From the NCBI RefSeq assembly GCF_030406325.1, contig NZ_JAUEQY010000002.1, positions 62,001 through 126,000 on the forward strand: a DNA stretch of 64,000 bases, read 5' to 3'. The notes under the pieces were generated by a model. It saw only the letters and a program-made list of their open reading frames with translations. It was not told the DNA's origin and made no database searches. This document shows, in pieces, positions 1 to 64,000 of the stretch. The DNA comes from Actinomadura sp. DC4. GTDB taxonomy: Bacteria > Actinomycetota > Actinomycetes > Streptosporangiales > Streptosporangiaceae. Made by a program: the position numbers and the translations under genes. The stretch's first letter is position 1. Every line of letters starts with the position of its first letter.

Positions 1-511
1 CCTCGCCGGCCGCCGCGTCGCCCCGGACCAGATCGAAGTACGTCGCCAGGCGCTCCTCCAGGCCGTCTTCCGGCTCGACCTCGACCAGGCGGTCCCACAA
101 GGCGTCCGCGTTGTCGACCGCGAAGGCTCGGCAGAGGCGTTCGGCGGCGTCGGCGTAGCGTTGTTCGGCGTCCGCGTAGCGGTTGCGGCGGTCGGCCAGG
201 GCCGGATGCCAGGCCGGCAGGTCGATGAGGCGGACCTCGGCGCCCGCCGCTCGTCCCTCTGTGATCGCCACCCACTCGGGTGAGTATTCGCAGAACGGGG
301 CCCAGGACATGTGGGCCCGCTCCTCGTCCCGGTAGTGGCTGAAGATGGCGATCGGCAGGTCGTGGCCCAGCAGCAGCTCGTCCAGGCGGTCGTTGACGTC
401 GGCCGGGCCCTCGATGAGCACGTACGCCGGGCGTAGGGACGCGATGGTCCGGCCGACGAGCCGGGCGCAGGCGGGGCTGTGGTGGCGGACCCCGATGTAG
501 GTGACGGGCAT
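1..511 (-). CDS. DUF5682 family protein (partial, C-terminus outside window)
   Basis: Only the first 170 residues are present; the rest lies beyond the left edge. The protein opens MPVTYIGVRHHSPACARLV, the characteristic start of DUF5682 proteins, followed by a segment on being a 'PADVNDRLDELLLGHDLP' element and a conserved HYRDEERAHMSWAPFCEYSP stretch. No enzymatic function is established for the family. Its start ATG shares one base with the stop of the upstream MoxR-type ATPase gene (TGATG), so the two are translationally coupled. In other actinobacteria DUF5682 genes accompany MoxR ATPases and von Willebrand factor A proteins, so a VWA gene may lie just outside the window (inference). Confidence 0.8.
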   Translation of the reverse strand, partial: MPVTYIGVRHHSPACARLVGRTIASLRPAYVLIEGPADVNDRLDELLLGHDLPIAIFSHYRDEERAHMSWAPFCEYSPEWVAITEGRAAGAEVRLIDLPAWHPALADRRNRYADAEQRYADAAERLCRAFAVDNADALWDRLVEVEPEDGLEERLATYFDLVRGDAAAGE

Positions 512-1599
512 CAGCCGGGCAGCAGGTGGCGGGCGTCGTGCAGGGCTCGCCACTGCTCGCCGCGTCTGCGCGACGCCTGTTGTTCGAGGTAGCGGCGTAG
601 CCGGGCGAGGTCGTCGGCGTTGTCCTTGGCCGCGGTGCCGGCCAGGCAGGCGACGATGTCGGCGGCGGTGCCCGGCTCGCCGCGCAGGAACCACCCGCGC
701 AGCCCGACCGCGTGTGCGACCGACACGGTCTCGGCGGTGCTCATCACGGCGGACAGCCGGTCCATGGACCCGCCGTCGGCCGTCATCCCGGCTCGTAGCT
801 CGCGGAACGTCGTGACCAGCACCTCGAGGACGTCTCGCCGCGGCGGGACCTTGACGCCGGAACCCTCCAGGAGCGCCCGCGCCTCGGTCTCGACCAGCTC
901 GAGTTCGGTGGCGAAGTCCGCGATCGGGAAGACGGTCTCGAAGTTGAAGCGGCGTTTCAGCGCCGCGCTCATCTCGTTCACGCCCCGGTCGCGCGTGTTG
1001 GCGGTGGCGATGACGTTGAACCCCTGCTTGGCGAAGACCATGCCGTCCGTGCCGCTCAGCTCGGGGATCGCCACCACCCGCTCGGACAGCAGCGAGAGCA
1101 GCGAGTCCTGGACCTCGAGCGGGCAGCGGGTGATCTCCTCGAAGCGGACGATCCGGCCGTCGGCCATGCCGCGCAGCATCGGGGCGGGCACCAGGGAGCG
1201 CGGTGACGGGCCCTCGGAGACGAGCAGGGCGTAGTTCCAGGAGTACTTGATCTGGTCCTCGGTCGTGGCCGCGCCGCCCTGGATGGTGAGCGTCGAGGTG
1301 CCGCTCACCGCGGCGGCGATGAGCTCGGACAGCAGCGATTTGGCCGTGCCCGGCTCGCCGACCAGCAGCAGGCCGCGGCTGGTGGCCAGGCTCACCAGCG
1401 AGCGGTCGATCAGCGATGGGTCGCCGACGAACTTGCGCCGGATCCCCTGCCGTTCGTCGCCGACGATGAACCGGCGGGCCGCCTCCAGGCTGAGCCACCA
1501 GCCGGGCGGGCGGCTGCCCTCGTCGGTCTCCCGCAGCCGGGCCAGCTCCTCGGCGTAGCGGATCTCGGCGGGTGGCCGCTGGAGGTTCTCTTCGGACAT
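511..1599 (-). CDS. MoxR-type AAA+ ATPase
   Basis: A 362-residue AAA+ ATPase of the MoxR/RavA-like class, which usually acts as a chaperone-like remodeller together with VWA-domain partners. Walker A is GEPGTAKS (about residue 80), the Walker B-like strand is RIVRFEEI, and a sensor-1 segment FNVIATANTRDRGVNEMSAA is followed by the conserved LKRRF arginine region. The ATG at 1599 has a GGAG 8 nt upstream. It lies 21 bp after the stop of the first DUF4132 gene and overlaps the DUF5682 start, so the four genes form one minus-strand operon. The cellular substrate is unknown; coupling to DUF4132 and DUF5682 suggests one multi-protein complex (inference). Confidence 0.88.
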   Translation of the reverse strand: MSEENLQRPPAEIRYAEELARLRETDEGSRPPGWWLSLEAARRFIVGDERQGIRRKFVGDPSLIDRSLVSLATSRGLLLVGEPGTAKSLLSELIAAAVSGTSTLTIQGGAATTEDQIKYSWNYALLVSEGPSPRSLVPAPMLRGMADGRIVRFEEITRCPLEVQDSLLSLLSERVVAIPELSGTDGMVFAKQGFNVIATANTRDRGVNEMSAALKRRFNFETVFPIADFATELELVETEARALLEGSGVKVPPRRDVLEVLVTTFRELRAGMTADGGSMDRLSAVMSTAETVSVAHAVGLRGWFLRGEPGTAADIVACLAGTAAKDNADDLARLRRYLEQQASRRRGEQWRALHDARHLLPG

Positions 1600-1620
1600 T
1601 CAGGTGCTCCTGGAGGAGGG

Positions 1621-4600
1621 TCAGCTCGTGAGTTGGGTCAGGTCGAGGATGACCTCGGAGGCCGTCACCGGGTCGAGGTCACCGAAGTGCGGCGGGTTCG
1701 CGTCGCGGACGCCCAGGCTGTCCGGATCGTCGGAGATCCAGATGGAGTCGAGCTGGTGCTCGGGGAAGATGTCGGGAGAGCCGATCGCGATGCCCGGGTC
1801 CAGGTGGATCACGATGAAGCGCTCCTCGCCGACCGCCCGCGAGATCACTCCCTGGATGCCGGCGTCCTGGGGGTCCTCACGCGACCAGCCGTGCCGCTCC
1901 AGCCCGATCACCTTGCCGGTCGGCACGGTGATGCCCTCGAACCGCGTGAGGCGACGGCCGGCCCGCTCCTCCTCGGTCAGCGCGAACACGGGGCGGCCGA
2001 GCTGCGGGAACGGCTGCAGGATCTCGTAGTCGGCGAACATCTCGGCCCACGCGTCGAGCACGCCGCCCAGTTCCAGCGGGTGCGCGAGGTGGATCCGCGC
2101 GCCGTCGGGCAGGGTCAGCGCCCGGTCCTCGACGTCCGCGAAACTGCGGTCCTCGGCGACGCGGAACGCCGTGCCGTCGCTCACCCAGACCAGCCGCCGT
2201 GCGACGTGCCAGGTCAGGGGATGGTGGACGAACAGGTCGGTGAACTCGGCGACCGACCAGTCGCGCCGCTCCACCATGGCCGCCTCCATCCGCCGGATCA
2301 GGTCCCGCGCGACCGTGCGGACGTCCTTCTTCAGGTCGGCGAACCGCTTGCGCGCCGCCGGCGCCTGCGTCGCGTCGTCACGCGCGCCGGGAGCGGGAAG
2401 GGCCTTGCGGCGCTTGCCGTCCTCATCCGAGATGTAGGGCTTGAGCTGCTCGTCGAACCCGACGATGAAGCGGCGCGGCCCGTAGTCCAGGGCCATGCTG
2501 CCCTCCTCGTCGAGCCCGAAGTCCGGGACGAGCCGGTCGGCGAGCTGTTCGCGGGTGAGTCCGAGGCCGTCGGCGACCTCGCGGATCTTCCAGCCCGCCC
2601 GCTCCTTGAGACCCTTGAACTTGACCCGCTGCGCGATGCCGTTGAGGTGCATCAGCGCGATCTCGGTGCCGATCTCGGCGAGCACGTCGAGACCGGCGAC
2701 CGCCTTGGAGTGACCGCCCTCGCCCGGCCAGGCGCGGATGACCGGCGTGAGCCGGCGTACGGTCTCGTCGTCGCCGATCGAGCCCAGGCCGGTGAGCGCC
2801 CAGCCGTCCTTGGCCGGCATGCCGCCGGCCTGCCACTGGCGGAACACCTCCCAGCCGAACTCCGCGAGCGACGCGCGGTCGCAGGTGTCCCGCACGATCG
2901 CCAGCCCGGCGTACTCCTCACCGGGCTTGGAGACGCTCAGCATGGCGAGGATGTGGCCCGCGGCCTCCGCCGGCAGCGCCCGCGTGCTGTCGGCGAGCAG
3001 TACCTGGGGCAGGCGGGCCGGCTCCACCCAGTCGCCGAGCTTGGGCATGCGGGCCGGAAGGCGCTCCAGCGGGTCGGCGGCGAGCTGTGCCGCGACGACC
3101 GCCGCGGCCTCGTCGCCGTACTCACGCGCGATCTCGATGACGGCCTCGCCGCCGTGCACCGAGGCGACGTGACGCAGCGCCGCCTCCGCGCCCGTACGCG
3201 GCGCGCCCACCGGGCCGACCGCGTCGGGCACCAGCAGCCGGACGGTCGCGACGCCGTGCCAGGCGAACCAGGTGGTCGCGGTCGCGCGCACGGACTTGAG
3301 CCGGGCGAGCCAGTCGGCCATCAGCCGGGCCACGCGGACGTCGTAGAAGGGGAGCAACAGCACGCCGACGACCGCCGGGTTGTCGACGGCGGCGATGTCG
3401 AGCACGACCGGCAGGGCGTCGAGCTCGAACCGGGCGACGACCGTTTTCATCCACATCTCACAACCCCAGAGGGGCGAGGGCCGCCAGCCGGAGACGATCG
3501 GGCGGGTGACCTCCTCCGGGGCGTTCGCAAAGAGGGCGATCTGCCGCATGGAGTCCATCTCGCGGGCGTGGTAGCGGCGGACGGCGGACGGCCAGTCGTC
3601 TTCGACCAGGTGGGAGTAGGTCGAGGCGCCCTTGGACCACTGCGCCCGGCTGCCCTCCGCCCACGTGACGGCGGGCTCGGCCGACGGCTCCAGGCCGGCG
3701 ATGACGACCGGTTTGGCGACCTTGCGGCGCCGGGTCCACGGCGGGGCGGCCAGGACGGGAGGCAGCGCGTCGGCGGAAGCCTCCTCCACCCGGTCCGTCT
3801 TGCCCGCCGTACGGGCGATCTCCTTGTGCAGTTGCTCGACCGTGCTCCGCACCTCCGGCGGGAGGCCGGGGAGCACGGCCGCGGTCAGCTCCGGGTTGGC
3901 CGCCACGTGGCCGATCAGGATCTCCCGCGCGAGCGGGGCGTGCTGCGAGGAGCCGCCGGCGGCCTGGGCCAGCAGCCGCAGCGCGCGTACGGGATAGCGC
4001 TTCGCCGCGTCGAGCACGCCGGGCTGGACGTGTTTTTGGTCGAGGTGGTCCACCATCAGCTGGAACGCCTCGTCGGTGGGGAGCCGGCCCAGCACGCTGA
4101 CCGCCACCTTGCGCTCCTCCGCCCAGGTGGCGGCGGCGTTGAAGGCTCCGTCCAGCAGGTCCACGACGTCGGTGCCGACGACCTCGATCAGCGTGGCGAG
4201 GACTCCGCGTGAGTATTGGCCGAACCCGAAGGACACCTTCGATCGGAGCGACGCGAGCTGTTCGGGCGAGCCGACGGAGCAGAACATCATCGTCCGCAGG
4301 GCCATCTCGTGCACACCGGTCGTGTCGGCGTGGCACTCGTCCACCCAGTCCATCTCGGTGGGCACCAGGTAGGACACGATCACGCGCTGCGCCGGAGTGC
4401 GCCGATGGTCGGCCAGCGCCTCGACGGCCGCACGGTAGTCGGCCTCGCCGGCGTCGGCGAGGAGGTGCCGCATCCGGTCCACCGTCGGCTGCCAGGCCCA
4501 CCGCCAGAAGGGGTGCTGACCGGTGGCGCGGGGGCGGAGGCGCCAGGCGCGCTGCCCCCGGTTCATTCCCGGCCACCACTCCTCGACGCCGACGGAGCCG

Positions 4601-4989
4601 ATCTCGGCCGCCGCCTGCGCCGCGAAGACCAGGCCGTGCGCCGACGTCCACGCGTCGGCGAAGGCCGCGTGGTCCTCGACGTCGTTGCGGTCGTCGCCGT
4701 CGCGCGCGTCGAGGATGTGCGCGAGCGCCGCGGCGCCGCGCGGATGGCCGCCGGCGAGGTGTGCGCGTACCTCTTCGGCGAGCTGCGGGTCGCTCTCCTC
4801 GTCGTCCAGCGCCGCCGTCGTACGCGCCGCGGCCCGCTCGGTCCACTCCTGTACTCTGCCGGCCGCCTGGTCGCCCGCCGTGACCGGCGTGCCGGCGATG
4901 CCTCCGCGCCGGCGGCGCAGGACCCGCCGCCACGACGCCGGCATCTCGAAGGTGTGCTCGTCGGGGAATTCGATATCGGCGCTGCTCAT
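1621..4989 (-). CDS. DUF4132 domain protein without WGR domain
   Basis: A 1122-residue protein of unknown function, paralogous along most of its length to the gene immediately upstream. The N-terminal two thirds look like an alpha-helical HEAT-like array (repeated Leu/Ala-rich helices); the DUF4132 region lies at roughly residues 830-1060 with the conserved LVPDFGLDEEGSMALDYGPR and FADLKKDVRTVARDLIRRME segments. The ATG at 4989 gives MSSADIEF; a TTG at 5025, 5 bp after the upstream stop, would add 12 residues but lacks a ribosome site. Compared with its neighbour it lacks the N-terminal WGR domain. Its place between WGR-DUF4132 and MoxR suggests a shared function (inference). Confidence 0.85.
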   Translation of the reverse strand: MSSADIEFPDEHTFEMPASWRRVLRRRRGGIAGTPVTAGDQAAGRVQEWTERAAARTTAALDDEESDPQLAEEVRAHLAGGHPRGAAALAHILDARDGDDRNDVEDHAAFADAWTSAHGLVFAAQAAAEIGSVGVEEWWPGMNRGQRAWRLRPRATGQHPFWRWAWQPTVDRMRHLLADAGEADYRAAVEALADHRRTPAQRVIVSYLVPTEMDWVDECHADTTGVHEMALRTMMFCSVGSPEQLASLRSKVSFGFGQYSRGVLATLIEVVGTDVVDLLDGAFNAAATWAEERKVAVSVLGRLPTDEAFQLMVDHLDQKHVQPGVLDAAKRYPVRALRLLAQAAGGSSQHAPLAREILIGHVAANPELTAAVLPGLPPEVRSTVEQLHKEIARTAGKTDRVEEASADALPPVLAAPPWTRRRKVAKPVVIAGLEPSAEPAVTWAEGSRAQWSKGASTYSHLVEDDWPSAVRRYHAREMDSMRQIALFANAPEEVTRPIVSGWRPSPLWGCEMWMKTVVARFELDALPVVLDIAAVDNPAVVGVLLLPFYDVRVARLMADWLARLKSVRATATTWFAWHGVATVRLLVPDAVGPVGAPRTGAEAALRHVASVHGGEAVIEIAREYGDEAAAVVAAQLAADPLERLPARMPKLGDWVEPARLPQVLLADSTRALPAEAAGHILAMLSVSKPGEEYAGLAIVRDTCDRASLAEFGWEVFRQWQAGGMPAKDGWALTGLGSIGDDETVRRLTPVIRAWPGEGGHSKAVAGLDVLAEIGTEIALMHLNGIAQRVKFKGLKERAGWKIREVADGLGLTREQLADRLVPDFGLDEEGSMALDYGPRRFIVGFDEQLKPYISDEDGKRRKALPAPGARDDATQAPAARKRFADLKKDVRTVARDLIRRMEAAMVERRDWSVAEFTDLFVHHPLTWHVARRLVWVSDGTAFRVAEDRSFADVEDRALTLPDGARIHLAHPLELGGVLDAWAEMFADYEILQPFPQLGRPVFALTEEERAGRRLTRFEGITVPTGKVIGLERHGWSREDPQDAGIQGVISRAVGEERFIVIHLDPGIAIGSPDIFPEHQLDSIWISDDPDSLGVRDANPPHFGDLDPVTASEVILDLTQLTS

Positions 4990-5029
4990 ACCTGACACAC
5001 GACTCCTGGCCTGTGGAGGGATCAACGTT

Positions 5030-8000
5030 TCAGTTCGTCAGCTCGGTCAGATCGGCGAGGACCTCCGAGGCGGTGACCGAATCCAGCTCGCCGAAGGTCA
5101 GCGAGCTCTGGCGGGACGGCCAGTAGTCGCCCGGGTGGGTGTTGAGCCACACCGCGTTGAGACGCTGTTCGGGGAACTCGTCGACCAGGCCCACCGCGAT
5201 GCCCGGGTCGAGGTCGAGCACGACGTGGCGGTCCGGGCCGATCTCGCGGGAGAACCACCGCTCGACGCCGGCGTCCTGCGGCTCGCCGCGGGCCCAGCCG
5301 CGTCGCTGCATGCCCAGCAGCCGGCCGGTCGGCACCGTCTTCTCCTCGAACCGGGTGAGGCGGGACGCGGCCCGCTCCTCCTCGGTCAGCGCGAACACGG
5401 GCCGGCCGAGCTGCGGGAACGGCTGCAGGATCTCGTAGTCGGCGAACACCTCGGCCCACGCGTCGAGCACGCCGGTCAGGTCGAGCGGATGCGCGAGGTG
5501 GACGCGCGCCGTGTCGGGCAGGGTCAGCGCCTCGTCCTCGACGTCGGCGAGCGTGCGGTCCTCGGCGACGCGGAAGGCCGTGCCGTCGCTCGTCCAGACG
5601 AGCCGCCGGGCCAGGTGCCAGCTGAGCGGGTGGCGGACGAACAGGTCGGTGAACTCGGCCGTGGTCCAGTCGCGCCGGGCGACCATGGCCGCCTCCATCC
5701 GCCGGATCTGGTCGCCGGCGACCGTACGGACGTCCTTCTTCAGCTCGGCGAACCGCTTGCGCGCGGCGGGGGCCTTCTCCTCGTCGTCGCGTGCCCCGGG
5801 CACGGGCAGGTCCTTGCGGCGTTTGCCCGACTCGTCCTCGACGTACGGCTTGAGCTGCTCGTCGAAGCCGACCACGAACCGGCGCGGCCCGTAGTCGAGG
5901 ACCATGCTGCCGTCCTCGTCGAGCCCGAAGTCCGGGACGAGCCGGTCGGCGAGCTGCTCGCGGGTGAGCCCGAGCCCCTCGGCGACCTCCTCGATCGTCT
6001 CTCGCGCGCGCTCCTTAAGGCCCTTGAACTTGACCCGCTGCGCGATGCCGTTGAGGTGCACGAGGGCGAGTTCGGTGCCGATGGCGGCGAGCACCTCCAG
6101 CCCGGTGACCGCCCGCTGGTGGCCGCCGTCGCCGGGCCAGGCGCGGATCACCGGCGTGAGCCGGCGTACGGTCTCATCGTCGCCGACGAGACCGAGCGCG
6201 GTGAGCGCCCAGCCGTCCTTGGACGGCATGCCGGCCATCCGCCAGCGCTCGAACACGGCCCAGCCGAACTCCGCGAGCGAGGCGGGGTCACAGATCTCGC
6301 GTACGACCGCCGCACCCGCGTAGACCTCGCCGGGCTTGGAGATCGTCAGGATGGTGAGGAGATGGCCGACGGCCTCGTCCGGAAGCGCGCGAGTACGGTC
6401 GCGGAGCAGCACCTGCGGCAGGAGTGCGGGGTCGGCCCAGGCGCCGAGCTTGGGTATCCGGACGGGCACGTTGTCCAGGGGGTCGGCGGCCAGGAGGGTC
6501 TCCACCGCCGCCTCCGCCTCGGCTCCGTGGGTCTGCGCGGCGCGGAGGACCGTGGCGTCGTCGCCGGCGGAGGCGATGGCCCGCAGCGCGGCCTCGGCGC
6601 ACGCGCGGTCGCGGCCGGTCGCGCCGACGGCGTCCGGGACCAGCAGCCGCGCCGCCTCCTCGGCGTGCCGGCCGAGCCAGGTCAGCGCGACCTTGCGCGC
6701 CGACTTGAGGCGGACCAGCCAGTCGGCCATGAGCCGGGCCACGCGGACGTCGGTGTAGGGAAGCAGCAGGACGCCGAGGGTCGCCGGGTGCGCGGAGGCG
6801 ATCGCGACCGCCGCGTCCAGGGCCGCGAGCTCGTAGCGCGCGACGACCGGCTTCATCCAGGTTTCGGCGTTCCAGTAGTAGTCCGGCTTCCATTCGGCGA
6901 GGAGCGGGCGCACGAGGTGCTCGGGGCCGTTCACGAAGAGGCCGACCTGCTCGTGCCCACGCAGCGGCGCCGTCGTGGTGTCGTGGTGGCGCTGGAGGAG
7001 TTTGTCCCAGTCGTTGCTGCCCCAGCGCGAGTAGTCGAGCCCTGCCGACGCCCAGCGCTCCTGCTCACCGGGCGCCCAGGAGATCGCCGGCTCGGCCGGC
7101 GGCTCCAGGCCCGTGACGACCGGCCGCGCCACGGCCTTGCGGCGGCGGGACCAGGGCGGGTCGTCCAGCGGCCGGGGCAGGGACTCGATCGGGACGGCCT
7201 CGACCCGCACCAGCTCGACGGACGCCTGCTCCACCACCGCGCGCAGCTCCGGAGCGAGCCCGGGGAGCACGGCGGCGGTCAGCTCGGGCTCGGCGAGCAG
7301 GTGGGCGGTCAGCAGCCGCCGGGCCGAGGGGCCGCCGGCCTGGGCGAGCAGCCGGAGCGCGCGGGCGGGAAAGCGGCGCATCGCCTCCAGCAGCGCGGGC
7401 TGGACGTACTTTTCGTCGACGCGGTCCAGCAGGATCTGGAAGGCCTCGTCGGTCGGCACCCGGCTGAGCACGGCGACCGCCAGCTTGCGGGCGTCGACGT
7501 AGCCGTGCCGGTCCTCGAACGCGTCGAGCAGCATGGGGGCGATGCTCGTGCCGACGCCCTCGGCCGTCGTGGCGAGGGTCTCCAGCGACCACTGCCCCCA
7601 GCCGAACCGCGCGTACGGCCCCAGCGCGGCGATCTGCTCGGCGGAGCCGAGCGCCTCGAAGAGGAGGGTGCGGTCGGCGGCGACGTCGTTGCCGCCGAGC
7701 GACGGGGCCGCGCAGCACTCGTCCACCCACGCCTTCTCGGTCGGCACCAGGAAGGACACGACGATCCGCTGCGCCGAACCGCCGCGGTGACCGGCCAGCG
7801 CGTCGACGACCTCGCGGTAGTCGCGCTCGCCGGCGCAGGCCAGCAGGGCGCGCAGCCGTACGGCGGCCGGCTGCCACTCCCAGCGCCAGCCGAGCGACGT
7901 CGCCCCCGGCCGGAACCGGAGGCGGGGCGTGGTGTTGTAGGCCCACTCGACCTGGACCTCGGCCAGCTCGGCGACGGCGCACGCCGCGAACGCCAGGCCG

Positions 8001-8572
8001 TGCTCGACGACCCACGCGTCGACGAACCGCTGCCGGCTCGCGTGGAACTTCAGCCCGGCCACCTCGCCGACGATCGCGGCGCCGCGCGGGCTCGCCTTCC
8101 CCTCCAACTGGGCCTTGGCGTCCTCGACGAGCCGCGGGTCGCTGCCGGAGTCGTGGAAGATCGTGTCGAAGGTGTGGGCGCACTCGCGGAGCCAGTGCCC
8201 GACCTCACGGACCGCGTCCTTGTCGGCCGCGGCCGGCGGGCGCGGGATGCCGCCGTGCCGGGGGTGCAGGACGCGGCGCCAGGAGCCGGGGAGCTCGAAG
8301 GCGTCCTCGTCCTTGGGCGCCTCTACGCGTTTTGCGGCCGTTTCCGGAATGGCGTCCGGCCGGACCTCGGCGACTTCGGCGTAGCCTTTCTTCTCCTTCT
8401 CGGCGACGATGCGCTGCAGATAAGACTCGGCCTTCTCCACGGAGTCGAACTCTTTGACCGCCGTCTGGCCGTTCGTACCGATTCGCCCGTATCTGCTGGT
8501 GAAGACGGTGCCGTCCAGGCCGGCCTCCCAGAACTTCTCCGATTTACCGCCGACGAATTCCCAGCGCCGCAC
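5030..8572 (-). CDS. WGR domain and DUF4132 domain protein
   Basis: A 1180-residue protein. Residues 1-75 form a WGR domain (MRRWEFVGGKSEKFWE, then YGRIGTNGQ), a fold that in PARPs and bacterial proteins can bind nucleic acid. A short linker is followed by the same helical repeat array and C-terminal DUF4132 block as the next gene, including the near-identical segments HLNGIAQRVKFKGLKERA and LVPDFGLDEDGSMVLDYGPR. It is the first gene of the operon DUF4132(WGR)-DUF4132-MoxR-DUF5682. The pair clearly arose by tandem duplication. No catalytic residues can be assigned. E. coli MolR is a distant relative of WGR/DUF4132 proteins, but its function does not settle this one. Confidence 0.87.
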   Translation of the reverse strand: MRRWEFVGGKSEKFWEAGLDGTVFTSRYGRIGTNGQTAVKEFDSVEKAESYLQRIVAEKEKKGYAEVAEVRPDAIPETAAKRVEAPKDEDAFELPGSWRRVLHPRHGGIPRPPAAADKDAVREVGHWLRECAHTFDTIFHDSGSDPRLVEDAKAQLEGKASPRGAAIVGEVAGLKFHASRQRFVDAWVVEHGLAFAACAVAELAEVQVEWAYNTTPRLRFRPGATSLGWRWEWQPAAVRLRALLACAGERDYREVVDALAGHRGGSAQRIVVSFLVPTEKAWVDECCAAPSLGGNDVAADRTLLFEALGSAEQIAALGPYARFGWGQWSLETLATTAEGVGTSIAPMLLDAFEDRHGYVDARKLAVAVLSRVPTDEAFQILLDRVDEKYVQPALLEAMRRFPARALRLLAQAGGPSARRLLTAHLLAEPELTAAVLPGLAPELRAVVEQASVELVRVEAVPIESLPRPLDDPPWSRRRKAVARPVVTGLEPPAEPAISWAPGEQERWASAGLDYSRWGSNDWDKLLQRHHDTTTAPLRGHEQVGLFVNGPEHLVRPLLAEWKPDYYWNAETWMKPVVARYELAALDAAVAIASAHPATLGVLLLPYTDVRVARLMADWLVRLKSARKVALTWLGRHAEEAARLLVPDAVGATGRDRACAEAALRAIASAGDDATVLRAAQTHGAEAEAAVETLLAADPLDNVPVRIPKLGAWADPALLPQVLLRDRTRALPDEAVGHLLTILTISKPGEVYAGAAVVREICDPASLAEFGWAVFERWRMAGMPSKDGWALTALGLVGDDETVRRLTPVIRAWPGDGGHQRAVTGLEVLAAIGTELALVHLNGIAQRVKFKGLKERARETIEEVAEGLGLTREQLADRLVPDFGLDEDGSMVLDYGPRRFVVGFDEQLKPYVEDESGKRRKDLPVPGARDDEEKAPAARKRFAELKKDVRTVAGDQIRRMEAAMVARRDWTTAEFTDLFVRHPLSWHLARRLVWTSDGTAFRVAEDRTLADVEDEALTLPDTARVHLAHPLDLTGVLDAWAEVFADYEILQPFPQLGRPVFALTEEERAASRLTRFEEKTVPTGRLLGMQRRGWARGEPQDAGVERWFSREIGPDRHVVLDLDPGIAVGLVDEFPEQRLNAVWLNTHPGDYWPSRQSSLTFGELDSVTASEVLADLTELTN

Positions 8573-8662
8573 CGTGCCTCCACAGACGTCCAGCCGATCG
8601 AGTTACCGAAAACGTATCGAGGGGGTCTGACATTCTTGAGTCCGCGCAGCACCGGGGCCTTT

Positions 8663-9148
8663 TCAGGCGTCGTACTCCAGCTTGAACTCCGCCAGCACGA
8701 CGTGCAGCGAGCCGGACGCGTTGTGGGCCACCCGGAGCCCGAGCGGGACGTCCGGCGAGACGAAGATCGCCCAGGACTTCGCGAAGCACTGCATCCCCGG
8801 CGAGGCACGGCGGTGCTCGGTGCAGGTCGTGTCGGTCTTGCCCAGCGGGTCGCGTGCGAACTGGTCGCGCAGCTCGGTGGCCTCGCCGCCCGAGGCGACC
8901 TCCCACTGGATCATCCCGTAGAGCCGGCCCCACGCGTCGTGCCCGGGCTGGATGAGGGCGCTGGCCGGGTCGGACGGGAAGGGGTGGCGGGTCCCGTCGC
9001 GCGTCTCCGCGTGCATGTTCTCGTCGTCGTAGTTCTCCGCCGACCCGTACGGGAAGGGCACGAGGTGGTACTCCTCGCCCGGCGCGACGGCCAGCGGGCC
9101 GCCGTCGCGGTCCGCGTCGAACTTCAGTGAACAGATGTGCTGCGCCAT
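8663..9148 (-). CDS. Conserved hypothetical protein, 161 aa
   Basis: Starts MAQHICSLKFDADRDGG at the ATG at 9148, which has GGAGG 7 nt upstream; a longer reading to 9184 has no ribosome site. The protein is soluble, with no signal peptide or membrane segment, and is rich in aromatic and acidic residues (for example YHLVPFPYGSAENYDDEN). It ends in a beta-strand-like segment LHVVLAEFKLEYDA. I do not recognise a family. It precedes the DUF4132 operon on the same strand with a 90-bp gap, so it may be transcribed with it or separately. The two Cys residues in TTCTEHRR and GMQCFAKSW could pair, but this is unproven. Confidence 0.72.
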   Translation of the reverse strand: MAQHICSLKFDADRDGGPLAVAPGEEYHLVPFPYGSAENYDDENMHAETRDGTRHPFPSDPASALIQPGHDAWGRLYGMIQWEVASGGEATELRDQFARDPLGKTDTTCTEHRRASPGMQCFAKSWAIFVSPDVPLGLRVAHNASGSLHVVLAEFKLEYDA

Positions 9149-9402
9149 GCCTATCCTCCGCCCGGTCGGGACCGCTGAGGGCAAGGGCCCACCGTACGGG
9201 TCAGACCTATACGAACACTGACATTGTGCGAGAAAGGTGGATCTAGCAGGCCAGTGCCGGATGTGACGGGTGTTACCCGCCTGCCTGCCGTACGGCTCAT
9301 CGCATGACGGGCGGACAATCCCGGCTATTCATGCGACGCTGGGCGGGCTCGGCCCGGATGGGCAGGCGGGCGGCGGCTCACGGCGCGGGACGGTGATGCG
9401 GC

Positions 9403-11127
9403 ATGCGGCTGCAGGAGTACGGACCCACGGCGCCCGGCGGCGGCGCCCGGCTGGCCATCGGGGTGGTCAGCGGCCTGGTCCCGGGGCTGGTGTTCGGTGC
9501 GCTGATGACCTGGCAGCACATCCTGGCGCCCCACGGCACGTACGGCTGGGCCGTCTTCGCCGGGTACGCGGCGGTCGCGGGCGCGCTGCTCGGCGCGATC
9601 GTCGGACGGCGGCCCTACGGCCCGGCGGTGTCCGCGTCGGGCGGGCTGCTCCTCGGGCTGCTCGGCTGGGTGGTCTGGTGGCTGACCCTGGACCCGCTGC
9701 TGCACGGCACGCCGACCTGGTCGGTCGCGGCGGCCACGGCCGGGTACCCCGAACTCGTCGGATCGCTGCTCCAGGGCGCCCTCGCCGGCACGCTCTTCCA
9801 CCTGCTGGTGACGCGCTTCAACGAACGCGCGGCCCGGCGTCCCGCCAGGCCGGTACCCCGTGTGCCGCACGTGGTCATCGTCGGCGGCGGGTTCGGCGGG
9901 GTCAGCGCCGCCCGCCGGTTCGAGCGGCTGAACTTGAGAGGCCACCGCATCGAGACGACGCTGATCAGCGACTCCAACTTCCTGCTGTTCACCCCGATGC
10001 TCGCCGAGGTGGCCTCCGGCGGCCTGGAGGCCCAGCACATCAGCACACCGGTCCGCGCGGCCGTCGCCCACACCCGGTTTCGCCACGGCCGCGTCGCCGG
10101 AATCGACGTCGTACGGCGCGTGGTCCACCTCGACGCCTCGGCCGAGCCCGTCGCGTACGACCATCTCGTGCTGGCCGTCGGTTCCGTCCCGCACTTCCTG
10201 GACCTGCCGGGCATGGCCGAGCACGCCTTCACGCTCAAGTCGCTCGGCGACGCCGCGCGGCTGCGCGACCAGGTGCTGACCCTGCTGGAGCGGGTCGACC
10301 AGGAGACCGATCCGGACGAGCGCGCCCGGCTGCTGACCTTCGTCGTGGCGGGCGGTGGGTTCGCCGGGACCGAGGCGGTCGCCGAGCTGTACGACCTCAC
10401 CCACGACGTGCTCCACTTCTACCCCGGCATCCATCCGGACGAGCCGCGCTTCATCCTGATCCATTCCGGCAAGCGCATCCTGCCCGAGCTGTCGGAGCGC
10501 CTGGGCGACTACGCGCTCGGCAAGCTGCAGGCGCGCGGCATCGAGTTCCGTCTCGGCGTACGCGCGAGCGCCGCCACCGACCGCGAGGTGCGGCTCAACG
10601 ACGAATCCGTGATCCCGACGGCCACCTTCGTCTGGACCGCGGGCAACCGGCCGAGCCCGCTGCTGAAGAGCCTGCCGGGCGAACGCGGCCGTGGCGGCTC
10701 GGTCGTCGTGGACCGCATGCTGCGGACCTTCGAGCCCGAGGGCGTCTGGGCGATCGGCGACTGCGCCCAGATTCCCGCCGCCGACGGCACGCCGTACCCG
10801 CCGACCGCCCAGCACGCGATGCGCGAGGGCAAGGCCGTGGCCGACAACATCGCCGCCGTCCTCAAGGGCCGCCGCCCCAAACCGTTCCGCTTCACCACCA
10901 TCGGGATCTTCGTCGCGCTCGGCCACCGTACCGCCGCCGGGGAGATCCGCGGCCATCCGTTCTCCGGCCTGAGCGCCTGGCTCCTCTGGCGCGGCATCTA
11001 CCTGGCCAAACTGCCCGGACTCGAACGCCGCGTCCGCGTCCTCCTCGACTGGAGCCTCGACCTGGTGTTCCCCCGCGACATCGTCGTCACCGGACCTCCG
11101 GCCGAGACCCCGCGAGGTGCCCGATGA
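9403..11127 (+). CDS. Type II NADH dehydrogenase-like flavoprotein with N-terminal membrane module
   Basis: A 574-residue fusion. Residues 1-150 contain about four hydrophobic helices, including a signature WWLTLDPLLHGTPTWSVA. From about residue 155 a FAD/NAD(P)H-dependent oxidoreductase of the NDH-2 type begins: FAD dinucleotide motif VVIVGGGFGGVSAARRFE, the NADH-binding motif FVVAGGGFAGTEAVAEL, and the FAD-binding GVWAIGDCAQIP near the C-terminus. NDH-2 enzymes pass electrons from NADH to quinone at the inner membrane face. The membrane module is homologous to units in the next gene, whose ATG overlaps this stop (ATGA). The ATG at 9403 was chosen because it precedes the first helix; its ribosome site is weak. 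Confidence 0.85.
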   Translation: MRLQEYGPTAPGGGARLAIGVVSGLVPGLVFGALMTWQHILAPHGTYGWAVFAGYAAVAGALLGAIVGRRPYGPAVSASGGLLLGLLGWVVWWLTLDPLLHGTPTWSVAAATAGYPELVGSLLQGALAGTLFHLLVTRFNERAARRPARPVPRVPHVVIVGGGFGGVSAARRFERLNLRGHRIETTLISDSNFLLFTPMLAEVASGGLEAQHISTPVRAAVAHTRFRHGRVAGIDVVRRVVHLDASAEPVAYDHLVLAVGSVPHFLDLPGMAEHAFTLKSLGDAARLRDQVLTLLERVDQETDPDERARLLTFVVAGGGFAGTEAVAELYDLTHDVLHFYPGIHPDEPRFILIHSGKRILPELSERLGDYALGKLQARGIEFRLGVRASAATDREVRLNDESVIPTATFVWTAGNRPSPLLKSLPGERGRGGSVVVDRMLRTFEPEGVWAIGDCAQIPAADGTPYPPTAQHAMREGKAVADNIAAVLKGRRPKPFRFTTIGIFVALGHRTAAGEIRGHPFSGLSAWLLWRGIYLAKLPGLERRVRVLLDWSLDLVFPRDIVVTGPPAETPRGAR

Positions 11128-12542
11128 CCGCTCCGTACGTCCGCCGGGGCGCGCTGCCCGGCGCACTCGCGGGAATCGCCGGGGGGCTGGTCTACGGGGC
11201 CGCGCTGCGCTCGCTCGGCCTGCTCTCGTCCGTGGCCGCGCTCGTACGGTCGGACTCGCCGGTGCTCGGTTTCGCATTGCACATCGTGATCGCGGCCCTG
11301 GTGGGCGCCGGGTTCGGGCTGCTCATGGCGCACCAGCGGATCCGGTCGGGCGAGCTGCTGTTCTGGGGCCTGGCGTACGGCGTCTTCTGGTGGTTCCTGG
11401 GGGCGCTGACCCTTCAGCCGCTGCTGTCCGGAACGCCGATGACCTGGAGCCTGGCGACCGCGCAGGCGGCCGTGCCGAGCCTGGTCGGGCATCTCTGCTA
11501 CGGCGCGGTCACCGCCGTCGTCTTCGCCCTCCTGCACCATGACGGCCACACGGTGGTCAGGGATCATCTGCGGCCGAGGACACTGCTGCGCGGCCTGCTC
11601 GCCGCGGTGATCGTCGGCGGCCTCCTCGTGCTCGCGTTCGGAGTCGGCGCGGGAGCGCGGCTGGGCTGGCTGCCCGCCATCGCCGCCGGGATGGGGATCG
11701 GCTATCCGCTCGTGTTCACCGGCCGGGCCGAGGGCATCGGGCCCGCGCTCGTCCGCGGCACCGCGTACGGCTTCCTGTGGTGGGTGGTGGCCGGACTCAC
11801 TCTGGTCCCGATCGTCGACGACGGCACCATCGACTGGTCCCAGCAGGCCGTGGCGGCGGCCACGGTCAGGCTGCCGCCGTACGTGCTGGCCGGCGCCGGG
11901 ATCGCGCTCGTCTTCGACTGGCTCGGCTCGCTCGCCCGCAACCTGTTCGTCGACGACGTACGGCTCCTGCACCACGAGGCCGGTACCCGCGGCCTGCGGG
12001 CCGTCGGCTACGGCGCGCTGTCCGGGCTCATCGGCGGGATCGTCTTCGGCTTCGTCTGGGGAACCGTGGACGTGCTGCCCACCGTGGCCCGGCTGGTCGG
12101 GGCGCGCGGCGCGGTCGCGGGCTGGATCGTCCACCTCGTCATCGCCCAGCTCATCGGCGTCTCGTACGCGGTGCTGTTCCGCGGGCGCAGCTACGACCTC
12201 GCCTCGGGGTTGGGATGGGGGCTGTCGTACGGCTTCTTCTGGTGGATGTTCGGCGCCCTGACGCTGCTGCCCGTCCTGCTCGGCCAGCCGCCGCGGTGGA
12301 ACGCCGTCGCCATCGCCGCGGCCTTCCCCGGGCTCGTCGGCCATCTCGCCTACGGCGGTGGCCTGGGCGCCGCGTACGCCTGGCTGGAACACCGGGAGAA
12401 CCCGTGGTGGGTCGCGCGCAGTCACACCGAGGCCGTCCGCGCCACCGCTCGCCGCGAACAGATCCTCGGCGCGGCCCCCGCGCTCTGGATCCTGACCGTC
12501 CTCATCGCCCTCACCGTCCCCGTCCTGGTGGCCGGGGCCTGA
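11124..12542 (+). CDS. Membrane protein with three tandem membrane modules
   Basis: A 472-residue integral membrane protein built from three repeats of about 150 residues (about 1-150, 150-300, 300-472). Each has four helices and a shared block: YGVFWWFLGALTLQPLLSGT in unit 1, YGFLWWVVAGLTLVPIVDDG in unit 2 and YGFFWWMFGALTLLPVLLGQ in unit 3, then a segment like PSLVGHLCYGAVTA. The same unit occurs once at the N-terminus of the preceding flavoprotein. The start ATG at 11124 overlaps the stop of that gene, so both are made together. A role as membrane anchor or quinone-side partner of the dehydrogenase is plausible but only inferred; I do not recognise a named family. Confidence 0.82.
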   Translation: MTAPYVRRGALPGALAGIAGGLVYGAALRSLGLLSSVAALVRSDSPVLGFALHIVIAALVGAGFGLLMAHQRIRSGELLFWGLAYGVFWWFLGALTLQPLLSGTPMTWSLATAQAAVPSLVGHLCYGAVTAVVFALLHHDGHTVVRDHLRPRTLLRGLLAAVIVGGLLVLAFGVGAGARLGWLPAIAAGMGIGYPLVFTGRAEGIGPALVRGTAYGFLWWVVAGLTLVPIVDDGTIDWSQQAVAAATVRLPPYVLAGAGIALVFDWLGSLARNLFVDDVRLLHHEAGTRGLRAVGYGALSGLIGGIVFGFVWGTVDVLPTVARLVGARGAVAGWIVHLVIAQLIGVSYAVLFRGRSYDLASGLGWGLSYGFFWWMFGALTLLPVLLGQPPRWNAVAIAAAFPGLVGHLAYGGGLGAAYAWLEHRENPWWVARSHTEAVRATARREQILGAAPALWILTVLIALTVPVLVAGA

Positions 12543-12639
12543 CGCAGGGGTCACCCGAGGGTGACCGCCCGGTCGGTGAGCGGCCGGTCGTCCCGCGATA
12601 ACGGCCGGCGTGGAGGAGGTCGAGGCACCTCGGTGACAT

Positions 12640-13335
12640 CATCGCGGGCTTCGGCGCCGACGTCGACCTCGACGTGATCCACGCGTGGTGGTCGTGACGT
12701 CGAGCCCGCCATGGACACGGGAACGCCATCCGGGTCTCCCAGAAGGTGAAGTGCTTGTCCGCGAAACGCGTGTCGGCCCAGGAGCCGGCGTCAATGGCGT
12801 CTATGGACACGTTCTCTCCGACGGAAGCGCAGAACTCACGACACCAGCGCACGACCTGCTCATGGTCCTGCTCGCCCGCGACGCGGCTCCGGCCCTCTGG
12901 GCGCGGCTGCGGTGGGGCGAGCGTGCCGAGACGGTAGAGACGAGCCCGCCAGAAGGGCACCGGCGCTGCGCCCGTGTGCGGCTGCCATGTCTCGGCGAAC
13001 ATGGTGGCGGTGTCGTGGTCCGCGACGACGCCGGACGGCGGGTGGCCGAGGCAAGCCAGGTGAGCGGCGAGGGAGCCGGCCTGCTCGGCGGAGAGGGCGC
13101 TGAGGGTCAGGCGGCCGCGCGGAGTGCGGTAGAAAATGGCGCGGACCTCGCCTCCCGATTCCAGCCGGCCGAAGACAGTGGCTTCGGCGCCGTGCCCGCT
13201 CGTCCCGCGTGCTCGCAGTTTCTCGATGTCCGTCAGCGGCATGTTGTGCAAAACCGGGCGCGAGCGCAGGAAGTCCCCGGCCCGGGCGAAGAAGCCGTCG
13301 ACGTCTTCCGTGAGGTACCAGTCATCTGGACGCAT
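12640..13335 (-). pseudogene. Decayed GNAT acetyltransferase gene
   Basis: The first ~200 codons read as the N-terminal half of an actinobacterial GNAT-type protein (MRPDDWYLTEDVDGFFARAG, later SWADTRFADKHFTFWE). Immediately after FWE the reading frame becomes low-quality Arg/His-rich sequence, while the +1-shifted frame gives DPDGVPVSMAGSTSR, the family's expected continuation. So there is a frameshift near 12725. The acetyl-CoA-binding half (a motif like TPPEHRGHGYGSA) is absent from every frame before the neighbouring gene at 12542. The gene is therefore both frameshifted and truncated. A sequencing error could explain the frameshift but not the missing C-terminal half. Confidence 0.68.
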
Positions 13336-13417
13336 GCTGCATGATCCCTGGGATCCCCTGTCCTACGACCCCAGCCCGGTGGGGGGTGGGGGCGGGAGCC
13401 CCTCACACCGGAGGGTT

Positions 13418-13435
13418 CCGGGGGTCGCCCCCCGG
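13418..13435. terminator. GC-rich hairpin after the PadR gene
   Basis: Arms CCGGGGG and CCCCCGG with a short loop lie 11 nt beyond the PadR stop codon at 13446 (reading minus). There is no clear T-tract, as is common in actinomycete terminators. It separates PadR from the decayed GNAT gene. Confidence 0.5.
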
Positions 13436-13445
13436 GCCAGTACTG

Positions 13446-13958
13446 TCACTTGATCTGGTCGGCGGCCCATTCCGCCCACTCGCGGCGCATGGCGTTGAAG
13501 CGCAGGCCGTACTCCATCGCGATGCGACCGTAGACCGACAGGTTGCCGTCGTCCCAGTCGATCGCCTCGTCCAGTTCGCGCAGGGCGTTCTCCTCCTTGC
13601 CCATCATCTCGGCCAGGCCGTCGAGGTAGGCGAGCGCCTGGTCGCGGTCGATCTCGCCCAGGAAGAAGACCCTCAGGAGGATCTCACTGCGGCGTACGGG
13701 CTGTGGCTCGGTCTCGGTCAGCCAATGGCGTAGCTCGGCTCTGCCCTCGTCGGTGAGCGCGTACTGCTTGCGGCCCCGTGGGCCCTCCGCCACGACCGTG
13801 ATCAGACCGGCCTCCGCGAGCCTGTTCAGCTCGGTGTAGATCTGGCTCTGCGTGGCGGGCCAGACGTTCGCCAGCGAGGTGTTGAAGAGTTTGAGCAGGT
13901 CGTACCCGCTGGCCGAGCGCTCGGTGAGCAGCCCCAGCAACGCGTGGCGAAGAGTCAT
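13446..13958 (-). CDS. PadR family transcriptional regulator
   Basis: A PadR repressor of about 170 residues: N-terminal winged helix (MTLRHALLGLLTERSASGYDL) with the recognition segment SQIYTELNRLAEAGLI and wing GRKQYALTDEGRAEL, then a C-terminal helical dimerisation arm rich in Glu and Trp. PadR proteins release DNA on binding small phenolic or lipophilic ligands. I chose the ATG at 13958 because it matches the family start; GTG codons at 13964 and 13967 have a better-spaced AGGAAGG and cannot be excluded. It is divergent from a membrane protein and a carotenoid oxygenase, with two near-identical operator arms between (13975-13995 and 14009-14029), so it likely represses both directions. 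Confidence 0.88.
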   Translation of the reverse strand: MTLRHALLGLLTERSASGYDLLKLFNTSLANVWPATQSQIYTELNRLAEAGLITVVAEGPRGRKQYALTDEGRAELRHWLTETEPQPVRRSEILLRVFFLGEIDRDQALAYLDGLAEMMGKEENALRELDEAIDWDDGNLSVYGRIAMEYGLRFNAMRREWAEWAADQIK

Positions 13959-13974
13959 GGGCACCACACTACCT

Positions 13975-14029
13975 TCCTATGTTGACATGTCGAGATAGGA
14001 GATTCTACTCTCGACATGTCAGCATAGGA
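13975..14029. promoter_or_regulatory. Double palindromic operator between PadR and membrane protein genes
   Basis: Two 21-bp arms, 13975-13995 and 14009-14029, form an inverted repeat with one mismatch and a 13-bp spacer. Each arm is centred on the palindrome GACATGTC flanked by TATGTT/GAGATA-type sequence, so each is itself a dyad. The ATGT...ACAT character is typical of PadR sites. Assignment to the adjacent PadR gene is by position. Confidence 0.75.
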
Positions 14030-14049
14030 ATATCGACCAGGAGCCTCCG

Positions 14050-14607
14050 ATGACCTATCTCCGCACCTTCCTCCCGTGGATCGTCTACGCCGCCGTCCCG
14101 TCCGGAAGCTGGCAGTGGGGGGCCCTCGCCGCCCTCGTCGTCGCGGTCGCGCTGATCGTCTGGCAGCGCCGCGCCGGCCGTACGGCGGACGCCCTGATCA
14201 TCGAGACCGGCTCGGCCGTCTTCTTCGTCGCGCTCGCGATCGTCGCCTTCGCCGACCCGCACTCGGGCCTGCACCCCTACACGGGCGCGCTCTCCAACGG
14301 GGTGCTCGCCCTCATCGCGGCGATCTCCCTGGCCGTCCACCGGCCGTTCACACTTGGCATCGCCAAGCAGTCGACGCCGCGGGAGTACTGGGAGATGCCG
14401 GAGTTCGTGCGGATCAACATGATCATCACGTCCGTCTGGACCGTGTCGTTCGCCGTGAGCGCCATCGTGATCGCGATCTTCGCCGCTCGCGGGGACCGCA
14501 CCGCCGTGATCGTCCAGGTCGCCGGGCTCATCGTCCCGATGGTCTTCACCATCCGCTACGTGGCCCACGTCAAGGCCAAGGTCGCGGCCATGACCCAGGC
14601 CCACTGA
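14050..14607 (+). CDS. Hypothetical membrane protein, 185 aa
   Basis: Five hydrophobic segments are visible (about residues 5-20, 22-38, 52-68, 82-98, 130-150 and 155-172 partly paired), with Arg/Lys-rich inner loops such as WQRRAGRTADAL. It begins MTYLRTFLPWIVYAAVPSGS, with AGGAG 6 nt before the ATG. Conserved PFTLGIAKQSTPREYWEMPE lies in a loop. The family is common in actinobacteria but I cannot name a function; it superficially resembles septation protein A-like membrane proteins. It is the first gene after the PadR operator and is followed 10 bp later by a carotenoid oxygenase, so the pair is probably a PadR-controlled operon. Confidence 0.8.
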   Translation: MTYLRTFLPWIVYAAVPSGSWQWGALAALVVAVALIVWQRRAGRTADALIIETGSAVFFVALAIVAFADPHSGLHPYTGALSNGVLALIAAISLAVHRPFTLGIAKQSTPREYWEMPEFVRINMIITSVWTVSFAVSAIVIAIFAARGDRTAVIVQVAGLIVPMVFTIRYVAHVKAKVAAMTQAH

Positions 14608-14617
14608 GGGAAACGCC

Positions 14618-15943
14618 ATGCGACCGCCCCACCTCGCCGGGAACTACGCTCCCGTCACCGAAGAGCTCACCGCCCACGACCTGCCCGTCACCGGCCGCAT
14701 CCCCGGCGAGCTGACCGGCTGGTACCTCCGCAACGGCCCCAACCCGCACGACGCCGCCTCCGGCCACTGGTTCTTCGGCGACGGCATGATCCACGGCGTA
14801 CGCCTCGACGGCGGCCGGGCCACCTCGTACCGCAACCGCTGGGTCCGCACCAAGACGTTCACCGACGACGCACCGGTCCGCGACGAGCACGGCGTGCGCG
14901 ATCTGGCGGCGGGCGCCGCCAACACCCACGTCGTGCGGCACGCGGGCCGTACGCTCGCGCTCGTCGAGTCCTCGTTCCCGCACGAGATGCACCTGTCCGG
15001 GTCCGGCACACCTCTGCCGTCCGGCGTCTGCGACCTGGACACGGCCGGCCCGTACGACTTCGGCGGCAGGCTGACCACCGCGATGACGGCGCACCCGAAG
15101 ACCTGCCCGACGACGGGCGAGATGCACTTCTTCGGGTACGACGCCCAGGCGCCGTACCTGACCTACCACCGCGCCGACGCCGGCGGCGACCTGGTGATCA
15201 GCCGGCCCGTCGACGTGCCGGGCCCGACGATGATGCACGACTTCAACCTCACCGCCGGGCACGTCGTGTTCATGGACCTTCCGGTCGTGTTCGACCTGGA
15301 GCTGGCCAGGAGCGGGACCATGCCGTACCGCTGGGACGACGAGTACGGCGCCCGCCTGGGCGTCCTGCGCCGCGACGACCCGTACGGGACCGTGCGCTGG
15401 TTCGGCATCGACCCGTGTTACGTGTTCCACCCGCTCAACGCGCACGACGACGGCGACCGCATCGTGGTGCACGTCATGCGCTACCCCGAGCTGTGGCGGC
15501 AGGACACGGACACGTTCCAGCACGCGACGCTGTGGCGCTGGACCCTCGACCTGACCACCGGCACCGTACGAGAGGAGCAGATCGACGACCGCGCCGCGGA
15601 GTTCCCGCGTGTGGACGACCGCCTGGTCGGCCTGGACGCGCGCTTCGGCCACGCCTCCGACGCCGAAGGCGGCACGATGCTCCGCTACGACCTGCGCACC
15701 GGCGGGGTGGCACGGCACGACTTCGGCGAGGGCCGGCACCCCGCCGAGGCGTCCTTCGCGCCGGCCGACGACGAACCTGGCGGCGCGGGCTGGCTGCTGA
15801 CCTACGTCTACGACGCGGCCACCGACCGCAGTGACCTGATCGTCCTGGACGCCGACGACCTGGCCTCGGACCCGGTCGCCACCGTCCACCTGCCCGCCCG
15901 CGTGCCGTACGGCTTCCACGGCAACTGGCTCGCGGACCTCTAA
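14618..15943 (+). CDS. Carotenoid oxygenase family protein
   Basis: A 441-residue member of the RPE65/carotenoid cleavage dioxygenase family, iron(II) enzymes that split double bonds of carotenoids, stilbenes or lignin-derived phenolics. The start MRPPHLAGNYAPVTEELTA and the motif GWYLRNGPNPHD are diagnostic. Candidate iron-binding histidines are in TAHPKTCPTTGE, MMHDFNLTAGHVV, YVFHPLNAHDDG and, near the C-terminus, PYGFHGNWLADL, the usual four-His arrangement. Length fits the family (about 450 residues). It follows the PadR-controlled membrane protein gene by 10 bp. PadR regulators often answer to phenolic acids, so a stilbene/phenylpropanoid substrate is possible, but this is inference. Confidence 0.9.
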   Translation: MRPPHLAGNYAPVTEELTAHDLPVTGRIPGELTGWYLRNGPNPHDAASGHWFFGDGMIHGVRLDGGRATSYRNRWVRTKTFTDDAPVRDEHGVRDLAAGAANTHVVRHAGRTLALVESSFPHEMHLSGSGTPLPSGVCDLDTAGPYDFGGRLTTAMTAHPKTCPTTGEMHFFGYDAQAPYLTYHRADAGGDLVISRPVDVPGPTMMHDFNLTAGHVVFMDLPVVFDLELARSGTMPYRWDDEYGARLGVLRRDDPYGTVRWFGIDPCYVFHPLNAHDDGDRIVVHVMRYPELWRQDTDTFQHATLWRWTLDLTTGTVREEQIDDRAAEFPRVDDRLVGLDARFGHASDAEGGTMLRYDLRTGGVARHDFGEGRHPAEASFAPADDEPGGAGWLLTYVYDAATDRSDLIVLDADDLASDPVATVHLPARVPYGFHGNWLADL

Positions 15944-16466
15944 CGAGCCTCCAGGCCCTCGACGAGAAGCGACAGGAACCGGTCGCCGGCCGTCCCGGGG
16001 GCCTGGCGCGCCGCCCAGGCCATGCCGTGGACCGCGGTGAGCAGTTGGTCGGCGTCGAGGTCGGCACGGATGTGACCGGAGCGCTGGGCGCCGGCCGGCA
16101 GGTCGCGGGCCGCGGTGCGGAGTCCGGCGCAGGAGGCGTGCAGGGTGGACTCCGGGTCGTGCAGCGCCACCATGACCGAGGCGGGCAACCCCTCGTAGCG
16201 GGCCGACGCCGCCGCCGGCTCCCGTATTCAGACGACGAGGTCCTGGCCGGGGTCGGGGGAGGCGATGAGGTCCGCCGCACGGACGCGCAGCGTGTCGAAC
16301 CCCTGCCGCAGCAGCGTCTCGAGCAGCGCCTCCCGGGTGGGGAAGTGCCGGTACAGCGTCGCGATGCCGACCCCGGCCCGGCGCGCCACCTCACGGAGGG
16401 ACGCGTCCGTCCCTGCTCCGCGAACGTCTCCCGGGCCGCGGCCAGAAGATGATGTACGGCATGCAC
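15940..16466 (-). pseudogene. Decayed TetR family regulator
   Basis: Three readable parts make up a TetR: a start VHHLLAAARETFAEQG (GTG at 16466), then in a shifted frame TDASLREVARRAGVGIATLY with RHFPTREALLETLLRQGFDT, then after an in-frame TGA at 16228-16230 the C-terminal domain LPASVMVALHDPESTL onward to 15940. So there is one frameshift near 16415 and one nonsense codon (probably an old TGG). The stop overlaps the end of the carotenoid oxygenase gene by a few bases. Both lesions lie within 200 bp, which argues for true decay more than a single sequencing error, though homopolymer-rich GC sequence leaves some doubt. Confidence 0.7.
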
Positions 16467-16496
16467 GCCGGCGGGCTCCCCCGGTGACCGGGTGCT

Positions 16497-17201
16497 TCAG
16501 CTCATCGACACGAGGCGGGCGCCGCCGTCGGTCTCCAGGACCGTGCCGGTGAGGTTGGGGTTGGTGGCGGCCAGGGCCACGACCTCGGCGACGTCCTCCG
16601 CGGTGGCGACGCGGCGCGCCGGCAGCGTCTTGACCGCCGCCGCGAAGTAGTCCTCCCGCACCTCGTCCGGCAGGCCGCTCCACCACGGGGTGTCGACCAG
16701 ACCCGGCGACACGGCGTTGACCCGGATCGGGGCGAGCTCGACCGCGAGCGGCCGGACCAGGGCCTCCACCGCTCCGTTGACCGCGGCGATCCCCGCCGTG
16801 CCGGGCATGCCCGTACGGGCCGAGATGGCGCCCAGCAGGGTGATCGAACCGGTCGGCGCGAGGTGCGGCAGGACCGCCTGGACGGTGGTGATGTGGCCCC
16901 AGAACTTGGCGTCGAACGCCCGGCGGAGCATGCTGAGGTCCAGGTCGGCGATGGGGCCGACCCCCTCGCTCCCGCCGAGCGAGACGACCAGCCAGTCGAC
17001 CGTGCCGATCCTCTCGGCGACGGCGGCGATCTGGGCGCGGTCGCCGCCGTCCGCGCGGTGGCCGGTGATGCCGGGGTCGAGGGCCTCCAGCCGCTCCGCG
17101 CTCCGCCCGGCAACGTGCACGGTCGCGCCCGCGCTCCGCAGGTGACGGGCGGTGGCCAGCCCGATGCCGGAGGTGCCTCCGACGATGAGTGCAGTGCTCA
17201 T
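16497..17201 (-). CDS. Atypical short-chain dehydrogenase/reductase lacking the YxxxK pair
   Basis: A 234-residue SDR. The Rossmann start STALIVGGTSGIGLATARHL has the classical GxxxGxG cofactor motif, and NAG-equivalent VVSLGG and a C-terminal GTVLETDGGARL follow. The catalytic region reads GAISARTGMPGTAGIAAVNG: the serine is present, but the positions of the catalytic Tyr and Lys are Ile and Asn. The ATG at 17201 has GGAG 5 nt upstream. Such atypical SDRs may bind NAD(P) without normal dehydrogenase chemistry or use other residues. It is divergent from a TetR gene 56 bp away, which is its probable regulator. Confidence 0.85.
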   Translation of the reverse strand: MSTALIVGGTSGIGLATARHLRSAGATVHVAGRSAERLEALDPGITGHRADGGDRAQIAAVAERIGTVDWLVVSLGGSEGVGPIADLDLSMLRRAFDAKFWGHITTVQAVLPHLAPTGSITLLGAISARTGMPGTAGIAAVNGAVEALVRPLAVELAPIRVNAVSPGLVDTPWWSGLPDEVREDYFAAAVKTLPARRVATAEDVAEVVALAATNPNLTGTVLETDGGARLVSMS

Positions 17202-17257
17202 GATCGCTCCTATTTCGAACCGTGACGTCTCGTCTCGTTTCAAGCTAGCATGGCGGC

Positions 17258-17842
17258 ATGGACGATCGACCGGGGCGGCCCGGCCGCAGGCGCAGCGAGG
17301 AGAGCCGGCTGGCGATCCTCGCGGCGGCGGCCGAGCTCACCGCCGAGGTCGGCTACGCCGGCCTGACCATCGAGGGGATCGCGGCCCGGTCCGGCGCCGG
17401 AAAGCAGACGATCTACCGCTGGTGGGCCTCGAAGGCCGACGTACTCCTCGACGCGCTGGCCACCAAGGCCGACCTCCACATCCCCGTGCCGGACGAGGGC
17501 GACTACGCCGGCGACCTGCGGGCGTTCCTCACCGCCACCTTCGAGCTCGGCCGCCGGGACCAGGTGGTCGCCGTGCTCCGCGCGCTGATGGCCGAGGCCC
17601 AGATCGACCCGGAGTTCGGCGAGCGGTTCCGCGACGACTTCCTGCAGCTCCGCCGCGATGCCCTCGGCGTTGTCGTCTCCCGCGCGGCCGCCCGCGGCGA
17701 CCTCCCGCCGGGCGTCTCCCCGGAGACCGTCATCGACATCGTGTTCGGCACGCTCTGGTACCGGCTGCTCGCCACCCGCCGGCTGCCCGACGAACGCCTC
17801 ATCGAGGAGCTCGTCACCACGCTCACCGGGAGCCACGAATGA
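17258..17842 (+). CDS. TetR/AcrR family transcriptional regulator
   Basis: A 194-residue TetR. The N-terminal helix-turn-helix covers about residues 15-60 (SRLAILAAAAELTAEVGYAG, then GIAARSGAGKQTIYRWWASK); the C-terminal ligand domain resembles TetR_C_16/33-type sensors (IVFGTLWYRLLATRRLPDER). The start ATG at 17258 follows a Ser/Arg-poor short upstream region shared with the divergent SDR gene; this arrangement usually means that TetR represses the divergent enzyme gene. No clear perfect palindrome is seen in the short intergenic gap apart from TTCGAA near 17213-17218. Confidence 0.87.
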   Translation: MDDRPGRPGRRRSEESRLAILAAAAELTAEVGYAGLTIEGIAARSGAGKQTIYRWWASKADVLLDALATKADLHIPVPDEGDYAGDLRAFLTATFELGRRDQVVAVLRALMAEAQIDPEFGERFRDDFLQLRRDALGVVVSRAAARGDLPPGVSPETVIDIVFGTLWYRLLATRRLPDERLIEELVTTLTGSHE

Positions 17843-17893
17843 CCGACCGGCGAACGATCTCTGGGACCGCAGTCTGGAGCTCGCCGGAGTGAC

Positions 17894-18775
17894 TCAGTGA
17901 GACCAGGTGAGCCGCCGCGCGAGCGCGACCAGGGCGCCCGCCGACGGGGAGAGTGAGTCCGGCCGCCACACGAGTTCGACGTCGATGGTCGGCAGATCAT
18001 CGAGGATGGGCAGGCTCACGGTCCCGGCCGGCGGCTCCCCGCCGAGCGAGCGCGGCACGACGGTGAAGTCCTCCCCCGCCCGCAGGCGGTCGTGGCGCGC
18101 CTGCGGGACCGTGTTCTCCCACACCTCGAACTCCTCGCCGGTGTGCCGCAGCGCGCCGAGCACGGCGTCGTAGGAGTCGGGCGCGACGTGGCGGGGGAAG
18201 AAGCAGAACATCCGCCCGCGCAGGTCGCGCAGCCGGATCCCGTCGCGCCCGGCCAGCGGGTTCCGCTCGCCCAGCACCACCATGAGCGGCTCGCTCCGCA
18301 GCGTCGCCCGCGCGTACATCTCCCGCTCCGGGACGCCACGGGCCAGCGCGACGTCGATCCGCTCCTCGCGCAGCGCCAGGTCCAGCTCGGCCGACCACGC
18401 CTCACGTACGTCGACCCGTACGCCGGGGCGCTCGTCGGCCATCGCCGCCAGCAGGTGCGGCAGCGTCTCGTGCGCGGCGCTCGGGACGTAGCCGAGCCGC
18501 ACCACGCCGGTCTCCCCGCGCCCGGCCCGGCGGGTGGCCTCCACCAGCCCCGCCGCGTCGGCGAGCACCTTGCGCGCGGACTCGACGAACACCCGCCCCG
18601 GCTCGGTCAGCCGGGTCGGCCGCCGGTCGAACAGCCGGACGCCGAGCTCGCGTTCGAGGTCGCGGATCTGGCGGCTGAGCGGCGGCTGCGCCATGTGCAG
18701 GCGCTCCGCCGCCCGCTGGAACCCGCCCTCGTCGGCGACCGCCACGACGTAGCGCATGAGACGCAGGTCGACCAT
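17894..18775 (-). CDS. LysR family transcriptional regulator
   Basis: A 293-residue LysR. The HTH is RYVVAVADEGGFQRAAERLH with MAQPPLSRQIRDLERELGVR, followed by a periplasmic-binding-like effector domain (VVRLGYVPSAAHETLP onward). I chose the ATG at 18775 (MVDLRLMRYVV), which fits the family start; an upstream in-frame extension to 18838 is rich in Pro/Arg and unlikely. It is divergent from the secreted beta-propeller gene; a dyad at 18795-18812 sits 20 bp upstream of this start. The effector is unknown. Confidence 0.87.
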   Translation of the reverse strand: MVDLRLMRYVVAVADEGGFQRAAERLHMAQPPLSRQIRDLERELGVRLFDRRPTRLTEPGRVFVESARKVLADAAGLVEATRRAGRGETGVVRLGYVPSAAHETLPHLLAAMADERPGVRVDVREAWSAELDLALREERIDVALARGVPEREMYARATLRSEPLMVVLGERNPLAGRDGIRLRDLRGRMFCFFPRHVAPDSYDAVLGALRHTGEEFEVWENTVPQARHDRLRAGEDFTVVPRSLGGEPPAGTVSLPILDDLPTIDVELVWRPDSLSPSAGALVALARRLTWSH

Positions 18776-18794
18776 CACACCCACCACGGTAGGC

Positions 18795-18812
18795 GTATCG
18801 GGCGGCCGATAC
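18795..18812. promoter_or_regulatory. Candidate LysR-binding dyad
   Basis: GTATCGG and CCGATAC form a perfect 7-bp inverted repeat with a 4-bp spacer in the gap between the LysR gene and the divergent propeller gene. LysR sites are typically AT-rich interrupted dyads near the promoter of the divergent gene; position and symmetry fit, sequence is only suggestive. Confidence 0.5.
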
Positions 18813-18930
18813 CCGTGCGGTATACGCGCAGGACCCAACCGATCTTTGTGCTCTCACCCCGGTGTCGCCGACACTTGGTCCCGGCCGGGCGCCCCCGGCC
18901 TCCCCTCTACCGTTCATCGGAGATTTCGGC

Positions 18931-19830
18931 ATGCCCATATTCAGCACCGTGCTTCTGGCGTTGGCACTCGGCGTCGCGACGCCGCCTCCGACAGTGGTCC
19001 ACCTGGACCGGGCCGCCGGGCAGGAGCCGGAGAACATCGCCCTGGAACCGGACGGATCGGCCGACGTCACGTTCGCCTACACGGGCCAGGTCGCCCGCGT
19101 CGGCCGGGACGGCGGCGTCCGGATCCTCGCCCAGGTGCCCGTACCTCCGGACGGCGACGTGCCGAACAACCACAGCAAGATCTTCCTCGGCGGCATCGTC
19201 CGCGCCCCGGACGGCACGCTCTTCTTCACGGTGTCCACCGGCACGGCGGGCGGTACCGGGATCTACCGGGTACGGCCGGGCGGCGCTCCCGTACGTGTCG
19301 CCACGCTGCCGCCCGGCGGTTTCCTCAACGGCCTGGCCGCCGACTGGGCGAGCGGCCGCCTGTACGTCGCCGACTCGGCCGCCCCGGTGATCTGGAGCGT
19401 CCCCGTACGCGGCGGCGCCCCGTCCGAGTGGGCCACCGGCGACGCGCTGACGCCGGTCGGCGGGTTCGGCGCGAACGGCCTCAAGGTCCACGGCGGCGCG
19501 GTCTGGGTCTCCAACATCGGCGCCGGGACGCTCATCCGCATCCCGGTCGGCCGCGGCGGAGCCTCGGGCACCCCGCGCGTTGTCGCCCGCGACCTCGGCC
19601 CGGTCGATGACTTCGCGTTCGCCGGCCGTACGGTGCTCGCGGCGATCAACCAGGAGAACACGGTCGTACGCGTCGACGCCCAAGGCCGCGCGACGGTGGT
19701 CCTGACCGCGGCGGACGGCCTGGACAACCCCACCTCGGTGGCCGTACGCGGCCGGACCGTCTACGTCACCAGCGGCGCCTACTTCGCCGGCGGGGACCCC
19801 AATCTGCTCATCGCCCCCCTGCCGGACTGA
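18931..19830 (+). CDS. Secreted SMP-30/NHL-like beta-propeller protein
   Basis: A 299-residue protein with an N-terminal signal sequence (MPIFSTVLLALALGVATPPP) and a repeated propeller pattern: LEPDGSADVTFAYTGQVARV, APDGTLFFTVSTGTAGGTGI, GLAADWASGRLYVADSAAPV, GLKVHGGAVWVSNIGAGTLI and SVAVRGRTVYVTSGAYF. It resembles SMP-30/gluconolactonase-like and NHL lactonase folds, usually extracytoplasmic hydrolases or binding proteins. No metal ligands can be fixed by eye. The ATG at 18931 has GGAG 8 nt upstream and gives the signal peptide; longer upstream readings do not. Divergent LysR may regulate it. Confidence 0.8.
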   Translation: MPIFSTVLLALALGVATPPPTVVHLDRAAGQEPENIALEPDGSADVTFAYTGQVARVGRDGGVRILAQVPVPPDGDVPNNHSKIFLGGIVRAPDGTLFFTVSTGTAGGTGIYRVRPGGAPVRVATLPPGGFLNGLAADWASGRLYVADSAAPVIWSVPVRGGAPSEWATGDALTPVGGFGANGLKVHGGAVWVSNIGAGTLIRIPVGRGGASGTPRVVARDLGPVDDFAFAGRTVLAAINQENTVVRVDAQGRATVVLTAADGLDNPTSVAVRGRTVYVTSGAYFAGGDPNLLIAPLPD

Positions 19831-19857
19831 CCCTGAACCTGAACGCCCGGCCGGCGG

Positions 19858-21120
19858 TCAGGTCTCACAGGCGGCGGCGCGGTCGAGGAGTAGCGCCCGC
19901 TCGCGCTCGTTGCGCGTCAGCGCCGCGGCGCGTTCGTACTCCACCCGCGCCTCGCCGGGCCGGTTCAGGCGCGACAGCAGGTCGGCGCGCACGCTGGGCA
20001 GCAGGTGGTAGTTGCGCAGCGACGGCTCGTCCACCAGCCGGTCGACCAGCTCCAGGCCACCGGCCGGGCCGGAGGCCATGCCGACGGCGACCGCGCGGTT
20101 CAGCTCGACGACCGGCGACGGGGTGAGCAGGGCGAGCGCCTGGTAGAGCGTCGCGATGCGCGCCCAGTCCGTCTCCTCGGGGCGGTGCGCCTGGGCGTGG
20201 CAGGCGGCGATGGCGCCCTGCAGGACGTACGGGCCGAGTGGTGCGCCGGCCTTCTCGGCGCGCAGCAGGGCGGCGAACCCGCGGCGGATGAGCAACTGGT
20301 CCCACCGGCCGCGGTTCTGCTCGAGCAGCGGGATCGGCTCGCCGGACGGGCCCGTACGGGCGGACGAGCGCGACGCCTGGATCTCCATGAGCGCCACCAG
20401 GCCGTGCACCTCCGGCTCCCGGGGCGCGAGCTCGGCCAGGATCCGGCCGAGGCGCAGCGCCTCCTGGCAGAGCGCGGGCCGCATCCAGTCATCGCCGGCG
20501 GTCGCGGAGTACCCCTCGTTGAACACGAGGTAGAGCACTTCGAGCACGGACGACAGCCGGGCGGCGCGTTCGGCCTCGGGTGGCACCTCGAAGGGGATCC
20601 GCTTCTTGGCGAGCGTCCGTTTGGCGCGAACGATCCGCTGCGCGACGGTCGGCTCCGGCACGAGGAACGCGCGGGCGATCTCCTCGGTGGTCAGGCCGCC
20701 GAGCAGGCGGAGGGTGAGCGCGACGCGTGCCTCGGTGGACAGCACCGGATGGCAGGAGATGAACATGAGACGCAGCAGGTCATCGCCCACGTCGTCGTCG
20801 AGCGCGGCGTCGATCTCGGCCTCGGCCGCGTCGGGTGCGGTCTCCAGCTCGTGCCCGAGCTGCTCCTGCTTGGTCTCCAGCCGCTTGTTGCGGCGCAGCA
20901 GGTCGATCGCGCGGTGTTTCGCGGTGGCCATGAGCCAGGCGCCGGGGTTGTCCGGCACGCCGGACTCCGGCCATTTCTCCAGCGCGATGACCAGCGCGTC
21001 CTGGGCGAGCTCCTCGGCGACGCCGACGTCCCGGACGATCCGCGTCAGGGCGGCGATGATCCGGGCCGACTCGATCCGCCAGACCGCGTCGATCGCGCGA
21101 TGGGTGTCCGAAGCGGTCAC
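19858..21120 (-). CDS. ECF42-type RNA polymerase sigma factor with C-terminal extension
   Basis: A sigma factor of about 420 residues. Sigma region 2 contains VWRIESARIIAALTRIVRDV and LAQDALVIALEKWPESG, region 4 GGLTTEEIARAFLVPEPTVA followed by QRIVRAKRTLAKKRI. A ~200-residue C-terminal TPR-like extension (SVLEVLYLVFNEGYSA, LNRAVAVGMASGPAGGLELV) is typical of the ECF42 group (DUF6596 type). A DGPF/YCII protein gene lies immediately upstream on the same strand, the hallmark partner. The GTG at 21120 is chosen; a TTG at 21156 would add 12 residues. No anti-sigma gene is seen; the C-terminal extension is known to be needed for activity in the group. Confidence 0.88.
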   Translation of the reverse strand: MTASDTHRAIDAVWRIESARIIAALTRIVRDVGVAEELAQDALVIALEKWPESGVPDNPGAWLMATAKHRAIDLLRRNKRLETKQEQLGHELETAPDAAEAEIDAALDDDVGDDLLRLMFISCHPVLSTEARVALTLRLLGGLTTEEIARAFLVPEPTVAQRIVRAKRTLAKKRIPFEVPPEAERAARLSSVLEVLYLVFNEGYSATAGDDWMRPALCQEALRLGRILAELAPREPEVHGLVALMEIQASRSSARTGPSGEPIPLLEQNRGRWDQLLIRRGFAALLRAEKAGAPLGPYVLQGAIAACHAQAHRPEETDWARIATLYQALALLTPSPVVELNRAVAVGMASGPAGGLELVDRLVDEPSLRNYHLLPSVRADLLSRLNRPGEARVEYERAAALTRNERERALLLDRAAACET

Positions 21121-21213
21121 CCGACCGATCAGAGCATCGTTCCCCGGCCGTCGCAACCCCCTGACCAGGACGACGGTCCCGTACGGCCGGAGCCGTACGG
21201 GACCTGCTCGGCC

Positions 21214-21549
21214 TCAGGGGCCGAAGACCTGGCGGATCTCGCCCTCGCCGTCTCCGACGATCTTCCAGAAGCGCTTCGACATCTCGATCGCCTCCTCCCG
21301 CGACCGGACCTCGATCAGGGCGAAGCCGACGACGGCCTCCTTTGACTCGGCGAAGGGGCCGTCAGTCACCGTGATCTCGCCGCCGGAGCTCTTGATGTTG
21401 ATGCCGTTGGGGTCCAGGCCGCCCGTCGCGAGCAGCACGCCCGCCTGGGTCATCTCCTCGATGAACTTGCCCATCTCCGCCATGAGGTTCTCGTCCGGCG
21501 GGGCGTCTGCGGAGCCGGTGTCGCCCTTGGTCATCATCAGGAAGCGCAT
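21214..21549 (-). CDS. YCII-related DGPF domain protein, ECF42 partner
   Basis: A 111-residue protein (MRFLMMTKGDTGSADAPPDE) with the family's TVTDGPFAESKEAVVGFALI motif. DGPF proteins are small dimeric ferredoxin-like folds co-conserved with ECF42 sigma factors; their biochemical role is unclear. AAGGAG lies just upstream of the ATG. It is followed 93 bp later by the sigma gene on the same strand. A putative ECF42 promoter (21598-21627) lies about 50 bp upstream of its start. Confidence 0.9.
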   Translation of the reverse strand: MRFLMMTKGDTGSADAPPDENLMAEMGKFIEEMTQAGVLLATGGLDPNGINIKSSGGEITVTDGPFAESKEAVVGFALIEVRSREEAIEMSKRFWKIVGDGEGEIRQVFGP

Positions 21550-21597
21550 GATCTCTCCTTCTGCGGTCGGTCCGGGCTCGTGCCCGTCCCTTGCCTA

Positions 21598-21627
21598 CGC
21601 GTCGAACGGGAAGCGGACGGTTCGACA
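21598..21627 (-). promoter_or_regulatory. ECF42-type promoter for DGPF-sigma operon
   Basis: Read on the minus strand: TGTCGA (21627-21622), 17-bp spacer, CGACGCG (21604-21598). ECF42 target promoters are known for a TGTCGA -35. An element with identical key bases and spacing faces the opposite way at 21670-21699. Confidence 0.7.
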
Positions 21628-21669
21628 CCTGCCCGGAATTTTTCTCGCGTGAGTTTTCTCCGCCCCCCG

Positions 21670-21699
21670 TGTCGATCCTGGCGTCTCCCGTTCGACGCG
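21670..21699 (+). promoter_or_regulatory. ECF42-type promoter for DoxX gene
   Basis: TGTCGA at 21670-21675, a 17-bp spacer ending CCCGTT and CGACGCG at 21693-21699: the same elements and spacing as the divergent promoter of the DGPF gene. It sits 52 bp before the DoxX start, so the DoxX gene is probably a direct target of the sigma factor. Confidence 0.7.
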
Positions 21700-21750
21700 T
21701 CAGCGAGAGGCCGGGTTGAGACGGCCACCCGCGACGAAGGAGCGAACGCC

Positions 21751-22176
21751 ATGACCACCGTGACCGAAGCCCAGGCCGTGCCCGCGACGACGACCCGGCG
21801 GCGCGCCGTCGACATCACGCTCTGGACGGTCCAGATCCTCCTGGCCGCCTTCCTGCTGATCGCCTCGGCCGCGCCGAAGTTCGCCGGCCAGCGGGACGCG
21901 GTGGAGACCTTCGACAAGATCGGCTGGGGTCAGTGGTTCCGCTACCTCACGGGCGCGATCGAGGCCGCCGGTGGGATCGGCCTGCTGGTCCCCCGGCTGG
22001 TCACCCCCGCCGCGATCGGCCTCATCGGCCTCATGGCCGGCGCCGTCCTCACCCAGATCCTCGTGCTGGACCCGGTCTGGGCGCTGCTGCCCGTCGTCTA
22101 CGGCGTCCTGTTCGCCGTCATCGCCTGGTACCGGCGGCCCCAGGCCACCTCCCTGCTCGACCGCTTCACCCGCTGA
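21751..22176 (+). CDS. DoxX family membrane protein
   Basis: A 141-residue protein with four predicted membrane helices (LWTVQILLAAFLLIASAAPK, FRYLTGAIEAAGGIGLLVP, AAIGLIGLMAGAVLTQILVL, WALLPVVYGVLFAVIAWYRR), typical of DoxX-like proteins implicated in redox and thiol stress membranes. AAGGAG lies 9 nt before the ATG. It is divergent from the DGPF-sigma operon and carries a matching promoter, so it is the likely output gene of the ECF42 system. Confidence 0.87.
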   Translation: MTTVTEAQAVPATTTRRRAVDITLWTVQILLAAFLLIASAAPKFAGQRDAVETFDKIGWGQWFRYLTGAIEAAGGIGLLVPRLVTPAAIGLIGLMAGAVLTQILVLDPVWALLPVVYGVLFAVIAWYRRPQATSLLDRFTR

Positions 22177-22256
22177 CCCGAACGCGACCGACGGCCCGCG
22201 CGTCCCCCGGACCCACGGGCCGTCCGCGTTTCCGGATGCGGCACAATGGAGCGAGC

Positions 22257-22310
22257 AACAGGTGATGGGGCTCACCTCCGAACCGCGGGCGAACCGCTGA
22301 CGGCTCCTGG
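22257..22310 (+). promoter_or_regulatory. Fluoride riboswitch (crcB motif)
   Basis: The core GGTGATGGGGCTCACC, then AACCGC, a short stem and CGCTGACGGCTCCTG match the conserved crcB RNA elements (GATGG loop, AACCGC pseudoknot partner, GCTGA and GCTCCT). It sits 85 nt before a crcB-DUF190-crcB operon, the expected target, and should switch expression on when fluoride binds. Confidence 0.9.
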
Positions 22311-22330
22311 CCACTGGTCAGGAAGGTGCC

Positions 22331-22396
22331 ATGCCCGCACAGTGTTCTCCGCCGTGTGACGCCGCCACGACCACTCAGGACGAGAGGACGTCGTGA
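22331..22396 (+). CDS. Possible short leader reading frame between riboswitch and crcB
   Basis: ATG at 22331 with AGGAAGG 4 nt upstream opens a 21-codon frame ([19 protein letters not shown] then Thr-Ser) whose TGA shares its A with the crcB ATG at 22396 (TGATG). It could couple translation of crcB to riboswitch output, or be chance. No conservation data are available. Confidence 0.3.
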
Positions 22397-22905
22397 TGAC
22401 GCACGGCCCCATCGACCCCGACGCCGCCGTCGACCTCCACGCCGGCCAGGACGTCTTCCGTACGCGCGGGCCCGCCCGGCGCGATCGGCAGCTCGATGTC
22501 ATCGGCGCGATCGCCCTCGGCGGTGGGCTCGGGAGCGTGGCGCGCTATCTCCTGGCGACCGCCCTTCCTGCCCACCAGGGCCGCTTTCCCTGGGCCACCT
22601 TCCTGACCAACCTGAGCGGGTGCTTCGCCCTCGGCTTCCTCATGGTGTTCGTGCTGGAGGTCTGGCCGCCACGCCGCTACGTCCGGCCCTTCGTCGGCAT
22701 CGGGGTCCTCGGCGGGTTCACGACGTTCTCCACGTTCACCGTCGAGATGCGCGGCCTCGTCGCACACGGGTCCGGGGCGCTCGCCGACGCGTACGCGCTG
22801 AACAGTCTGGTCGGCGGTGTCGCGGCGGTATGGTGCGGCATCACGCTCGCCCGGCTCATCGGCCGGTTGCCCGTACGGCGAGGACGGGAAGGACGGAGCA
22901 CATGA
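22396..22905 (+). CDS. crcB: Fluoride ion channel CrcB/Fluc, first subunit
   Basis: A 169-residue Fluc-family protein: a ~40-residue N-terminal hydrophilic extension, then four membrane helices with the conserved [29 protein letters not shown] and [12 protein letters not shown] motifs. Fluc channels export fluoride as dual-topology dimers. The GTG at 22393 is an alternative start. It is the first gene behind a fluoride riboswitch and overlaps DUF190 by ATGA. Confidence 0.92.
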
Positions 22906-23258
22906 GGCTGCACGGTCGCGCACTCCGGCTGACGATCTTCATCGGCGACACCGACCAGCACCGCCACCGGCCGCTCTCCACCGAGATCGTCCACCGCGCG
23001 CACGAGCACGGGCTCGCGGGCGCCAGCGTCTTCCACGGCGTCGAGGGCTACGGCGCTTCGACCCGCATCCACACGAGCCGCATCCTGTCCCTCAGCGACG
23101 GCCTGCCCATCGCCATCGTGATCGTCGACACCGAAGACAAGATCAACGCCTTCCTTCCCGAGCTGGACGACCTGATCGACCGGGGGCTCGTGATGCTCGA
23201 CGACGTCGAGGTCTACCGGTACGCCGGCCGGGCGGAGGCGAAGGGCGGCCGGCCATGA
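22902..23258 (+). CDS. DUF190 domain protein
   Basis: A 118-residue soluble protein ([20 protein letters not shown]) of the DUF190 family, with the segments [20 protein letters not shown] and [20 protein letters not shown]. The fold resembles PII-like alpha/beta proteins. DUF190 genes commonly sit beside crcB; a role in sensing or modulating fluoride export is inferred, not shown. Start and stop overlap both crcB genes by ATGA. Confidence 0.88.
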
Positions 23259-23617
23259 TGGTCCTGCTGGTCTTCCTGGGCGGCACGATCGGCGCTCCGG
23301 CCCGCTATCTCCTCGACCGCGCCGTGCAGCGGCGCCACGAGAGCGTCTTCCCGTGGGGCACGCTCGTCGTCAACCTCACCGGCTGCCTGATCCTGGGCCT
23401 GCTCACCGGGGCCGCGCAGTCGCTGCCCAAGGACCTCCTCGTCTTCGCCGGCACCGGCGTCTGCGGCGCATTCACGACCTTCAGCACGTTCAGCTTCGAG
23501 ACCACGCGGCTGCTGGAGGAGGGCTCGCTGCTGGAGGCCGGGCTCAACGCCTTCGTGAGCCTGCTCCTCGGCTTCGTGGCCGCCGCCGCGGGATACGCCC
23601 TGACGACCGGCCTCTGA
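23255..23617 (+). CDS. crcB: Fluoride ion channel CrcB/Fluc, second subunit
   Basis: A 120-residue Fluc protein without the N-terminal extension of the first copy: [34 protein letters not shown] and [20 protein letters not shown]. Two single-copy Fluc genes in tandem usually form a heterodimeric channel with antiparallel subunits. Its ATG overlaps the DUF190 stop. Confidence 0.92.
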
Positions 23618-23726
23618 CAGGAGAAACACCTGGTCACGGCCGGTCCCGCGGAGCCGGAACCGGTCATGTCACCGTAGAGTGACAGGCGGGGCACCGTCAT
23701 GTAGTCGCCGTCCGGGGGGATGCGCA

Positions 23727-25679
23727 GTGGGGGCTCGGGCGCTCCGCCGCCTGCGGTCGAGGTCCGATCCGCGCGGCGGGCTGACCCGCCGCATCGTGTT
23801 CGCGAGCGGGATCGTCGTGCTGCTCGCCATCGGGGCGTACGCGCTGTTGTTCGCGGTCATCATCGACCTGCGCGACTCGGCGGACGTCGCGAACCGTTCC
23901 AAGGCCATCCTGTCCTCGGCGAACCGCCTCGAACGCCTGGTGACCGATCTGGAGACCGGCGTCCGCGGGTTCATCATCACCGGGGACAAACGGCTCCTCG
24001 CCCCGCTGGGCGACGCCCAGAACGACGTGATCGCCGAGGGCCGTTCCCTCGTACGGCTCACGGCCAAGGGCGACCCCGGGCAGGCCGGGCGCGCACGCCA
24101 GATCGTCCGGGACACCGAGATGTACGTACGGGACTACTCGATCCCGCTGGTGACCGAGATCCGGGCGGATCCCGGCTCCGCGCGGTCCATGGCCACGATC
24201 GCCGAGGGAGAGCAGCGCCTGCAGCCGCTGCGGGCGCGGTTCGACCTCTTCATGGCCACCCAGAGCGACCTGATCGAGTCCGATGAGTCCCGCGCCTCCA
24301 GAGACGCCACCAAGGCGACGATCATCGCGGCGGCCGGAGCGGGCGGGGCGCTCGCCCTGCTGCTGCTGTTCTCCGGCTATCTGAGGCGCGCCATCCTCCG
24401 CCCGGTCCGCCGTACGTCCGCGATGGCCAGCAACCTGGCCGGCGGCGACCTGTCGGTACGCATCCCGGAGGTCTCGCGCAACGACGTCGGAGTGCTCGAA
24501 CGCACCTTCAACGTGATGGCCGGCTCGCTCCAGGCCGACCGGCAGCAGCTCCGCCGGGTGGTCGAGGAGCAGGGCGCGCTGCGCCGGATCGCCACGCTCA
24601 TCGCCCGCGGCGTCTCGCCCGCGGAGATCTTCACCGCGGTCGCCAGTGAGCTGGGCCGGATCCAGGGGATGGAGTACGCGGTGGTCAACCGCTTCGAGCC
24701 CGGCCTGGTGGCGACGGCGGTCGGCCACTGGACCTCCCCCGGAGCGCCGGACATCATGCCGCCGGTCAGCGGGCGCTGGCCGGTCGAGGACCAGAGCGCC
24801 GCCGCGCAGATCATCAGGACCCTGCAGCCCGCGCGCGTGAACACCGACCGCGCCACGAGCACGATCGGGGTCTGGTCGCGCGTCCACGGGATCCGCTACG
24901 TCGTGGGCTGCCCGATCACGGTCAGCGGGCATCTCTGGGGGATGATCGCGGTGTTCTCGCTCGACCACGAGCCGCCGCCCGAGGACACCGAAGAACGCCT
25001 CGTGGAGTTCGTCGAGCTCCTCGCCACCGCGATCGCCAACGCGGAGAACCGCAACGAGCTGCTCGCCTCCTCCGCCCGGATCGTCGCGGCGGCCGACGAG
25101 GCCCGGCGGCGCGTCGAGCGCAACCTGAACACCGGCCCGCAGCGCCGCCTGACCGCCCTGGGCGAGGACCTGCGGGTCACCCAGGCCACGGTCGACCCGC
25201 GCCTCGGACCGCTGCGCGAACACCTCGCCCGGACCGTACGCGGCCTGGACAGCGTGCTCGACGACCTGCGGGAGATCTCGCGGGGCCTGCACCCGGCGAC
25301 GCTGTCCCGCAGCGGCCTGCGCAACGCCCTGGAGGCGCTGACCCAGCGGTCGGAGGTGCCGGCCGCGCTCAACGCGCGCATCGGCCGGAACCTGCCCGAC
25401 CACATCCAGGTCGCCATCTACTACACCGTCTCCGAGGCCCTCACCAACGTCGCGAAGTACTCCCAGGCGACGAGCGTCCACATCGACCTGTCCGTGGAGG
25501 AGACGACGCTGCGGCTGCGGGTCAACGACGACGGGGTCGGCGGCGCCGACCCCACCCGCGGGTCCGGGCTGCTCGGGCTCAAGGACCGGATCGAGTCGCT
25601 CGGCGGGACGATCAAGGTGGTCAGCCCCAGTGGCGGCGGCACCTCGCTGCTCGTGGAGGTGCCGGTCCCTCCCCCGTGA
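23727..25679 (+). CDS. CHASE3-HAMP-GAF sensor histidine kinase-like protein with missing phosphoacceptor His
   Basis: A 650-residue membrane sensor: a membrane helix near residues 18-40, a CHASE3 sensor domain (NRLERLVTDLETGVRGFIIT), a second helix near 205-225, HAMP (LRRAILRPVRRTSAMASNLA), a GAF domain (about 320-440), a NarL-type dimerisation domain and a C-terminal HATPase_c (VNDDGVGGADPTRGSGLLGL). In the dimerisation box, expected RIERDLHDGAQQRL, the sequence is RVERNLNTGPQRRL: the phosphoacceptor His is Asn468. The GTG at 23727 has a G-rich ribosome site. No response regulator is adjacent. It may be a pseudokinase or partner protein. Confidence 0.85.
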   Translation: MGARALRRLRSRSDPRGGLTRRIVFASGIVVLLAIGAYALLFAVIIDLRDSADVANRSKAILSSANRLERLVTDLETGVRGFIITGDKRLLAPLGDAQNDVIAEGRSLVRLTAKGDPGQAGRARQIVRDTEMYVRDYSIPLVTEIRADPGSARSMATIAEGEQRLQPLRARFDLFMATQSDLIESDESRASRDATKATIIAAAGAGGALALLLLFSGYLRRAILRPVRRTSAMASNLAGGDLSVRIPEVSRNDVGVLERTFNVMAGSLQADRQQLRRVVEEQGALRRIATLIARGVSPAEIFTAVASELGRIQGMEYAVVNRFEPGLVATAVGHWTSPGAPDIMPPVSGRWPVEDQSAAAQIIRTLQPARVNTDRATSTIGVWSRVHGIRYVVGCPITVSGHLWGMIAVFSLDHEPPPEDTEERLVEFVELLATAIANAENRNELLASSARIVAAADEARRRVERNLNTGPQRRLTALGEDLRVTQATVDPRLGPLREHLARTVRGLDSVLDDLREISRGLHPATLSRSGLRNALEALTQRSEVPAALNARIGRNLPDHIQVAIYYTVSEALTNVAKYSQATSVHIDLSVEETTLRLRVNDDGVGGADPTRGSGLLGLKDRIESLGGTIKVVSPSGGGTSLLVEVPVPPP

Positions 25680-25721
25680 CAGCGGTCAGTTTCCGTCCTC
25701 AATCGCGGGCATGATGGGCCC

Positions 25722-26678
25722 ATGGCGAACACGAGCTCGCGGACCCTGCGGCTGCTGTCCCTGCTGCAGACGCACCGCTACTGGCCCGGCGCCGAGCTCG
25801 CCGAGCGGCTCGAGGTGTCCGTCCGCACGCTGCGCCGCGACGTCGACCGGCTGCGCGAGCTGGGCTACCCGGTCGAGGCCCAGCGCGGCGTGGACGGCGG
25901 CTACCAGCTCGCCCCGGGCGCCGCGCTGCCCCCGCTGGTGGTCGACGACGAGGAGGCGGTCGCGCTCGCCATCGGGCTGCGTGCCGCCGCCCAGGGCGCG
26001 GTGGCCGGCATCGAGGAGTCCTCCATCCGCGCGCTCACCAAGGTCGTGCAGGTCATGCCGCCGCGGCTGCGCCGGCGGGTGGACGCACTGCGCACGGCCA
26101 CGGTGCCCGCCGTGTGGGGCAACGGGCCGACCGTCGACTCGAACGTCCTGACCACCGTGGCGCAGAGCTGCCGGGACGAGGAGCGCCTGCGGTTCGCCTA
26201 CACGGCGGCCCGCGGCGAGCGGACCGCCCGCCACGTCGAGCCGCACCGGCTGGTCTCCCTCGGCCGCCGCTGGTACCTCGTCGCGTACGACCTGACGCGG
26301 CACGACTGGCGCAGCTTCCGGCTCGACCGCCTCGCCGATCCCGCGAGCACGGGCGAGCGGTTCCGCCCGCGCGAGCTGCCGGCCGAGGACCCCGCGACGT
26401 TCGTACGGAGCGGCATCGTCAACCTCCCGACGCCGTACACCGTCGAGGCGGTCGTGCACGCGTCCGCGGACGCCGTACACCCCAAGATCGGTCAGTGGGC
26501 GAAGGTCGAGGACCTCGGCGACGGGCGGTGCCTGCTGCGGATGACCGCGGACTCCCTCGACTGGCCGACGCTGGCGCTGGGCACGATCGGCGCCGAGTTC
26601 GAGGTGCTCGGCCCGCCCGAGCTGACCGAGCACATCCGCGAGTGGGGCGCGCGGTTCACCCGGGCGGCCGGGGCGTGA
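25722..26678 (+). CDS. WYL domain transcriptional regulator (YafY-like)
   Basis: A 318-residue regulator: an N-terminal DeoR-type winged HTH (LRLLSLLQTHRYWPGAELAE, LEVSVRTLRRDVDRL), a WYL domain (PHRLVSLGRRWYLVAYDLTR) and a C-terminal WCX segment. WYL proteins sense nucleic-acid-derived or other ligands and control DNA damage and defence genes. Its 3' end overlaps the convergent phosphatase gene by 23 bp. Target genes are not evident; the neighbouring histidine kinase ends 42 bp upstream. Confidence 0.87.
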   Translation: MANTSSRTLRLLSLLQTHRYWPGAELAERLEVSVRTLRRDVDRLRELGYPVEAQRGVDGGYQLAPGAALPPLVVDDEEAVALAIGLRAAAQGAVAGIEESSIRALTKVVQVMPPRLRRRVDALRTATVPAVWGNGPTVDSNVLTTVAQSCRDEERLRFAYTAARGERTARHVEPHRLVSLGRRWYLVAYDLTRHDWRSFRLDRLADPASTGERFRPRELPAEDPATFVRSGIVNLPTPYTVEAVVHASADAVHPKIGQWAKVEDLGDGRCLLRMTADSLDWPTLALGTIGAEFEVLGPPELTEHIREWGARFTRAAGA

Positions 26679-28377
26679 GCCGGGCGAGGAGCAGGGTGGC
26701 GTCGTCGGCGCCCGCGCCCGTGTGCAGGTGCTCGACGACGGCCTCGCAGGTGGCCTCGAGGTCCGGGAGCGTTCCCGGCAGGAGCGAGCGCAGCTCGGCC
26801 AGGCCGGTGTCCATGTCGCGGTCGCGGCTCTCCACCAGCCCGTCGGTGCACAGCACTAGCGTGGCGTCGTCGGGGAAGTGGATCTCCATCGCCTCGTAGC
26901 TGGCCTCGCCGACGCCGAGCGGCAGACCCGGGGGCAGGTCGAGCAGCACGGAGGCGCCGTCGGCCGTCGCGAGGATCGGCGGGACGTGCCCGGCACGCGC
27001 GATGGTGAGCGTGCGGGCGCCCGGGTCGCACAGCGCGTAGACGCAGGTCGCGAACTGTGCCGTGGTGAGCTCCTGGGCGATCTCGTCCAGGTGGCGCAGC
27101 AGGTCCGCGGGCGGCAGGCCGAGCCGCGCCAGGATGCGGACGGCCGTGCGGAGCTGGCCCATGACGAGCGCGGCGGCCGTGCCGTGGCCCATGGCGTCGC
27201 CGACGACCAGCGCGACCTTCCCGCCGGGCAGCGGGATCACGTCGTACCAGTCGCCGCCGATCCGGCTCGTCTGACCGGCGGGCAGGTAGCGGTGGGCGAT
27301 CCGGGTCCCGGGCGGCGTCTTGAGGGCCACCGGCAGCAGGCTGCGCTGGAGGGTCTTGGAGGTACGGCGCTCGCGGTCGTACAGGCGCCCGTTGTCCATG
27401 CACACGGCGGCGTGCTCGGCGATCCGGTGCGCGAGCGTCGCCTCGGCCCGGGTGAAGGGGGGCTCGCCGGGCCGGCGGGCGAGGACGGTGAAGCCCATGA
27501 CGTGGCCGCGGGCGATGAGCGGCACGGTCAGGAAGCTGTGGTAGCTCAACGCCTCGTTGATGCGGGGCCGTACGGCCAGGCGGTCCTTGAACCGGCCCAG
27601 GGTCTGGCTGTCCAGCGAGGTGAAGACGATGGGCCGCCCGGTGGTCATGCTGCGCGCGACGGTCGTGTCGGCCGCGTAGGCGATCACCTCGTCCGCGGGG
27701 AACGCCGACGCCCACTCGCCCTGCGTGCCGTCGGAGACGACCAGCGCCATCCGCCGTACGACGACGCGGGACTCGGCCTCCTCATACGACGGCATCTGGT
27801 CATCGACCAGGAGGCGTTCGAGGACGTAGACGCCGGCGCCGTAGCAGAGGCGGGAGATGAGGGCGTCCGCGAGTTCGCGGGCGGTCTGCCGCAGGTCGAG
27901 CGTCGCGCCGATGCCGAGAATCGTCTGGTCGGCGGGCCGCCCGTCCGTCACGCTCTCCTCGTCGTGCCGGGGCAGCGCGCTGACCCCGACCGTGACCCCG
28001 CCCGCCGCGTCGGTCAGCGGCTCCCAGCGGAACTCGACCGGGACGGTGTGCCCGTCGCCGAGGCGTACGGGCAGCACGGTGACCGAGGCCGCGCCGGTCG
28101 CGGCGCCGGTGACCGCGGAGGCGACCACCGCGCGGTGCTCGCCGCCCAGCACCGCCTCGCACAGGTCGCGGCCGTGCACCTCGGCGTCGGCACGGCCGAA
28201 CAGGCCGGCCGCAGCGGGGCTCCAGTGCAGGACGCTGCCGGTGGTGGTCACGGCTAATGTCGCGAGCGCGGTCAGGCCGGGCGCCATCGCGGCCGTCTCC
28301 GGCCTGCGGTCGTCGGCCTCAGGACGATGCTCCACGATCGCGCAGGCCTCCCTGTCCGCTCCGTGTAGCGGCAGCAC
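26656..28377 (-). CDS. PAS-GAF-SpoIIE/PP2C protein phosphatase
   Basis: A 573-residue RsbU-like phosphatase: a PAS-like domain (LATLAVTTTGSVLHWSPAAA), a GAF domain (about 150-335) and a SpoIIE/PP2C catalytic domain with metal-binding Asp in GGDWYDVIPLPGGKVALVV and GDAMGHGTAAALVMG and with LCTDGLVESRDRD. Such proteins dephosphorylate anti-anti-sigma factors in partner-switching pathways. The GTG at 28377 has AGGAGG 5 nt upstream. An RsbW-like ATPase lies at 63.5 kb, but no link is shown. Confidence 0.9.
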   Translation of the reverse strand: MLPLHGADREACAIVEHRPEADDRRPETAAMAPGLTALATLAVTTTGSVLHWSPAAAGLFGRADAEVHGRDLCEAVLGGEHRAVVASAVTGAATGAASVTVLPVRLGDGHTVPVEFRWEPLTDAAGGVTVGVSALPRHDEESVTDGRPADQTILGIGATLDLRQTARELADALISRLCYGAGVYVLERLLVDDQMPSYEEAESRVVVRRMALVVSDGTQGEWASAFPADEVIAYAADTTVARSMTTGRPIVFTSLDSQTLGRFKDRLAVRPRINEALSYHSFLTVPLIARGHVMGFTVLARRPGEPPFTRAEATLAHRIAEHAAVCMDNGRLYDRERRTSKTLQRSLLPVALKTPPGTRIAHRYLPAGQTSRIGGDWYDVIPLPGGKVALVVGDAMGHGTAAALVMGQLRTAVRILARLGLPPADLLRHLDEIAQELTTAQFATCVYALCDPGARTLTIARAGHVPPILATADGASVLLDLPPGLPLGVGEASYEAMEIHFPDDATLVLCTDGLVESRDRDMDTGLAELRSLLPGTLPDLEATCEAVVEHLHTGAGADDATLLLARLTPRPPG

Positions 28378-28511
28378 TAGATCCTCCTATGAACGGCATG
28401 AGGGAGCAAACGCCACGCATACGCAATTCTGGAACTATGTTCGCATATGTCCTCTCCCCGTCGACCCGCGCGTCGCCACCATCTAGGGTGAACTGGCGGC
28501 CGTGAGCGCAT

Positions 28512-29363
28512 GTGGTTACGGCCTCTCCTGGCCCCGACACGAATGGCGAGCAGGTGGAGCACGAAAGCTGGGCACCTCCCGAAGTCGACGTAGAACGCGC
28601 CAACGTGGCCCGGGTGTATGACGCCCTATTGGGTGGCTCACACAATTTCGCCGTCGACCGCGACGTCGCCAGCGCGCTCACCGCGATCGAGCCCACCGCG
28701 CGCGAGGCGGCCCGCGCCAACCGGGCGTTCCTCGGCCGCGCGGTCCGTTTCCTGGCCGACGCGGGCATCCGGCAGTTCCTCGACATCGGTTCCGGCGTCC
28801 CCACCTTGGGAAACGTCCACGAGATCGCCCAGGCGGCGGCCCCGGACTCCCAGGTGGTCTACGTCGACACCGACCCGGTCGCCATCGCGCACAGCAAGTC
28901 GATCCTGGCCGGCAACGACCGGGCCACGATCGTGCACGCGGACCTGCGCGACCCGGAGGCGATCCTCGGTCACCCCGAGGTGACCCGGCTGATCGACTTC
29001 GACCGGCCCGTGGCCGTGCTGCTGGTCGCGGTGCTGCACTTCATCACCGACGAAGAAGACCCCGGTGACCTGGTCCGACGCCTGCGCACGGCGATGGCGC
29101 CCGGCAGCTTCCTGACCATCTCCCACGGCACGCTCGACGGGCGTTCCAGCCAGGTGGTCGAGGCCGTCGAGAAGCTCTACTCCCGCGCCTCGGCCCCCGG
29201 GCGGCCGCGCGACCACGCCAGCATCGAGGCGTTCTTCGACGGCTTCGACCTCATCGATCCGGGCCTGGTCTACCTCCCGCTGTGGCACCCGGACCCGGCC
29301 GACGTCCCGTTCCCCGACCCGGCGCAGTCATGGGGCTATGCGGGAGTCGCACGGCGCTCCTGA
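28512..29363 (+). CDS. SAM-dependent methyltransferase, DUF574/PF04672 family
   Basis: A 283-residue member of the actinobacterial S-adenosyl methyltransferase family (PF04672). The family's ERANVARVYDALLGGSHNFA start, FLADAGIRQFLDIGSGVPTL (SAM motif I) and VLLVAVLHFITDEEDPGDL are present. Substrates are unknown. The start GTG at 28512 is uncertain; an in-frame GTG at 28554 would give MEHESWAPPE. A paralogue lies at 61621-62466. It is divergent from the PP2C phosphatase. Confidence 0.88.
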   Translation: MVTASPGPDTNGEQVEHESWAPPEVDVERANVARVYDALLGGSHNFAVDRDVASALTAIEPTAREAARANRAFLGRAVRFLADAGIRQFLDIGSGVPTLGNVHEIAQAAAPDSQVVYVDTDPVAIAHSKSILAGNDRATIVHADLRDPEAILGHPEVTRLIDFDRPVAVLLVAVLHFITDEEDPGDLVRRLRTAMAPGSFLTISHGTLDGRSSQVVEAVEKLYSRASAPGRPRDHASIEAFFDGFDLIDPGLVYLPLWHPDPADVPFPDPAQSWGYAGVARRS

Positions 29364-29400
29364 GCACATCGTTCTTTCGTGAGCCTTTCTCTGGTGATTT

Positions 29401-30687
29401 TCACCAAAGGGAGAGCGACCGAGTGAAGATTCCGGTCAGGTCCTCTTCGGTCGCCTCACGCGGCGCGGTCGCCAGTAGCCGTTCTTGCTTCATCGTGCCC
29501 GCGACGAGCTCGGGAATGTCATTCTCGGTGAAGCCGACCGCGCCGATCCCGTCGGGAATGCCGATATCGCGCATCAGGCCGAGAAGCACCGCGGGAAGGT
29601 GTTCGGCCGGGTCGCCGGGGCGCTCGGCCTCGGGCCCGAGCAGTTGCGCCGCGCGTACGTGGCGGTCCGGCCCGGCCTCGAAGGTGAAGCGGAAGGCCTC
29701 CGGCGCGGTGAGCGCGACGGCCATGCCGTGCGGCACCATCGGTTCCTCCTCCGGATACCCGGCCGGGCGGAAGTCGTGGACCTGACCGGCGATCGGGTAC
29801 GCGTTGGCGTGCGGGATGTGCACGCCCGCGTTGCCGAAGCCCAGCCCCGCGAAGGTCGCGGCGAGCGCCATGTCCTCGCGGGCGGCCGTGTCGCCGCCGT
29901 CGTGCACGGCCGTGCGGAAGGACCGGGCGACCAGCGTGAGGGCCTTCTCGGACCACATGTCGGCGACCGGGTTGGCTCCGCAGTAGGGCACGCGCTGCTC
30001 GGGCCTCTTGCGCTCGAAGGAGGTGTACGGGCGGGCGGTGTAGCTCTCCAGCGCGTGGCAGATGATGTCCATGCCGGAGGAGGCGGTGACGCCGCCCGGC
30101 TGCGTAAGAGTGAGCTCGGGGTCGACGACCGCGAGAGTGGGCCGCAGCCGCGGGTGGCTGATCCCGGTCTTGACCCGCAGGTCCAGGACGTCGAGCACGC
30201 AGACGGTCGTGCTCTCCGCGCCGGTCCCGGTCGTGGTCGGCACGGCGACGAGCGGGTTGAGCGGCCGCTCCGGGGCACGGCCCGCGCCGATCGGCGGGTT
30301 GAGGTAGTCGACGAGCTCGCCGTCGTTGGTGGTCAGGAGGTTGATCGCCTTCGCGGTGTCGATGCTGGAGCCGCCCCCGACCGCCACGAAGGCGTCCCAG
30401 GGCCCGGACTCGCGCGCGTACGCGATCGCCGCCCGCATCCCCTCGTCGGTCGGCTCGATCCGTACGCCGTCGAAGACCTGCGCCTCGATCCCGTAGGTCT
30501 TCATCTGCTCGGCGACGCGCTCCGGGCTCCCGGTCGCGGCGACCCCGGGATCGGTGACGACGAGCACGCGCCGCACGCCGTACTGGGAGAGGTCGTAGCC
30601 GATCTCCGCGGAGGCCCCGGCACCGAACTTGAGCAGGGGCGCGCCATAGGTGAACACGGATTCGGGGTTGCTCGGTACGGAAGCCAT
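29401..30687 (-). CDS. Iron-containing alcohol dehydrogenase, hydroxyacid-oxoacid transhydrogenase type
   Basis: A 428-residue Fe-ADH. The cofactor loop VAVGGGSSIDTAKAINLL, the PTTTGTGAES segment and metal-binding His in CHALESYTARP and HIPHANAYPIAGQVHDF are present. The insert YTSFERKRPEQRVPYCGANP is typical of ADHFE1/HOT proteins, which couple oxidation of 4-hydroxybutyrate-type acids to 2-oxoglutarate reduction. The ATG at 30687 (MASVPSNPES) has GGAGG 9 nt upstream; a longer reading to 30723 lacks one. Substrate is inferred from family resemblance. Confidence 0.87.
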   Translation of the reverse strand: MASVPSNPESVFTYGAPLLKFGAGASAEIGYDLSQYGVRRVLVVTDPGVAATGSPERVAEQMKTYGIEAQVFDGVRIEPTDEGMRAAIAYARESGPWDAFVAVGGGSSIDTAKAINLLTTNDGELVDYLNPPIGAGRAPERPLNPLVAVPTTTGTGAESTTVCVLDVLDLRVKTGISHPRLRPTLAVVDPELTLTQPGGVTASSGMDIICHALESYTARPYTSFERKRPEQRVPYCGANPVADMWSEKALTLVARSFRTAVHDGGDTAAREDMALAATFAGLGFGNAGVHIPHANAYPIAGQVHDFRPAGYPEEEPMVPHGMAVALTAPEAFRFTFEAGPDRHVRAAQLLGPEAERPGDPAEHLPAVLLGLMRDIGIPDGIGAVGFTENDIPELVAGTMKQERLLATAPREATEEDLTGIFTRSLSLW

Positions 30688-30811
30688 GATTCGGATCCTC
30701 CGGATCGCACGGTTCCCTGTCAACGGGCGGATTTCCGCTGGTCGCCCTGGTTCTGTCAGGGCCGGCGCCTACGATGGCCCCATCGCCGGACGTCGACAGA
30801 GGTGATCCACT

Positions 30812-31786
30812 GTGATGGGCGACACCACGGCTCAACGCCATCGTCCCGAGGAGCTCGAGCACTACCGGGTGGAGCTCACCGGCTACTGCTACCGCATGCT
30901 CGGCTCGGTCTTCGAGGCCGAAGACGCCGTGCAGGACACCTTCGTACGCGCGTGGCGGGGCCTCGACCGGTTCGAGGGACGCTCGTCGCTACGGTCCTGG
31001 CTCTACCACATCGCCACCAACGTCTGCTTCGACCTGCTGAACAGCCGCAAGCGCCGGGCCCGGCCGGTGGACCTCGGCCCCGCCACCACGGCCGACGCCC
31101 CGATCGACCCGCCGCTCGCCGAGACCGCCTGGATCGAGCCGGCCCCCGACGCCGGCGTCCTGCCGTCCGGCGGTGACCCCGCCGAGCAGGCCGTCTACCG
31201 CGACACGATCCGCCTGGCGTTCGTCGCCGCGCTGCAGCACCTGCCGCCCAAGCAGCGCGCGGTGCTGATCCTGCGCGAGGTGCTGCGCTGGAGGGCCGGC
31301 GAGGTCGCCGACCTGCTCGACACCTCGGCCGCCTCGGTCAACAGCGCGCTCCAGCGGGCCCGTACGACGCTCGACGAGCGCGGCGTCACCGACTCCGACC
31401 CGGTCGAGCCTCTGGACTCCGCGCAGCGCTCGCTGGTGGCGCGCTACGTCGACGCGTTCGAGCGCTTCGACATCGACGGGCTCGTCTCGCTGCTGCACGA
31501 GGACGCCACCCAGACCATGCCGCCCTACGCCATGTGGCTGCGCGGCCGCGAGGAGCTGCGCACGTGGTGGCACGGGCAGGGCAGCGGGTGCCGGGGCTCG
31601 CGACTGGTCCCGGTCGAGGCGAACGCCGCGCCCGCGTTCGGGCAGTACCGCCCCAGCGGTCCCGGCGGCCGGCACGAGCCGTGGGCGCTGCAGATCCTGC
31701 GGCTGAGCGGTGACCGCGTCGTCGGGATCGACTGCTTCCTCGACACCAGGCTGTTCGCGCTGTTCGGACTGCCGCCGCACCTGTGA
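30812..31786 (+). CDS. SigG-like ECF sigma factor with C-terminal SnoaL-like domain
   Basis: A 324-residue ECF sigma factor: region 2 (ELTGYCYRMLGSVFEAEDAV, WRGLDRFEGRSSLRSWLYHI), region 4 (LQHLPPKQRAVLILREVLRW, TSAASVNSALQRART) and a C-terminal SnoaL/NTF2-like domain from about residue 205 (SLVARYVDAFERFDIDGLVS). The domain order matches the SigG/SigJ-like extended ECF class, where the NTF2-like domain controls activity without an anti-sigma factor. The GTG at 30812 precedes an ATG one codon later. The DUF899 gene follows 67 bp downstream, a common association. Confidence 0.88.
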   Translation: MMGDTTAQRHRPEELEHYRVELTGYCYRMLGSVFEAEDAVQDTFVRAWRGLDRFEGRSSLRSWLYHIATNVCFDLLNSRKRRARPVDLGPATTADAPIDPPLAETAWIEPAPDAGVLPSGGDPAEQAVYRDTIRLAFVAALQHLPPKQRAVLILREVLRWRAGEVADLLDTSAASVNSALQRARTTLDERGVTDSDPVEPLDSAQRSLVARYVDAFERFDIDGLVSLLHEDATQTMPPYAMWLRGREELRTWWHGQGSGCRGSRLVPVEANAAPAFGQYRPSGPGGRHEPWALQILRLSGDRVVGIDCFLDTRLFALFGLPPHL

Positions 31787-31853
31787 CCGATGAGTTCCGC
31801 GCCCCGCGGCGGTCTAAGTCTGTGACGGATCCGCCGTTTCGGAGGAGTGCCCG

Positions 31854-32609
31854 ATGAGTCTGCCCGAGGTCGTGAGCCGGGAAGAGTGGCTGGCCGCCCG
31901 CAAGGAACTGCTCGCCAAGGAGAAGGCCGCGACGCGTGCCCAGGACGCGCTGAACGCCTCGCGCCGCCGGCTGCCGATGGTCGAGATCGACAAGGACTAC
32001 GTCTTCGAGGGCCCTGAGGGCCGGGTGAGCCTGCTCGACCTGTTCGACGGCCGGCGCCAGCTCGTCGTCCACCACTTCATGTTCGACCCGAGCTGGGACG
32101 CCGCCTGCCGGAGCTGCTCCGGCACGGCCGACGACATCCCCGACCTCTCCCACCTGCGCGCCCGCGAGACCAACCTGGTCGCGGTGTCCCGCGCGCCGCT
32201 CGCCAAGATCGCGGCGTTCAGGTCGCGCATGGGGTGGACGTTCCCCTGGTACTCCTCGTACGAGAGCGACTTCAACTACGACTTCCACGTGACGCTGGAC
32301 GACTCGGTGACGCCGATCGTCTACAACTTCCGCACGAAGGCCGAGCACGAGGCGGGGCCCACGGGCTACTACGTCGCCGGCGAACAGCCGATCGAGCAGC
32401 CGGGCCTGAGCGCCTTCCTCCGTGACGGCGAGACGATCTACCACACCTACTCCACCCACGCGCGTGGCCTGGAGATGCTCGGCAGCACGCGCGGCTACCT
32501 GGACGTGACGGCGCTGGGCCGCCAGGAGGAGTGGGAGGAGCCGAAGGGCCGCGCCTCCGGCGGGGTGCCGGCGGGCAGCCCCGACATGCGCTACCACGAC
32601 GAATACTGA
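31854..32609 (+). CDS. DUF899 family thioredoxin-like protein
   Basis: A 251-residue DUF899 protein (MSLPEVVSREEWLAARKELL) with the family's GRRQLVVHHFMFDPSWDAAC start of the thioredoxin-like core, a CRSCSG cysteine pair and YSSYESDFNYDFHVTLDD. These proteins have a thioredoxin-like fold of unknown substrate. AGGAG precedes the ATG. It follows a SigG-like sigma gene, so it may be its target. The next features downstream are minus-strand tRNAs. Confidence 0.9.
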   Translation: MSLPEVVSREEWLAARKELLAKEKAATRAQDALNASRRRLPMVEIDKDYVFEGPEGRVSLLDLFDGRRQLVVHHFMFDPSWDAACRSCSGTADDIPDLSHLRARETNLVAVSRAPLAKIAAFRSRMGWTFPWYSSYESDFNYDFHVTLDDSVTPIVYNFRTKAEHEAGPTGYYVAGEQPIEQPGLSAFLRDGETIYHTYSTHARGLEMLGSTRGYLDVTALGRQEEWEEPKGRASGGVPAGSPDMRYHDEY

Positions 32610-32640
32610 GGGCTCCATAGCGGAAGACGTTCTTTCAGGG

Positions 32641-32715
32641 CACCTCCAGCAGGATTCGAACCCGCACTCGTCCCGGTTCGAAGCCGGGTGCTCTCTCCGA
32701 TTGAGCCATGGAGGC
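32641..32715 (-). tRNA. tRNA-Arg (anticodon TCG)
   Basis: Last tRNA of the array. Acceptor GCCTCCA/TGGAGGT with a G-T first pair, D-arm GCTC/GAGC, anticodon arm CCCGG-CTTCGAA-CCGGG, T-arm GCGGG-TTCGAAT-CCTGC, discriminator G, no encoded CCA. It reads CGA, a rare codon used twice in the upstream leader peptide. Confidence 0.93.
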
Positions 32716-32723
32716 CCGGTACG

Positions 32724-32805
32724 TGCATGGGGCAGGAGTCGAACCTGCACAGCGCGAAGCGGGCGGTTTACAGCCGCTTGGTCTCACCAGTGACCAGGCC
32801 CATGC
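32724..32805 (-). tRNA. tRNA-Tyr (anticodon GTA)
   Basis: Acceptor GCATGGG/CCCATGC, discriminator A, loop CTGTAAA, long variable arm as expected for bacterial Tyr, T-arm GCAGG-TTCGACT-CCTGC. An A-C mismatch stands at the base of the anticodon stem. Confidence 0.93.
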
Positions 32806-32810
32806 AAGAG

Positions 32811-32882
32811 GGTGATCAGGGGGATTCGAACCCACCACCGCCGGGACCACGACCCGGTGTGCTGCCGTTACACCATGAACAC
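32811..32882 (-). tRNA. tRNA-His (anticodon GTG), C33 variant
   Basis: Acceptor GTGTTCA/TGATCAC (one T-T mismatch), G at -1 and C discriminator as in His tRNAs. Anticodon arm CCGGG-TCGTGGT-CCCGG puts C instead of U at position 33. The T-stem has one T-C mismatch. Confidence 0.88.
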
Positions 32883-32908
32883 CATGACGTCCCTGTCCAG
32901 GGACGCGG

Positions 32909-32980
32909 TCGACCGAGCAGGAGTCGAACCTGCCACGCGCGCCTTGTAAGGGCACCGCTCTGCCGATGAGCTACCGGTCG
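32909..32980 (-). tRNA. tRNA-Val (anticodon TAC)
   Basis: Acceptor CGACCGG/TCGGTCG, discriminator A, D-arm GCTC/GAGC, anticodon arm GTGCC-CTTACAA-GGCGC, T-arm GCAGG-TTCGACT-CCTGC. Complete cloverleaf without CCA. Confidence 0.93.
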
Positions 32981-32985
32981 TGACG

Positions 32986-33058
32986 CACCCCCGGCCGGAG
33001 TCGAACCGGCGACCACCTGCTTCGGACGCAGGCACTCTGTCCACTGAGCTACGAGGGC
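32986..33058 (-). tRNA. tRNA-Arg (anticodon CCG)
   Basis: Acceptor GCCCTCG/CGGGGGT with a G-T first pair, discriminator G, anticodon arm CCTGC-GTCCGAA-GCAGG, T-arm GCCGG-TTCGACT-CCGGC. Reads CGG. Confidence 0.93.
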
Positions 33059-33063
33059 GACGG

Positions 33064-33133
33064 CTCCGGCGGCTGGGCTCGAACCAGCATGACGCGGGTA
33101 ACAACCGCGCATCCTGCCTTGGATCACACCGGA
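33064..33133 (-). tRNA. tRNA-Asn (anticodon GTT)
   Basis: Acceptor TCCGGTG/CGCCGGA, discriminator G, short D-arm ATCC/GGAT, anticodon arm CGCGG-TTGTTAC-CCGCG, T-arm GCTGG-TTCGAGC-CCAGC. Compact (70 nt). Confidence 0.92.
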
Positions 33134-33163
33134 AGGAGTGGTGTCGGACCACACGGGAACAAG

Positions 33164-33239
33164 TGGCGCAGGTGGGATTCGAACCCACGATCTTCAGCGT
33201 ATGAAACTGACGGGGACGGCCGAGCTCCCCTACTGCGCT
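33164..33239 (-). tRNA. tRNA-Met (anticodon CAT)
   Basis: Acceptor AGCGCAG/CTGCGCC with an unpaired A1-C72, D-stem GGGG/CCCC, anticodon arm TCAGT-TTCATAC-GCTGA, T-arm GTGGG-TTCGAAT-CCCAC. A 1-72 mismatch is an initiator-like trait, but the anticodon stem lacks the three G-C pairs of initiators, so elongator Met is more likely. Confidence 0.9.
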
Positions 33240-33248
33240 TCGCGTACG

Positions 33249-33320
33249 TAGCCCCTGCGGGACTTGAACCCGCTTCTCGAGGTTGAGGGCCTCGTGACCT
33301 AACCCGTGGTCGAAGGGGCC
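33249..33320 (-). tRNA. tRNA-Glu (anticodon CTC), C33 variant
   Basis: Acceptor GGCCCCT/AGGGGCT, D-stem GACC/GGTC, anticodon arm CGAGG-CCCTCAA-CCTCG with C at position 33, T-arm GCGGG-TTCAAGT-CCCGC, discriminator A. Confidence 0.9.
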
Positions 33321-33338
33321 TTACAAAAACCGACGTGG

Positions 33339-33424
33339 CGGAAGGTGAGGGATTCGAACCCTCGCAGGTGTGACCCTGGCCTCCGTTTTCGAAACGGGCG
33401 CGATACCGGTTCCGCCAACCTTCC
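33339..33424 (-). tRNA. tRNA-Ser (anticodon CGA)
   Basis: Acceptor GGAAGGT/ACCTTCC, discriminator G, loop TTCGAAA, long variable arm as expected for Ser, T-arm GAGGG-TTCGAAT-CCCTC. Reads TCG, present in the leader peptide. Confidence 0.93.
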
Positions 33425-33431
33425 AACACCG

Positions 33432-33505
33432 TGCCGCCCCAGGGATTCGAACCCTGAACCTCCCGGTCCTGAACCGGACGCCTCTGCCAGTTGGGCCAGA
33501 GCGGC
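33432..33505 (-). tRNA. Class I tRNA with Leu anticodon CAG
   Basis: Acceptor GCCGCTC/GGGCGGC, discriminator A, anticodon arm TCCGG-TTCAGGA-CCGGG, variable loop only AGGTT, T-arm CAGGG-TTCGAAT-CCCTG. The anticodon predicts Leu (CTG), yet bacterial Leu tRNAs carry a long variable arm. Identity is therefore open; closely related to the next tRNA (GAG). Confidence 0.85.
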
Positions 33506-33513
33506 GAGAAAAG

Positions 33514-33586
33514 TACGCTCGGCGGGACTCGAACCCGCACCTCCGGCTCCTCGGGCCGGTGCCTCTGCCGATTGGGCCACGAGCGC
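33514..33586 (-). tRNA. Class I tRNA with Leu anticodon GAG, C33 variant
   Basis: Acceptor GCGCTCG/CGAGCGT, discriminator A, anticodon arm CCGGC-CCGAGGA-GCCGG with C33, short variable loop AGGT, T-arm GCGGG-TTCGAGT-CCCGC. Predicted to read CTC/CTT, both used in the leader peptide. Lacks the class II arm expected of Leu. Confidence 0.85.
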
Positions 33587-33592
33587 GTGAAG

Positions 33593-33656
33593 AGCCGCCA
33601 CCCGGTGCCGACCCGGGCCACCCATCTGCGATGGTCACCAAGCCGTGTGCGGCGGC
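33593..33656 (-). ncRNA. 64-nt tRNA-like element or degenerate tRNA
   Basis: Acceptor-like arms GCCGCCG/TGGCGGC, a small CAC/GTG D-like stem, a central hairpin near CCATC and GGTGG, and a T-like arm CCCGG-GTCGGCA-CCGGG. The T-loop lacks the TTC signature and the variable loop is absent. If folded as tRNA the anticodon would be AGA (Ser). It lies at regular spacing inside the array, so it is either a decayed tRNA or a processed tRNA-like RNA. Confidence 0.5.
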
Positions 33657-33660
33657 GCAG

Positions 33661-33732
33661 CTCCCTGGCAAGGATTCGAACCTCGATCGTGCGGTCCAGA
33701 GCCGCGTGTCCTGCCGGTTGGACGACCAGGGA
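33661..33732 (-). tRNA. tRNA-Gln (anticodon CTG)
   Basis: Acceptor TCCCTGG/CCAGGGA, discriminator G, D-stem GTCC/GGAC, loop CTCTGGA, T-arm CGAGG-TTCGAAT-CCTTG. T1-A72 and G73 suit Gln identity. Confidence 0.93.
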
Positions 33733-33737
33733 ATGCG

Positions 33738-33810
33738 CACCTCCGCCAGGACTCGAACCTGGGGCCTCCCGCTCCGCAAGCGGGCGCTCTCTCCACTGAG
33801 CTACAGAGGC
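33738..33810 (-). tRNA. tRNA-Arg (anticodon GCG)
   Basis: Acceptor GCCTCTG/CGGAGGT, discriminator G, D-arm GCTC/GAGC, anticodon arm CCCGC-TTGCGGA-GCGGG, T-arm CCAGG-TTCGAGT-CCTGG. Bacteria normally read CGC/CGT with an inosine-modified ACG tRNA; a GCG anticodon does it without the TadA deaminase. Confidence 0.92.
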
Positions 33811-33894
33811 AGGGCGCGACGCAAAAAGCGCCGCGCGAAAACAAACGTCTTCCACTGTGGAGTTGTCAAAAAGCACGCGCCCCGAAAAGGGAAG

Positions 33895-33966
33895 CATGGG
33901 CGGTAGGAGTCGAACCCACTTTTCGCCGGACTTGGAAACCGGCCGCCTACCCGTTGGCTCGCCCAC
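33895..33966 (-). tRNA. tRNA-Trp (anticodon CCA)
   Basis: First tRNA of the array, 5 nt after the attenuator-like hairpin. Acceptor GTGGGCG/CGCCCAT, discriminator G, loop TTCCAAG closed by a T-T mismatch, T-arm GTGGG-TTCGACT-CCTAC. Separated by 84 bp from the next tRNA, Arg-GCG. Confidence 0.9.
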
Positions 33967-33971
33967 AAGAA

Positions 33972-34005
33972 AGGCCGCTCCGGGACGATGTCCTCAGAGC
34001 GGCCT
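33972..34005 (-). terminator. Attenuator-like terminator in the tRNA-array leader
   Basis: On the minus strand AGGCCGCTC (34005-33997) pairs perfectly with GAGCGGCCT (33980-33972); the loop has an extra GGAC/GTCC stem; TTCTT follows. It begins 19 nt after the leader stop codon and ends 5 nt before tRNA-Trp, so termination here would silence the whole array. GGCCTC in the last leader codons (34037-34032) can pair with GAGGCC (34006-34001), an alternative fold that breaks the first arm. Confidence 0.75.
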
Positions 34006-34024
34006 CCCGACCAGGCGTACAGCC

Positions 34025-34099
34025 CTAACCAGAGGCCCCCATAAGGAGGACGGAATGCAGCTCATATCGCTGCGACGTAAGCCATCGTTCGGTATTCAC
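34025..34099 (-). CDS. 24-residue leader peptide of the tRNA array
   Basis: GTG start at 34099 with GGAGG 7 nt upstream; stop TAG at 34027-34025. After the start the peptide reads NTERWLTSQRYELHSVLLM and ends Gly-Ala-Ser-Gly. Every amino acid carried by the array (Trp, Arg, Gln, Leu, Ser, Glu, Met, Asn, Val, His, Tyr) occurs in these 19 residues; the only other type is Thr, twice. Fourteen codons match array anticodons directly, including the uncommon AAT, CGA (twice), CTT (twice), TAT and CAT. It lies between a promoter and a terminator hairpin. The design is that of a ribosome-stalling attenuation leader. Translation is unproven. Confidence 0.75.
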   Translation of the reverse strand: MNTERWLTSQRYELHSVLLMGASG

Positions 34100-34134
34100 C
34101 GGTCCGCCTCCTTCTCCCCTGATGTCTTGCCTCT

Positions 34135-34162
34135 ATCTTAAGCACCCTCGACAGAAGGGCAA
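34135..34162 (-). promoter_or_regulatory. Promoter of the tRNA-array leader
   Basis: Minus strand -35 TTGCCC (34162-34157), 16-bp spacer, -10 TAAGAT (34140-34135). The predicted start near 34128 leaves about 28 nt before the leader GTG, including its AAGGAGG. It is the only good sigma-70-type promoter seen ahead of the array. Confidence 0.6.
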
Positions 34163-34182
34163 CATATTTAATGAGACGCCGA

Positions 34183-34198
34183 AACCGCCTACGCGGTT
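34183..34198 (-). terminator. Small hairpin at the dipeptidase stop codon
   Basis: AACCGC-GTAG-GCGGTT is a perfect 6-bp hairpin containing the TAG stop of the dipeptidase gene, followed by TTTC. It may insulate the tRNA-array promoter from upstream transcription. Confidence 0.4.
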
Positions 34199-35400
34199 CC
34201 ACCGTCCAGAGCCTCGATCGTCGCCACCGACGGCCTCTCCGTACGTGACAGCGAGCGCCCCGTCTCCTCGGCGGCCCGCAGCACGCGTACGGCGTTGCCC
34301 CACGTCAGCTTGGCCAGGTCCGCCTCGCTCCAGCCGCGGCCGAGGAGTTCGGCGATGAGATTCGGGTAGCCGGAGACGTCGGAGAGGCCGTCCGGCGTGA
34401 AGGGCGTGCCGTCGAAGTCGCCGCCGATGCCGAGGTGGTCGATCCCGGCCACCGAGCGCATGTGGTCGAGGTGGTCGGCGACGGTCGCGGGCGTCGCCAC
34501 CGGGCGCGGATTGGCCTCCTCGTACGCCTTCCGCACCTCTTCCGCCTCCGGGCCGCCGTCGAGCGGGTTGAGGCCCTGCGCGCGCGTGTGCTCATCCACA
34601 CGGTGGGTCCACTCCACCGCCTCCTGCAGCACGAACTTCGGCACGAACGTCACCATGGCCAGGCCGCCGTTGCCCGGCAGCGACGCCAGCACGTCATCCG
34701 GGATGTTGCGCGGGTGGTCGCAGACGGCGCGCGAGGACGAGTGGGAGAAGATCACCGGGGCGCGGCTCACCCGGATGGCGTCCCGCATCGTGTCCGGGGA
34801 GACGTGTGACAGGTCGACGAGCATGCCGAGCCGGTTCATCTCCCGTACGACCTCCTCACCGAAGCGGGTGAGGCCGTGGGCGACCGGGTCGTCGGTGGCC
34901 GAGTCCGCCCACGGCGTGTTGTCGTTGTGGGTGAGGGTCATGTAGCGGACGCCGAGCTCGTACAGGCCGCGCAGCGTGGCGAGCGAGCAGGCGATCGAGT
35001 GGCCGCCCTCGGCGCCCATCAGCGAGGCGATCCGGCCGTCCGCCCAGGCCGCCTCCATGTCGTCGGCGGTCCCGGCGAGGCGCAGCTCGCCCGGATAGCG
35101 GGCGGCCAGCGCGCGTACGCAGTCGATCTGTTCGAGCGTCGCGCTGACCGCCCGGTCGCCCTGCAGCTCGGAGGGCACGTAGACGGACCAGAACTGCGCG
35201 CCGACGCCGCCCGCGCGCAGGCGGGCGAGGTCGGTGTGCAGGCGGCCGGTCTGGTCGTCGGCGATGTCGCACCGGTCGAGGTCGTACCCGGCCAGCTCCC
35301 GCAGCGCCCACGGAAGGTCGTTGTGCCCGTCCACCACGGGGTGGCCGGCGAGCAGCGCGCGGGCGCGCTCCAGGGTGTCGGGATCGACGGTGTAGGTCAT
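34189..35400 (-). CDS. Membrane dipeptidase (peptidase M19)
   Basis: A 403-residue zinc dipeptidase of the renal dipeptidase family, cleaving dipeptides including mixed D-amino acids. Zinc ligands are in [18 protein letters not shown], the bridging Glu in [19 protein letters not shown], and later His in [13 protein letters not shown] and [19 protein letters not shown]. No signal peptide is seen, so it is probably cytoplasmic. The ATG at 35400 has GAGGA just upstream. It follows the class V aminotransferase gene by 30 bp; the two likely form an operon. Confidence 0.92.
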
Positions 35401-35430
35401 CGGTGTCCTCACGGTCGGGAATGGGTGTCC

Positions 35431-36633
35431 TCAGCCCAATTCTGATACCGCGGCCAGCAGGCGTTCCACGTCGGACCGGTCGTTGTAGTGCACGAGCCCG
35501 GCCCGTACGGCACCGCCATGGTCGCGGATCCCCAGTGCGGCGGTGAGCTCCCAGGCGTAGTTGTGCCCGTTCCAGACGTTCACCCCGCGGGCGGCGAGGT
35601 GCTCGGCGACCGCACGCGGCGTGTGCCCGTCGACGGTGAAGTACGCCGTGGCCGTACGGCGCCGCGGGGCGCCGAGCAGCCGTACGCCGGGCAGCGCGGC
35701 CAGGCCGTCGAGCAGGTGGGCCAGCTCGGCCTGCTCGTGCGCCTCGACCGCCGCCATCGAGGCCAGTACGCGCCGCCGCCGGTCGCCGGTCGCGGCCGGG
35801 TCCAGGCCGGCCAGGTGGTCGACGGCGGCGGTCACGCCGGCGAGGTCGGCGAAGGGCGGGGTGCCGGTCTCGAAGCGCTCGGGCACCTCCGCCGGCGCGG
35901 AGGCCAGCTTGTCGGGGTGGATCGTCTCCAGGAGATCGGGCGCGGCGACGACCGTGCCGATGTGCGGCCCGGACCACTTGTACGCGCTGGTCGCGTAGAA
36001 GTCGGCGCCGAGCTCGGCCAGGTCGATCGGGCTGTGCGGCGTGGCGTGCACGCCGTCGACGTAGGCGAGCGCCCCGGCGTCGTGGGCCCGCTTGGTGATC
36101 GCCGCGACGTCGGGCATCGTGCCGAGGACGTTGCTGGCGGCGGTCACCGCGACGAGCCGCGTACGGTCGCTCAGCAGGGTGTCGTACTGCTCGGCCGGCA
36201 GCTCGCCCGCGGGCAGGTCGACCTCGGCCCACCGCACCGTGGCCCCGGCCCGCTCGGCGGCCTGCACCCACGGGCGTACGTTCGCGTCGTGGTCCAGGCG
36301 GGAGACCACGATCTCGTCGCCGGGTCCCCACGTACGGGACAGGGCGTACGCGAAGCGGTAGGTCAGCGTGGTCATGTTCGGGCCGAGCACGACGCCGCGC
36401 GGGTCGCCGCCGACGAGGTCGGCGATGGCCTGCCGGGCGGCGGCGACGATGGCGCCGGAGCGGTCGCTGGCCGGGAAGGCGCCCCCCTCGTTGCCGATCC
36501 CGACGCGGTAGGCGGCCGAGATCGCCTCGATCACGGACTCGGGAACCTGCGTACCCGCGGCGCCGTCGAGATAGGCGTGGCCGTCGCGCAGCGCGGGATA
36601 GGCCGCGCGGATCGATAGCAGGTCCAAAGTCAT
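35431..36633 (-). CDS. Class V aminotransferase, cysteine desulfurase-like
   Basis: A 400-residue PLP enzyme of the VC1184-like cysteine desulfurase family. PLP-binding features are DPRGVVLGPNMTTLTYRFAY, the Asp/His pair in YVDGVHATPHSPID and the Schiff-base lysine in FYATSAYKWSGPH. No mobile-loop Cys typical of IscS/SufS is evident in the region before the C-terminus, so true desulfurase activity is uncertain; related enzymes act on other amino acids. GGAG lies 6 nt before the ATG. It precedes an M19 dipeptidase, so the pair may process dipeptide-derived amino acids (inference). Confidence 0.85.
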   Translation of the reverse strand: MTLDLLSIRAAYPALRDGHAYLDGAAGTQVPESVIEAISAAYRVGIGNEGGAFPASDRSGAIVAAARQAIADLVGGDPRGVVLGPNMTTLTYRFAYALSRTWGPGDEIVVSRLDHDANVRPWVQAAERAGATVRWAEVDLPAGELPAEQYDTLLSDRTRLVAVTAASNVLGTMPDVAAITKRAHDAGALAYVDGVHATPHSPIDLAELGADFYATSAYKWSGPHIGTVVAAPDLLETIHPDKLASAPAEVPERFETGTPPFADLAGVTAAVDHLAGLDPAATGDRRRRVLASMAAVEAHEQAELAHLLDGLAALPGVRLLGAPRRRTATAYFTVDGHTPRAVAEHLAARGVNVWNGHNYAWELTAALGIRDHGGAVRAGLVHYNDRSDVERLLAAVSELG

Positions 36634-36778
36634 GTCGGCTCCGTTCTCACCAGGAAGTAACCGCGCCCAGCCTCTCTCGCGGCGGCATCCGAGGGGAAGC
36701 CGGGGGCGCGTCAATGCGAATGAAATGGGTTCAGCCGGACATACTCGGCGGGTAACCCCGAGCATCACGGAGGATGCG

Positions 36779-37186
36779 ATGGTCCTGCCCGGCGTTCTCG
36801 CGCTCTTTGTCGGCGCGATCCTGACGTTCGCCGTCCACGGCCACGTCGGGGGCGTGAGCGTCACCGCACTCGGCGTGATCACGATGGTCGTCGCCGCCAT
36901 CATCCTCATCGTCGGCCTCATCCGCCTCGGCCGTGGCCGCCGCCGCGTCGTGGGCGGCCGGGTCGTCGCGGGCCGGGTCGTGGGGGGCGTGCAGGAGCGC
37001 GCCTACCGTACGAGCAAAGGAAAGATCTTCGCGATGGTCGTCGCGGTGATCTACATCGTCTCGCCGATCGACATCATCCCCGACTTCCTGCTGCCGTTCG
37101 GCATCATCGACGACGCGACGGCCTTCAGCTGGCTGCTGTTCGCCGTCGGCCAGGAACTGACCCGCAAACGCCGTCAGGCCTTGTAG
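36779..37186 (+). CDS. YkvA/DUF1232 domain membrane protein
   Basis: A 135-residue protein: two N-terminal membrane helices (VLPGVLALFVGAILTFAV, ALGVITMVVAAIILIVGLI), an Arg/Val-rich linker (GRRRVVGGRVVAGRVVGG), then a DUF1232 segment FAMVVAVIYIVSPIDIIPDF followed by LLPFGIIDDATAF. DUF1232 proteins are small membrane-associated proteins of unknown role. ACGGAGG precedes the ATG. It ends 4 bp from the convergent VOC gene. Confidence 0.85.
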   Translation: MVLPGVLALFVGAILTFAVHGHVGGVSVTALGVITMVVAAIILIVGLIRLGRGRRRVVGGRVVAGRVVGGVQERAYRTSKGKIFAMVVAVIYIVSPIDIIPDFLLPFGIIDDATAFSWLLFAVGQELTRKRRQAL

Positions 37187-37190
37187 AAGC

Positions 37191-37577
37191 TCAGCCGCCG
37201 CTGCCGTACGGGCGAGTGATGATCTCCAGCCGGTGACCGTTCGGGTCGTCGAAGTACGTGCCGCGGCCGCCGTCGAGGTGGTTGATCTCGCCCGCCTCCT
37301 GGTGGGCCGGGTCCGCGTAGTACGGGATGCCGGCCTCCTTGATCCGGGCGAAGATCGCGTCGAACTCCTCTTCCGACACCAGGAACGCGTAGTGCTGCGG
37401 TGCGATCGGTTTCGAGCCGGCGTCCATGAAGTCGAGCGTGACGCCGTTCGCGGTCTCGACCGGCAGGAAGGGGCCGAAGGGCGCTCCGACCTTCAACCCC
37501 AGCATTCCTGCCACGAACTCCGCGGCGGCCGCCCGGTCGCGAGCCGCGACGATCGTGTGGTTCAGCTGGATCGCCAT
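37191..37577 (-). CDS. VOC/glyoxalase superfamily protein
   Basis: A 128-residue vicinal oxygen chelate protein: MAIQLNHTIVAARDRAAAAE start, paired beta-alpha-beta-beta-beta units and a C-terminal DDPNGHRLEIITRPYG metal-binding strand. Likely ligands are His7 and a Glu of LEIITR. VOC members include glyoxalases, resistance proteins and dioxygenases; the substrate is unknown. GAGGAG lies 7 nt before the ATG. A tandem 28-bp repeat at 37612-37667 lies directly upstream and probably controls it. Confidence 0.88.
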   Translation of the reverse strand: MAIQLNHTIVAARDRAAAAEFVAGMLGLKVGAPFGPFLPVETANGVTLDFMDAGSKPIAPQHYAFLVSEEEFDAIFARIKEAGIPYYADPAHQEAGEINHLDGGRGTYFDDPNGHRLEIITRPYGSGG

Positions 37578-37611
37578 CGTCTCGCTCCTCACGGCCGCCG
37601 GCAGAGACAGA

Positions 37612-37667
37612 CTCCCTATACAGAGGGTGTACCCACCCGCTCCCTGAATAGAGGGTGTACCCACCCG
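37612..37667. promoter_or_regulatory. Tandem 28-bp direct repeat, candidate double operator
   Basis: Two head-to-tail units, 37612-37639 and 37640-37667, identical except for bases 7-10. Each contains an inverted CCCT-N6-AGGG and then GGGTGTACCC. They fill the gap between the P450 and VOC genes, immediately upstream of the VOC start, so a dimeric repressor or MerR-like activator probably binds. The regulator is not identified. Confidence 0.65.
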
Positions 37668-37688
37668 AGATGGATCGCCGGGCTTGTG

Positions 37689-38942
37689 TCAGCGGCTCAA
37701 CTCGTACCGGATGGGCAGTCTCTTCAGGCCGCCGACGAAGTGCGTCTGCGTGAGCACGGGTTCACCGGCCACTTCCAGGCCGGCCAGGCGGGGCAGCAGT
37801 TCGCTCAGGAAGATCCCGATTTCCATCTTTGCCAACGCCGCACCCAGGCAGTAGTGGACTCCGAACCCGAAGGAGAGATGTTTGTTGGGTGTGCGGCCGA
37901 CATCGAAACGGAACGGCTCGGCGAATACGTCCTCGTCACGGTTGGCGGACGGATAGGACAGCAGGAGGCCGTCGCCTTCCCTGATGCCGACCTCGCGGAT
38001 GGTGCAGTCCTCGACCGCGGTACGCATGAACGAGGTCACGGGAGTGACCCACCGAATGATCTCGTCGACCGCGGTCGGCATGAGGGCCGGGTCGGCCTTG
38101 AGCCGCTGCAGTTCGGCGGGGTGGTCCGCCAGCGCCTGCACTCCACCGGCAAGGGCGGCGCTGGTGGTGTCGTGACCGGCGGTGGCGAGGATGAGGTAGT
38201 AGGACAGCGTGTGCTGTTCACTCAGGTATTCACCGTCCACCCGGGCATTGGCGACGGCGGAGGCCAGGTCGTCCGTGGGGTTCGAGCGCCGGTCCGCGGT
38301 CAGCTTCGCGAAGTAGCCGAAGATCTCCTGGAAGGCGGCGACGATGCTTTCCGGGCTGGCGGCGTCCCGCGACTTGTCCTGGTCGGCGTTGCCGAACACC
38401 TGCTGGGTCAGCATGAGCATGATCGGGAAGTCGCTCTCCGGTACACCGAGCAGGTGCATGATCACGTAGAGCGGGAAGTTCAGGCTGATCTCCTCGACGA
38501 AGTCGCACTCGCCGCCCAGGTCGGCCATGCGGCCGACGTAACGCCGCGCCAGTTCCCTGATCTGCTCCTCCATGTGGCGCATGGCGCGCGGGCGGAACCA
38601 GCCGGCCCCGATGGCGCGGAGCGACCGGTGCTCCTCCCCGTCGACGTGCACCAGGGATCGCACTCCGGCGCCCGCCGCCGCCATCCGCGCTATCTCCTCC
38701 TCCACGACCTTGGGCCCGAGGATCGGCCGCGGTTCGTTGACGAACCGCTGATGATCACGCTCTACATCCATGATGTCGGAGTGCCGGGTGAGCGCCCAGA
38801 ACGGGCGGAATCCCGGGGCGTCGACCCAGTGGACGGGGGATTCCTTCCGCAGCAGAGCAAGTCCTCGATGAAGCTGCTCCCTGTCCGCGTACGTCGCGGC
38901 GTCGGTGAACGCAAGTCCGGCCGATTCCGTCGTAATGTCCAT
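37689..38942 (-). CDS. Cytochrome P450
   Basis: A 417-residue soluble bacterial P450. I-helix oxygen-binding ATAGHDTTSAALAGG, K-helix ExxR in DEIIRWVTPVTSFMR and heme-binding FGFGVHYCLGAALAKMEIG with axial Cys365 are intact. Class I P450s need ferredoxin and reductase, neither of which is adjacent. ATG at 38942 has GGAG 6 nt upstream; start codons at 38954 and 38957 are alternatives. It lies upstream of the VOC gene on the same strand with the tandem repeat between. Substrate unknown; resemblance to CYP families acting on terpenoid or aromatic substrates cannot be resolved by eye. Confidence 0.93.
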   Translation of the reverse strand: MDITTESAGLAFTDAATYADREQLHRGLALLRKESPVHWVDAPGFRPFWALTRHSDIMDVERDHQRFVNEPRPILGPKVVEEEIARMAAAGAGVRSLVHVDGEEHRSLRAIGAGWFRPRAMRHMEEQIRELARRYVGRMADLGGECDFVEEISLNFPLYVIMHLLGVPESDFPIMLMLTQQVFGNADQDKSRDAASPESIVAAFQEIFGYFAKLTADRRSNPTDDLASAVANARVDGEYLSEQHTLSYYLILATAGHDTTSAALAGGVQALADHPAELQRLKADPALMPTAVDEIIRWVTPVTSFMRTAVEDCTIREVGIREGDGLLLSYPSANRDEDVFAEPFRFDVGRTPNKHLSFGFGVHYCLGAALAKMEIGIFLSELLPRLAGLEVAGEPVLTQTHFVGGLKRLPIRYELSR

Positions 38943-39314
38943 GATTATCTCCATCACGCCGGGTACCGCTCGGACCCCGGCATTCGTTTTTGATCCGGGA
39001 CGTCAGAGGACCAGCCCGGGGGTGCTTCGAGGATGCCTGGATGGATCGCCGACGTGTCACCTGGGAGGCGTCACGGCCGGAGGCCGAAGCCGAGCACGGT
39101 GGTAGACCCTACGAGGGTGCTCTTGATGGCGAGTTCCGTGCCACTGACACTCGGACCAGGTACGAGCGGTGGTCGATGCGCCCCTCTCCGGCGACGGGTG
39201 TGCTCGGCCGGCGACGTCCAGGACGGCCGTGGTCCCCAGGGGGTCGGAAGGCGGCCGGGCGGGAGTTCCACGTCGACGGTGGTGGCGTGTATTCGCATCG
39301 GCCAAGATGTCGGA
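38943..39314. other. Intergenic region without a recognised gene
   Basis: A 372-bp gap between the start of the P450 gene and the kinase-like gene. It must hold both divergent promoters. Short frames on both strands (for example 39071-39298 minus) lack ribosome sites and family resemblance. No strong repeats or hairpins stand out. Confidence 0.5.
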
Positions 39315-39926
39315 ATGCGTATACGGCCGATCTCCCCTCCCCTGCTGGTCGAGGAGATCGCCGACCGGATCGCGGCGGCCGACCCCGCGTCCCGGCCGCG
39401 GGTCGCCGTGGACGGCGCGCCGGCCGCCCGCCCGGACGATCTCGCGGACGCGCTGGCCGGCCCGCTGCGGCTGCGGGGCCGCGAGGTCGTACGCGTCTCG
39501 GCCGGTGACTTCCTGCGTCCCGCGTCCCTGCGCCTCGAACACGGCCATACGGACCCGGACGTGTTCTACGACGAGTGGCTGGACGCCGGGGGCCTCGTAC
39601 GCGAGGTGCTCGGCCCGCTCGGGCCCGGCGGCTCGGGCCGCGTCCTGCCCGCCCTGTGGGACAGTACGGCCGACCGCGCCGCCCGTACGCCGTACGTGAC
39701 GTTGCCGCCGGGCGGCGTCCTGCTGCTGGACGGCACGCTGCTGCTCGGCCGCGGGCTCCCGTTCGACCTGTCGGTCCACCTGTGGCTGTCGCCGCCCGCG
39801 CTGGCCCGCAAGACCGCCGCGGAGGAGCGCTGGACGCTTCCGGCGTACGCCCGGTACGAGGAGGAACGGGTGGCCGACCTGGTCGTCCGCGTCGACCATC
39901 CGGACCGGCCCGCTCTCGTCGAGTGA
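39315..39926 (+). CDS. Uridine kinase-like protein with degenerate P-loop
   Basis: A 203-residue protein of the actinobacterial uridine kinase-like family (MRIRPISPPLLVEEIADRIA). Where a P-loop GxxGxGKS is expected it reads VAVDGAPAARPDDLADALAG, so the Lys/Ser of Walker A are missing. The remaining features are kept: VSAGDFLRPASLRLEHG, DPDVFYDEWLDAGGLVREV, GGVLLLDGTLLLG and a LID-like RKTAAEERW. It may bind nucleotides without catalysis, or have a new role. The ribosome site at ATG 39315 is weak. The NACHT gene follows 88 bp downstream on the same strand. Confidence 0.75.
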   Translation: MRIRPISPPLLVEEIADRIAAADPASRPRVAVDGAPAARPDDLADALAGPLRLRGREVVRVSAGDFLRPASLRLEHGHTDPDVFYDEWLDAGGLVREVLGPLGPGGSGRVLPALWDSTADRAARTPYVTLPPGGVLLLDGTLLLGRGLPFDLSVHLWLSPPALARKTAAEERWTLPAYARYEEERVADLVVRVDHPDRPALVE

Positions 39927-40014
39927 CCGGGCGTCTCGCGTTTGTCCGGCGGACGGGCGAATGGGCGATGATGGATCCGGCCGGAACTTCCCCGTAGCGC
40001 CCCGTGGAGCCGAT

Positions 40015-43000
40015 GTGTCCGAGTCGTTGACCTATGTCGACGCACTGAAGATCCTTGGCGATCGGCAGAGCCGGCTCGTCGGCCTCCTCGACGGCGTGAT
40101 GTCGGCGGGACTGGCGACGTGGGCCGCGACCGCCTGGACCATGGGGGCCGACTCCTCGGCGCCGATGAACCTCTTCGACCTCAAGGACGAGGTGGTCAGG
40201 TTCGGGCACGAGTCCGTACGCCGCGTCTCCGAGCGCCGCAGCGGGTTGTCCCGGTACGACCGGACACAGCGGCTCGCCGCCGCGCACGCCGTGCTCGTCG
40301 TCTCGTCCTACTTCGAGACCATCGACCGTACGGACCTGCCGCTCGTGCCGGAGCGGCTCGCCTCCAGCGCCGGTGAGAAGCTCACGCACGGCGGCAGCCC
40401 GCCGAAGGGCTATGTCGACCTGATCGACGGCCTGCTCAGCGACCGTCTCCCGCTGCCCGAGCCGCACGTGCCCTACGCTCGCACCCGCGAGGCGATCGAG
40501 GCCGTCTACGACCTCATGTCGCGGCGCCTGACGACGCTCATCCGCGCCGCTCCCGCCTGGGAGTCGCTCGCCGGGCGCGAGCGCACCCGCGTGCTGGACC
40601 TGGTCCGAAAGATGCCGCCGCAGGCGCTGAGCGCGTACGACGACGCGTTCCGGCGGCTCGCCACCGACAACCGCGAGTTCGAGGTCTGGGCCAGCTTCAC
40701 CGAGGCGGCGGGGCTGAGCTCCGGGCTGGCCGAGGTGGGCCGGCTGCTGGGCGAGATGGCCGGGCAGCGGGTCGGCGACCGGCCGCGCAGCCACCTGATC
40801 CGCACCTACCGCGCCGCCCTCGCCGACCCGGTCGTCGCGACCGGGCACGCGCCGGAGTGGGTCGTGCTGCCGGCGCTCGGTGAGGCGTACGTCAGCCCGC
40901 GCTGCAAGGCGGCCGAGGTGCTTCCCGGCGACACGCCGGCCGGGCTGGACTGGTGGGCCCCGCACGAGCCGGTCCCGTACGTCGAGACGTTCCTGGCCGG
41001 GTTCCTCACGCTGCCACGCGCCGTGCAGGCGCCGCTGGTCGTGCTCGGCGAGCCCGGTTCCGGCAAGTCCAAGCTCACCGAGGTCCTCGCCGCGCGCCTC
41101 CCGGAGCAGGACTTCCTGCCGATCCGGGTCGAGTTGCGCGACGTGGAGGCCGAATCCCTGATCCAGGAGCAGATCGAACAGGCGATCTTCCGCCAGGCGG
41201 GCGAGCGGGTCTCCTTTCACGACCTGCTCGACGCGGCCTCCGGCGCGCTGCCCGTCGTGATGCTCGACGGCTTCGACGAGCTGCTGCAGGCCGCGGGCGT
41301 CAACCGCTACGACTACCTGGAGCAGGTACGCGACTTCCAGCGCCGTCAGCTCGCGCTCGGCCGTCCCGTCGTCGTGATCGTGACGAGCCGTACGGTCGTG
41401 GCCGACCGGGTGCGCTATCCGGCGGGCTGCATCGCGCTGCAGCTCCAGCCGTTCTCCGACGAGCAGGTACGGCAGTGGCTGGAAGTCTGGAAACTCCACA
41501 ACTCCGACATCTTGAAGAGCCGCGGGCTGCGCCCGCTGACCGCCGAGGCCGCGCTGTCGCACCGGGAGCTGGCCCGCCAGCCCCTGCTGTTGCTCATGCT
41601 CGCGATCTTCGACGCCACCGACAACGCGCTGCTGACCGGCGACGCCAGCCTCGGGCAGGCCGAGCTGTACGAGGCGCTGCTGATGGACTTCGCGCTCCGG
41701 GAGATCCGCAAGACCCCGGGCAACCAGTCGCTGCCGCTGAGCGCCCAGCACAAGCTCGCCGAGGCCGAGCTCGACCGGCTGGCGGTCGTCGCGCTCGCCA
41801 TGTTCGCCCGTGGCCGCCAGAGCGTCGGCGACGGCGAGCTCGACCGCGACCTGGCGCTGCTGCGGCCCGATCCGTCGGCCGACGCGGACGACGAGGCGCT
41901 GCTCAGCCTGGGCCAGCGCGCCATCGGCCGGTTCTTCTTCATCCACCGCTCCGAGGCGCACGCGCGCGGGCACCGGACCCGTACCTATGAGTTCCTGCAC
42001 ACGACGTTCGGGGAGTTCCTGGTCGCCTGGCTCACCAACCGGACGCTGGGCGACCTCGTGGCGGTACAGGACCTGGTCCGCAATCGGTCGACGGCGGCGC
42101 GGCTGGACGACGGGTTCCTCCACGCGATCCTGTCGTTCGCGTGCGTGGCCGAGCGCGCGCCGGTCGTGGACTTCCTCGCGGCGATCTTCCGCGGGCTGCC
42201 CGAGGCGGCGCGCGGGCGGTACCGCGAACTGCTGCTGGAGATCCTCGACGGCGCGCTGTACCCCCATCCGAGCCGGTCGTACGCGGCGTACGAGCCCGTC
42301 CGCCATACGCTCACCCGCCGGCTCGCGGCCTACTCCGCCAACCTCACGGTGCTGCTCGTCCTGGCGTCGGAGGGCGGCATCGGCGTACGCGCGATGTTCC
42401 CCGGCACGGGTGCCGCCGTCCAGCGCTGGATCGAGCACAGCCGGCTGTGGGAGGCGCAGCTCACCGCCTCGGAGTGGAACGGCCTGGTCAACACCCTGCG
42501 CGCGCGGGCGATCCGCGACAGCGGCAACGTCGACGTGACGCTGGCCCGCGAGGACGGCTCGCCGGCGCGGCTGCTGGACACCTTCCTCATCTCACCGCCG
42601 GGCTCACGGCCCGAGACGACCGACTACGACGTGCTCCTCTCGCACGACCCCGACGCGTTCGACCTCAGCGCGCCGGCCGGCACGGACCTCGGGATCTCGA
42701 TCAGGAAGATGGCGTTCCTGCCCAACTGGCGGATGGGAATGCTGCTGCTCCAGACGGTTCCGTACTACCGGAGCATGGGCGACCAGGTGCGCTGGCGCCA
42801 GGGCGACGACGACGCGGCGCTGCCCGCGTACCTCCTGGCGCTGCTGGACTACAGCAAGGACACGCCCGCGTGGGAACGCGCGCAGCGCTACGGCCCGTGC
42901 CTGGAGGCGCTGCCGGCCTTCCCCCGCCTGGAGACGCAGGTGCTGCTGCGGCTGCGCGACGACGCCCGTACGCTGCCGGTCGCGACCACCGTCGACCTGT

Positions 43001-43233
43001 TGCGCGAGGCGGCGAACCGCGTCCCGCCGTCGGAGGCCTACCTCGACGTCGTGAACGACCTGTGGGCCCGCAACTCCGGCAAGACCACGCCCGGCATCGG
43101 CGGCCGAGGGATGATCATCGCGCTGGTGCGCTCACTGCGCCAGAGGTGGCCGGAGGCCGACCTCGCCCGGCTGGCCCCGGGCCTTCGTACGGCGACGTTC
43201 GCCCGCCGCAAGTCGCAGCCCGACCCACGCTGA
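40015..43233 (+). CDS. NACHT domain NTPase (STAND family), possible defence NLR-like protein
   Basis: A 1072-residue STAND protein. Residues 1-330 are helical (NACHT N-terminal helical type). The NACHT NTPase has Walker A GEPGSGKS at 345-352 and Walker B VVMLDGFDEL around Asp418, then a RxxD-like VIVTSRTVV sensor. The winged-helix region contains TYEFLHTTFGEFLVAWLTNR, typical of NACHT proteins. Residues ~680-1072 are helical repeats with a Trp/Arg-rich ending. Bacterial NACHT proteins often protect against phage by sensing proteins and triggering growth arrest. No separate effector gene is adjacent; the N-terminal helical domain may carry it. Start GTG has GGAG 5 nt upstream. Confidence 0.85.
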   Translation: MSESLTYVDALKILGDRQSRLVGLLDGVMSAGLATWAATAWTMGADSSAPMNLFDLKDEVVRFGHESVRRVSERRSGLSRYDRTQRLAAAHAVLVVSSYFETIDRTDLPLVPERLASSAGEKLTHGGSPPKGYVDLIDGLLSDRLPLPEPHVPYARTREAIEAVYDLMSRRLTTLIRAAPAWESLAGRERTRVLDLVRKMPPQALSAYDDAFRRLATDNREFEVWASFTEAAGLSSGLAEVGRLLGEMAGQRVGDRPRSHLIRTYRAALADPVVATGHAPEWVVLPALGEAYVSPRCKAAEVLPGDTPAGLDWWAPHEPVPYVETFLAGFLTLPRAVQAPLVVLGEPGSGKSKLTEVLAARLPEQDFLPIRVELRDVEAESLIQEQIEQAIFRQAGERVSFHDLLDAASGALPVVMLDGFDELLQAAGVNRYDYLEQVRDFQRRQLALGRPVVVIVTSRTVVADRVRYPAGCIALQLQPFSDEQVRQWLEVWKLHNSDILKSRGLRPLTAEAALSHRELARQPLLLLMLAIFDATDNALLTGDASLGQAELYEALLMDFALREIRKTPGNQSLPLSAQHKLAEAELDRLAVVALAMFARGRQSVGDGELDRDLALLRPDPSADADDEALLSLGQRAIGRFFFIHRSEAHARGHRTRTYEFLHTTFGEFLVAWLTNRTLGDLVAVQDLVRNRSTAARLDDGFLHAILSFACVAERAPVVDFLAAIFRGLPEAARGRYRELLLEILDGALYPHPSRSYAAYEPVRHTLTRRLAAYSANLTVLLVLASEGGIGVRAMFPGTGAAVQRWIEHSRLWEAQLTASEWNGLVNTLRARAIRDSGNVDVTLAREDGSPARLLDTFLISPPGSRPETTDYDVLLSHDPDAFDLSAPAGTDLGISIRKMAFLPNWRMGMLLLQTVPYYRSMGDQVRWRQGDDDAALPAYLLALLDYSKDTPAWERAQRYGPCLEALPAFPRLETQVLLRLRDDARTLPVATTVDLLREAANRVPPSEAYLDVVNDLWARNSGKTTPGIGGRGMIIALVRSLRQRWPEADLARLAPGLRTATFARRKSQPDPR

Positions 43234-43308
43234 GACGCGCGGCACTCTGGCCGAGGCGTACCCGGACCGGGTGGTCCTGGGCGTGGGCTTCGGCGCGCCG
43301 GCGGCCGG

Positions 43309-46300
43309 TCACTCGCCGCGCAGCGCCTCCACGGCGTCGCCGAACACGCGGGTGATGTCGTCGGGCGCGACGCGCAGCGGGGTTCCGGGGCCGCCGTAGA
43401 AGCCGTACCGCGCGATCATCTCGCCGGTCAGGCTGGACGCCCGGAGGCTCTGGCCGGTGGCGACGTCGGTGACGGTGAAGCGAAATCTGTCGCGGAGCCC
43501 ATCGTCGAATGACGACTCTCTCCGCGGCCCGAGCTCGCCTCGCACCTCGAAGAGTCGTCCGCCGATCGGCACCTCATGGGTTTCATCGCTCTTCAGGACG
43601 CCGATGTCGTAGAGCTTCACGATGGTCCGGAGTGGAAGTGCGAGATCGCGATGGGTCATCCCCAGCGCGTAGACCCTGCCGTTGTCCCGGGTGAGGACAT
43701 CCACGAGACCATCGTCGTCGCGGAGCCGCCTTCGATGATCTTCAGCTGTCGCCCACGGCGGCGGTTCGTCGAAGTGTCCCGTCCGCAGATGGTTCTCGAT
43801 CTGTGCCAGCGGCCTGTCATTGATCTCGTCGAGCCCTTGTACGGTCTCCATGTCATTGTCGCCGCCGACCACGAATCCGTTGTCCTCCTGGCGGAATGCC
43901 ACCTCATCGAGGCCCAGGTCGCCCGGCCGGACGTCACCGGTGATCAGAGCGTCGCTGATCGGGTCGTGACCATGCCCGACGGTGTAGGAGAGCCAGTCAT
44001 TGTAGAACCGGAGGCCGACCTCTCCATCCGAGGCGAAGAGCGGGTGAGCGAACCGGGAATTCGCGATGACGGGCGAGAGGGCGTCCAGATCGTCGGCGGC
44101 GTAGATTCCGGCGACTCGTTCCCCGTCGAGCCGCACGACCACGTCGACCGGGCCGCCGCCGTACTTCCAGAGCCGACCGCCAGAGTGGTCACCCGGGACT
44201 CGCTCGAATCCGGCCTGGGACAGCTGGTCCGCGATCCTCTCTCCGGCCAGCCCCTGGAGTTCGGCCTCACCGGAACTGGGGCTGCTGAGAGCTCTGTGCC
44301 CACCGCCCAGAATGAAATCATCGGACATCGCCGGCCAGTCGTCCCGATTCGAGAGAGTCTGGACCACCGTTCTGCCATCGAGGTCCCGCACGACGCGAAG
44401 CGCCGACACCGTCCAGTTCGGGTCGGATCTCGAGCCCAGCGGCTGGTAGAGGCGAGGCGCCAGGCCCCGTTCGACGAAGAAGCCCGCGGCCTCCCTGAAC
44501 CCGTGCCCGAACGACGTGACCGGGTGTGGCCTCACGATACGCGCGTCCGTCGCGGCGGCGTCCGCGATGATCCGCACCGCCTCCCTGGTCGTCGCCTCTC
44601 CCTCCGGCGCCATCAAAAGGTCGGCGGCCGCGCCGTGCACCGGCGAGTCCCTCCTCGTGTTCCATACGGCCGAGTAGGCGGGAGGGAGGGAGTCCAGCTC
44701 GACCAGCCGCGCCAAGGCGTCCATCTCCGCGGCGCCGACCGGATCGTCGGGCCGATATCCAAGGACTTCTCGCGCCTTTTCGCGAAATACACCTACGTTC
44801 GGTGCGGCATCGCGGAACCCCATGCCGAACGCATCCGCGAGTTCATGGAGGCGCGGCATCTCGCCCTGCAGGAACTTGAAGTGAAGAGATGTCCCGTAGA
44901 TCTGCCGGGTGGCCTCGAAGAGTTCGATCGTGTACCGGAGATGACCAGAGGTCAGCGGCTCGAAGCCGAACAGCTCACGCATATGGTCGAGCAGAACGGC
45001 ATGATCAGGGATCGGCCGGTCTCCGGCGGGAAAGTCCCTGAGCAGCTGGCTCAAATCCGGAGAGAGCCGCAGACCGGCCTCATGATAGGCACGTCGCCAT
45101 ATTCTGGGCCGCGCGACGCCATCGTCAGATCCTTTTGTGCCGTGGCCCGTGGCACGGTCCCCGTGCCCCGCCCCTTTCGCGCGCTCGTGGAGGTGTTCGA
45201 TGTGACGGTCGAGCACCGAGGCGACCGCCGATACCTCCGACCCCCGCGAGTCCCGGAGTACGTCCCCTCCTGGCATGAACTGCCGGTCCACCGCCATGAG
45301 CGTGGCGTCGCTCCTGACGCCGGGCGCGGTGAGCGAACCGCGCCGAGGGACGCCGGGCTCGATGTACTCATCGGGGAATCCCAGATGATGCCCGACCTCG
45401 TGGGCGTAGACACTCGGCGCCATATCGGCGAACCAGAGATCCGCGTGGGCTCGCTCGACCAGGCCGTGATTCCGGTCGCCCTTGAACTGCACGAAGTCTC
45501 TCGTCGGCTCGCCGACGACCTCGTTGAACTTCAGCTCGACATGAAGTTGCGAATGGTCGGGGAGAATGTGCTGGTAATTGTAATACCGGTCCACCGCCTC
45601 CACCGCGTTCTCCATCACCGTCCGGGCCAGCCCGGGACTCTCGGCCCGGTAGTTCACTTCGAGCGTGAACTCCGTGACGTCCCGCTCGGCGCCGCCGTGC
45701 TCCGTCAGGGTCATCCGCCGTACCCGCAGGTCCGAGCTCCGGACGAGATCGCTGACGACGTCGTGAGCCGTCGCGGACTCCTTGAGCCGCACCCACTGAT
45801 GGTGCGACAGGGCGTCGGCCGGGTCGATCCGGTTCGCGTACCGACCACGCAGCTCGACCAGTTCGTACCCGCTCCTGATGTACAGGTGCCGTGCGCCTGG
45901 GCCGGGGTGCTGAGAACCGGCGTCTTCGCCGCCCGTCGAGCCCGGCCCGGCCTCCGGCACCGTCGGTCCGGCGAAGAGACGGCGAAGACGCCGCCACGGA
46001 GTGAAGCCACCCTCCTGCCTCGGCGCCGGAGCGTGCGTTCCACCGTCCGGCAGGGGCGATCCGTGCCAGACCTGATCCGCGAGGGCGGTCTGAGGCGTCA
46101 CCCGAGGGTCCGGGCGAGGCTCCCCGGAGCCGGGGGCCACGACCGGGGGCGCGGCGCGGGACGGACGCTCCGAACCCAGGATCGCGGCGACGGAGGTGCC
46201 CTCGGGGCGACCGCCTTCGGAGGCGGGGGCAGGGTCGGTACGGACGTTCAGCAGCGCGTCGAGGCCTCCGGGCACACCTGAACCGGACGTGGCGTGCGCG

Positions 46301-47952
46301 CCCTGCGAAGCCGGAGCGGTTCCCGTGTGCCCGCCCGCCGCCCGGTCGAGCCCCGGCGGCCCGGCGAAGGAGGTGTCCGTCGCGGTCCGGTCGAGCCCCG
46401 GCGGTCCCGCGAGAGAGGTGTCCGTCGCGGTCCGTACGCCGTGCCCGGCGACGGTGTGGGCGGTGTCCAGGGCGACCGGCCCGGACACGACATGGTCCCC
46501 ACCGGACCGGGGCGAAGACGTCTGTGCGACATCGGCGGAGGCGGGCACGGCGTGAGCCGTCCGGGTGTTCTCCGCGCCCAGAGCCGAGTCGTGCGCGGCG
46601 CCGGCCGGAGGAAAGGCGTCCCCGCCTACGGGCCGTGCGCCTTCGCCGCCGCGCCGGGCGTCGAGGAAGTCGTGCACGAACCCCTTCGCGGCGTGGCCCG
46701 ACTCGGCGCCGAGGCCGACGAAGGCCATGCCGAAGCCGGTCTCCGCGGCATGCTTCCAATCCCAGCCGTGCCCGCTCGCCCACCCGGTCGTCGCCATCGC
46801 CGCGGTTCCCACGGTCCCGCCGACGGCGAAGCGGGCCATCATCCCCTTCCCGCCCGGCGACTCCATCGCCCGGAGCAGACCGGCGACGGAGGGAGCGTGC
46901 CGCGCCAGGCCGGGGAGCCCGGCGTTCGTCGTACCGATCATGCCGCCGGCCAGCGCGCCCTGCCACAACGCCGCCCACAGCTCAGCCGCGTCGAAGTCCC
47001 CGCGGAACGCCTGACCGATCCCGGCGAGACCGCCGGAGAACGTCATCCCCAGCACCGCCTCCCTGATCGCCCGCAGGACGATCTGCAGTGCCCGGCCGTC
47101 CAGCCGGATGAGCGGCAGCACCGCCGCCTCGGTCCACCCGCCGAGCAGAGCGCTGCATCTCATCAGCATCACGACGAACACGGCCGAGGCCAGGCACTGC
47201 GCCTGCGATCGTCTGATCGCGTCGATGGCGTGCCCGCAGTAGTCCGCCAGGCCTCCGCAGCGACCGGCCAGGTCGGCCAGCAGCCCCGCCTCGCCGTGGA
47301 CGAGCCGGGCGGTGGACCCGAACGCGTCCGTGGCCGTCCCGTACCCGCTGCCGGTCACGTGTGCCGAGTGGCCGGCCACCAGGCCGATCACGCCGCGGAC
47401 CACCTGCTCGAGCGCCCGCGCAGCGTCGCGCAACTCCCCCACCTGGCCGACGTGACCGTCCGGCCACTCGGACCCGGCGCCCACCGCCTCGAGGATCCAC
47501 AGGGCCTGGCGCCAGGCCGGCGGAGCCGCCACCGTCGAGGGCAGCCCGCCGGAGACAGTGGGCAGGACGTACACCTCCGGTTCGGCCGCCGGCGGGATTC
47601 CGGCCTGCCCCGCAGGCCGGCCGCCGAGCTGGTCGGCCACCGTGCCGTCGGCCTCGACGTACACCTCGCCCGAGGCGGCCAGGCCGGCTCCCATCCGGCG
47701 CAGAAGGTTCACCGTCCAGGCCAGGTCCCGCACCAGCCCGTCGCGCTGCCCGACGAATCCCGGCGCCCCCGACGCTTCATCACCCTTGAACAGCGCCTTC
47801 CCCAGCTCGTCGCTCCCGAAGGGCTGGGCGTTCATGGCCCGGTAGAACGCGTCCAGGCCGCCGGCGGAGTAGGCGAGGTCGTACGCGGCCTGCTGGAAGC
47901 CGTTCCCCGCCCGCCCCCAGGCGCCCGGGACGACGCCGAACCCCGGCGTCAT
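43309..47952 (-). CDS. Giant toxin-like protein: WXG100-like N-terminus, zincin metalloprotease domain
   Basis: A 1547-residue protein. Residues 1-240 resemble the WXG100-like/CpnT N-terminal region of type VII secreted effectors (MTPGFGVVPGAWGRAGNGFQ). A hydrophobic block around 250-340 follows. An Ala/Gly/Pro/Thr-rich linker spans ~430-720 and includes a doubled 15-residue unit. A zinc metalloprotease signature HEVGHHLGFPDEY lies at 851-863 (HExxH). The ~600-residue C-terminal half has no recognised domain (segments such as FGHGFREAAGFFVERGLAP). No immunity gene is adjacent. ATG at 47952 is chosen; upstream residues to 48066 look non-coding. It could be a polymorphic toxin or a secreted adhesin-protease. 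Confidence 0.8.
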   Translation of the reverse strand: MTPGFGVVPGAWGRAGNGFQQAAYDLAYSAGGLDAFYRAMNAQPFGSDELGKALFKGDEASGAPGFVGQRDGLVRDLAWTVNLLRRMGAGLAASGEVYVEADGTVADQLGGRPAGQAGIPPAAEPEVYVLPTVSGGLPSTVAAPPAWRQALWILEAVGAGSEWPDGHVGQVGELRDAARALEQVVRGVIGLVAGHSAHVTGSGYGTATDAFGSTARLVHGEAGLLADLAGRCGGLADYCGHAIDAIRRSQAQCLASAVFVVMLMRCSALLGGWTEAAVLPLIRLDGRALQIVLRAIREAVLGMTFSGGLAGIGQAFRGDFDAAELWAALWQGALAGGMIGTTNAGLPGLARHAPSVAGLLRAMESPGGKGMMARFAVGGTVGTAAMATTGWASGHGWDWKHAAETGFGMAFVGLGAESGHAAKGFVHDFLDARRGGEGARPVGGDAFPPAGAAHDSALGAENTRTAHAVPASADVAQTSSPRSGGDHVVSGPVALDTAHTVAGHGVRTATDTSLAGPPGLDRTATDTSFAGPPGLDRAAGGHTGTAPASQGAHATSGSGVPGGLDALLNVRTDPAPASEGGRPEGTSVAAILGSERPSRAAPPVVAPGSGEPRPDPRVTPQTALADQVWHGSPLPDGGTHAPAPRQEGGFTPWRRLRRLFAGPTVPEAGPGSTGGEDAGSQHPGPGARHLYIRSGYELVELRGRYANRIDPADALSHHQWVRLKESATAHDVVSDLVRSSDLRVRRMTLTEHGGAERDVTEFTLEVNYRAESPGLARTVMENAVEAVDRYYNYQHILPDHSQLHVELKFNEVVGEPTRDFVQFKGDRNHGLVERAHADLWFADMAPSVYAHEVGHHLGFPDEYIEPGVPRRGSLTAPGVRSDATLMAVDRQFMPGGDVLRDSRGSEVSAVASVLDRHIEHLHERAKGAGHGDRATGHGTKGSDDGVARPRIWRRAYHEAGLRLSPDLSQLLRDFPAGDRPIPDHAVLLDHMRELFGFEPLTSGHLRYTIELFEATRQIYGTSLHFKFLQGEMPRLHELADAFGMGFRDAAPNVGVFREKAREVLGYRPDDPVGAAEMDALARLVELDSLPPAYSAVWNTRRDSPVHGAAADLLMAPEGEATTREAVRIIADAAATDARIVRPHPVTSFGHGFREAAGFFVERGLAPRLYQPLGSRSDPNWTVSALRVVRDLDGRTVVQTLSNRDDWPAMSDDFILGGGHRALSSPSSGEAELQGLAGERIADQLSQAGFERVPGDHSGGRLWKYGGGPVDVVVRLDGERVAGIYAADDLDALSPVIANSRFAHPLFASDGEVGLRFYNDWLSYTVGHGHDPISDALITGDVRPGDLGLDEVAFRQEDNGFVVGGDNDMETVQGLDEINDRPLAQIENHLRTGHFDEPPPWATAEDHRRRLRDDDGLVDVLTRDNGRVYALGMTHRDLALPLRTIVKLYDIGVLKSDETHEVPIGGRLFEVRGELGPRRESSFDDGLRDRFRFTVTDVATGQSLRASSLTGEMIARYGFYGGPGTPLRVAPDDITRVFGDAVEALRGE
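46344..46433. repeat. 45-bp tandem repeat inside the giant toxin-like gene
   Basis: Two 45-bp units (46344-46388, 46389-46433) encode the duplicated DRTATDTSLAGPPGL and DRTATDTSFAGPPGL in the linker. The copy number may vary between strains. Confidence 0.8.
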
Positions 47953-48105
47953 CCCGCCGTCCGCGGACCCGCACACGCGCCGCGCTCCGCGACGACCGAC
48001 AGGCAACCGATCTTGACGCGCATGTCCGGAAGAGTACAGAAACAGGCTGTTATCTGCCCTCCACATGCCTGTTGAGCGGAGTGCGCCGGTGGGCTCGCGG
48101 ACCCG

Positions 48106-49011
48106 TCACAGGGCGGTGAAGACCTCACGGACGCAGCCTCGCAGCCAGGCGTGGGCGGCGTCGGTCTCATAGCGGTGGTGCCAGGCCATCGCGAGCGCCA
48201 CGGGCGGCACCTCGATCGGGAAGTCGAAGACGGCGAGCCCCAGCCGGTCGATGAGCGGCGCGTGCAGCCGCCGGCCCGCCCGGCCCACCAGGTCGGTCGT
48301 CAGCAGGATGAGCAGGGCCGAGGAGAAGGACGGCGCCGACGCGACCACCCGGCGCCGCAGCCCGTACGCGGCCAGCGCCGTGTCGATCGGGCCCTCCAGG
48401 CGGCCCCGCCGTGAGGTGGTCAGGTGTTCCGCGGCGGCGAACCGCTCGGGCGTGATCTCCCCGTCGAGCAGCGGATGCCCGGCCCGTACGACGCCGACGC
48501 CGAGGTCGTCCAGCAGGGGTTCCACGACGACGTCCGGCGGCCGGTCGGCGATCGCGCCGATCTCCAGGTCGATCCGGCCCTCGCGCAGCGCGCCCGAGTC
48601 GGCGGCACCCTCGGGAAGCGAGCGGATCGAGACGCCCGGCGCCTCCGCGCGCATCCGGCCGAGCAGGGTGGCCGCCGCGACCGCGGTGATCGAGTCGTCC
48701 GCCTGGAAGGTGAACGTGCGGTCCAGTGCCGCGAGGTCGAGTGCCCGCTCGGTGAACACCGAGTTCGCGCGTTCGACGAGCTCGTGCACCTCGGCGTGAA
48801 TGGCCAGGGCCCGCGGCGTCGGCACCATCGCCCGGCCCGAGCGCACCAGCACCGGGTCGCCGAGCGCCTTACGGATGCGCGCGAGCGTACGGCTCATGGC
48901 GGGCTCGGACAGGTGGAGTCGCGCGGCGGCGGCCCCGACGCTCTGCTCCTGGAGCAGGACGTCGAGGGACACCAGGAGGTTCAGGTCCAGCCGGGAATGC
49001 GTCTCGTGCAT
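48106..49011 (-). CDS. LysR family transcriptional regulator
   Basis: A 301-residue LysR of the NodD/LinR-like group: HTH DLNLLVSLDVLLQEQSVGAA then LSEPAMSRTLARIRKALGDP, effector domain from about residue 90 (FTFQADDSITAVAAATLLGR). AAGGTG precedes the ATG at 49011. Divergent from the MFS transporter gene 87 bp away, so it probably controls export of a drug-like or endogenous compound. The effector is unknown. Confidence 0.9.
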   Translation of the reverse strand: MHETHSRLDLNLLVSLDVLLQEQSVGAAAARLHLSEPAMSRTLARIRKALGDPVLVRSGRAMVPTPRALAIHAEVHELVERANSVFTERALDLAALDRTFTFQADDSITAVAAATLLGRMRAEAPGVSIRSLPEGAADSGALREGRIDLEIGAIADRPPDVVVEPLLDDLGVGVVRAGHPLLDGEITPERFAAAEHLTTSRRGRLEGPIDTALAAYGLRRRVVASAPSFSSALLILLTTDLVGRAGRRLHAPLIDRLGLAVFDFPIEVPPVALAMAWHHRYETDAAHAWLRGCVREVFTAL

Positions 49012-49098
49012 GTTTCACCTTCGAAAGATGCATTTGATAGCAAGTTACCGGCGAGCTTACGTTGTGTCGCGTTGAGAGTCCCACCCCCGGAGGTTCCC

Positions 49099-50559
49099 GT
49101 GACTCTGCAGACCGAGCTGAACCCGCCCGAGACCGGACACCCCCGGCGTACCGCGATCCTGGCGCTGATGTCGGTCTGCGCGACGATGACCGTCGCCCTG
49201 GTCGCCGCGATCAACCTGGCCATCCCCAAGCTGTCCGCGAGCACGCTGCGGCCCTCCTCGGCCGAACTGTTGTGGATCGTCGACGCGTACGTCCTGGTGT
49301 TCGCCTGCCTGCTGATCCCGGCCGGGGCGTTCGGCGACCGGCACGGCCGCAGGGGCGCGCTGCTCGCCGGCCTCGGCCTGTTCGCCGCGGGCTGCCTGGT
49401 GTGCGCGCTGTCGCCGGGCGTCGGCGTCCTGCTCGCCGGGCGGGTGGTCACCGGCGTCGGCGCGGCGCTGATCATGCCCGCGACGCTCTCGCTGTCCATC
49501 CAGTCGTTCCCGCCGACCCGGCGGCCGTACGCGGTCGCCACCTGGACCGCCGCGACCGGTCTCGCGGGCATCTTCGGCAACGTCGGCGGCGGGCTGATCC
49601 TGGAGTACCTGCCCTGGCAGGGACTGTTCTGGGCGATGGCGCCGATCATGCTCGTGCTGCTGGCCCTGGCCGTACGGCTCGCGCCGCACTCCGACCGGCA
49701 CCCCGCCGACCTGGACCTCACCGGCTCCGCGCTGCTCATCCTCTCCTTCGCCGCGCTGCTGTACGGGATCATCGAGGGCCCGGAGCTGGGCTGGGCCTCC
49801 GGCAGTGTGATCGGCGGTTTCGCGGTCGCGGCCGTGGTCTGGGCGATCTTCACGGTACGGGCGCTGCGCGTCGAGCACCCGCTGATCGACCCGCGCGTCT
49901 TCCGCGTCGCCCGGCTGCGGGCCGGCGTCATCGGCGTCGGGTTCGGGTTCTTCGGGCTGTTCGCGCTGTTCTACGTCAACGCCCAGTTCCTGCAGTACGC
50001 GAAGGGCTTCTCGCCGGTGGTGACCGGGGTGGCGATCGGCCCGCTGGCGCTCGGCATGCTGGTCACCTCCCGCTGGAGCGTGAACCTGGCCGACCGCTTC
50101 GGCGCGCGCCCGCTCGTCACGGCGGGCATGGTGACCATCGCCGTCGGCCTCGCGCTGGTGTCGCTCACCGGGCCGGACACGCCGTACCTTCTGTACGCGC
50201 TGTTCCTGGTGGTCATGTCGCTCGGCATGGGCCTGTGCGTGCCGACGCTGTCGACGGGCGTCATCGGTGCGCTGCCCCGTGGGCAGGCGGGCCTGGGGTC
50301 GGGCCTGAACGGCGCGGCGAGGGAGATCGGCAGCGCCCTGGGCGTGGCCGTGCTCGGCACGATCCTCACCGAACGGTTCACCGCCCGTACGCCGGGAGGC
50401 GCCCACTCCGTCGGCGAGGCCCTTGCCCGCGCGGGCCACAGCCCCCGCGCCGTGGCCGCGTTCGTGGACGCCGTGGCGATCGGCTACCGCTCCGCCGCGG
50501 TCGTCGTCCTCCTCGCCGCCGTCTTCGTCGCGATCTGGTTCCGCCCCGCGAACAAGTGA
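49099..50559 (+). CDS. MFS drug/H+ antiporter, DHA2 (EmrB/QacA) family
   Basis: A 486-residue transporter with 14 predicted helices. Motifs: AELLWIVDAYVLVFACLLIP (D1-like), GAFGDRHGRRGALLAGLGLF (motif A) and GRVVTGVGAALIMPATLSLS (motif C). GTG at 49099 follows CGGAGG. It is divergent from a LysR regulator and 37 bp upstream of a siderophore-interacting protein. DHA2 pumps export multiple hydrophobic compounds; the real substrate is unknown. Confidence 0.92.
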   Translation: MTLQTELNPPETGHPRRTAILALMSVCATMTVALVAAINLAIPKLSASTLRPSSAELLWIVDAYVLVFACLLIPAGAFGDRHGRRGALLAGLGLFAAGCLVCALSPGVGVLLAGRVVTGVGAALIMPATLSLSIQSFPPTRRPYAVATWTAATGLAGIFGNVGGGLILEYLPWQGLFWAMAPIMLVLLALAVRLAPHSDRHPADLDLTGSALLILSFAALLYGIIEGPELGWASGSVIGGFAVAAVVWAIFTVRALRVEHPLIDPRVFRVARLRAGVIGVGFGFFGLFALFYVNAQFLQYAKGFSPVVTGVAIGPLALGMLVTSRWSVNLADRFGARPLVTAGMVTIAVGLALVSLTGPDTPYLLYALFLVVMSLGMGLCVPTLSTGVIGALPRGQAGLGSGLNGAAREIGSALGVAVLGTILTERFTARTPGGAHSVGEALARAGHSPRAVAAFVDAVAIGYRSAAVVVLLAAVFVAIWFRPANK

Positions 50560-50561
50560 TC

Positions 50562-50577
50562 TATAGTCGCGACATAT
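50562..50577. promoter_or_regulatory. Near-palindromic operator before the siderophore-interacting protein gene
   Basis: TATAGTCGCGACATAT, centred on the perfect GTCGCGAC palindrome, sits 2 nt after the MFS stop and 20 nt before the next start codon. Its position over the expected promoter suggests a repressor site (PadR or TetR type); the regulator is not adjacent on present evidence. Confidence 0.5.
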
Positions 50578-50596
50578 CTCGAAAGGAGGCCGAGCC

Positions 50597-51283
50597 ATGG
50601 TGAGCGTACGAAGCGCGGGCAAGGTCCTGATCGACCGGTTGTTCGTCCGCGGCACCGTCACCGCGATCGACATGGTCACGCCGCGAATGCGCCGGATCGT
50701 GCTCGACGCGCCCGGGCTGGAGTGGACCCCCGGCCAGCACGTCCGCGTCGCCGCCGACGGTGTGATGACACGCCGCACCTACTCGGTCTGGGACTACGAC
50801 GGCACCTCCCTGGAGCTGTACGTCCTCGACCACGGCGAGGGCCCCGGCGCCCGGTGGGCCCGGTCCGTACGCCCTGGGCAGGAGGTCGTCTTCGGCAAGC
50901 CCGAGGGCAACCTGGTCACCCGCCCGTCCGCGTACCACCTGTTCGCCGGCGAGGAGACCGCGGCGGTGGCGTTCGGGCCGATGCTGCGGGCGCTCGGCGA
51001 GGTCCCCGTGTACGGCGTGGTCGAGGCGGACACACCCGGGGACCGGCTCCCGGTCGACCTCACCTGGCGCTTCCGCGAAGGCACGTCCGCCGCCTCGTCG
51101 GACTCTCTCGTCCAGGCCGTACGCGATCTGGACCTTCCCGACGAGCCGGGCACCGCCTACGTCGCCGGCGAGGCCCGTACCGTCCAGGCCGTGCGGGCCC
51201 ATCTCGTCCGCGACCGCGGCTGGCCACGGCGGTCGGTCGTCACGAAACCGTTCTGGACTCCCGGCAAGAAGGGTATGGAGTAG
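50597..51283 (+). CDS. Siderophore-interacting FAD-binding protein
   Basis: A 228-residue SIP/ViuB-type ferric-siderophore reductase: FAD-binding beta-barrel with MRRIVLDAPGLEWTPGQHVR and RRTYSVWDYDGTSLELYVLD, then a NAD(P)H-type C-terminal domain (AYHLFAGEETAAVAFGPMLR, AYVAGEARTVQAVRAHLV). These enzymes release iron from ferric siderophores in the cytoplasm. AAGGAGG lies 8 nt before the ATG. No iron box is evident; a near-palindrome lies at 50562-50577. Confidence 0.9.
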   Translation: MVSVRSAGKVLIDRLFVRGTVTAIDMVTPRMRRIVLDAPGLEWTPGQHVRVAADGVMTRRTYSVWDYDGTSLELYVLDHGEGPGARWARSVRPGQEVVFGKPEGNLVTRPSAYHLFAGEETAAVAFGPMLRALGEVPVYGVVEADTPGDRLPVDLTWRFREGTSAASSDSLVQAVRDLDLPDEPGTAYVAGEARTVQAVRAHLVRDRGWPRRSVVTKPFWTPGKKGME

Positions 51284-51308
51284 TTTCAGGGAGTGACCAG
51301 GGGGTTCG

Positions 51309-51662
51309 ATGGCTGACCGCACGCGCCGGTCGCCGTTGGCGTGCCTGCTGGTCGCGCTGGTCCTCGCGCTCGGGCTCGGCGGAGCCGCCCGTACCGGGGC
51401 CTCGGCCGGCGACGGTCACGCGGTCGTGGCCGCGGCGTCCGGAGGCCAGGGCCCGCAAGCCGTACTCGATCTCCACTCCCACCCCCGGCTCGGCGAGCAC
51501 CGCTCGTCCGGCAAGGCCGCCGGGCCGCTGTCCGCCCTGGTCGTCGCCCTCCTCATCGGCCGGCGGCGACGGTCGTTCCGGCCTGTCGCGACGCTCTCCG
51601 CCCCCGGGCGGCCGGCGTGCGGCAGCCGCGCGCCACCCGGTCTCTCCACCACGCCGGCATAG
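51309..51662 (+). CDS. Small putative secreted or membrane protein, 117 aa
   Basis: Signal-like N-terminus (ADRTRRSPLACLLVALVLAL) and a second hydrophobic helix near residue 75 (GPLSALVVALLIGRRRR) followed by a Arg/Pro-rich tail. GGGGG lies 5 nt before the ATG. It has no recognised family; the coding pattern is fair. A longer frame on the opposite strand (51240-52040) is a shadow of GC bias. Confidence 0.6.
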   Translation: MADRTRRSPLACLLVALVLALGLGGAARTGASAGDGHAVVAAASGGQGPQAVLDLHSHPRLGEHRSSGKAAGPLSALVVALLIGRRRRSFRPVATLSAPGRPACGSRAPPGLSTTPA

Positions 51663-51752
51663 GGACGGGCCGCCCGTCCCCCGGCGGCCATGCCCGGATG
51701 CCCGTGACGCGGGCGGCCACGCGCCGTCCGTGGTGACTCTGTGGAGAAACCG

Positions 51753-51917
51753 ATGTCCGTACTCTTCGTCTGCGTCGTGGCCATCGCGGCCGGCGGCGTC
51801 GCCCTGCTCGCCTGGATGTTCCGCCGGGACGACTCCCGGCTGGGAATGGCCGGGCTGGGGGTGCTCATCGCCGCCAACGTGCTCGCGATGGTGCACGCCG
51901 CGCTGAACTCCGCCTGA
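51753..51917 (+). CDS. Small membrane protein, 54 aa
   Basis: MSVLFVCVVAIAAGGVALL is one helix, RLGMAGLGVLIAANVLAM a second, with an Arg/Asp loop (RRDDSR) between. GGAG lies 6 nt before the ATG. No family recognised, but the amphipathic two-helix design and ribosome site support a real short gene. It is followed 116 bp later by catalase. Confidence 0.6.
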   Translation: MSVLFVCVVAIAAGGVALLAWMFRRDDSRLGMAGLGVLIAANVLAMVHAALNSA

Positions 51918-52033
51918 CCACGCCCTGTGGCCCCTCTCCCCGAAGGCGACCGTGACCTGCGGTTTAGTCTGAAGGTGAGGGGCCACTCGCGTCCCCGGCC
52001 CCTGCCCGTGCACGGCTGATCGGGGGGAGATAC

Positions 52034-54088
52034 ATGACATCGCCGGACGACAAACAACGTCAGCTCGACGCGTACCGGGTCGATCCCTGTTCCTCGGAGA
52101 TGACCACGGACCAGGGGATTCCGATCGGTGAGACCGACAACTCGCTCACGGTGGGCGAGCGCGGGCCGACGCTGCTGGAGGACTTCCACTTCCGCGAGAA
52201 GATCACGCGCTTCGACCACGAACGCATCCCGGAGCGGGTCGTGCACGCCCGGGGCGCGGGAGCGTACGGCCACTTCCAGCTCTATGAGTCCCTCGCCGAG
52301 TACACCCGCGCCGACTTCCTGTGCGACACCTCGGCGAGCACGCCGATGTTCGTGCGCTTCTCGACGGTCGGCGGGTCACGCGGGTCGGCCGACACCGTAC
52401 GGGACGTCCGCGGCTTCGCCACCCGGTTCTACACGAAGGAGGGCAACTTCGACCTCGTCGGCAACAACATGCCCGTCTTCTTCATCCAGGACGGGATCAA
52501 GTTCCCCGACTTCGTCCACGCCGTGAAGCCTGAACCGCACAACGAGATCCCGCAGGCGTCCTCGGCCCACGACACTCTGTGGGACTTCGTGCAGCTTCAG
52601 CCCGAGACCATGCACATGATGATGTGGCTGATGTCGGACCGCGCGCTGCCGCGCAGCTACCGGATGATGCAGGGCTTCGGCGTGCACACGTTCCGGCTCG
52701 TCGACGAGGCCGGCACGGGCACCTTCGTGAAGTTCCACTGGAAGCCCGCGCTCGGCACGCACTCGCTCGTGTGGGACGAGACGCAGAAGGTCGCCGGCAA
52801 GGACCCGGACTTCAATCGCCGCGACCTCTGGGAGTCGATCGCGGCCGGCCGGTACCCCGAATGGGAGCTCGGCGTGCAGCTCGTGCCCGAGGGCGAGGAG
52901 GGCCGGTTCGGCTTCGACCTGCTCGACGCGACCAAGATCATTCCCGAGGAGGACGTCCCCGTACGGCCGATCGGGCGCATGGTGCTGGACCGCAACCCGG
53001 ACAACTACTTCGCCGAGGTCGAGCAGGTGGCGTACCACCTGGGCAACGCGGTGCCGGGCATCGACTTCACCGACGACCCGCTGCTGCAGGCGCGGCTGTT
53101 CTCCTACCTCGACACCCAGTTGCTACGGCTCGGCGGGCCGAACTTCAGCCAGCTCCCGGTGAACCGGCCGATCGCACGGGTGAACAACCATCAGATGGAC
53201 GGACCGCACCAGATGCGGATCCCCGAGACCCGCGCGACGTACCACCCGAACTCCCTCGGCGGCGGCTGCCCGGCCCTGTCCGGAGAGCGTGCGTACACGC
53301 ACTATCCGGCCTACGTCGCCGGCCAGAAGATCCGCAAGCGCAGCGGCAGCTTCGCCGACCACTACTCCCAGGCGACGCTGTTCTGGAACAGCATGGCGGA
53401 CTGGGAGCGGGAGCACATCGTCGCGGCGTTCCGGTTCGAGCTGGGCAAGGTCGAGCACCACCACGTACGCGAGGGCGTGGTGGACCACCTCAACCACGTC
53501 GACCACGACCTCGCCACCGCCGTCGCCGAGGGCATCGGCGTCGTCCCGCCGGAGAAGGCGGTGACGGACAACCACGGCCGCGGTTCGCCCGCGCTGAGCC
53601 AGGCCGACAGCGCCCACAGCCCCGCGACCCGCAAGGTCGCGATCCTGGTCGCCGACGGAGTGAACGCCGACGACGTCGAGACGGTCTGGGACGGCCTGCG
53701 CGAGCTGGGTGCGCTGCCGGAGATCCTCGCCCCGCGCGACGGCACCGTACGGGCCGCCGACGGGGCCGCCGTGCAGGTCACCCGGGCGCTGCCGACGGTC
53801 GACTCGGTGCTGTACGACGCGGTGGTGGTGCCGGGTGGTACGGAATCGGTACGGACACTGTCCGGAGACGGGGGCGCGCTGTACTTCCTCATCGAGGCGT
53901 ACAAGCACTACAAGGCCATCGGCGCGCTCGGCGAGGGCGGCGAGCTGCTCTCCGCCGCGCGGGTGCCGGACGACGGCGAGGGGATGGTGGTCGCGGGCCG
54001 GGCGGACGGCGCCTTCGTTTCCGCGCTCGGCGACGCGGTGGCGGCGCACCGGCACTTCGGCCGGGAGACCGCCGCCGTACCGGCCTGA
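52034..54088 (+). CDS. katE: Large-subunit monofunctional catalase (KatE/HPII-like)
   Basis: A 684-residue clade II catalase: heme catalase core about residues 40-510 and a C-terminal GATase1-like domain from about 535 (RKVAILVADGVNADDVETVW). Active-site His71 (in RVVHARGAGAYG), Asn144/145 (VGNNMPVFFIQDG) and heme-ligand Tyr358 (LFSYLDTQL) are intact. It decomposes hydrogen peroxide in the cytoplasm. The start follows GGGGG. A terminator hairpin at 54130-54164 ends the transcript. Confidence 0.95.
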   Translation: MTSPDDKQRQLDAYRVDPCSSEMTTDQGIPIGETDNSLTVGERGPTLLEDFHFREKITRFDHERIPERVVHARGAGAYGHFQLYESLAEYTRADFLCDTSASTPMFVRFSTVGGSRGSADTVRDVRGFATRFYTKEGNFDLVGNNMPVFFIQDGIKFPDFVHAVKPEPHNEIPQASSAHDTLWDFVQLQPETMHMMMWLMSDRALPRSYRMMQGFGVHTFRLVDEAGTGTFVKFHWKPALGTHSLVWDETQKVAGKDPDFNRRDLWESIAAGRYPEWELGVQLVPEGEEGRFGFDLLDATKIIPEEDVPVRPIGRMVLDRNPDNYFAEVEQVAYHLGNAVPGIDFTDDPLLQARLFSYLDTQLLRLGGPNFSQLPVNRPIARVNNHQMDGPHQMRIPETRATYHPNSLGGGCPALSGERAYTHYPAYVAGQKIRKRSGSFADHYSQATLFWNSMADWEREHIVAAFRFELGKVEHHHVREGVVDHLNHVDHDLATAVAEGIGVVPPEKAVTDNHGRGSPALSQADSAHSPATRKVAILVADGVNADDVETVWDGLRELGALPEILAPRDGTVRAADGAAVQVTRALPTVDSVLYDAVVVPGGTESVRTLSGDGGALYFLIEAYKHYKAIGALGEGGELLSAARVPDDGEGMVVAGRADGAFVSALGDAVAAHRHFGRETAAVPA

Positions 54089-54129
54089 GTTCGAGCACGG
54101 TCCCCGGCGTGAGGATGGTCCGGGCAGGA

Positions 54130-54164
54130 GGATGGCCCCGGCCCCCACCAGGCCGAGGCCATCC
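54130..54164. terminator. Bidirectional terminator between catalase and fasciclin genes
   Basis: GGATGGCC (54130-54137) pairs with GGCCATCC (54157-54164), then TTCTTGTT follows on the plus strand. It lies between convergent genes ending at 54088 and 54173. Confidence 0.7.
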
Positions 54165-54172
54165 GGTTCTTG

Positions 54173-54796
54173 TTACATCTTGGGCATCAGCACCGTGTCG
54201 ATGATGTAGACGGTCGCGTTGGCGGTCTGCACGTTGCCGCAGACCACGTTGGCGTCGTTGACCTTGTACGACTCGCCGGAGCCGCTCGTGGTGACCATGC
54301 CGCCCTGGAGGCTCTTGAAGCTGCCGCTCGCCATCGCGGTCGGCGCGACCCGCTGGCCGATCACGTGGTAGGTCAGGATGCTGGAGAGCTGCTTCTTGTC
54401 GGCGAGGACCTTCTTCAGGGTCTTCGGCGGGATCTTCTTGAACGCGTCGTTGCTCGGCGCGAAGACCGTGAGGTTCGGCGCGGAGTTGAGGGTGTCGACC
54501 AGGCCGGCCTTCTTGACCGCGGTGACGAGCGTGGACAGGGCCGGGTTGTTGGACGCGGCGGTGGCCACGGGGTCGGCGGACATGCCCGAGAAGCTGCCCT
54601 TGCCGCTGGTCGGCACGGCCGAGCAGCCGGCGCCGAACGGCTTGTCCGGCATCGCGGCGGAGCTCGTCGTCCCGGCCCCGGCCGGGGCGGAGGCCGAGGC
54701 GCCCTTGTCGTCGGTCTTGTCGTCGCTGCCACAGGCCGCGGCGCTGACCAGCAGACCGCCGGCGACCAGACTTGCTGCGAGTACGCGGGTGTTCAC
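54173..54796 (-). CDS. Fasciclin domain lipoprotein
   Basis: A 207-residue secreted lipoprotein: lipobox in VAGGLLVSAAACGSDDKTDD (modified Cys22), then a fasciclin/FAS1 domain (ALSTLVTAVKKAGLVDTLNS, TVFAPSNDAFKKIPPKTLKK, VLMPKM end). It resembles mycobacterial MPT70/MPT83, cell-surface adhesion-type proteins. It follows the sulfite-oxidase-like gene on the same strand with a 59-bp gap, a frequent actinobacterial pair. Confidence 0.93.
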   Translation of the reverse strand: MNTRVLAASLVAGGLLVSAAACGSDDKTDDKGASASAPAGAGTTSSAAMPDKPFGAGCSAVPTSGKGSFSGMSADPVATAASNNPALSTLVTAVKKAGLVDTLNSAPNLTVFAPSNDAFKKIPPKTLKKVLADKKQLSSILTYHVIGQRVAPTAMASGSFKSLQGGMVTTSGSGESYKVNDANVVCGNVQTANATVYIIDTVLMPKM

Positions 54797-54855
54797 GTGA
54801 CTTCTCCTCTTTGTTCGTCGGTTTCCATGCAGGGGCTTTCGAACAGGTCAGGCCG

Positions 54856-56439
54856 TCAGGCGACCGTGACCACGACCGAGTGCCAGCCCGTCGCCCCGTC
54901 GGGGATGACCGGCACGCGTTTCTGGGGCTGGACGGCGCCGGTGCCGTCGGTGGCCCGGACCTCCAGCCGGTGTGAGCCCGGCGCGGCGTCCCACTCGATG
55001 ACCCACTGCCGCCAGGTGTCCAGGCCGGGTACGGGCGCGAGACGGGCCTTCCGCCACGGCCCGCCGTCCGCCCGCACCTCGACCAGGTCGATCCCCCGGT
55101 GCTGCGCCCACGCCGTGCCCGCGACCGCCACCCGCCCGGCCTTGACCTGGGCGAACGACTGCGGCACGTCGATGCGGGACAGCGTCTTGACCGGGGCGTT
55201 CTCGGCGTAGCCGCGCTTGGTCCAGTACGCCCTGTCGGTGGCGAACCGGGTGACCTTGAGGTCGACCACCCACTTGGTCGCCGAGACGTAGCCGTACAGG
55301 CCGGGCACGATCATCCGGGCCGGGAAGCCGTGGGCGACCGGGAGCGCCTCGCCGTTCATGCCGACGGCCAGCAGGGCGTCGCGGCCGTCCATGATCGTCT
55401 CGATCGGCGTGCTGACCGTGAAGCCGTCGGACGATCGGCTGAGGACCTGGTCCGCGCCGGACCGTACGCCCGCCCGGCGCAGCAGGCCGGCCAACGAGGC
55501 GCCGAGCCAGCGGGAGTTGCCGGCGTACCTGCCGCCGACCTGGTTGGAGACGCAGCTCAGGGTGATGTCGCGTTCGAGCATCGGCTGCTTGAGCAGGTCG
55601 TCGAAGGAGAGCTCGACCGGGCGGTCGACCATGCCGTGGATCCGCAGCATCCAGTCGTGCGGCGAGACCTGCGGCAGGGTCAGGGCGGTGTCGACGCGGT
55701 AGAAGTCGTTGTTCGGGGTGACGAACGGGGTCATGCCGGGGATGCGGATCTGCGCGCCGGCCGGTACGGCCTTGGCCGGGGAGGCCGGGCGGGGCAGGCG
55801 GACCGCCTTACGGACCGCGCCGACGTTCTTGCGGTCGAGCAGGAGGCGGCCGCCGAGGCCGGTGGCGCCGGCGACCACGAGCGTTCCGGCGCCGGCGATG
55901 AGCAGACCGCGCCGGCCCGGCTTCGGGTCTGTCCGGATGCCGGCCGCGGTCTCCGGCTCAGCCTGGGTCCGCGGGCTCGGCCGGCTCGTGAGGCCGGCGC
56001 GGGCCATGGCTCGTACGAGGAGGGTCAGGGCGGCCATGCCGGCCAGGCAGCCGGCGATCGACGGGACCGCCGTGGTCCAGCCGCCCGTCGGGCGGGTCAC
56101 GGCCGCTACGGCGCCTATGACGCCGAACGCGATAAACCCGGTTAGACCAGGCTTTAGACGCCATCTCGCGACAATTCCGATTACTACCGCGAGTACGGCT
56201 ACGGTGGCTCCAAGACCGACCAGAAGGGCAAGCTTGTCATTCGTCCCAAAATGCCGGATCGCGAACTCTTTGAGCCACTCCGGGGTCAGCGTGATCCCCG
56301 CCGAACCCACCGCGATCACCGGCGATGCCTGCGCACCCCCGGTGAAGGCCGCGAAGATCTCGGCGACGCCAAGGGCGGCGGCCCCGGCGAGAACGCCGAC
56401 GAAACCGCCTACCGGACGACCGATCCACTTCGCATTCAC
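54856..56439 (-). CDS. Membrane-bound molybdopterin oxidoreductase, sulfite oxidase family
   Basis: A 527-residue protein: four N-terminal helices (GGFVGVLAGAAALGVAEIFA, FAALLVGLGATVAVLAVV-like), a twin-Arg-like hydrophobic stretch (RRGLLIAGAGTLVVAGATGL), then a YedY/sulfite-oxidase type Mo domain. The molybdenum ligand Cys is in LSCVSNQVGGRYAGNSRW, and LRIHGMVDRPVELSFDDLLK and YGYVSATKWVVDLKV mark the core; an Ig-like dimerisation domain follows. The substrate is unknown. It is operonic with a fasciclin lipoprotein. Confidence 0.9.
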   Translation of the reverse strand: MNAKWIGRPVGGFVGVLAGAAALGVAEIFAAFTGGAQASPVIAVGSAGITLTPEWLKEFAIRHFGTNDKLALLVGLGATVAVLAVVIGIVARWRLKPGLTGFIAFGVIGAVAAVTRPTGGWTTAVPSIAGCLAGMAALTLLVRAMARAGLTSRPSPRTQAEPETAAGIRTDPKPGRRGLLIAGAGTLVVAGATGLGGRLLLDRKNVGAVRKAVRLPRPASPAKAVPAGAQIRIPGMTPFVTPNNDFYRVDTALTLPQVSPHDWMLRIHGMVDRPVELSFDDLLKQPMLERDITLSCVSNQVGGRYAGNSRWLGASLAGLLRRAGVRSGADQVLSRSSDGFTVSTPIETIMDGRDALLAVGMNGEALPVAHGFPARMIVPGLYGYVSATKWVVDLKVTRFATDRAYWTKRGYAENAPVKTLSRIDVPQSFAQVKAGRVAVAGTAWAQHRGIDLVEVRADGGPWRKARLAPVPGLDTWRQWVIEWDAAPGSHRLEVRATDGTGAVQPQKRVPVIPDGATGWHSVVVTVA

Positions 56440-56505
56440 ATCCCTTATTCGGGGACGTGGACCGGGTGGTTTGGTGCGATCTCGTTTTATTTTCTCCGGG
56501 CGGCC

Positions 56506-57723
56506 TCAGACCTCGATGATCTGCAGGCTTTCGGTGCCGCGCAGGTGACAGCGCGACCCGGCGAGGGTGATCGGGACGGTGTCGAGACGCATGTCGGCCA
56601 CCCGCGCGGCGTAGCTCGGCGCGAGTCCCCCGAGCGGGATCGGGATCGTCCACGGCTCGGCCGGCCCGGGCCGGCGGCCCCCACCGGGGTTGTCGAGAGC
56701 CATGAGCCACTGCCCCTCGACCAGCGCGAGGGTGAACTCCGGCGTACGCGCGACCACACAGGCGTGCCCGCCGAGCGGTGTGACGCCCTCGTAGGCGCCG
56801 TCGAGGCCGAGGTGGTGGACGCGCCAGGTGCCGTCCTCGGTGGACTCGGCGCACACCGAGACGCCGTCGGGGCCGACGGCGGCGCTGTGCGCGCGGCCGG
56901 GGACGAGGCTGCTCCAGGTGGGTTCGCCGGTGGTGAGGTCGATGGCGTGGACGCCGGTGTCGCGTGCGGCCTTGGAGTGGTCGTGCTCGTCGCGCTCGGT
57001 CCGGTCTGCGCGATCGGTCCGGTCCGTACGGTCGAAGGCGGCCAGGTCCACGGCGATGAGCGCGTCGCCGGCCGTGCCCGCCAGGACGTACCCGCCGGTG
57101 TCTCTCAGCCACAGGGCGGCGCCGGTCGCCACGTCGCGGCCCACCCAGCTCTGCGCCGGGCCGGGCCGGGCGTAGTCGGGCGAGGTGGCGCCGACGACCG
57201 TGCCGCCGCTCGCGTGGAGCAGCCACTCCTCGCTGGTCCACAGGTAAAGCGGCTCTCCCCATCGGCGGTAGGTGATCCCCTGCCTGCGGCCCTGGCGGTA
57301 CAGCCACGAGCACAGGTAGCCGTCGTCGTCCACCGCGCGTACGGCGACGCGGAGCTTGCTGCTCGTGTCGTAGGCCACGACGTCGTACGGGTCGTCGTCG
57401 GGCAGCTCGTCGGCCATGCGCACGACGCCGTCGCGGCCGACGCGCAAGATCTTGAGAGAGGTGTCGTGTTCGTAGACGGGCAGGATGATGTCGCCGCTCG
57501 GCGTCGTACTGATCTCCCCGGGCTCGATGTCCCGGCCACTGGCCTTACGGCTCAGCCGGAAGCGCTCGCCGTCTTCGTCGATCGCCTGCAGGATCGGCGC
57601 CTCACCGATCGCCTGACCGCTCGCGCCACCCGCGAGCAGGATCAGGTCATCGCTCACCACGGGCGCCGCCGACCAGCCGCACTTGGACTCGATCACCGGG
57701 AAACGCGGTCCGTTACCGAACAC
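56506..57723 (-). CDS. PQQ-like beta-propeller protein
   Basis: A 405-residue cytosolic propeller with repeated strand pairs such as APVVSDDLILLAGGASG, IAIDLAAFDRT-like and THAIDLTTGEPTWSSLVPG. A Asp/Arg/Thr tandem stretch (DRTDRTDRADRTERD) interrupts it. No signal sequence is seen. It starts at GTG 57723 with a weak ribosome site. It lies 66 bp upstream of the sulfite-oxidase-like gene on the same strand. Function unknown. Confidence 0.7.
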   Translation of the reverse strand: MFGNGPRFPVIESKCGWSAAPVVSDDLILLAGGASGQAIGEAPILQAIDEDGERFRLSRKASGRDIEPGEISTTPSGDIILPVYEHDTSLKILRVGRDGVVRMADELPDDDPYDVVAYDTSSKLRVAVRAVDDDGYLCSWLYRQGRRQGITYRRWGEPLYLWTSEEWLLHASGGTVVGATSPDYARPGPAQSWVGRDVATGAALWLRDTGGYVLAGTAGDALIAVDLAAFDRTDRTDRADRTERDEHDHSKAARDTGVHAIDLTTGEPTWSSLVPGRAHSAAVGPDGVSVCAESTEDGTWRVHHLGLDGAYEGVTPLGGHACVVARTPEFTLALVEGQWLMALDNPGGGRRPGPAEPWTIPIPLGGLAPSYAARVADMRLDTVPITLAGSRCHLRGTESLQIIEV

Positions 57724-57922
57724 GTCACGATTATGTCTCTGCCGCCGCCGTCCTGGTACGGCGGCTCCGTATCGAGCTTTGCGCTGGGGCTTCGCGAAAC
57801 GGGGCGTACGGGGATGGAGGCGGCAATAACCTCTCCGTACCTATTGATGAACCAGCGGGTGCGTATCGGCGTTCTAATGACCGGGCAGATGACGGATTAG
57901 GACCGGTCGTTCAGGGGGCGGT

Positions 57923-58714
57923 ATGAGCGGAGTCGACAGGCGCCAGGCGTTGCTGACGGTGGCGGCGGGCGCTGTCGGGCTCTTGGCCGGTGGCGGGCCC
58001 GTACTGGCCCGGAGCCTGTCGGATCGGGACGACAAGACGCTGAAGGCGCGCAAGACGGCCGCGCACGGCCCGCCGCCGGACCCGGGGTACGCGCACGGCC
58101 CGATACAGGCGCTCCAGCGCCCGGTGCACGGCCTGAAGGACCTGAGCCCCGCCGCGCCCCCGACCGCCGTGGCCCTGACGGTCGACGACGGTCCGCATCC
58201 GACGTGGACGCCGCAGATGCTGGACCTGCTGGCGGAGTTCCACGTGCCGGCGACGTTCTCGCTGATCGGCCAGCAGGTTCAGGAGTTTCCCGAGCTCGTG
58301 AAACGCATCGTCGCGGGTGGGCATCAGGTGTCGGACCACACCGTGAGCCATCCGATCAACCTGCCGGATCTGTCGGCCGCACGGATCAAGGAGGAGATCG
58401 GCGACGCGCACGACCGCATCGCCCAGACGACGGGCGTGGCCCCGAAGTTCTTCCGCGCGCCGGGCGGCAACTGGTCGACGCAGGTCCTGGACACGGCCAC
58501 GGAGCACGGAATGATCAGCATCGACTGGGCGGTGGATCCACGCGACTGGGCGCGCCCGGGTACCGGTCAGATCACCAACACGCTGCTGGCCGCCAAGGCG
58601 GGGGACATTCTGCTCTGCCACGATGGCGGCGGCGACCGGGCGGAGACGATCCGGGCCCTGCGCAATGTCATCCCGGCCCTGCAGAAACGCGGCCTCACGT
58701 TCGTCGCCCTCTGA
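57923..58714 (+). CDS. Polysaccharide deacetylase with twin-arginine signal
   Basis: A 263-residue NodB-type carbohydrate esterase. N-terminal signal VDRRQALLTVAAGAVGLLAG has a twin Arg. The metal-binding TVDDGPHPTWTPQMLD (Asp) and SDHTVSHPINLPDLSAARIK (His-x3-His) and catalytic His in LLCHDGGGDRAE are intact. It deacetylates cell-wall or capsular sugars outside the cell. It is divergent from the PQQ-like gene. Confidence 0.9.
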   Translation: MSGVDRRQALLTVAAGAVGLLAGGGPVLARSLSDRDDKTLKARKTAAHGPPPDPGYAHGPIQALQRPVHGLKDLSPAAPPTAVALTVDDGPHPTWTPQMLDLLAEFHVPATFSLIGQQVQEFPELVKRIVAGGHQVSDHTVSHPINLPDLSAARIKEEIGDAHDRIAQTTGVAPKFFRAPGGNWSTQVLDTATEHGMISIDWAVDPRDWARPGTGQITNTLLAAKAGDILLCHDGGGDRAETIRALRNVIPALQKRGLTFVAL

Positions 58715-58798
58715 CCTCGCCTCCTCGGCCGCAGACCACACGTCGTACGGTCGCGGACGCCTTCACGGGGGCGTGTGGTCATAGACCTTTGCGGCCTA

Positions 58799-58843
58799 CG
58801 GTCGCGGGTCATGCGGTCGCGGGTCATGCGGTCGCGGGCCGTG
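58799..58843. repeat. Three 15-bp tandem repeats
   Basis: Units of CGGTCGCGGGTCATG at 58799, 58814 and (degenerate) 58829, in the gap after the deacetylase gene. Similar CGGTCGCGG words occur inside the adjoining Arg-rich gene, suggesting local slippage expansion. Confidence 0.8.
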
Positions 58844-58994
58844 TGGCCGTCGGGCGCGCGGTTGTGGGCCGTGGACCCTGTCGTCATGGGCCGCTCAGCC
58901 GCACGCGCGGTCGTCGGACCGTCGGGTGGTACGGGGGAGGTCATGGGGTCATGGGTCGCCGCCGGCCTCGGCGGTGACGCCGAACGGTTCGCCC

Positions 58995-60884
58995 TCACAG
59001 ATCTTCGGTTCCGGGGTCGCGACCTGCGGCGGGGTTCTCGACGGATGCGGCGTACCTGAGAAGCAGGTCCAGCGCGTTCCGTAACTCGCCCGGCGGGATC
59101 GCCCCAGCCGGCGAGAAGTCCACCACGCCCGCTGCGACCCCGGCGGATGCCGCCGCGTCCTTGACCGGGTCCCCCATCGGCGCCACCTCGCTCTCAGCGG
59201 CCGGCCGAGGCGGAAAGATCGGCCCCAGCGGCCTCTGACGCTGCCCGGCCGCCGCCCGCCTCCGCGCCGACCGCCCCCGCCCCGACCGCTCCCGCGCGGA
59301 CCTCTCCTGCACCGATCGCTCCTGCGCTGGCAGCTTCTGCATCGGCCGCTCTTGCACTGACCGTTCACTCCCCAGCCGCTCCTGCACCGGCCGCTCCTGC
59401 ACCGGCCGTTCACTTACCGATCGCTCTCGCACCGACCGCTCCGGCGCGGACGGCTCCGGCAGCGACTCCCGCATCGGCCGCTCCTGCACTGGTGGTTCAC
59501 CTATCGGTCGCTCTAGCACCTGTCGCTCGCCCGTCGGCCGCCCCTTCGCAGGTCGATCCCGAGCCGGACGTTCGCTCGCCGGCCGCTCCCGTACTGACCG
59601 CTCGTTCACCGGCCGTCCCGCCGCCCGCCCTTCGGACGCCGGCCCCTCGGACGCCGGCCCCCTGGACGCGGGCCCGCCCGACGTCGGCTTCCTCGGCGCG
59701 GCCACCTCCGGCGACGGCCGCCTGACTCGCGCCGCTCTCCGGTTCTCGGCTCCGTCCTCCCGCGAGGCCGTCCGTTCGCGCGGCGCCGGACCGTTCGGCG
59801 CCACGCCCTTCGGCGCGCCCTCCCGCGGAGCCGCCCGTTCGCGCGACGCCACGCCCTCCGGCGCGTCCTCCCGCGCGGGCGCACGGCCCCGTGAGCCGGG
59901 GCGCCCCCGTGAACCCGCGGGGGCGCGGCTCGTCTGACGGTCCCGTACCTCTCGTGCGCTCGTGACCTCTCGTGCGCTCGTGACCTCGCGTGGCGTCTTC
60001 GGGTCCCGTACGTCCTGGCGGTTCCCGGACACCCGGCGATCTCGTGCGTCCTCCCGAGGAACCGTCCGCTCCCGCCTCTCATCACGGGTGGCCGTTCGGT
60101 CTCGTGCGTCTTCTCGTGCGGTCGCGGTCTGCCGAGGAGAGCCGACCCGAGTCTTGTCGCGGCCCTCCTGGGCCGTACGGTCGCGGTCTCGTGGTGCGGT
60201 CTCCCCACGGTCGCGGGACGGTATGGCGGCGTTCGTGTGGGCTTTGTCGCGGTTCCGTGACGGCATGCGGTCGCGGGTGGGCGGGTCCTGGGCTCCCGTT
60301 CTGCGGACCTCTGCCCGGGGGCGCTGCCTGTCAGCACCCGGGCGGGCGCGGTCGTGAAGTTGCGGGTCTCCGGGACTGCGGCGTTCGTCGTTGCGCAGCG
60401 GACCGTTCGCCGTCTGATGGCGGTCGTCGTCGTCCGGGCGGGCGCCGAACTGGGCCGGCAGGCGGCGGAAGTGGCGTGGGATGCCCAGCGTCAGCACGTA
60501 CCCCCACAAGATCATGAGGTTCCGGTAGACGTCGTAGCGTTCGTCGTCGTCGGCTCTCAAGACGGCCAGGGCGAACAGCATCGCCTCGCCGAGGATGAGC
60601 AGCAGTCCCCAGGACGCGACCACCACGACGGCCGACGCCAGGACGAACTCCGCGAAGTGGACCTCGGTCGGGGTCTTGCCGAGGACCTTCCCCTCCCCCA
60701 CCGAACCGCACAGCCAGTAGCCGGGGCCGAGCAGGCCTCCGGCGATGATGAGGATGACGCGGCAGCGCCGCGGGCCGCGACGAGCCACATGCTCCCTGGT
60801 GTTCTCCGTCGTCTCGCAGCGCCGCGACCGTGGCGCTCGCTCATCCACGGCCGCCGCCGGCGTCCGGTCCGGACTCGGGCGCAT
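58995..60884 (-). CDS. Membrane protein with long Arg/Glu-rich disordered repeat region
   Basis: A 629-residue protein: two helices near the N-terminus (CRVILIIAGGLLGPGYWLCG, FVLASAVVVVASWGLLLIL), a short conserved-looking segment (DDERYDVYRNLMILWGYVLT), then ~350 residues of Arg/Glu/Pro/Ser repeats with a 5-6 residue period (SVQERPMQKLPAQERSVQER), and a small C-terminal helix (PPGELRNALDLLLRYAAS). Strongly basic and disordered by composition. ATG 60884 or GTG 60893 may start it. No known family; possibly a wall- or nucleoid-binding membrane anchor. Confidence 0.65.
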   Translation of the reverse strand: MRPSPDRTPAAAVDERAPRSRRCETTENTREHVARRGPRRCRVILIIAGGLLGPGYWLCGSVGEGKVLGKTPTEVHFAEFVLASAVVVVASWGLLLILGEAMLFALAVLRADDDERYDVYRNLMILWGYVLTLGIPRHFRRLPAQFGARPDDDDRHQTANGPLRNDERRSPGDPQLHDRARPGADRQRPRAEVRRTGAQDPPTRDRMPSRNRDKAHTNAAIPSRDRGETAPRDRDRTAQEGRDKTRVGSPRQTATAREDARDRTATRDERRERTVPREDARDRRVSGNRQDVRDPKTPREVTSAREVTSAREVRDRQTSRAPAGSRGRPGSRGRAPAREDAPEGVASRERAAPREGAPKGVAPNGPAPRERTASREDGAENRRAARVRRPSPEVAAPRKPTSGGPASRGPASEGPASEGRAAGRPVNERSVRERPASERPARDRPAKGRPTGERQVLERPIGEPPVQERPMRESLPEPSAPERSVRERSVSERPVQERPVQERLGSERSVQERPMQKLPAQERSVQERSARERSGRGRSARRRAAAGQRQRPLGPIFPPRPAAESEVAPMGDPVKDAAASAGVAAGVVDFSPAGAIPPGELRNALDLLLRYAASVENPAAGRDPGTEDL

Positions 60885-61620
60885 ACCGCCCACCGGTCGA
60901 CGGAATATGACGTACGGTCGGGTCTGGGTGGGCTTTGCAGTCGCCGCGAAATTCCATGAACCACGGCGTAATGGTCATCATTGCCATTTCATCACAACTC
61001 CTGCATCGGGCCTAGTCTGCAAGAGCGAATCGGGCAAGTCTGGTCGACAAGGGTTTCCGTCCGCACCGTCGCCGGCTGCGGCGTCATGACGAGTACGGAC
61101 GTCGGGTTTTCTGTTGTGGTGTGTCGACTCGCTCTCTCCCACGGATTCCTGCCTCGAAAACGACAAAGGAAATCCAGGCGCCATTACTCGGCTTCGGAAA
61201 ATTAATCGCGGTCAGCTTCTTCGTACACACTTTATCGGTCACTCTCTGTGGCGCCACAGACGGAGCAGAGACGGATAAATGGGGCTCCATAGCCGCACAT
61301 ACCCCCCACCGGACTCCCGTCAGCGCTCACCGAACGTCATCAAGCCCCCTTTAGGGCACCCGCGATTGTTCGCGTTGCTAAAGGCATCACCCTCGGCGTT
61401 GACTCGATTACACACCGTCAATCCGGGGTGTCGAAGGGCCCGGAGAATGCCCATCGGCGGTTCCGTCGCACGGGGCGGCGGCCACAACGCGAGCGCGCCT
61501 TATCATGCCTTCCGACCTGCGACTATTCAGATTTATTTCGGGCTTTGCGGTAAGAGCCCGTTCTCCCCCGAGATGAGGGTCACCCTCACACCTGCAGGTG
61601 GGATGGGTATTCTGGCGATC
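60885..61620. other. Intergenic region, 736 bp, no recognised gene
   Basis: Lower in GC than its surroundings between about 61085 and 61290. Short frames on both strands (for example 61121-61354 plus, 61084-61290 minus) have no ribosome site or recognisable family. It should contain the promoters of the divergent flanking genes. Confidence 0.5.
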
Positions 61621-62466
61621 ATGCCCAGGTATGAGCCGGTACCCGATGACACGGACCCGTGGGACCGGCCCCCTTCGGAGATCGACGTCAGCCGTCCCCA
61701 CGCCGCTCGCATGTACGACTACTACCTCGGCGGGAAGGACCACTTCGAGGCCGATCGGGTGACCGCGGAGAAGGCTCTGGAGAGCTGGAACGCGGTGCGT
61801 ACGGGAGTGCGCGAGAACCGTTCGTTCCTCGGTCGCGCCGTGCGCTACCTGGTCGAAGAGGCGGGCATCCGCCAGTTCCTGGACATCGGCACGGGCCTGC
61901 CGAGCGCGAACAACGTGCACGAGGTGGCCCAGTCGGTCGCCCCGGAGTCACGCGTGGTGTACGTCGACAACGACCCGATCGTTCTGGCCCACGCCAAGGC
62001 CCTGCTGACGGGCACGCCGGAGGGACGCACCGCGTTCATCCAGGCCGACCTGCGCGACCCGGAGAAGATCCTCTCCCACCCGACCACACGCGAGGTGCTG
62101 GACTTCGACCAGCCGATGGCCCTGCTACTGGTCGCCGTACTCCACTTCATCCCGGACGCGGACGACCCGGCCACCGTCGTCCGTACGCTGGTGGACGCCC
62201 TGCCGTCGGGCAGCTACGTGGTCTCCTCGCACGTCACACCGGAACACGACCCGGAGTCCGTACACGGCCTGGAAGAGTCGTACTGCACCGCCGGCGTCCC
62301 GGCCCAGGCCCGCCCGATGGAGGACTTCGTCCAGCTGGTCTTCGAGGGCCTGGAGATCGTCGACCCGGGCGTCGAAATCGTCTCCGACTGGCGCCCGGAC
62401 AGCACCGGTCCCCGCCCGACCGCGATCGAGGTCAGCAACTACGGCGGAGTAGCCCGCAAGCCGTAA
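61621..62466 (+). CDS. SAM-dependent methyltransferase, DUF574/PF04672 family (second copy)
   Basis: A 281-residue paralogue of the gene at 28512: SRPHAARMYDYYLGGKDHFE, LVEEAGIRQFLDIGTGLPSA (SAM motif I), VVYVDNDPIVLAHAKALL and LLLVAVLHFIPDADDP. ATG at 61621 (MPRYEPVPDDTDP) is preferred over upstream in-frame starts. The DUF574 family is expanded in actinomycetes, often near secondary metabolism or regulators; its substrate is unknown. Confidence 0.88.
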   Translation: MPRYEPVPDDTDPWDRPPSEIDVSRPHAARMYDYYLGGKDHFEADRVTAEKALESWNAVRTGVRENRSFLGRAVRYLVEEAGIRQFLDIGTGLPSANNVHEVAQSVAPESRVVYVDNDPIVLAHAKALLTGTPEGRTAFIQADLRDPEKILSHPTTREVLDFDQPMALLLVAVLHFIPDADDPATVVRTLVDALPSGSYVVSSHVTPEHDPESVHGLEESYCTAGVPAQARPMEDFVQLVFEGLEIVDPGVEIVSDWRPDSTGPRPTAIEVSNYGGVARKP

Positions 62467-62471
62467 CGCCG

Positions 62472-62570
62472 TCAGGCGGACCGTTCACCGTGTTCCGTAA
62501 CGGCCACCTCGACACAGTCACCTTCCTGGTTTCCGCTGTGGGAGCTCTTGCGCCACACGGGGGTACTCAC
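62472..62570 (-). CDS. Truncated DUF397 protein, 32 aa
   Basis: GTG at 62570 overlaps the upstream stop (GTGA) and opens VSTPVWRKSSHSGNQEGD then CVEVAVTEHGERSA. The W-RKSS-S and CVEVA motifs mark DUF397, but the normal second half (RDSKDP...GPVLTF...W) is missing. DUF397 genes follow XRE/DUF5753 regulators, as here. Confidence 0.6.
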   Translation of the reverse strand: MSTPVWRKSSHSGNQEGDCVEVAVTEHGERSA

Positions 62571-62764
62571 TGCATTGCCTCCATGATCTTTCTGATCAAC
62601 TCGCGGGATTGATCTTCTGGCAGCGCCTTCTGCCCAATACGGTCATAGCGCAGGACATAGTCGCGCACCTCGGTCGCGGAGGGCACTAATCTCCCTCCAC
62701 CGGTGGCCTCCGTGAACGCAACGTCGCCGGAAGCTCCGGTCATTACTTTGAAACTGCCGTTCAT
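62567..62764 (-). pseudogene. Detached C-terminal part of an XRE/DUF5753 regulator
   Basis: Sixty-five residues (MNGSFKVMTGASGDVAFTEA, later YVLRYDRIGQKALPEDQSRE) match the end of DUF5753 domains, which normally continue directly from the segment IGVRVVPDRRALISG of the upstream gene. The junction is an ATGA overlap one base out of frame, so a single-base deletion probably split a once intact regulator. Separate translation by coupling, or a sequencing error, remain possible. Confidence 0.6.
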
Positions 62765-63375
62765 CCCGAAATGAGCGCCCGCCGATCGGGGACGACACGT
62801 ACGCCGATGTTCGGCCGATCCGACACCTCTAGCAGGTAGGCGAGCTGCTTCCGCATCAGACTGGGGCCTCCCACGGGCCAGTCGATCACATTTTCGGTCA
62901 GCAACACCAATAGTACGGGCGGGGATTCGCGGGTCAAGATCTCCTGACGGGCCATGCGTCTCGCCACTATGTCATCTACGTTCGGCGCACCGCTCTCCAC
63001 GACCAGCGCGTGCGCGTACTCGGAGAGCTGGAGTAACCCTGGAACGACTTGGCTCTCGTAGACCTTGATCACGGACGCGTCGGACTCGATGTCCTGATGT
63101 TGCTTCAGCCAGTCCGGGTCGTGGCCGAGGCGGGCGTACCAGAGCATGGTGGCGAAGTGGCCGCCGGTGTCCCAGCGCTCGTCCAGGATCGCCGCCTGGC
63201 GTTCGTCGAGCTTGGCCTCGTTGTTCTCCAGGCGGGAAATGCTGGAGCGGGCGCAGTTGATCAGCTTGGCCAGCGCGTCGCCGGACAGGCCGCGCTGGAC
63301 TCGGTAGAGGCGCAGGTCGTGGGCCAGCCACGCCCAGATCGAGGACTTCGGGTCCGGTGACGGCTTGGGGAGCAC
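62761..63375 (-). CDS. XRE family regulator, DUF5753 type (split by frameshift)
   Basis: A 204-residue protein: N-terminal helix-turn-helix (LRLYRVQRGLSGDALAKLIN, ARSSISRLENNEAKL) and the first part of DUF5753 (VPGLLQLSEYAHALVVESG). It stops at RALISG, where the family normally has ~65 more residues; these occur in the next frame (62567-62764). GTG at 63375 has GGAGG 6 nt upstream. With DUF397 it belongs to an actinobacterial pair linked to RsbW-like ATPases, one of which is divergent here. Confidence 0.85.
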   Translation of the reverse strand: MLPKPSPDPKSSIWAWLAHDLRLYRVQRGLSGDALAKLINCARSSISRLENNEAKLDERQAAILDERWDTGGHFATMLWYARLGHDPDWLKQHQDIESDASVIKVYESQVVPGLLQLSEYAHALVVESGAPNVDDIVARRMARQEILTRESPPVLLVLLTENVIDWPVGGPSLMRKQLAYLLEVSDRPNIGVRVVPDRRALISG

Positions 63376-63491
63376 GGCACACCTCCGGGGCTTCCATTTT
63401 CTTCCGGGGATTTCGGGGAACGGCGACAGATTAACCCGCCCCTTGCATTCTTGTTCGCAGTTCCCGGACGAAAAGCAAGGAGGACAGAGGA

Positions 63492-63935
63492 TTGCACACG
63501 CGACGCCACGAAGAAGAGACGGAACCACCGCCGGAGAGACGCATCCGGTTTCCTCTTCCTCCGCATCCCATCGCGGCGGAACAGGCTCGGATCATCACGA
63601 GGATCACCCTCACCGACTGGACCATTGCCGACATAATCGACAGCGCCCTCATCATTACCACCGAGCTTGTCGCAAATGCACTAAAGCTCGGTGACGTCTT
63701 TCATCTCAGCCTTTCCCAGCAGGGCGGCGGCGTACTGATCGAGGTACGGGACAGCAGCGAGGCCCCGCCCGACCGCCGGCGGCCCTCCTCCGAGCGGGTC
63801 GACGGACGCGGGCTTCTCCTCGTCGAGGCGTGTGCGAAGGACTGGGGCTGGCGCCTGGAGGACCAGGGCGGCAAGACGATCTGGGCCGTCATCGACGCGG
63901 CCCCAGAAGGGCACGGAGATGCACAACGACGATGA
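63492..63935 (+). CDS. RsbW-like anti-sigma ATP-binding protein
   Basis: A 147-residue HATPase_c protein: RITLTDWTIADIIDSALIIT, the N-box TTELVANALKLG and G-boxes GVLIEVRDSSEAPPD and RVDGRGLLLVEACAKDWGWR. TTG at 63492 has AGGAGG 8 nt upstream. Typical partner of XRE/DUF397 genes; sequesters sigma or regulatory factors. The next gene starts 17 bp inside it. Confidence 0.85.
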   Translation: MHTRRHEEETEPPPERRIRFPLPPHPIAAEQARIITRITLTDWTIADIIDSALIITTELVANALKLGDVFHLSLSQQGGGVLIEVRDSSEAPPDRRRPSSERVDGRGLLLVEACAKDWGWRLEDQGGKTIWAVIDAAPEGHGDAQRR

Positions 63936-64000
63936 CCTGCTCAGACCACGAGAGGTGGCCGAGCTCTTCGGCGTCCGTACGACCACCATCGCCCGGTGGG
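63919..64000 (+). CDS. BldC/MerR-like DNA-binding protein (partial)
   Basis: The first 27 residues are visible: LLRPREVAELFGVRTTTIARW, a helix-turn-helix of the BldC/excisionase type. The rest lies beyond the right edge. It overlaps the ATPase gene end by 17 bp and may be co-transcribed. BldC proteins control sporulation and development genes in actinomycetes. Confidence 0.75.
   Translation, partial: MHNDDDLLRPREVAELFGVRTTTIARW

Follow-up and report, generated by a model that had tools for sequence, protein, structure and literature searches.

A candidate ribosome-mediated attenuator through which a backup tRNA operon would poll the tRNAs it encodes

A backup tRNA operon of Actinomadura sp. 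DC4 is, with high probability, governed by a ribosome-mediated transcription attenuator that polls the very tRNAs the operon encodes. The operon lies in the window, the whole 64,000-nucleotide stretch of DNA analysed here, where the minus strand presents in order a promoter, a Shine-Dalgarno sequence (SD), a frame of 24 codons, a hairpin that is rich in GC and ends in a T-rich tail, and a series of tRNA genes. Census leaders of this type probably carry a readable copy of the tRNA inventory, at the level of the amino acid and partly of the codon, which is kept in step with tRNA gains and losses, and the loss of any replaceable tRNA would switch on the whole set. This broader reading seems likely to hold in Streptosporangiales, Micrococcales and Pseudomonas at least, with leaders in Streptosporangiaceae combined with a WblC-type promoter and, in many cases, with an antitermination site of rrn-like kind.

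Layout of the window locus and its tRNA array

The positions originally proposed for the leader, the terminator and the tRNA array were all borne out by the minus strand of the window. The features are as follows.

34135..34171, minus: predicted WblC/WhiB7-type promoter, from the sequence and the published motif
34171-34166, minus: promoter box TTAAAT, 4/6 to GAAAWY, 3 nt before the -35
34162-34157, minus: -35 element TTGCCC, with a 16 nt spacer to the -10
34140-34135, minus: -10 element TAAGAT
34107..34113, minus: Shine-Dalgarno sequence AAGGAGG
34025..34099, minus: predicted polling leader peptide, GTG...TAG, 24 codons plus TAG, VNTERWLTSQRYELHSVLLMGASG followed by the stop; homologous leaders in G006, G003 and G004
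34029..34036, minus: region 2, the antiterminator 5' strand GCCTCTGG, within the last codons of the leader (alignment A2, covariation)
34002..34009, minus: region 3, the antiterminator 3' strand CGGGAGGC, with bases common to the terminator 5' arm (alignment A2, covariation)
33967..34004, minus: predicted intrinsic terminator (sequence, covariation, fold, model R2)
34004-33997 and 33980-33973, minus: terminator arms GGCCGCTC and GAGCGGCC, with the tail TTTCTT at 33972-33967
33895..33966, minus: tRNA-Trp (CCA), first gene of the array
33853..33870, minus: rrn-boxA-like element TTTGACAACTCCACAGTG, a candidate Nus-dependent antitermination site, 17/18 to a consensus from such loci
32639..33810, minus: 13 more tRNA genes (ARAGORN and homologous arrays)

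A plain sigma-70-like consensus scan of the stretch gave no match at the window promoter, and a simple consensus terminator scan missed the terminator because its loop limit is 8 and the hairpin loop is longer. The covariance model R2, described below, matches the window at E = 3.5e-9, with the window being one of its 31 training rows. At gathering score, Rfam gave no match over the window attenuator and no T-box in the window. Elsewhere in the window, a fluoride riboswitch aptamer at 22252-22316 (+, 38.4 bits) lies just 5' of a frame at 22326-23258.

ARAGORN called 13 tRNAs in the array and did not call tRNA-Trp, which scores 28.8 bits against an Rfam cut-off of 29; its homologue in genome G006 is called as Trp(cca). 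After Trp, the order is R(gcg) Q(ctg) L(gag) L(cag) S(cga) E(ctc) M(cat) N(gtt) R(ccg) V(tac) H(gtg) Y(gta) R(tcg), where the gene at 32907-32980, 'Cys(aca)' according to ARAGORN, is most probably Val(tac), the call given to its counterpart in the homologous G003 array. Corrected for Trp and Val, the amino acids of the array are exactly W, R, Q, L, S, E, M, N, V, H and Y. With 14 tRNAs in 1.3 kb, it is a dense, supernumerary block and hence an L-array. The genome has 51 other tRNAs, among which some ARAGORN calls look spurious, and only R(gcg) and R(tcg) of the array lack a same-anticodon copy there. As these other tRNAs appear to cover the code, the array can be regarded as a spare.

Some further observations concern the tRNAs themselves. 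Between tRNA-Gln and tRNA-Leu(gag), a tRNA-like stretch at 33587-33659 (-) is called by neither ARAGORN nor Rfam; gaps of similar length (about 76-78 bases) occupy the same place in the G006 and G003 arrays, and the stretch is possibly a degenerate or unusual tRNA-Pro. The same genome (G000) carries a second attenuated array (L143, contig C48), with the leader VAKTLVSKAYGGPCPVDGTGVSAETSG and tRNAs Ala(cgc), Pro(cgg) and Gly(tcc). Position 33 of the array tRNAs in the 79 loci introduced below holds C (44) or G (1) in place of U in 45 of 464 cases, against 1 of 51 for the other tRNAs of this genome; C for U at this position was considered as a form of nuclease evasion.

The composition of the window leader mirrors this array. 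The original prediction held that residues 2-20 contain all 11 array amino acids with only Thr extra, which is correct once the Trp and Val assignments are amended. When residues are drawn from the coding composition of the window, the chance that 19 residues hold all 11 is P = 5.5e-5, and 17 of the 19 core residues fall within the array set (P = 4e-4). Rarely used codons, also part of that prediction, are indeed frequent, as 8 of the 19 codons have a share below 15% of their amino acid, against 8% expected.

Leaders and arrays in related and distant genomes

A blastn search of 100 related genomes located homologous leaders in G006, G003 and G004, all of the same genus, with partial matches elsewhere, including G057 and G048. 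A covariance model of the leader end, hairpins and tRNA-Trp (R1), run on 341 genomes of the family, proved unspecific, with 338 of them matching at E<=1e-4, probably mostly through ordinary tRNA-Trp. Matches were therefore taken mainly by score, 80 being fetched in this way, and then sorted by eye. Alignment A2 holds 31 attenuators picked by eye, namely 25 from among these 80 matches, five previously identified loci and the window itself, and its rows yielded a second covariance model, R2, which includes no tRNA. Searching with R2 at E<=0.001 turned up 90 matches, spread over 79 of the 341 genomes. Among the 59 matches outside the training set, tRNAs follow in 57, the exceptions being L205 and L220. 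We kept 79 of the 90 loci (68 genomes), each with an SD-preceded frame at the conserved stop and with tRNAs. The 11 dropped loci comprise nine that lack such a frame, among them L220, which also lacks tRNAs, and L032, which is cut by a contig end, and two that lack tRNAs (L205 and L035). Named carriers include Actinomadura and Nonomuraea, and one is a 198,862-base plasmid of Nonomuraea sp. NBC_00507.

Among 394 genomes drawn from the class, seven match, every one in the same family. In genus g38 (e.g. L079-L124), Trp-Ala-Ser tRNA clusters with a similar tRNA-Trp occur in many genomes, and no such leader attenuator was seen with them. A consensus DNA pattern found no match in a set of viral contigs, and distant blastn of the array against phages covered at most 9% of the query among the best 20 of 203 records. 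In G004, the leader and terminator are kept with no tRNAs within 8 kb (L035). This orphan leader, MSATLSLTSRDARRESFAALLGTPG, has no N, W, Q, Y, H or V codons, and its regions 2 and 3 pair at 4 of 8 positions. It is possible that L035 and L205 (G226), both leader-terminator units without tRNAs, are relics of lost arrays.

Short frames are common in GC-rich DNA, and the leader could be imagined as a fortuitous frame or a small functional protein, with a hairpin that merely ends upstream transcription. We give this explanation almost no weight, as the stop position, SD, region 2 and antiterminator pairing are conserved in dozens of loci, the leaders differ in sequence yet match their arrays, and the orphan without tRNAs lacks the six kinds of codon and half of the antiterminator pairs. 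An SD-led predicted leader frame in 79 of the 90 loci, with tRNAs, and leader codons specific for the product of the operon are features of an attenuator.

Leaders were compared with their arrays after excluding the start codon and the last four codons. Every amino acid of the array is present in its own leader in 71 of 79 loci; among the eight leaders that miss some are the ones in front of the largest arrays, of 28 and 31 tRNAs, each leader falling short by four amino acids. Kinship was controlled by taking one locus per leader cluster and permuting arrays among clusters. At 50% (21 clusters), coverage was 0.941 against 0.684+-0.042 permuted and precision 0.638 against 0.443+-0.024, with 0 of 4000 permutations as good for either; at 60% (42 clusters), coverage was 0.968 against 0.695+-0.029, again with 0/4000. 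Single linkage at 40% merges 76 of the 79 loci and leaves four clusters, where 658/4000 and 833/4000 permutations are as good. Coverage also depends on the reading frame, being 0.983 in frame 0, 0.617 in +1 and 0.681 in +2. The anticipated check that homologous arrays keep a leader of matching content was thus passed, also by leaders of other sequence in Micrococcales and Pseudomonas.

The match extends in part to codons. A readable leader codon exists for 395 of the 464 array anticodons (distinct per locus), against 0.545 expected, and the choice of codon leans modestly towards the array anticodons over and above amino acid identity (720/1079 = 0.667 against 0.631+-0.008; 0/5000). On average, 43% of leader residues are amino acids that the array does not serve. 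In 27 independent pairs sharing at least 50% identity, 22 differences between leaders go the same way as the arrays and none goes the opposite way, while the amino acid is in both leaders 63 times and in neither four times. At 60% or more (17 pairs) the corresponding counts are 3, 0, 35 and 0, and at 70% or more (10 pairs) 0, 0, 20 and 0. These contrasts fade as kinship rises, and leaders therefore lag behind tRNA loss. Individual loci illustrate the correspondence: the G303 array serves A, P, F, R, G, K, Q, I and V and its leader is MIGTTIVKQVLQPRGIPFAARPQRGIAVPRGATG; the G016 array serves L, M and R and its leader is VKFETIMRRRMRRILLMPRQASG; and in G330, Gly is absent from array and leader alike.

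Ribosome stalling needs only a low level of charged tRNA, which amino acid starvation causes too. A starvation sensor like those of biosynthesis operons, with the tRNA array merely happening to lie downstream, would belong to the same mechanism class. We consider it highly improbable, as the leaders require as many as 20 amino acids at a time and agree with the array locus by locus, codon choice tracks array anticodons beyond amino acid identity, and more tRNA would not be expected to relieve a lack of amino acid. For an operon that polls its own tRNAs, replacement on demand is the best reading.

Leaders of this type also occur outside the family. We examined 15 plasmid records with arrays from other families and found such a leader in 10, nine of them clear; two of the 10 (zg-Y1110 and pBASL58) were found through the leader itself. 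Four Arthrobacter-type leaders have 50-52 residues and 19 or 20 amino acid types, with readable anticodons in 35/37, 34/37, 31/33 and 33/35 cases against a null of about 24-27; coding stretches reached these values in 0/480, 0/300, 1/540 and 1/450 cases. In Arthrobacter caoxuetaonis, Cys is in neither array nor leader, and in its relative zg-Y1110 it is in both. Three Curtobacterium leaders of 42-43 residues contain 20 types (P about 5e-4 to 6e-4 each), and their arrays, in the stretches fetched, cover 20, 19 and 18 amino acids. A scripted terminator search returned nothing ahead of the Curtobacterium arrays, though in L334 one can see a long GC hairpin that ends in TTCT.

Two Pseudomonas leaders hold 12/12 and 13/13 array amino acids and 3/8 and 2/7 of the others (Fisher 0.0036 and 0.0014). 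Like their arrays as called by ARAGORN, they lack D, E, L, P and internal M. On pMPPla107, no clear SD precedes the leader. The Polaromonas case is weak, its leader having 20 types (P = 0.08 in the long form, 0.012 in the short form) and its array as called serving 15. On a Miltoncostaea oceani plasmid (L321), a TTG-start frame at 2913-3110 precedes a strong hairpin and T run and covers 5/5 array amino acids (P = 0.03 and 0.07); the frame is Arg- and Pro-rich, and Arg and Pro tRNAs abound in the array below, but the case is statistically weak. The Tsukamurella, M. alvei, B. breve and Variovorax arrays showed no leader of this type, the last being represented by a broken array only. A Neorhizobium match was dropped as it has no tRNAs, and DR48 as it has one.

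Certain neighbouring genes were noted in passing. In G009, the attenuator-like match L220, for which no tRNAs and no SD-led leader were found, lies 130 bases before an RNA ligase-like frame, which from its sequence we take to be RtcB-like. RNA ligase genes are also annotated in or near the Curtobacterium and B. breve arrays; these neighbours fit tRNA damage, which is only suggestive. The attenuator-like locus L126 (G251), with tRNAs, is near a frame whose sequence presumably resembles peptidyl-tRNA hydrolase, and an annotated peptidyl-tRNA hydrolase is near the tRNAs of the Variovorax plasmid L337.

The predicted switch and its promoter

The geometry of the locus, in covariation and position profile, supports the originally predicted attenuator. 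In alignment A2, the strand within the last codons pairs with the strand just 5' of the terminator in 87.4% of cells, and the pairing falls to 29-55% when slid by one to three columns. Doubly changed cells number 33 against 12.8 in shuffled alignments (0/500); antiterminator pairs changed on both sides (5 against 4.0; 155/500) and pair types (12 against 11.1; 159/500) are not above shuffles. The terminator is paired in 98.6% of cells, with 17 doubly changed against 4.4 shuffled. The two helices share columns 40-42 and are mutually exclusive, and variants such as GCC, GTT and GTC recur in region 2 and the terminator 3' arm alike. The eye-picked rows of A2, and the weak antiterminator already held in R1, may favour the antiterminator structure. 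Among the 59 non-training loci, regions 2 and 3 of the same locus pair at 6.98 of 8 positions against 6.67+-0.06 when swapped (0/5000), R2 itself containing that helix.

Array residues are over-represented from far upstream down to about codon -6; at -5 the surplus is slight (0.59 against 0.50), and from -4 to -1 there is none, as expected if a ribosome there hides region 2. Partial folds of the window RNA up to the terminator 5' arm form the antiterminator with P=1.00 for stalls at codons 1-16 and 0.83 at codon 17, and with about 0 from codon 18 to the stop. In these models, a terminating ribosome would mask region 2 and a stalled one would expose it. At full equilibrium, the terminator prevails at every stall site (P 0.85-1.00), and the switch would therefore have to be kinetic, with the order of synthesis deciding. 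A candidate 5' strand that would pair with region 2 absent translation, located between the -10 and the likely start, was rejected; it is not kept in G006 and G003.

The upstream sequences of the loci have in common an AT-rich box that precedes a TKGM -35 by three bases. The published WblC motif consists of GAAAWY, 3 nt, TKGMNN, a spacer of 16-19 and TANNNT, and the same paper also places six tRNA genes among WblC-controlled RNAs (PMC7157823). Judged by sequence, most of our promoters fit this WblC/WhiB7 motif: 64 of 79 loci, the window included, score at least 11/13 over box, -35 and -10, against 1.9% of random stretches of the same loci, and the window promoter itself scores 11/13. The genome encodes WhiB7 (EPW and RGRP motifs, L313), away from the array. 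The promoter of its whiB7 leader is similar, and the leader frame, of 81 codons, closes with an antiterminator strand and is followed by a GGCCGCGG terminator. Attenuation of whiB7 through a uORF has been described (PMC10727445, PMC11550727).

A boxA-like element scoring at least 14/18 follows the attenuator in 28 of 79 loci and occurs in no sampled background stretch, its consensus being taken from these loci; an earlier, stricter boxA pattern occurs in 8 of 79. In three family genomes, the 16S leader contains TTCTTGAGAACTCAACAG(C/T)G, which resembles the element, and 16S was not found in the window's own genome assembly. We regard the rrn-like element after the attenuator as a candidate boxA.

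Together, these elements suggest the following sequence of events. A transcript would start at the WblC-type promoter, and a ribosome would translate a short leader made of array-served amino acids and, in part, array-served codons. With all charged tRNAs at hand, it would reach the stop and cover region 2, and the terminator would form before tRNA-Trp. Should one charged tRNA be short, the ribosome would wait upstream, leaving region 2 to pair with region 3 once both are made; this pairing would take the base of the terminator stem, and the polymerase would read on. The boxA-like site may then protect the untranslated transcript. We infer leader translation, termination and read-through in vivo, and a shortage of charged tRNA as the signal. 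Its cause may lie in translation-targeting drugs, tRNA nucleases or synthetase inhibition, of which the drugs fit the promoter and the nucleases fit the specificity. The promoters point first to the WblC/WhiB7 translation-stress response, and ribosome-targeting drugs are therefore at least as likely a trigger as tRNA-cleaving toxins or phage.

These promoters also raise the alternative of a general translation-stress attenuator of the whiB7 type, in which any stalled ribosome, for example under an antibiotic, opens the array and leader composition, rather than being a specific poll, results from the frame being short and translated. The whiB7 leader of this genome shares both the promoter type and the layout of uORF, antiterminator and terminator, and the Anabaena tRNA operon is described as induced by translation-targeting antibiotics (PMC10272220). 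Such an attenuator does not predict that a leader tracks its individual array, as it does in the permutation, frame and paired tests, nor that Cys is in neither or both in Arthrobacter-type loci and D, E, L, P and internal M are absent in Pseudomonas. We thus consider it improbable and retain the polling attenuator as the preferred reading.

Relation to known systems

Although long tRNA arrays were described years ago, their use has not been clear; a leader that lists the tRNAs of its own array indicates a purpose, the replacement of specific tRNAs when these are in short supply. Inducing conditions would be predictable from sequence alone. The leader would represent a natural many-input OR gate in RNA and a natural sensor of tRNA damage by toxins, phages and drugs.

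The arrays resemble other L-arrays, such as the Anabaena trn operon and mycobacterial arrays, in being long blocks of supernumerary tRNA genes that are often plasmid-borne. A 2021 NAR paper is said to treat L-arrays. Control of the Anabaena trn operon is ascribed to a repressor, TrcR, and the sections of that paper's main text covered here contain none of 'leader', 'attenuat' and 'terminator' (PMC10272220); 'promoter', 'terminator' and 'leader' do not occur in the corresponding sections of the mycobacterial array survey (PMC5966550). In searches of an open library of papers, we recognised none that treats leader peptides or attenuators of tRNA arrays. The T-box riboswitch similarly reads tRNA charging to control termination, but there the RNA binds the tRNA directly, whereas here the sensor would be a translating ribosome. 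To our knowledge, ribosome-mediated attenuation has not been demonstrated for any tRNA operon.

Attenuators of the trp/his type share with these loci a short SD-led leader with operon-specific codons, a stop codon adjoining region 2 and an exclusive antiterminator and terminator. In contrast, the output here is tRNA, the test extends to as many as 20 amino acids at once, each leader follows the content of its array, and the loci bring a WblC-type promoter and a boxA-like site. The whiB7/wblC uORF attenuator, found in the same genome, is alike in its WblC-type promoter, a uORF ending in the antiterminator strand and an overlapping GC-rich terminator. However, members of that class control a WhiB7/WblC regulator gene, whereas the output here is tRNA genes; the whiB7 leader is an 81-codon frame, whereas here short, tailored frames precede tRNA arrays. 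The mechanism class is thus known from trp and whiB7, and we provisionally regard its tRNA target and the polling of many tRNAs as new.
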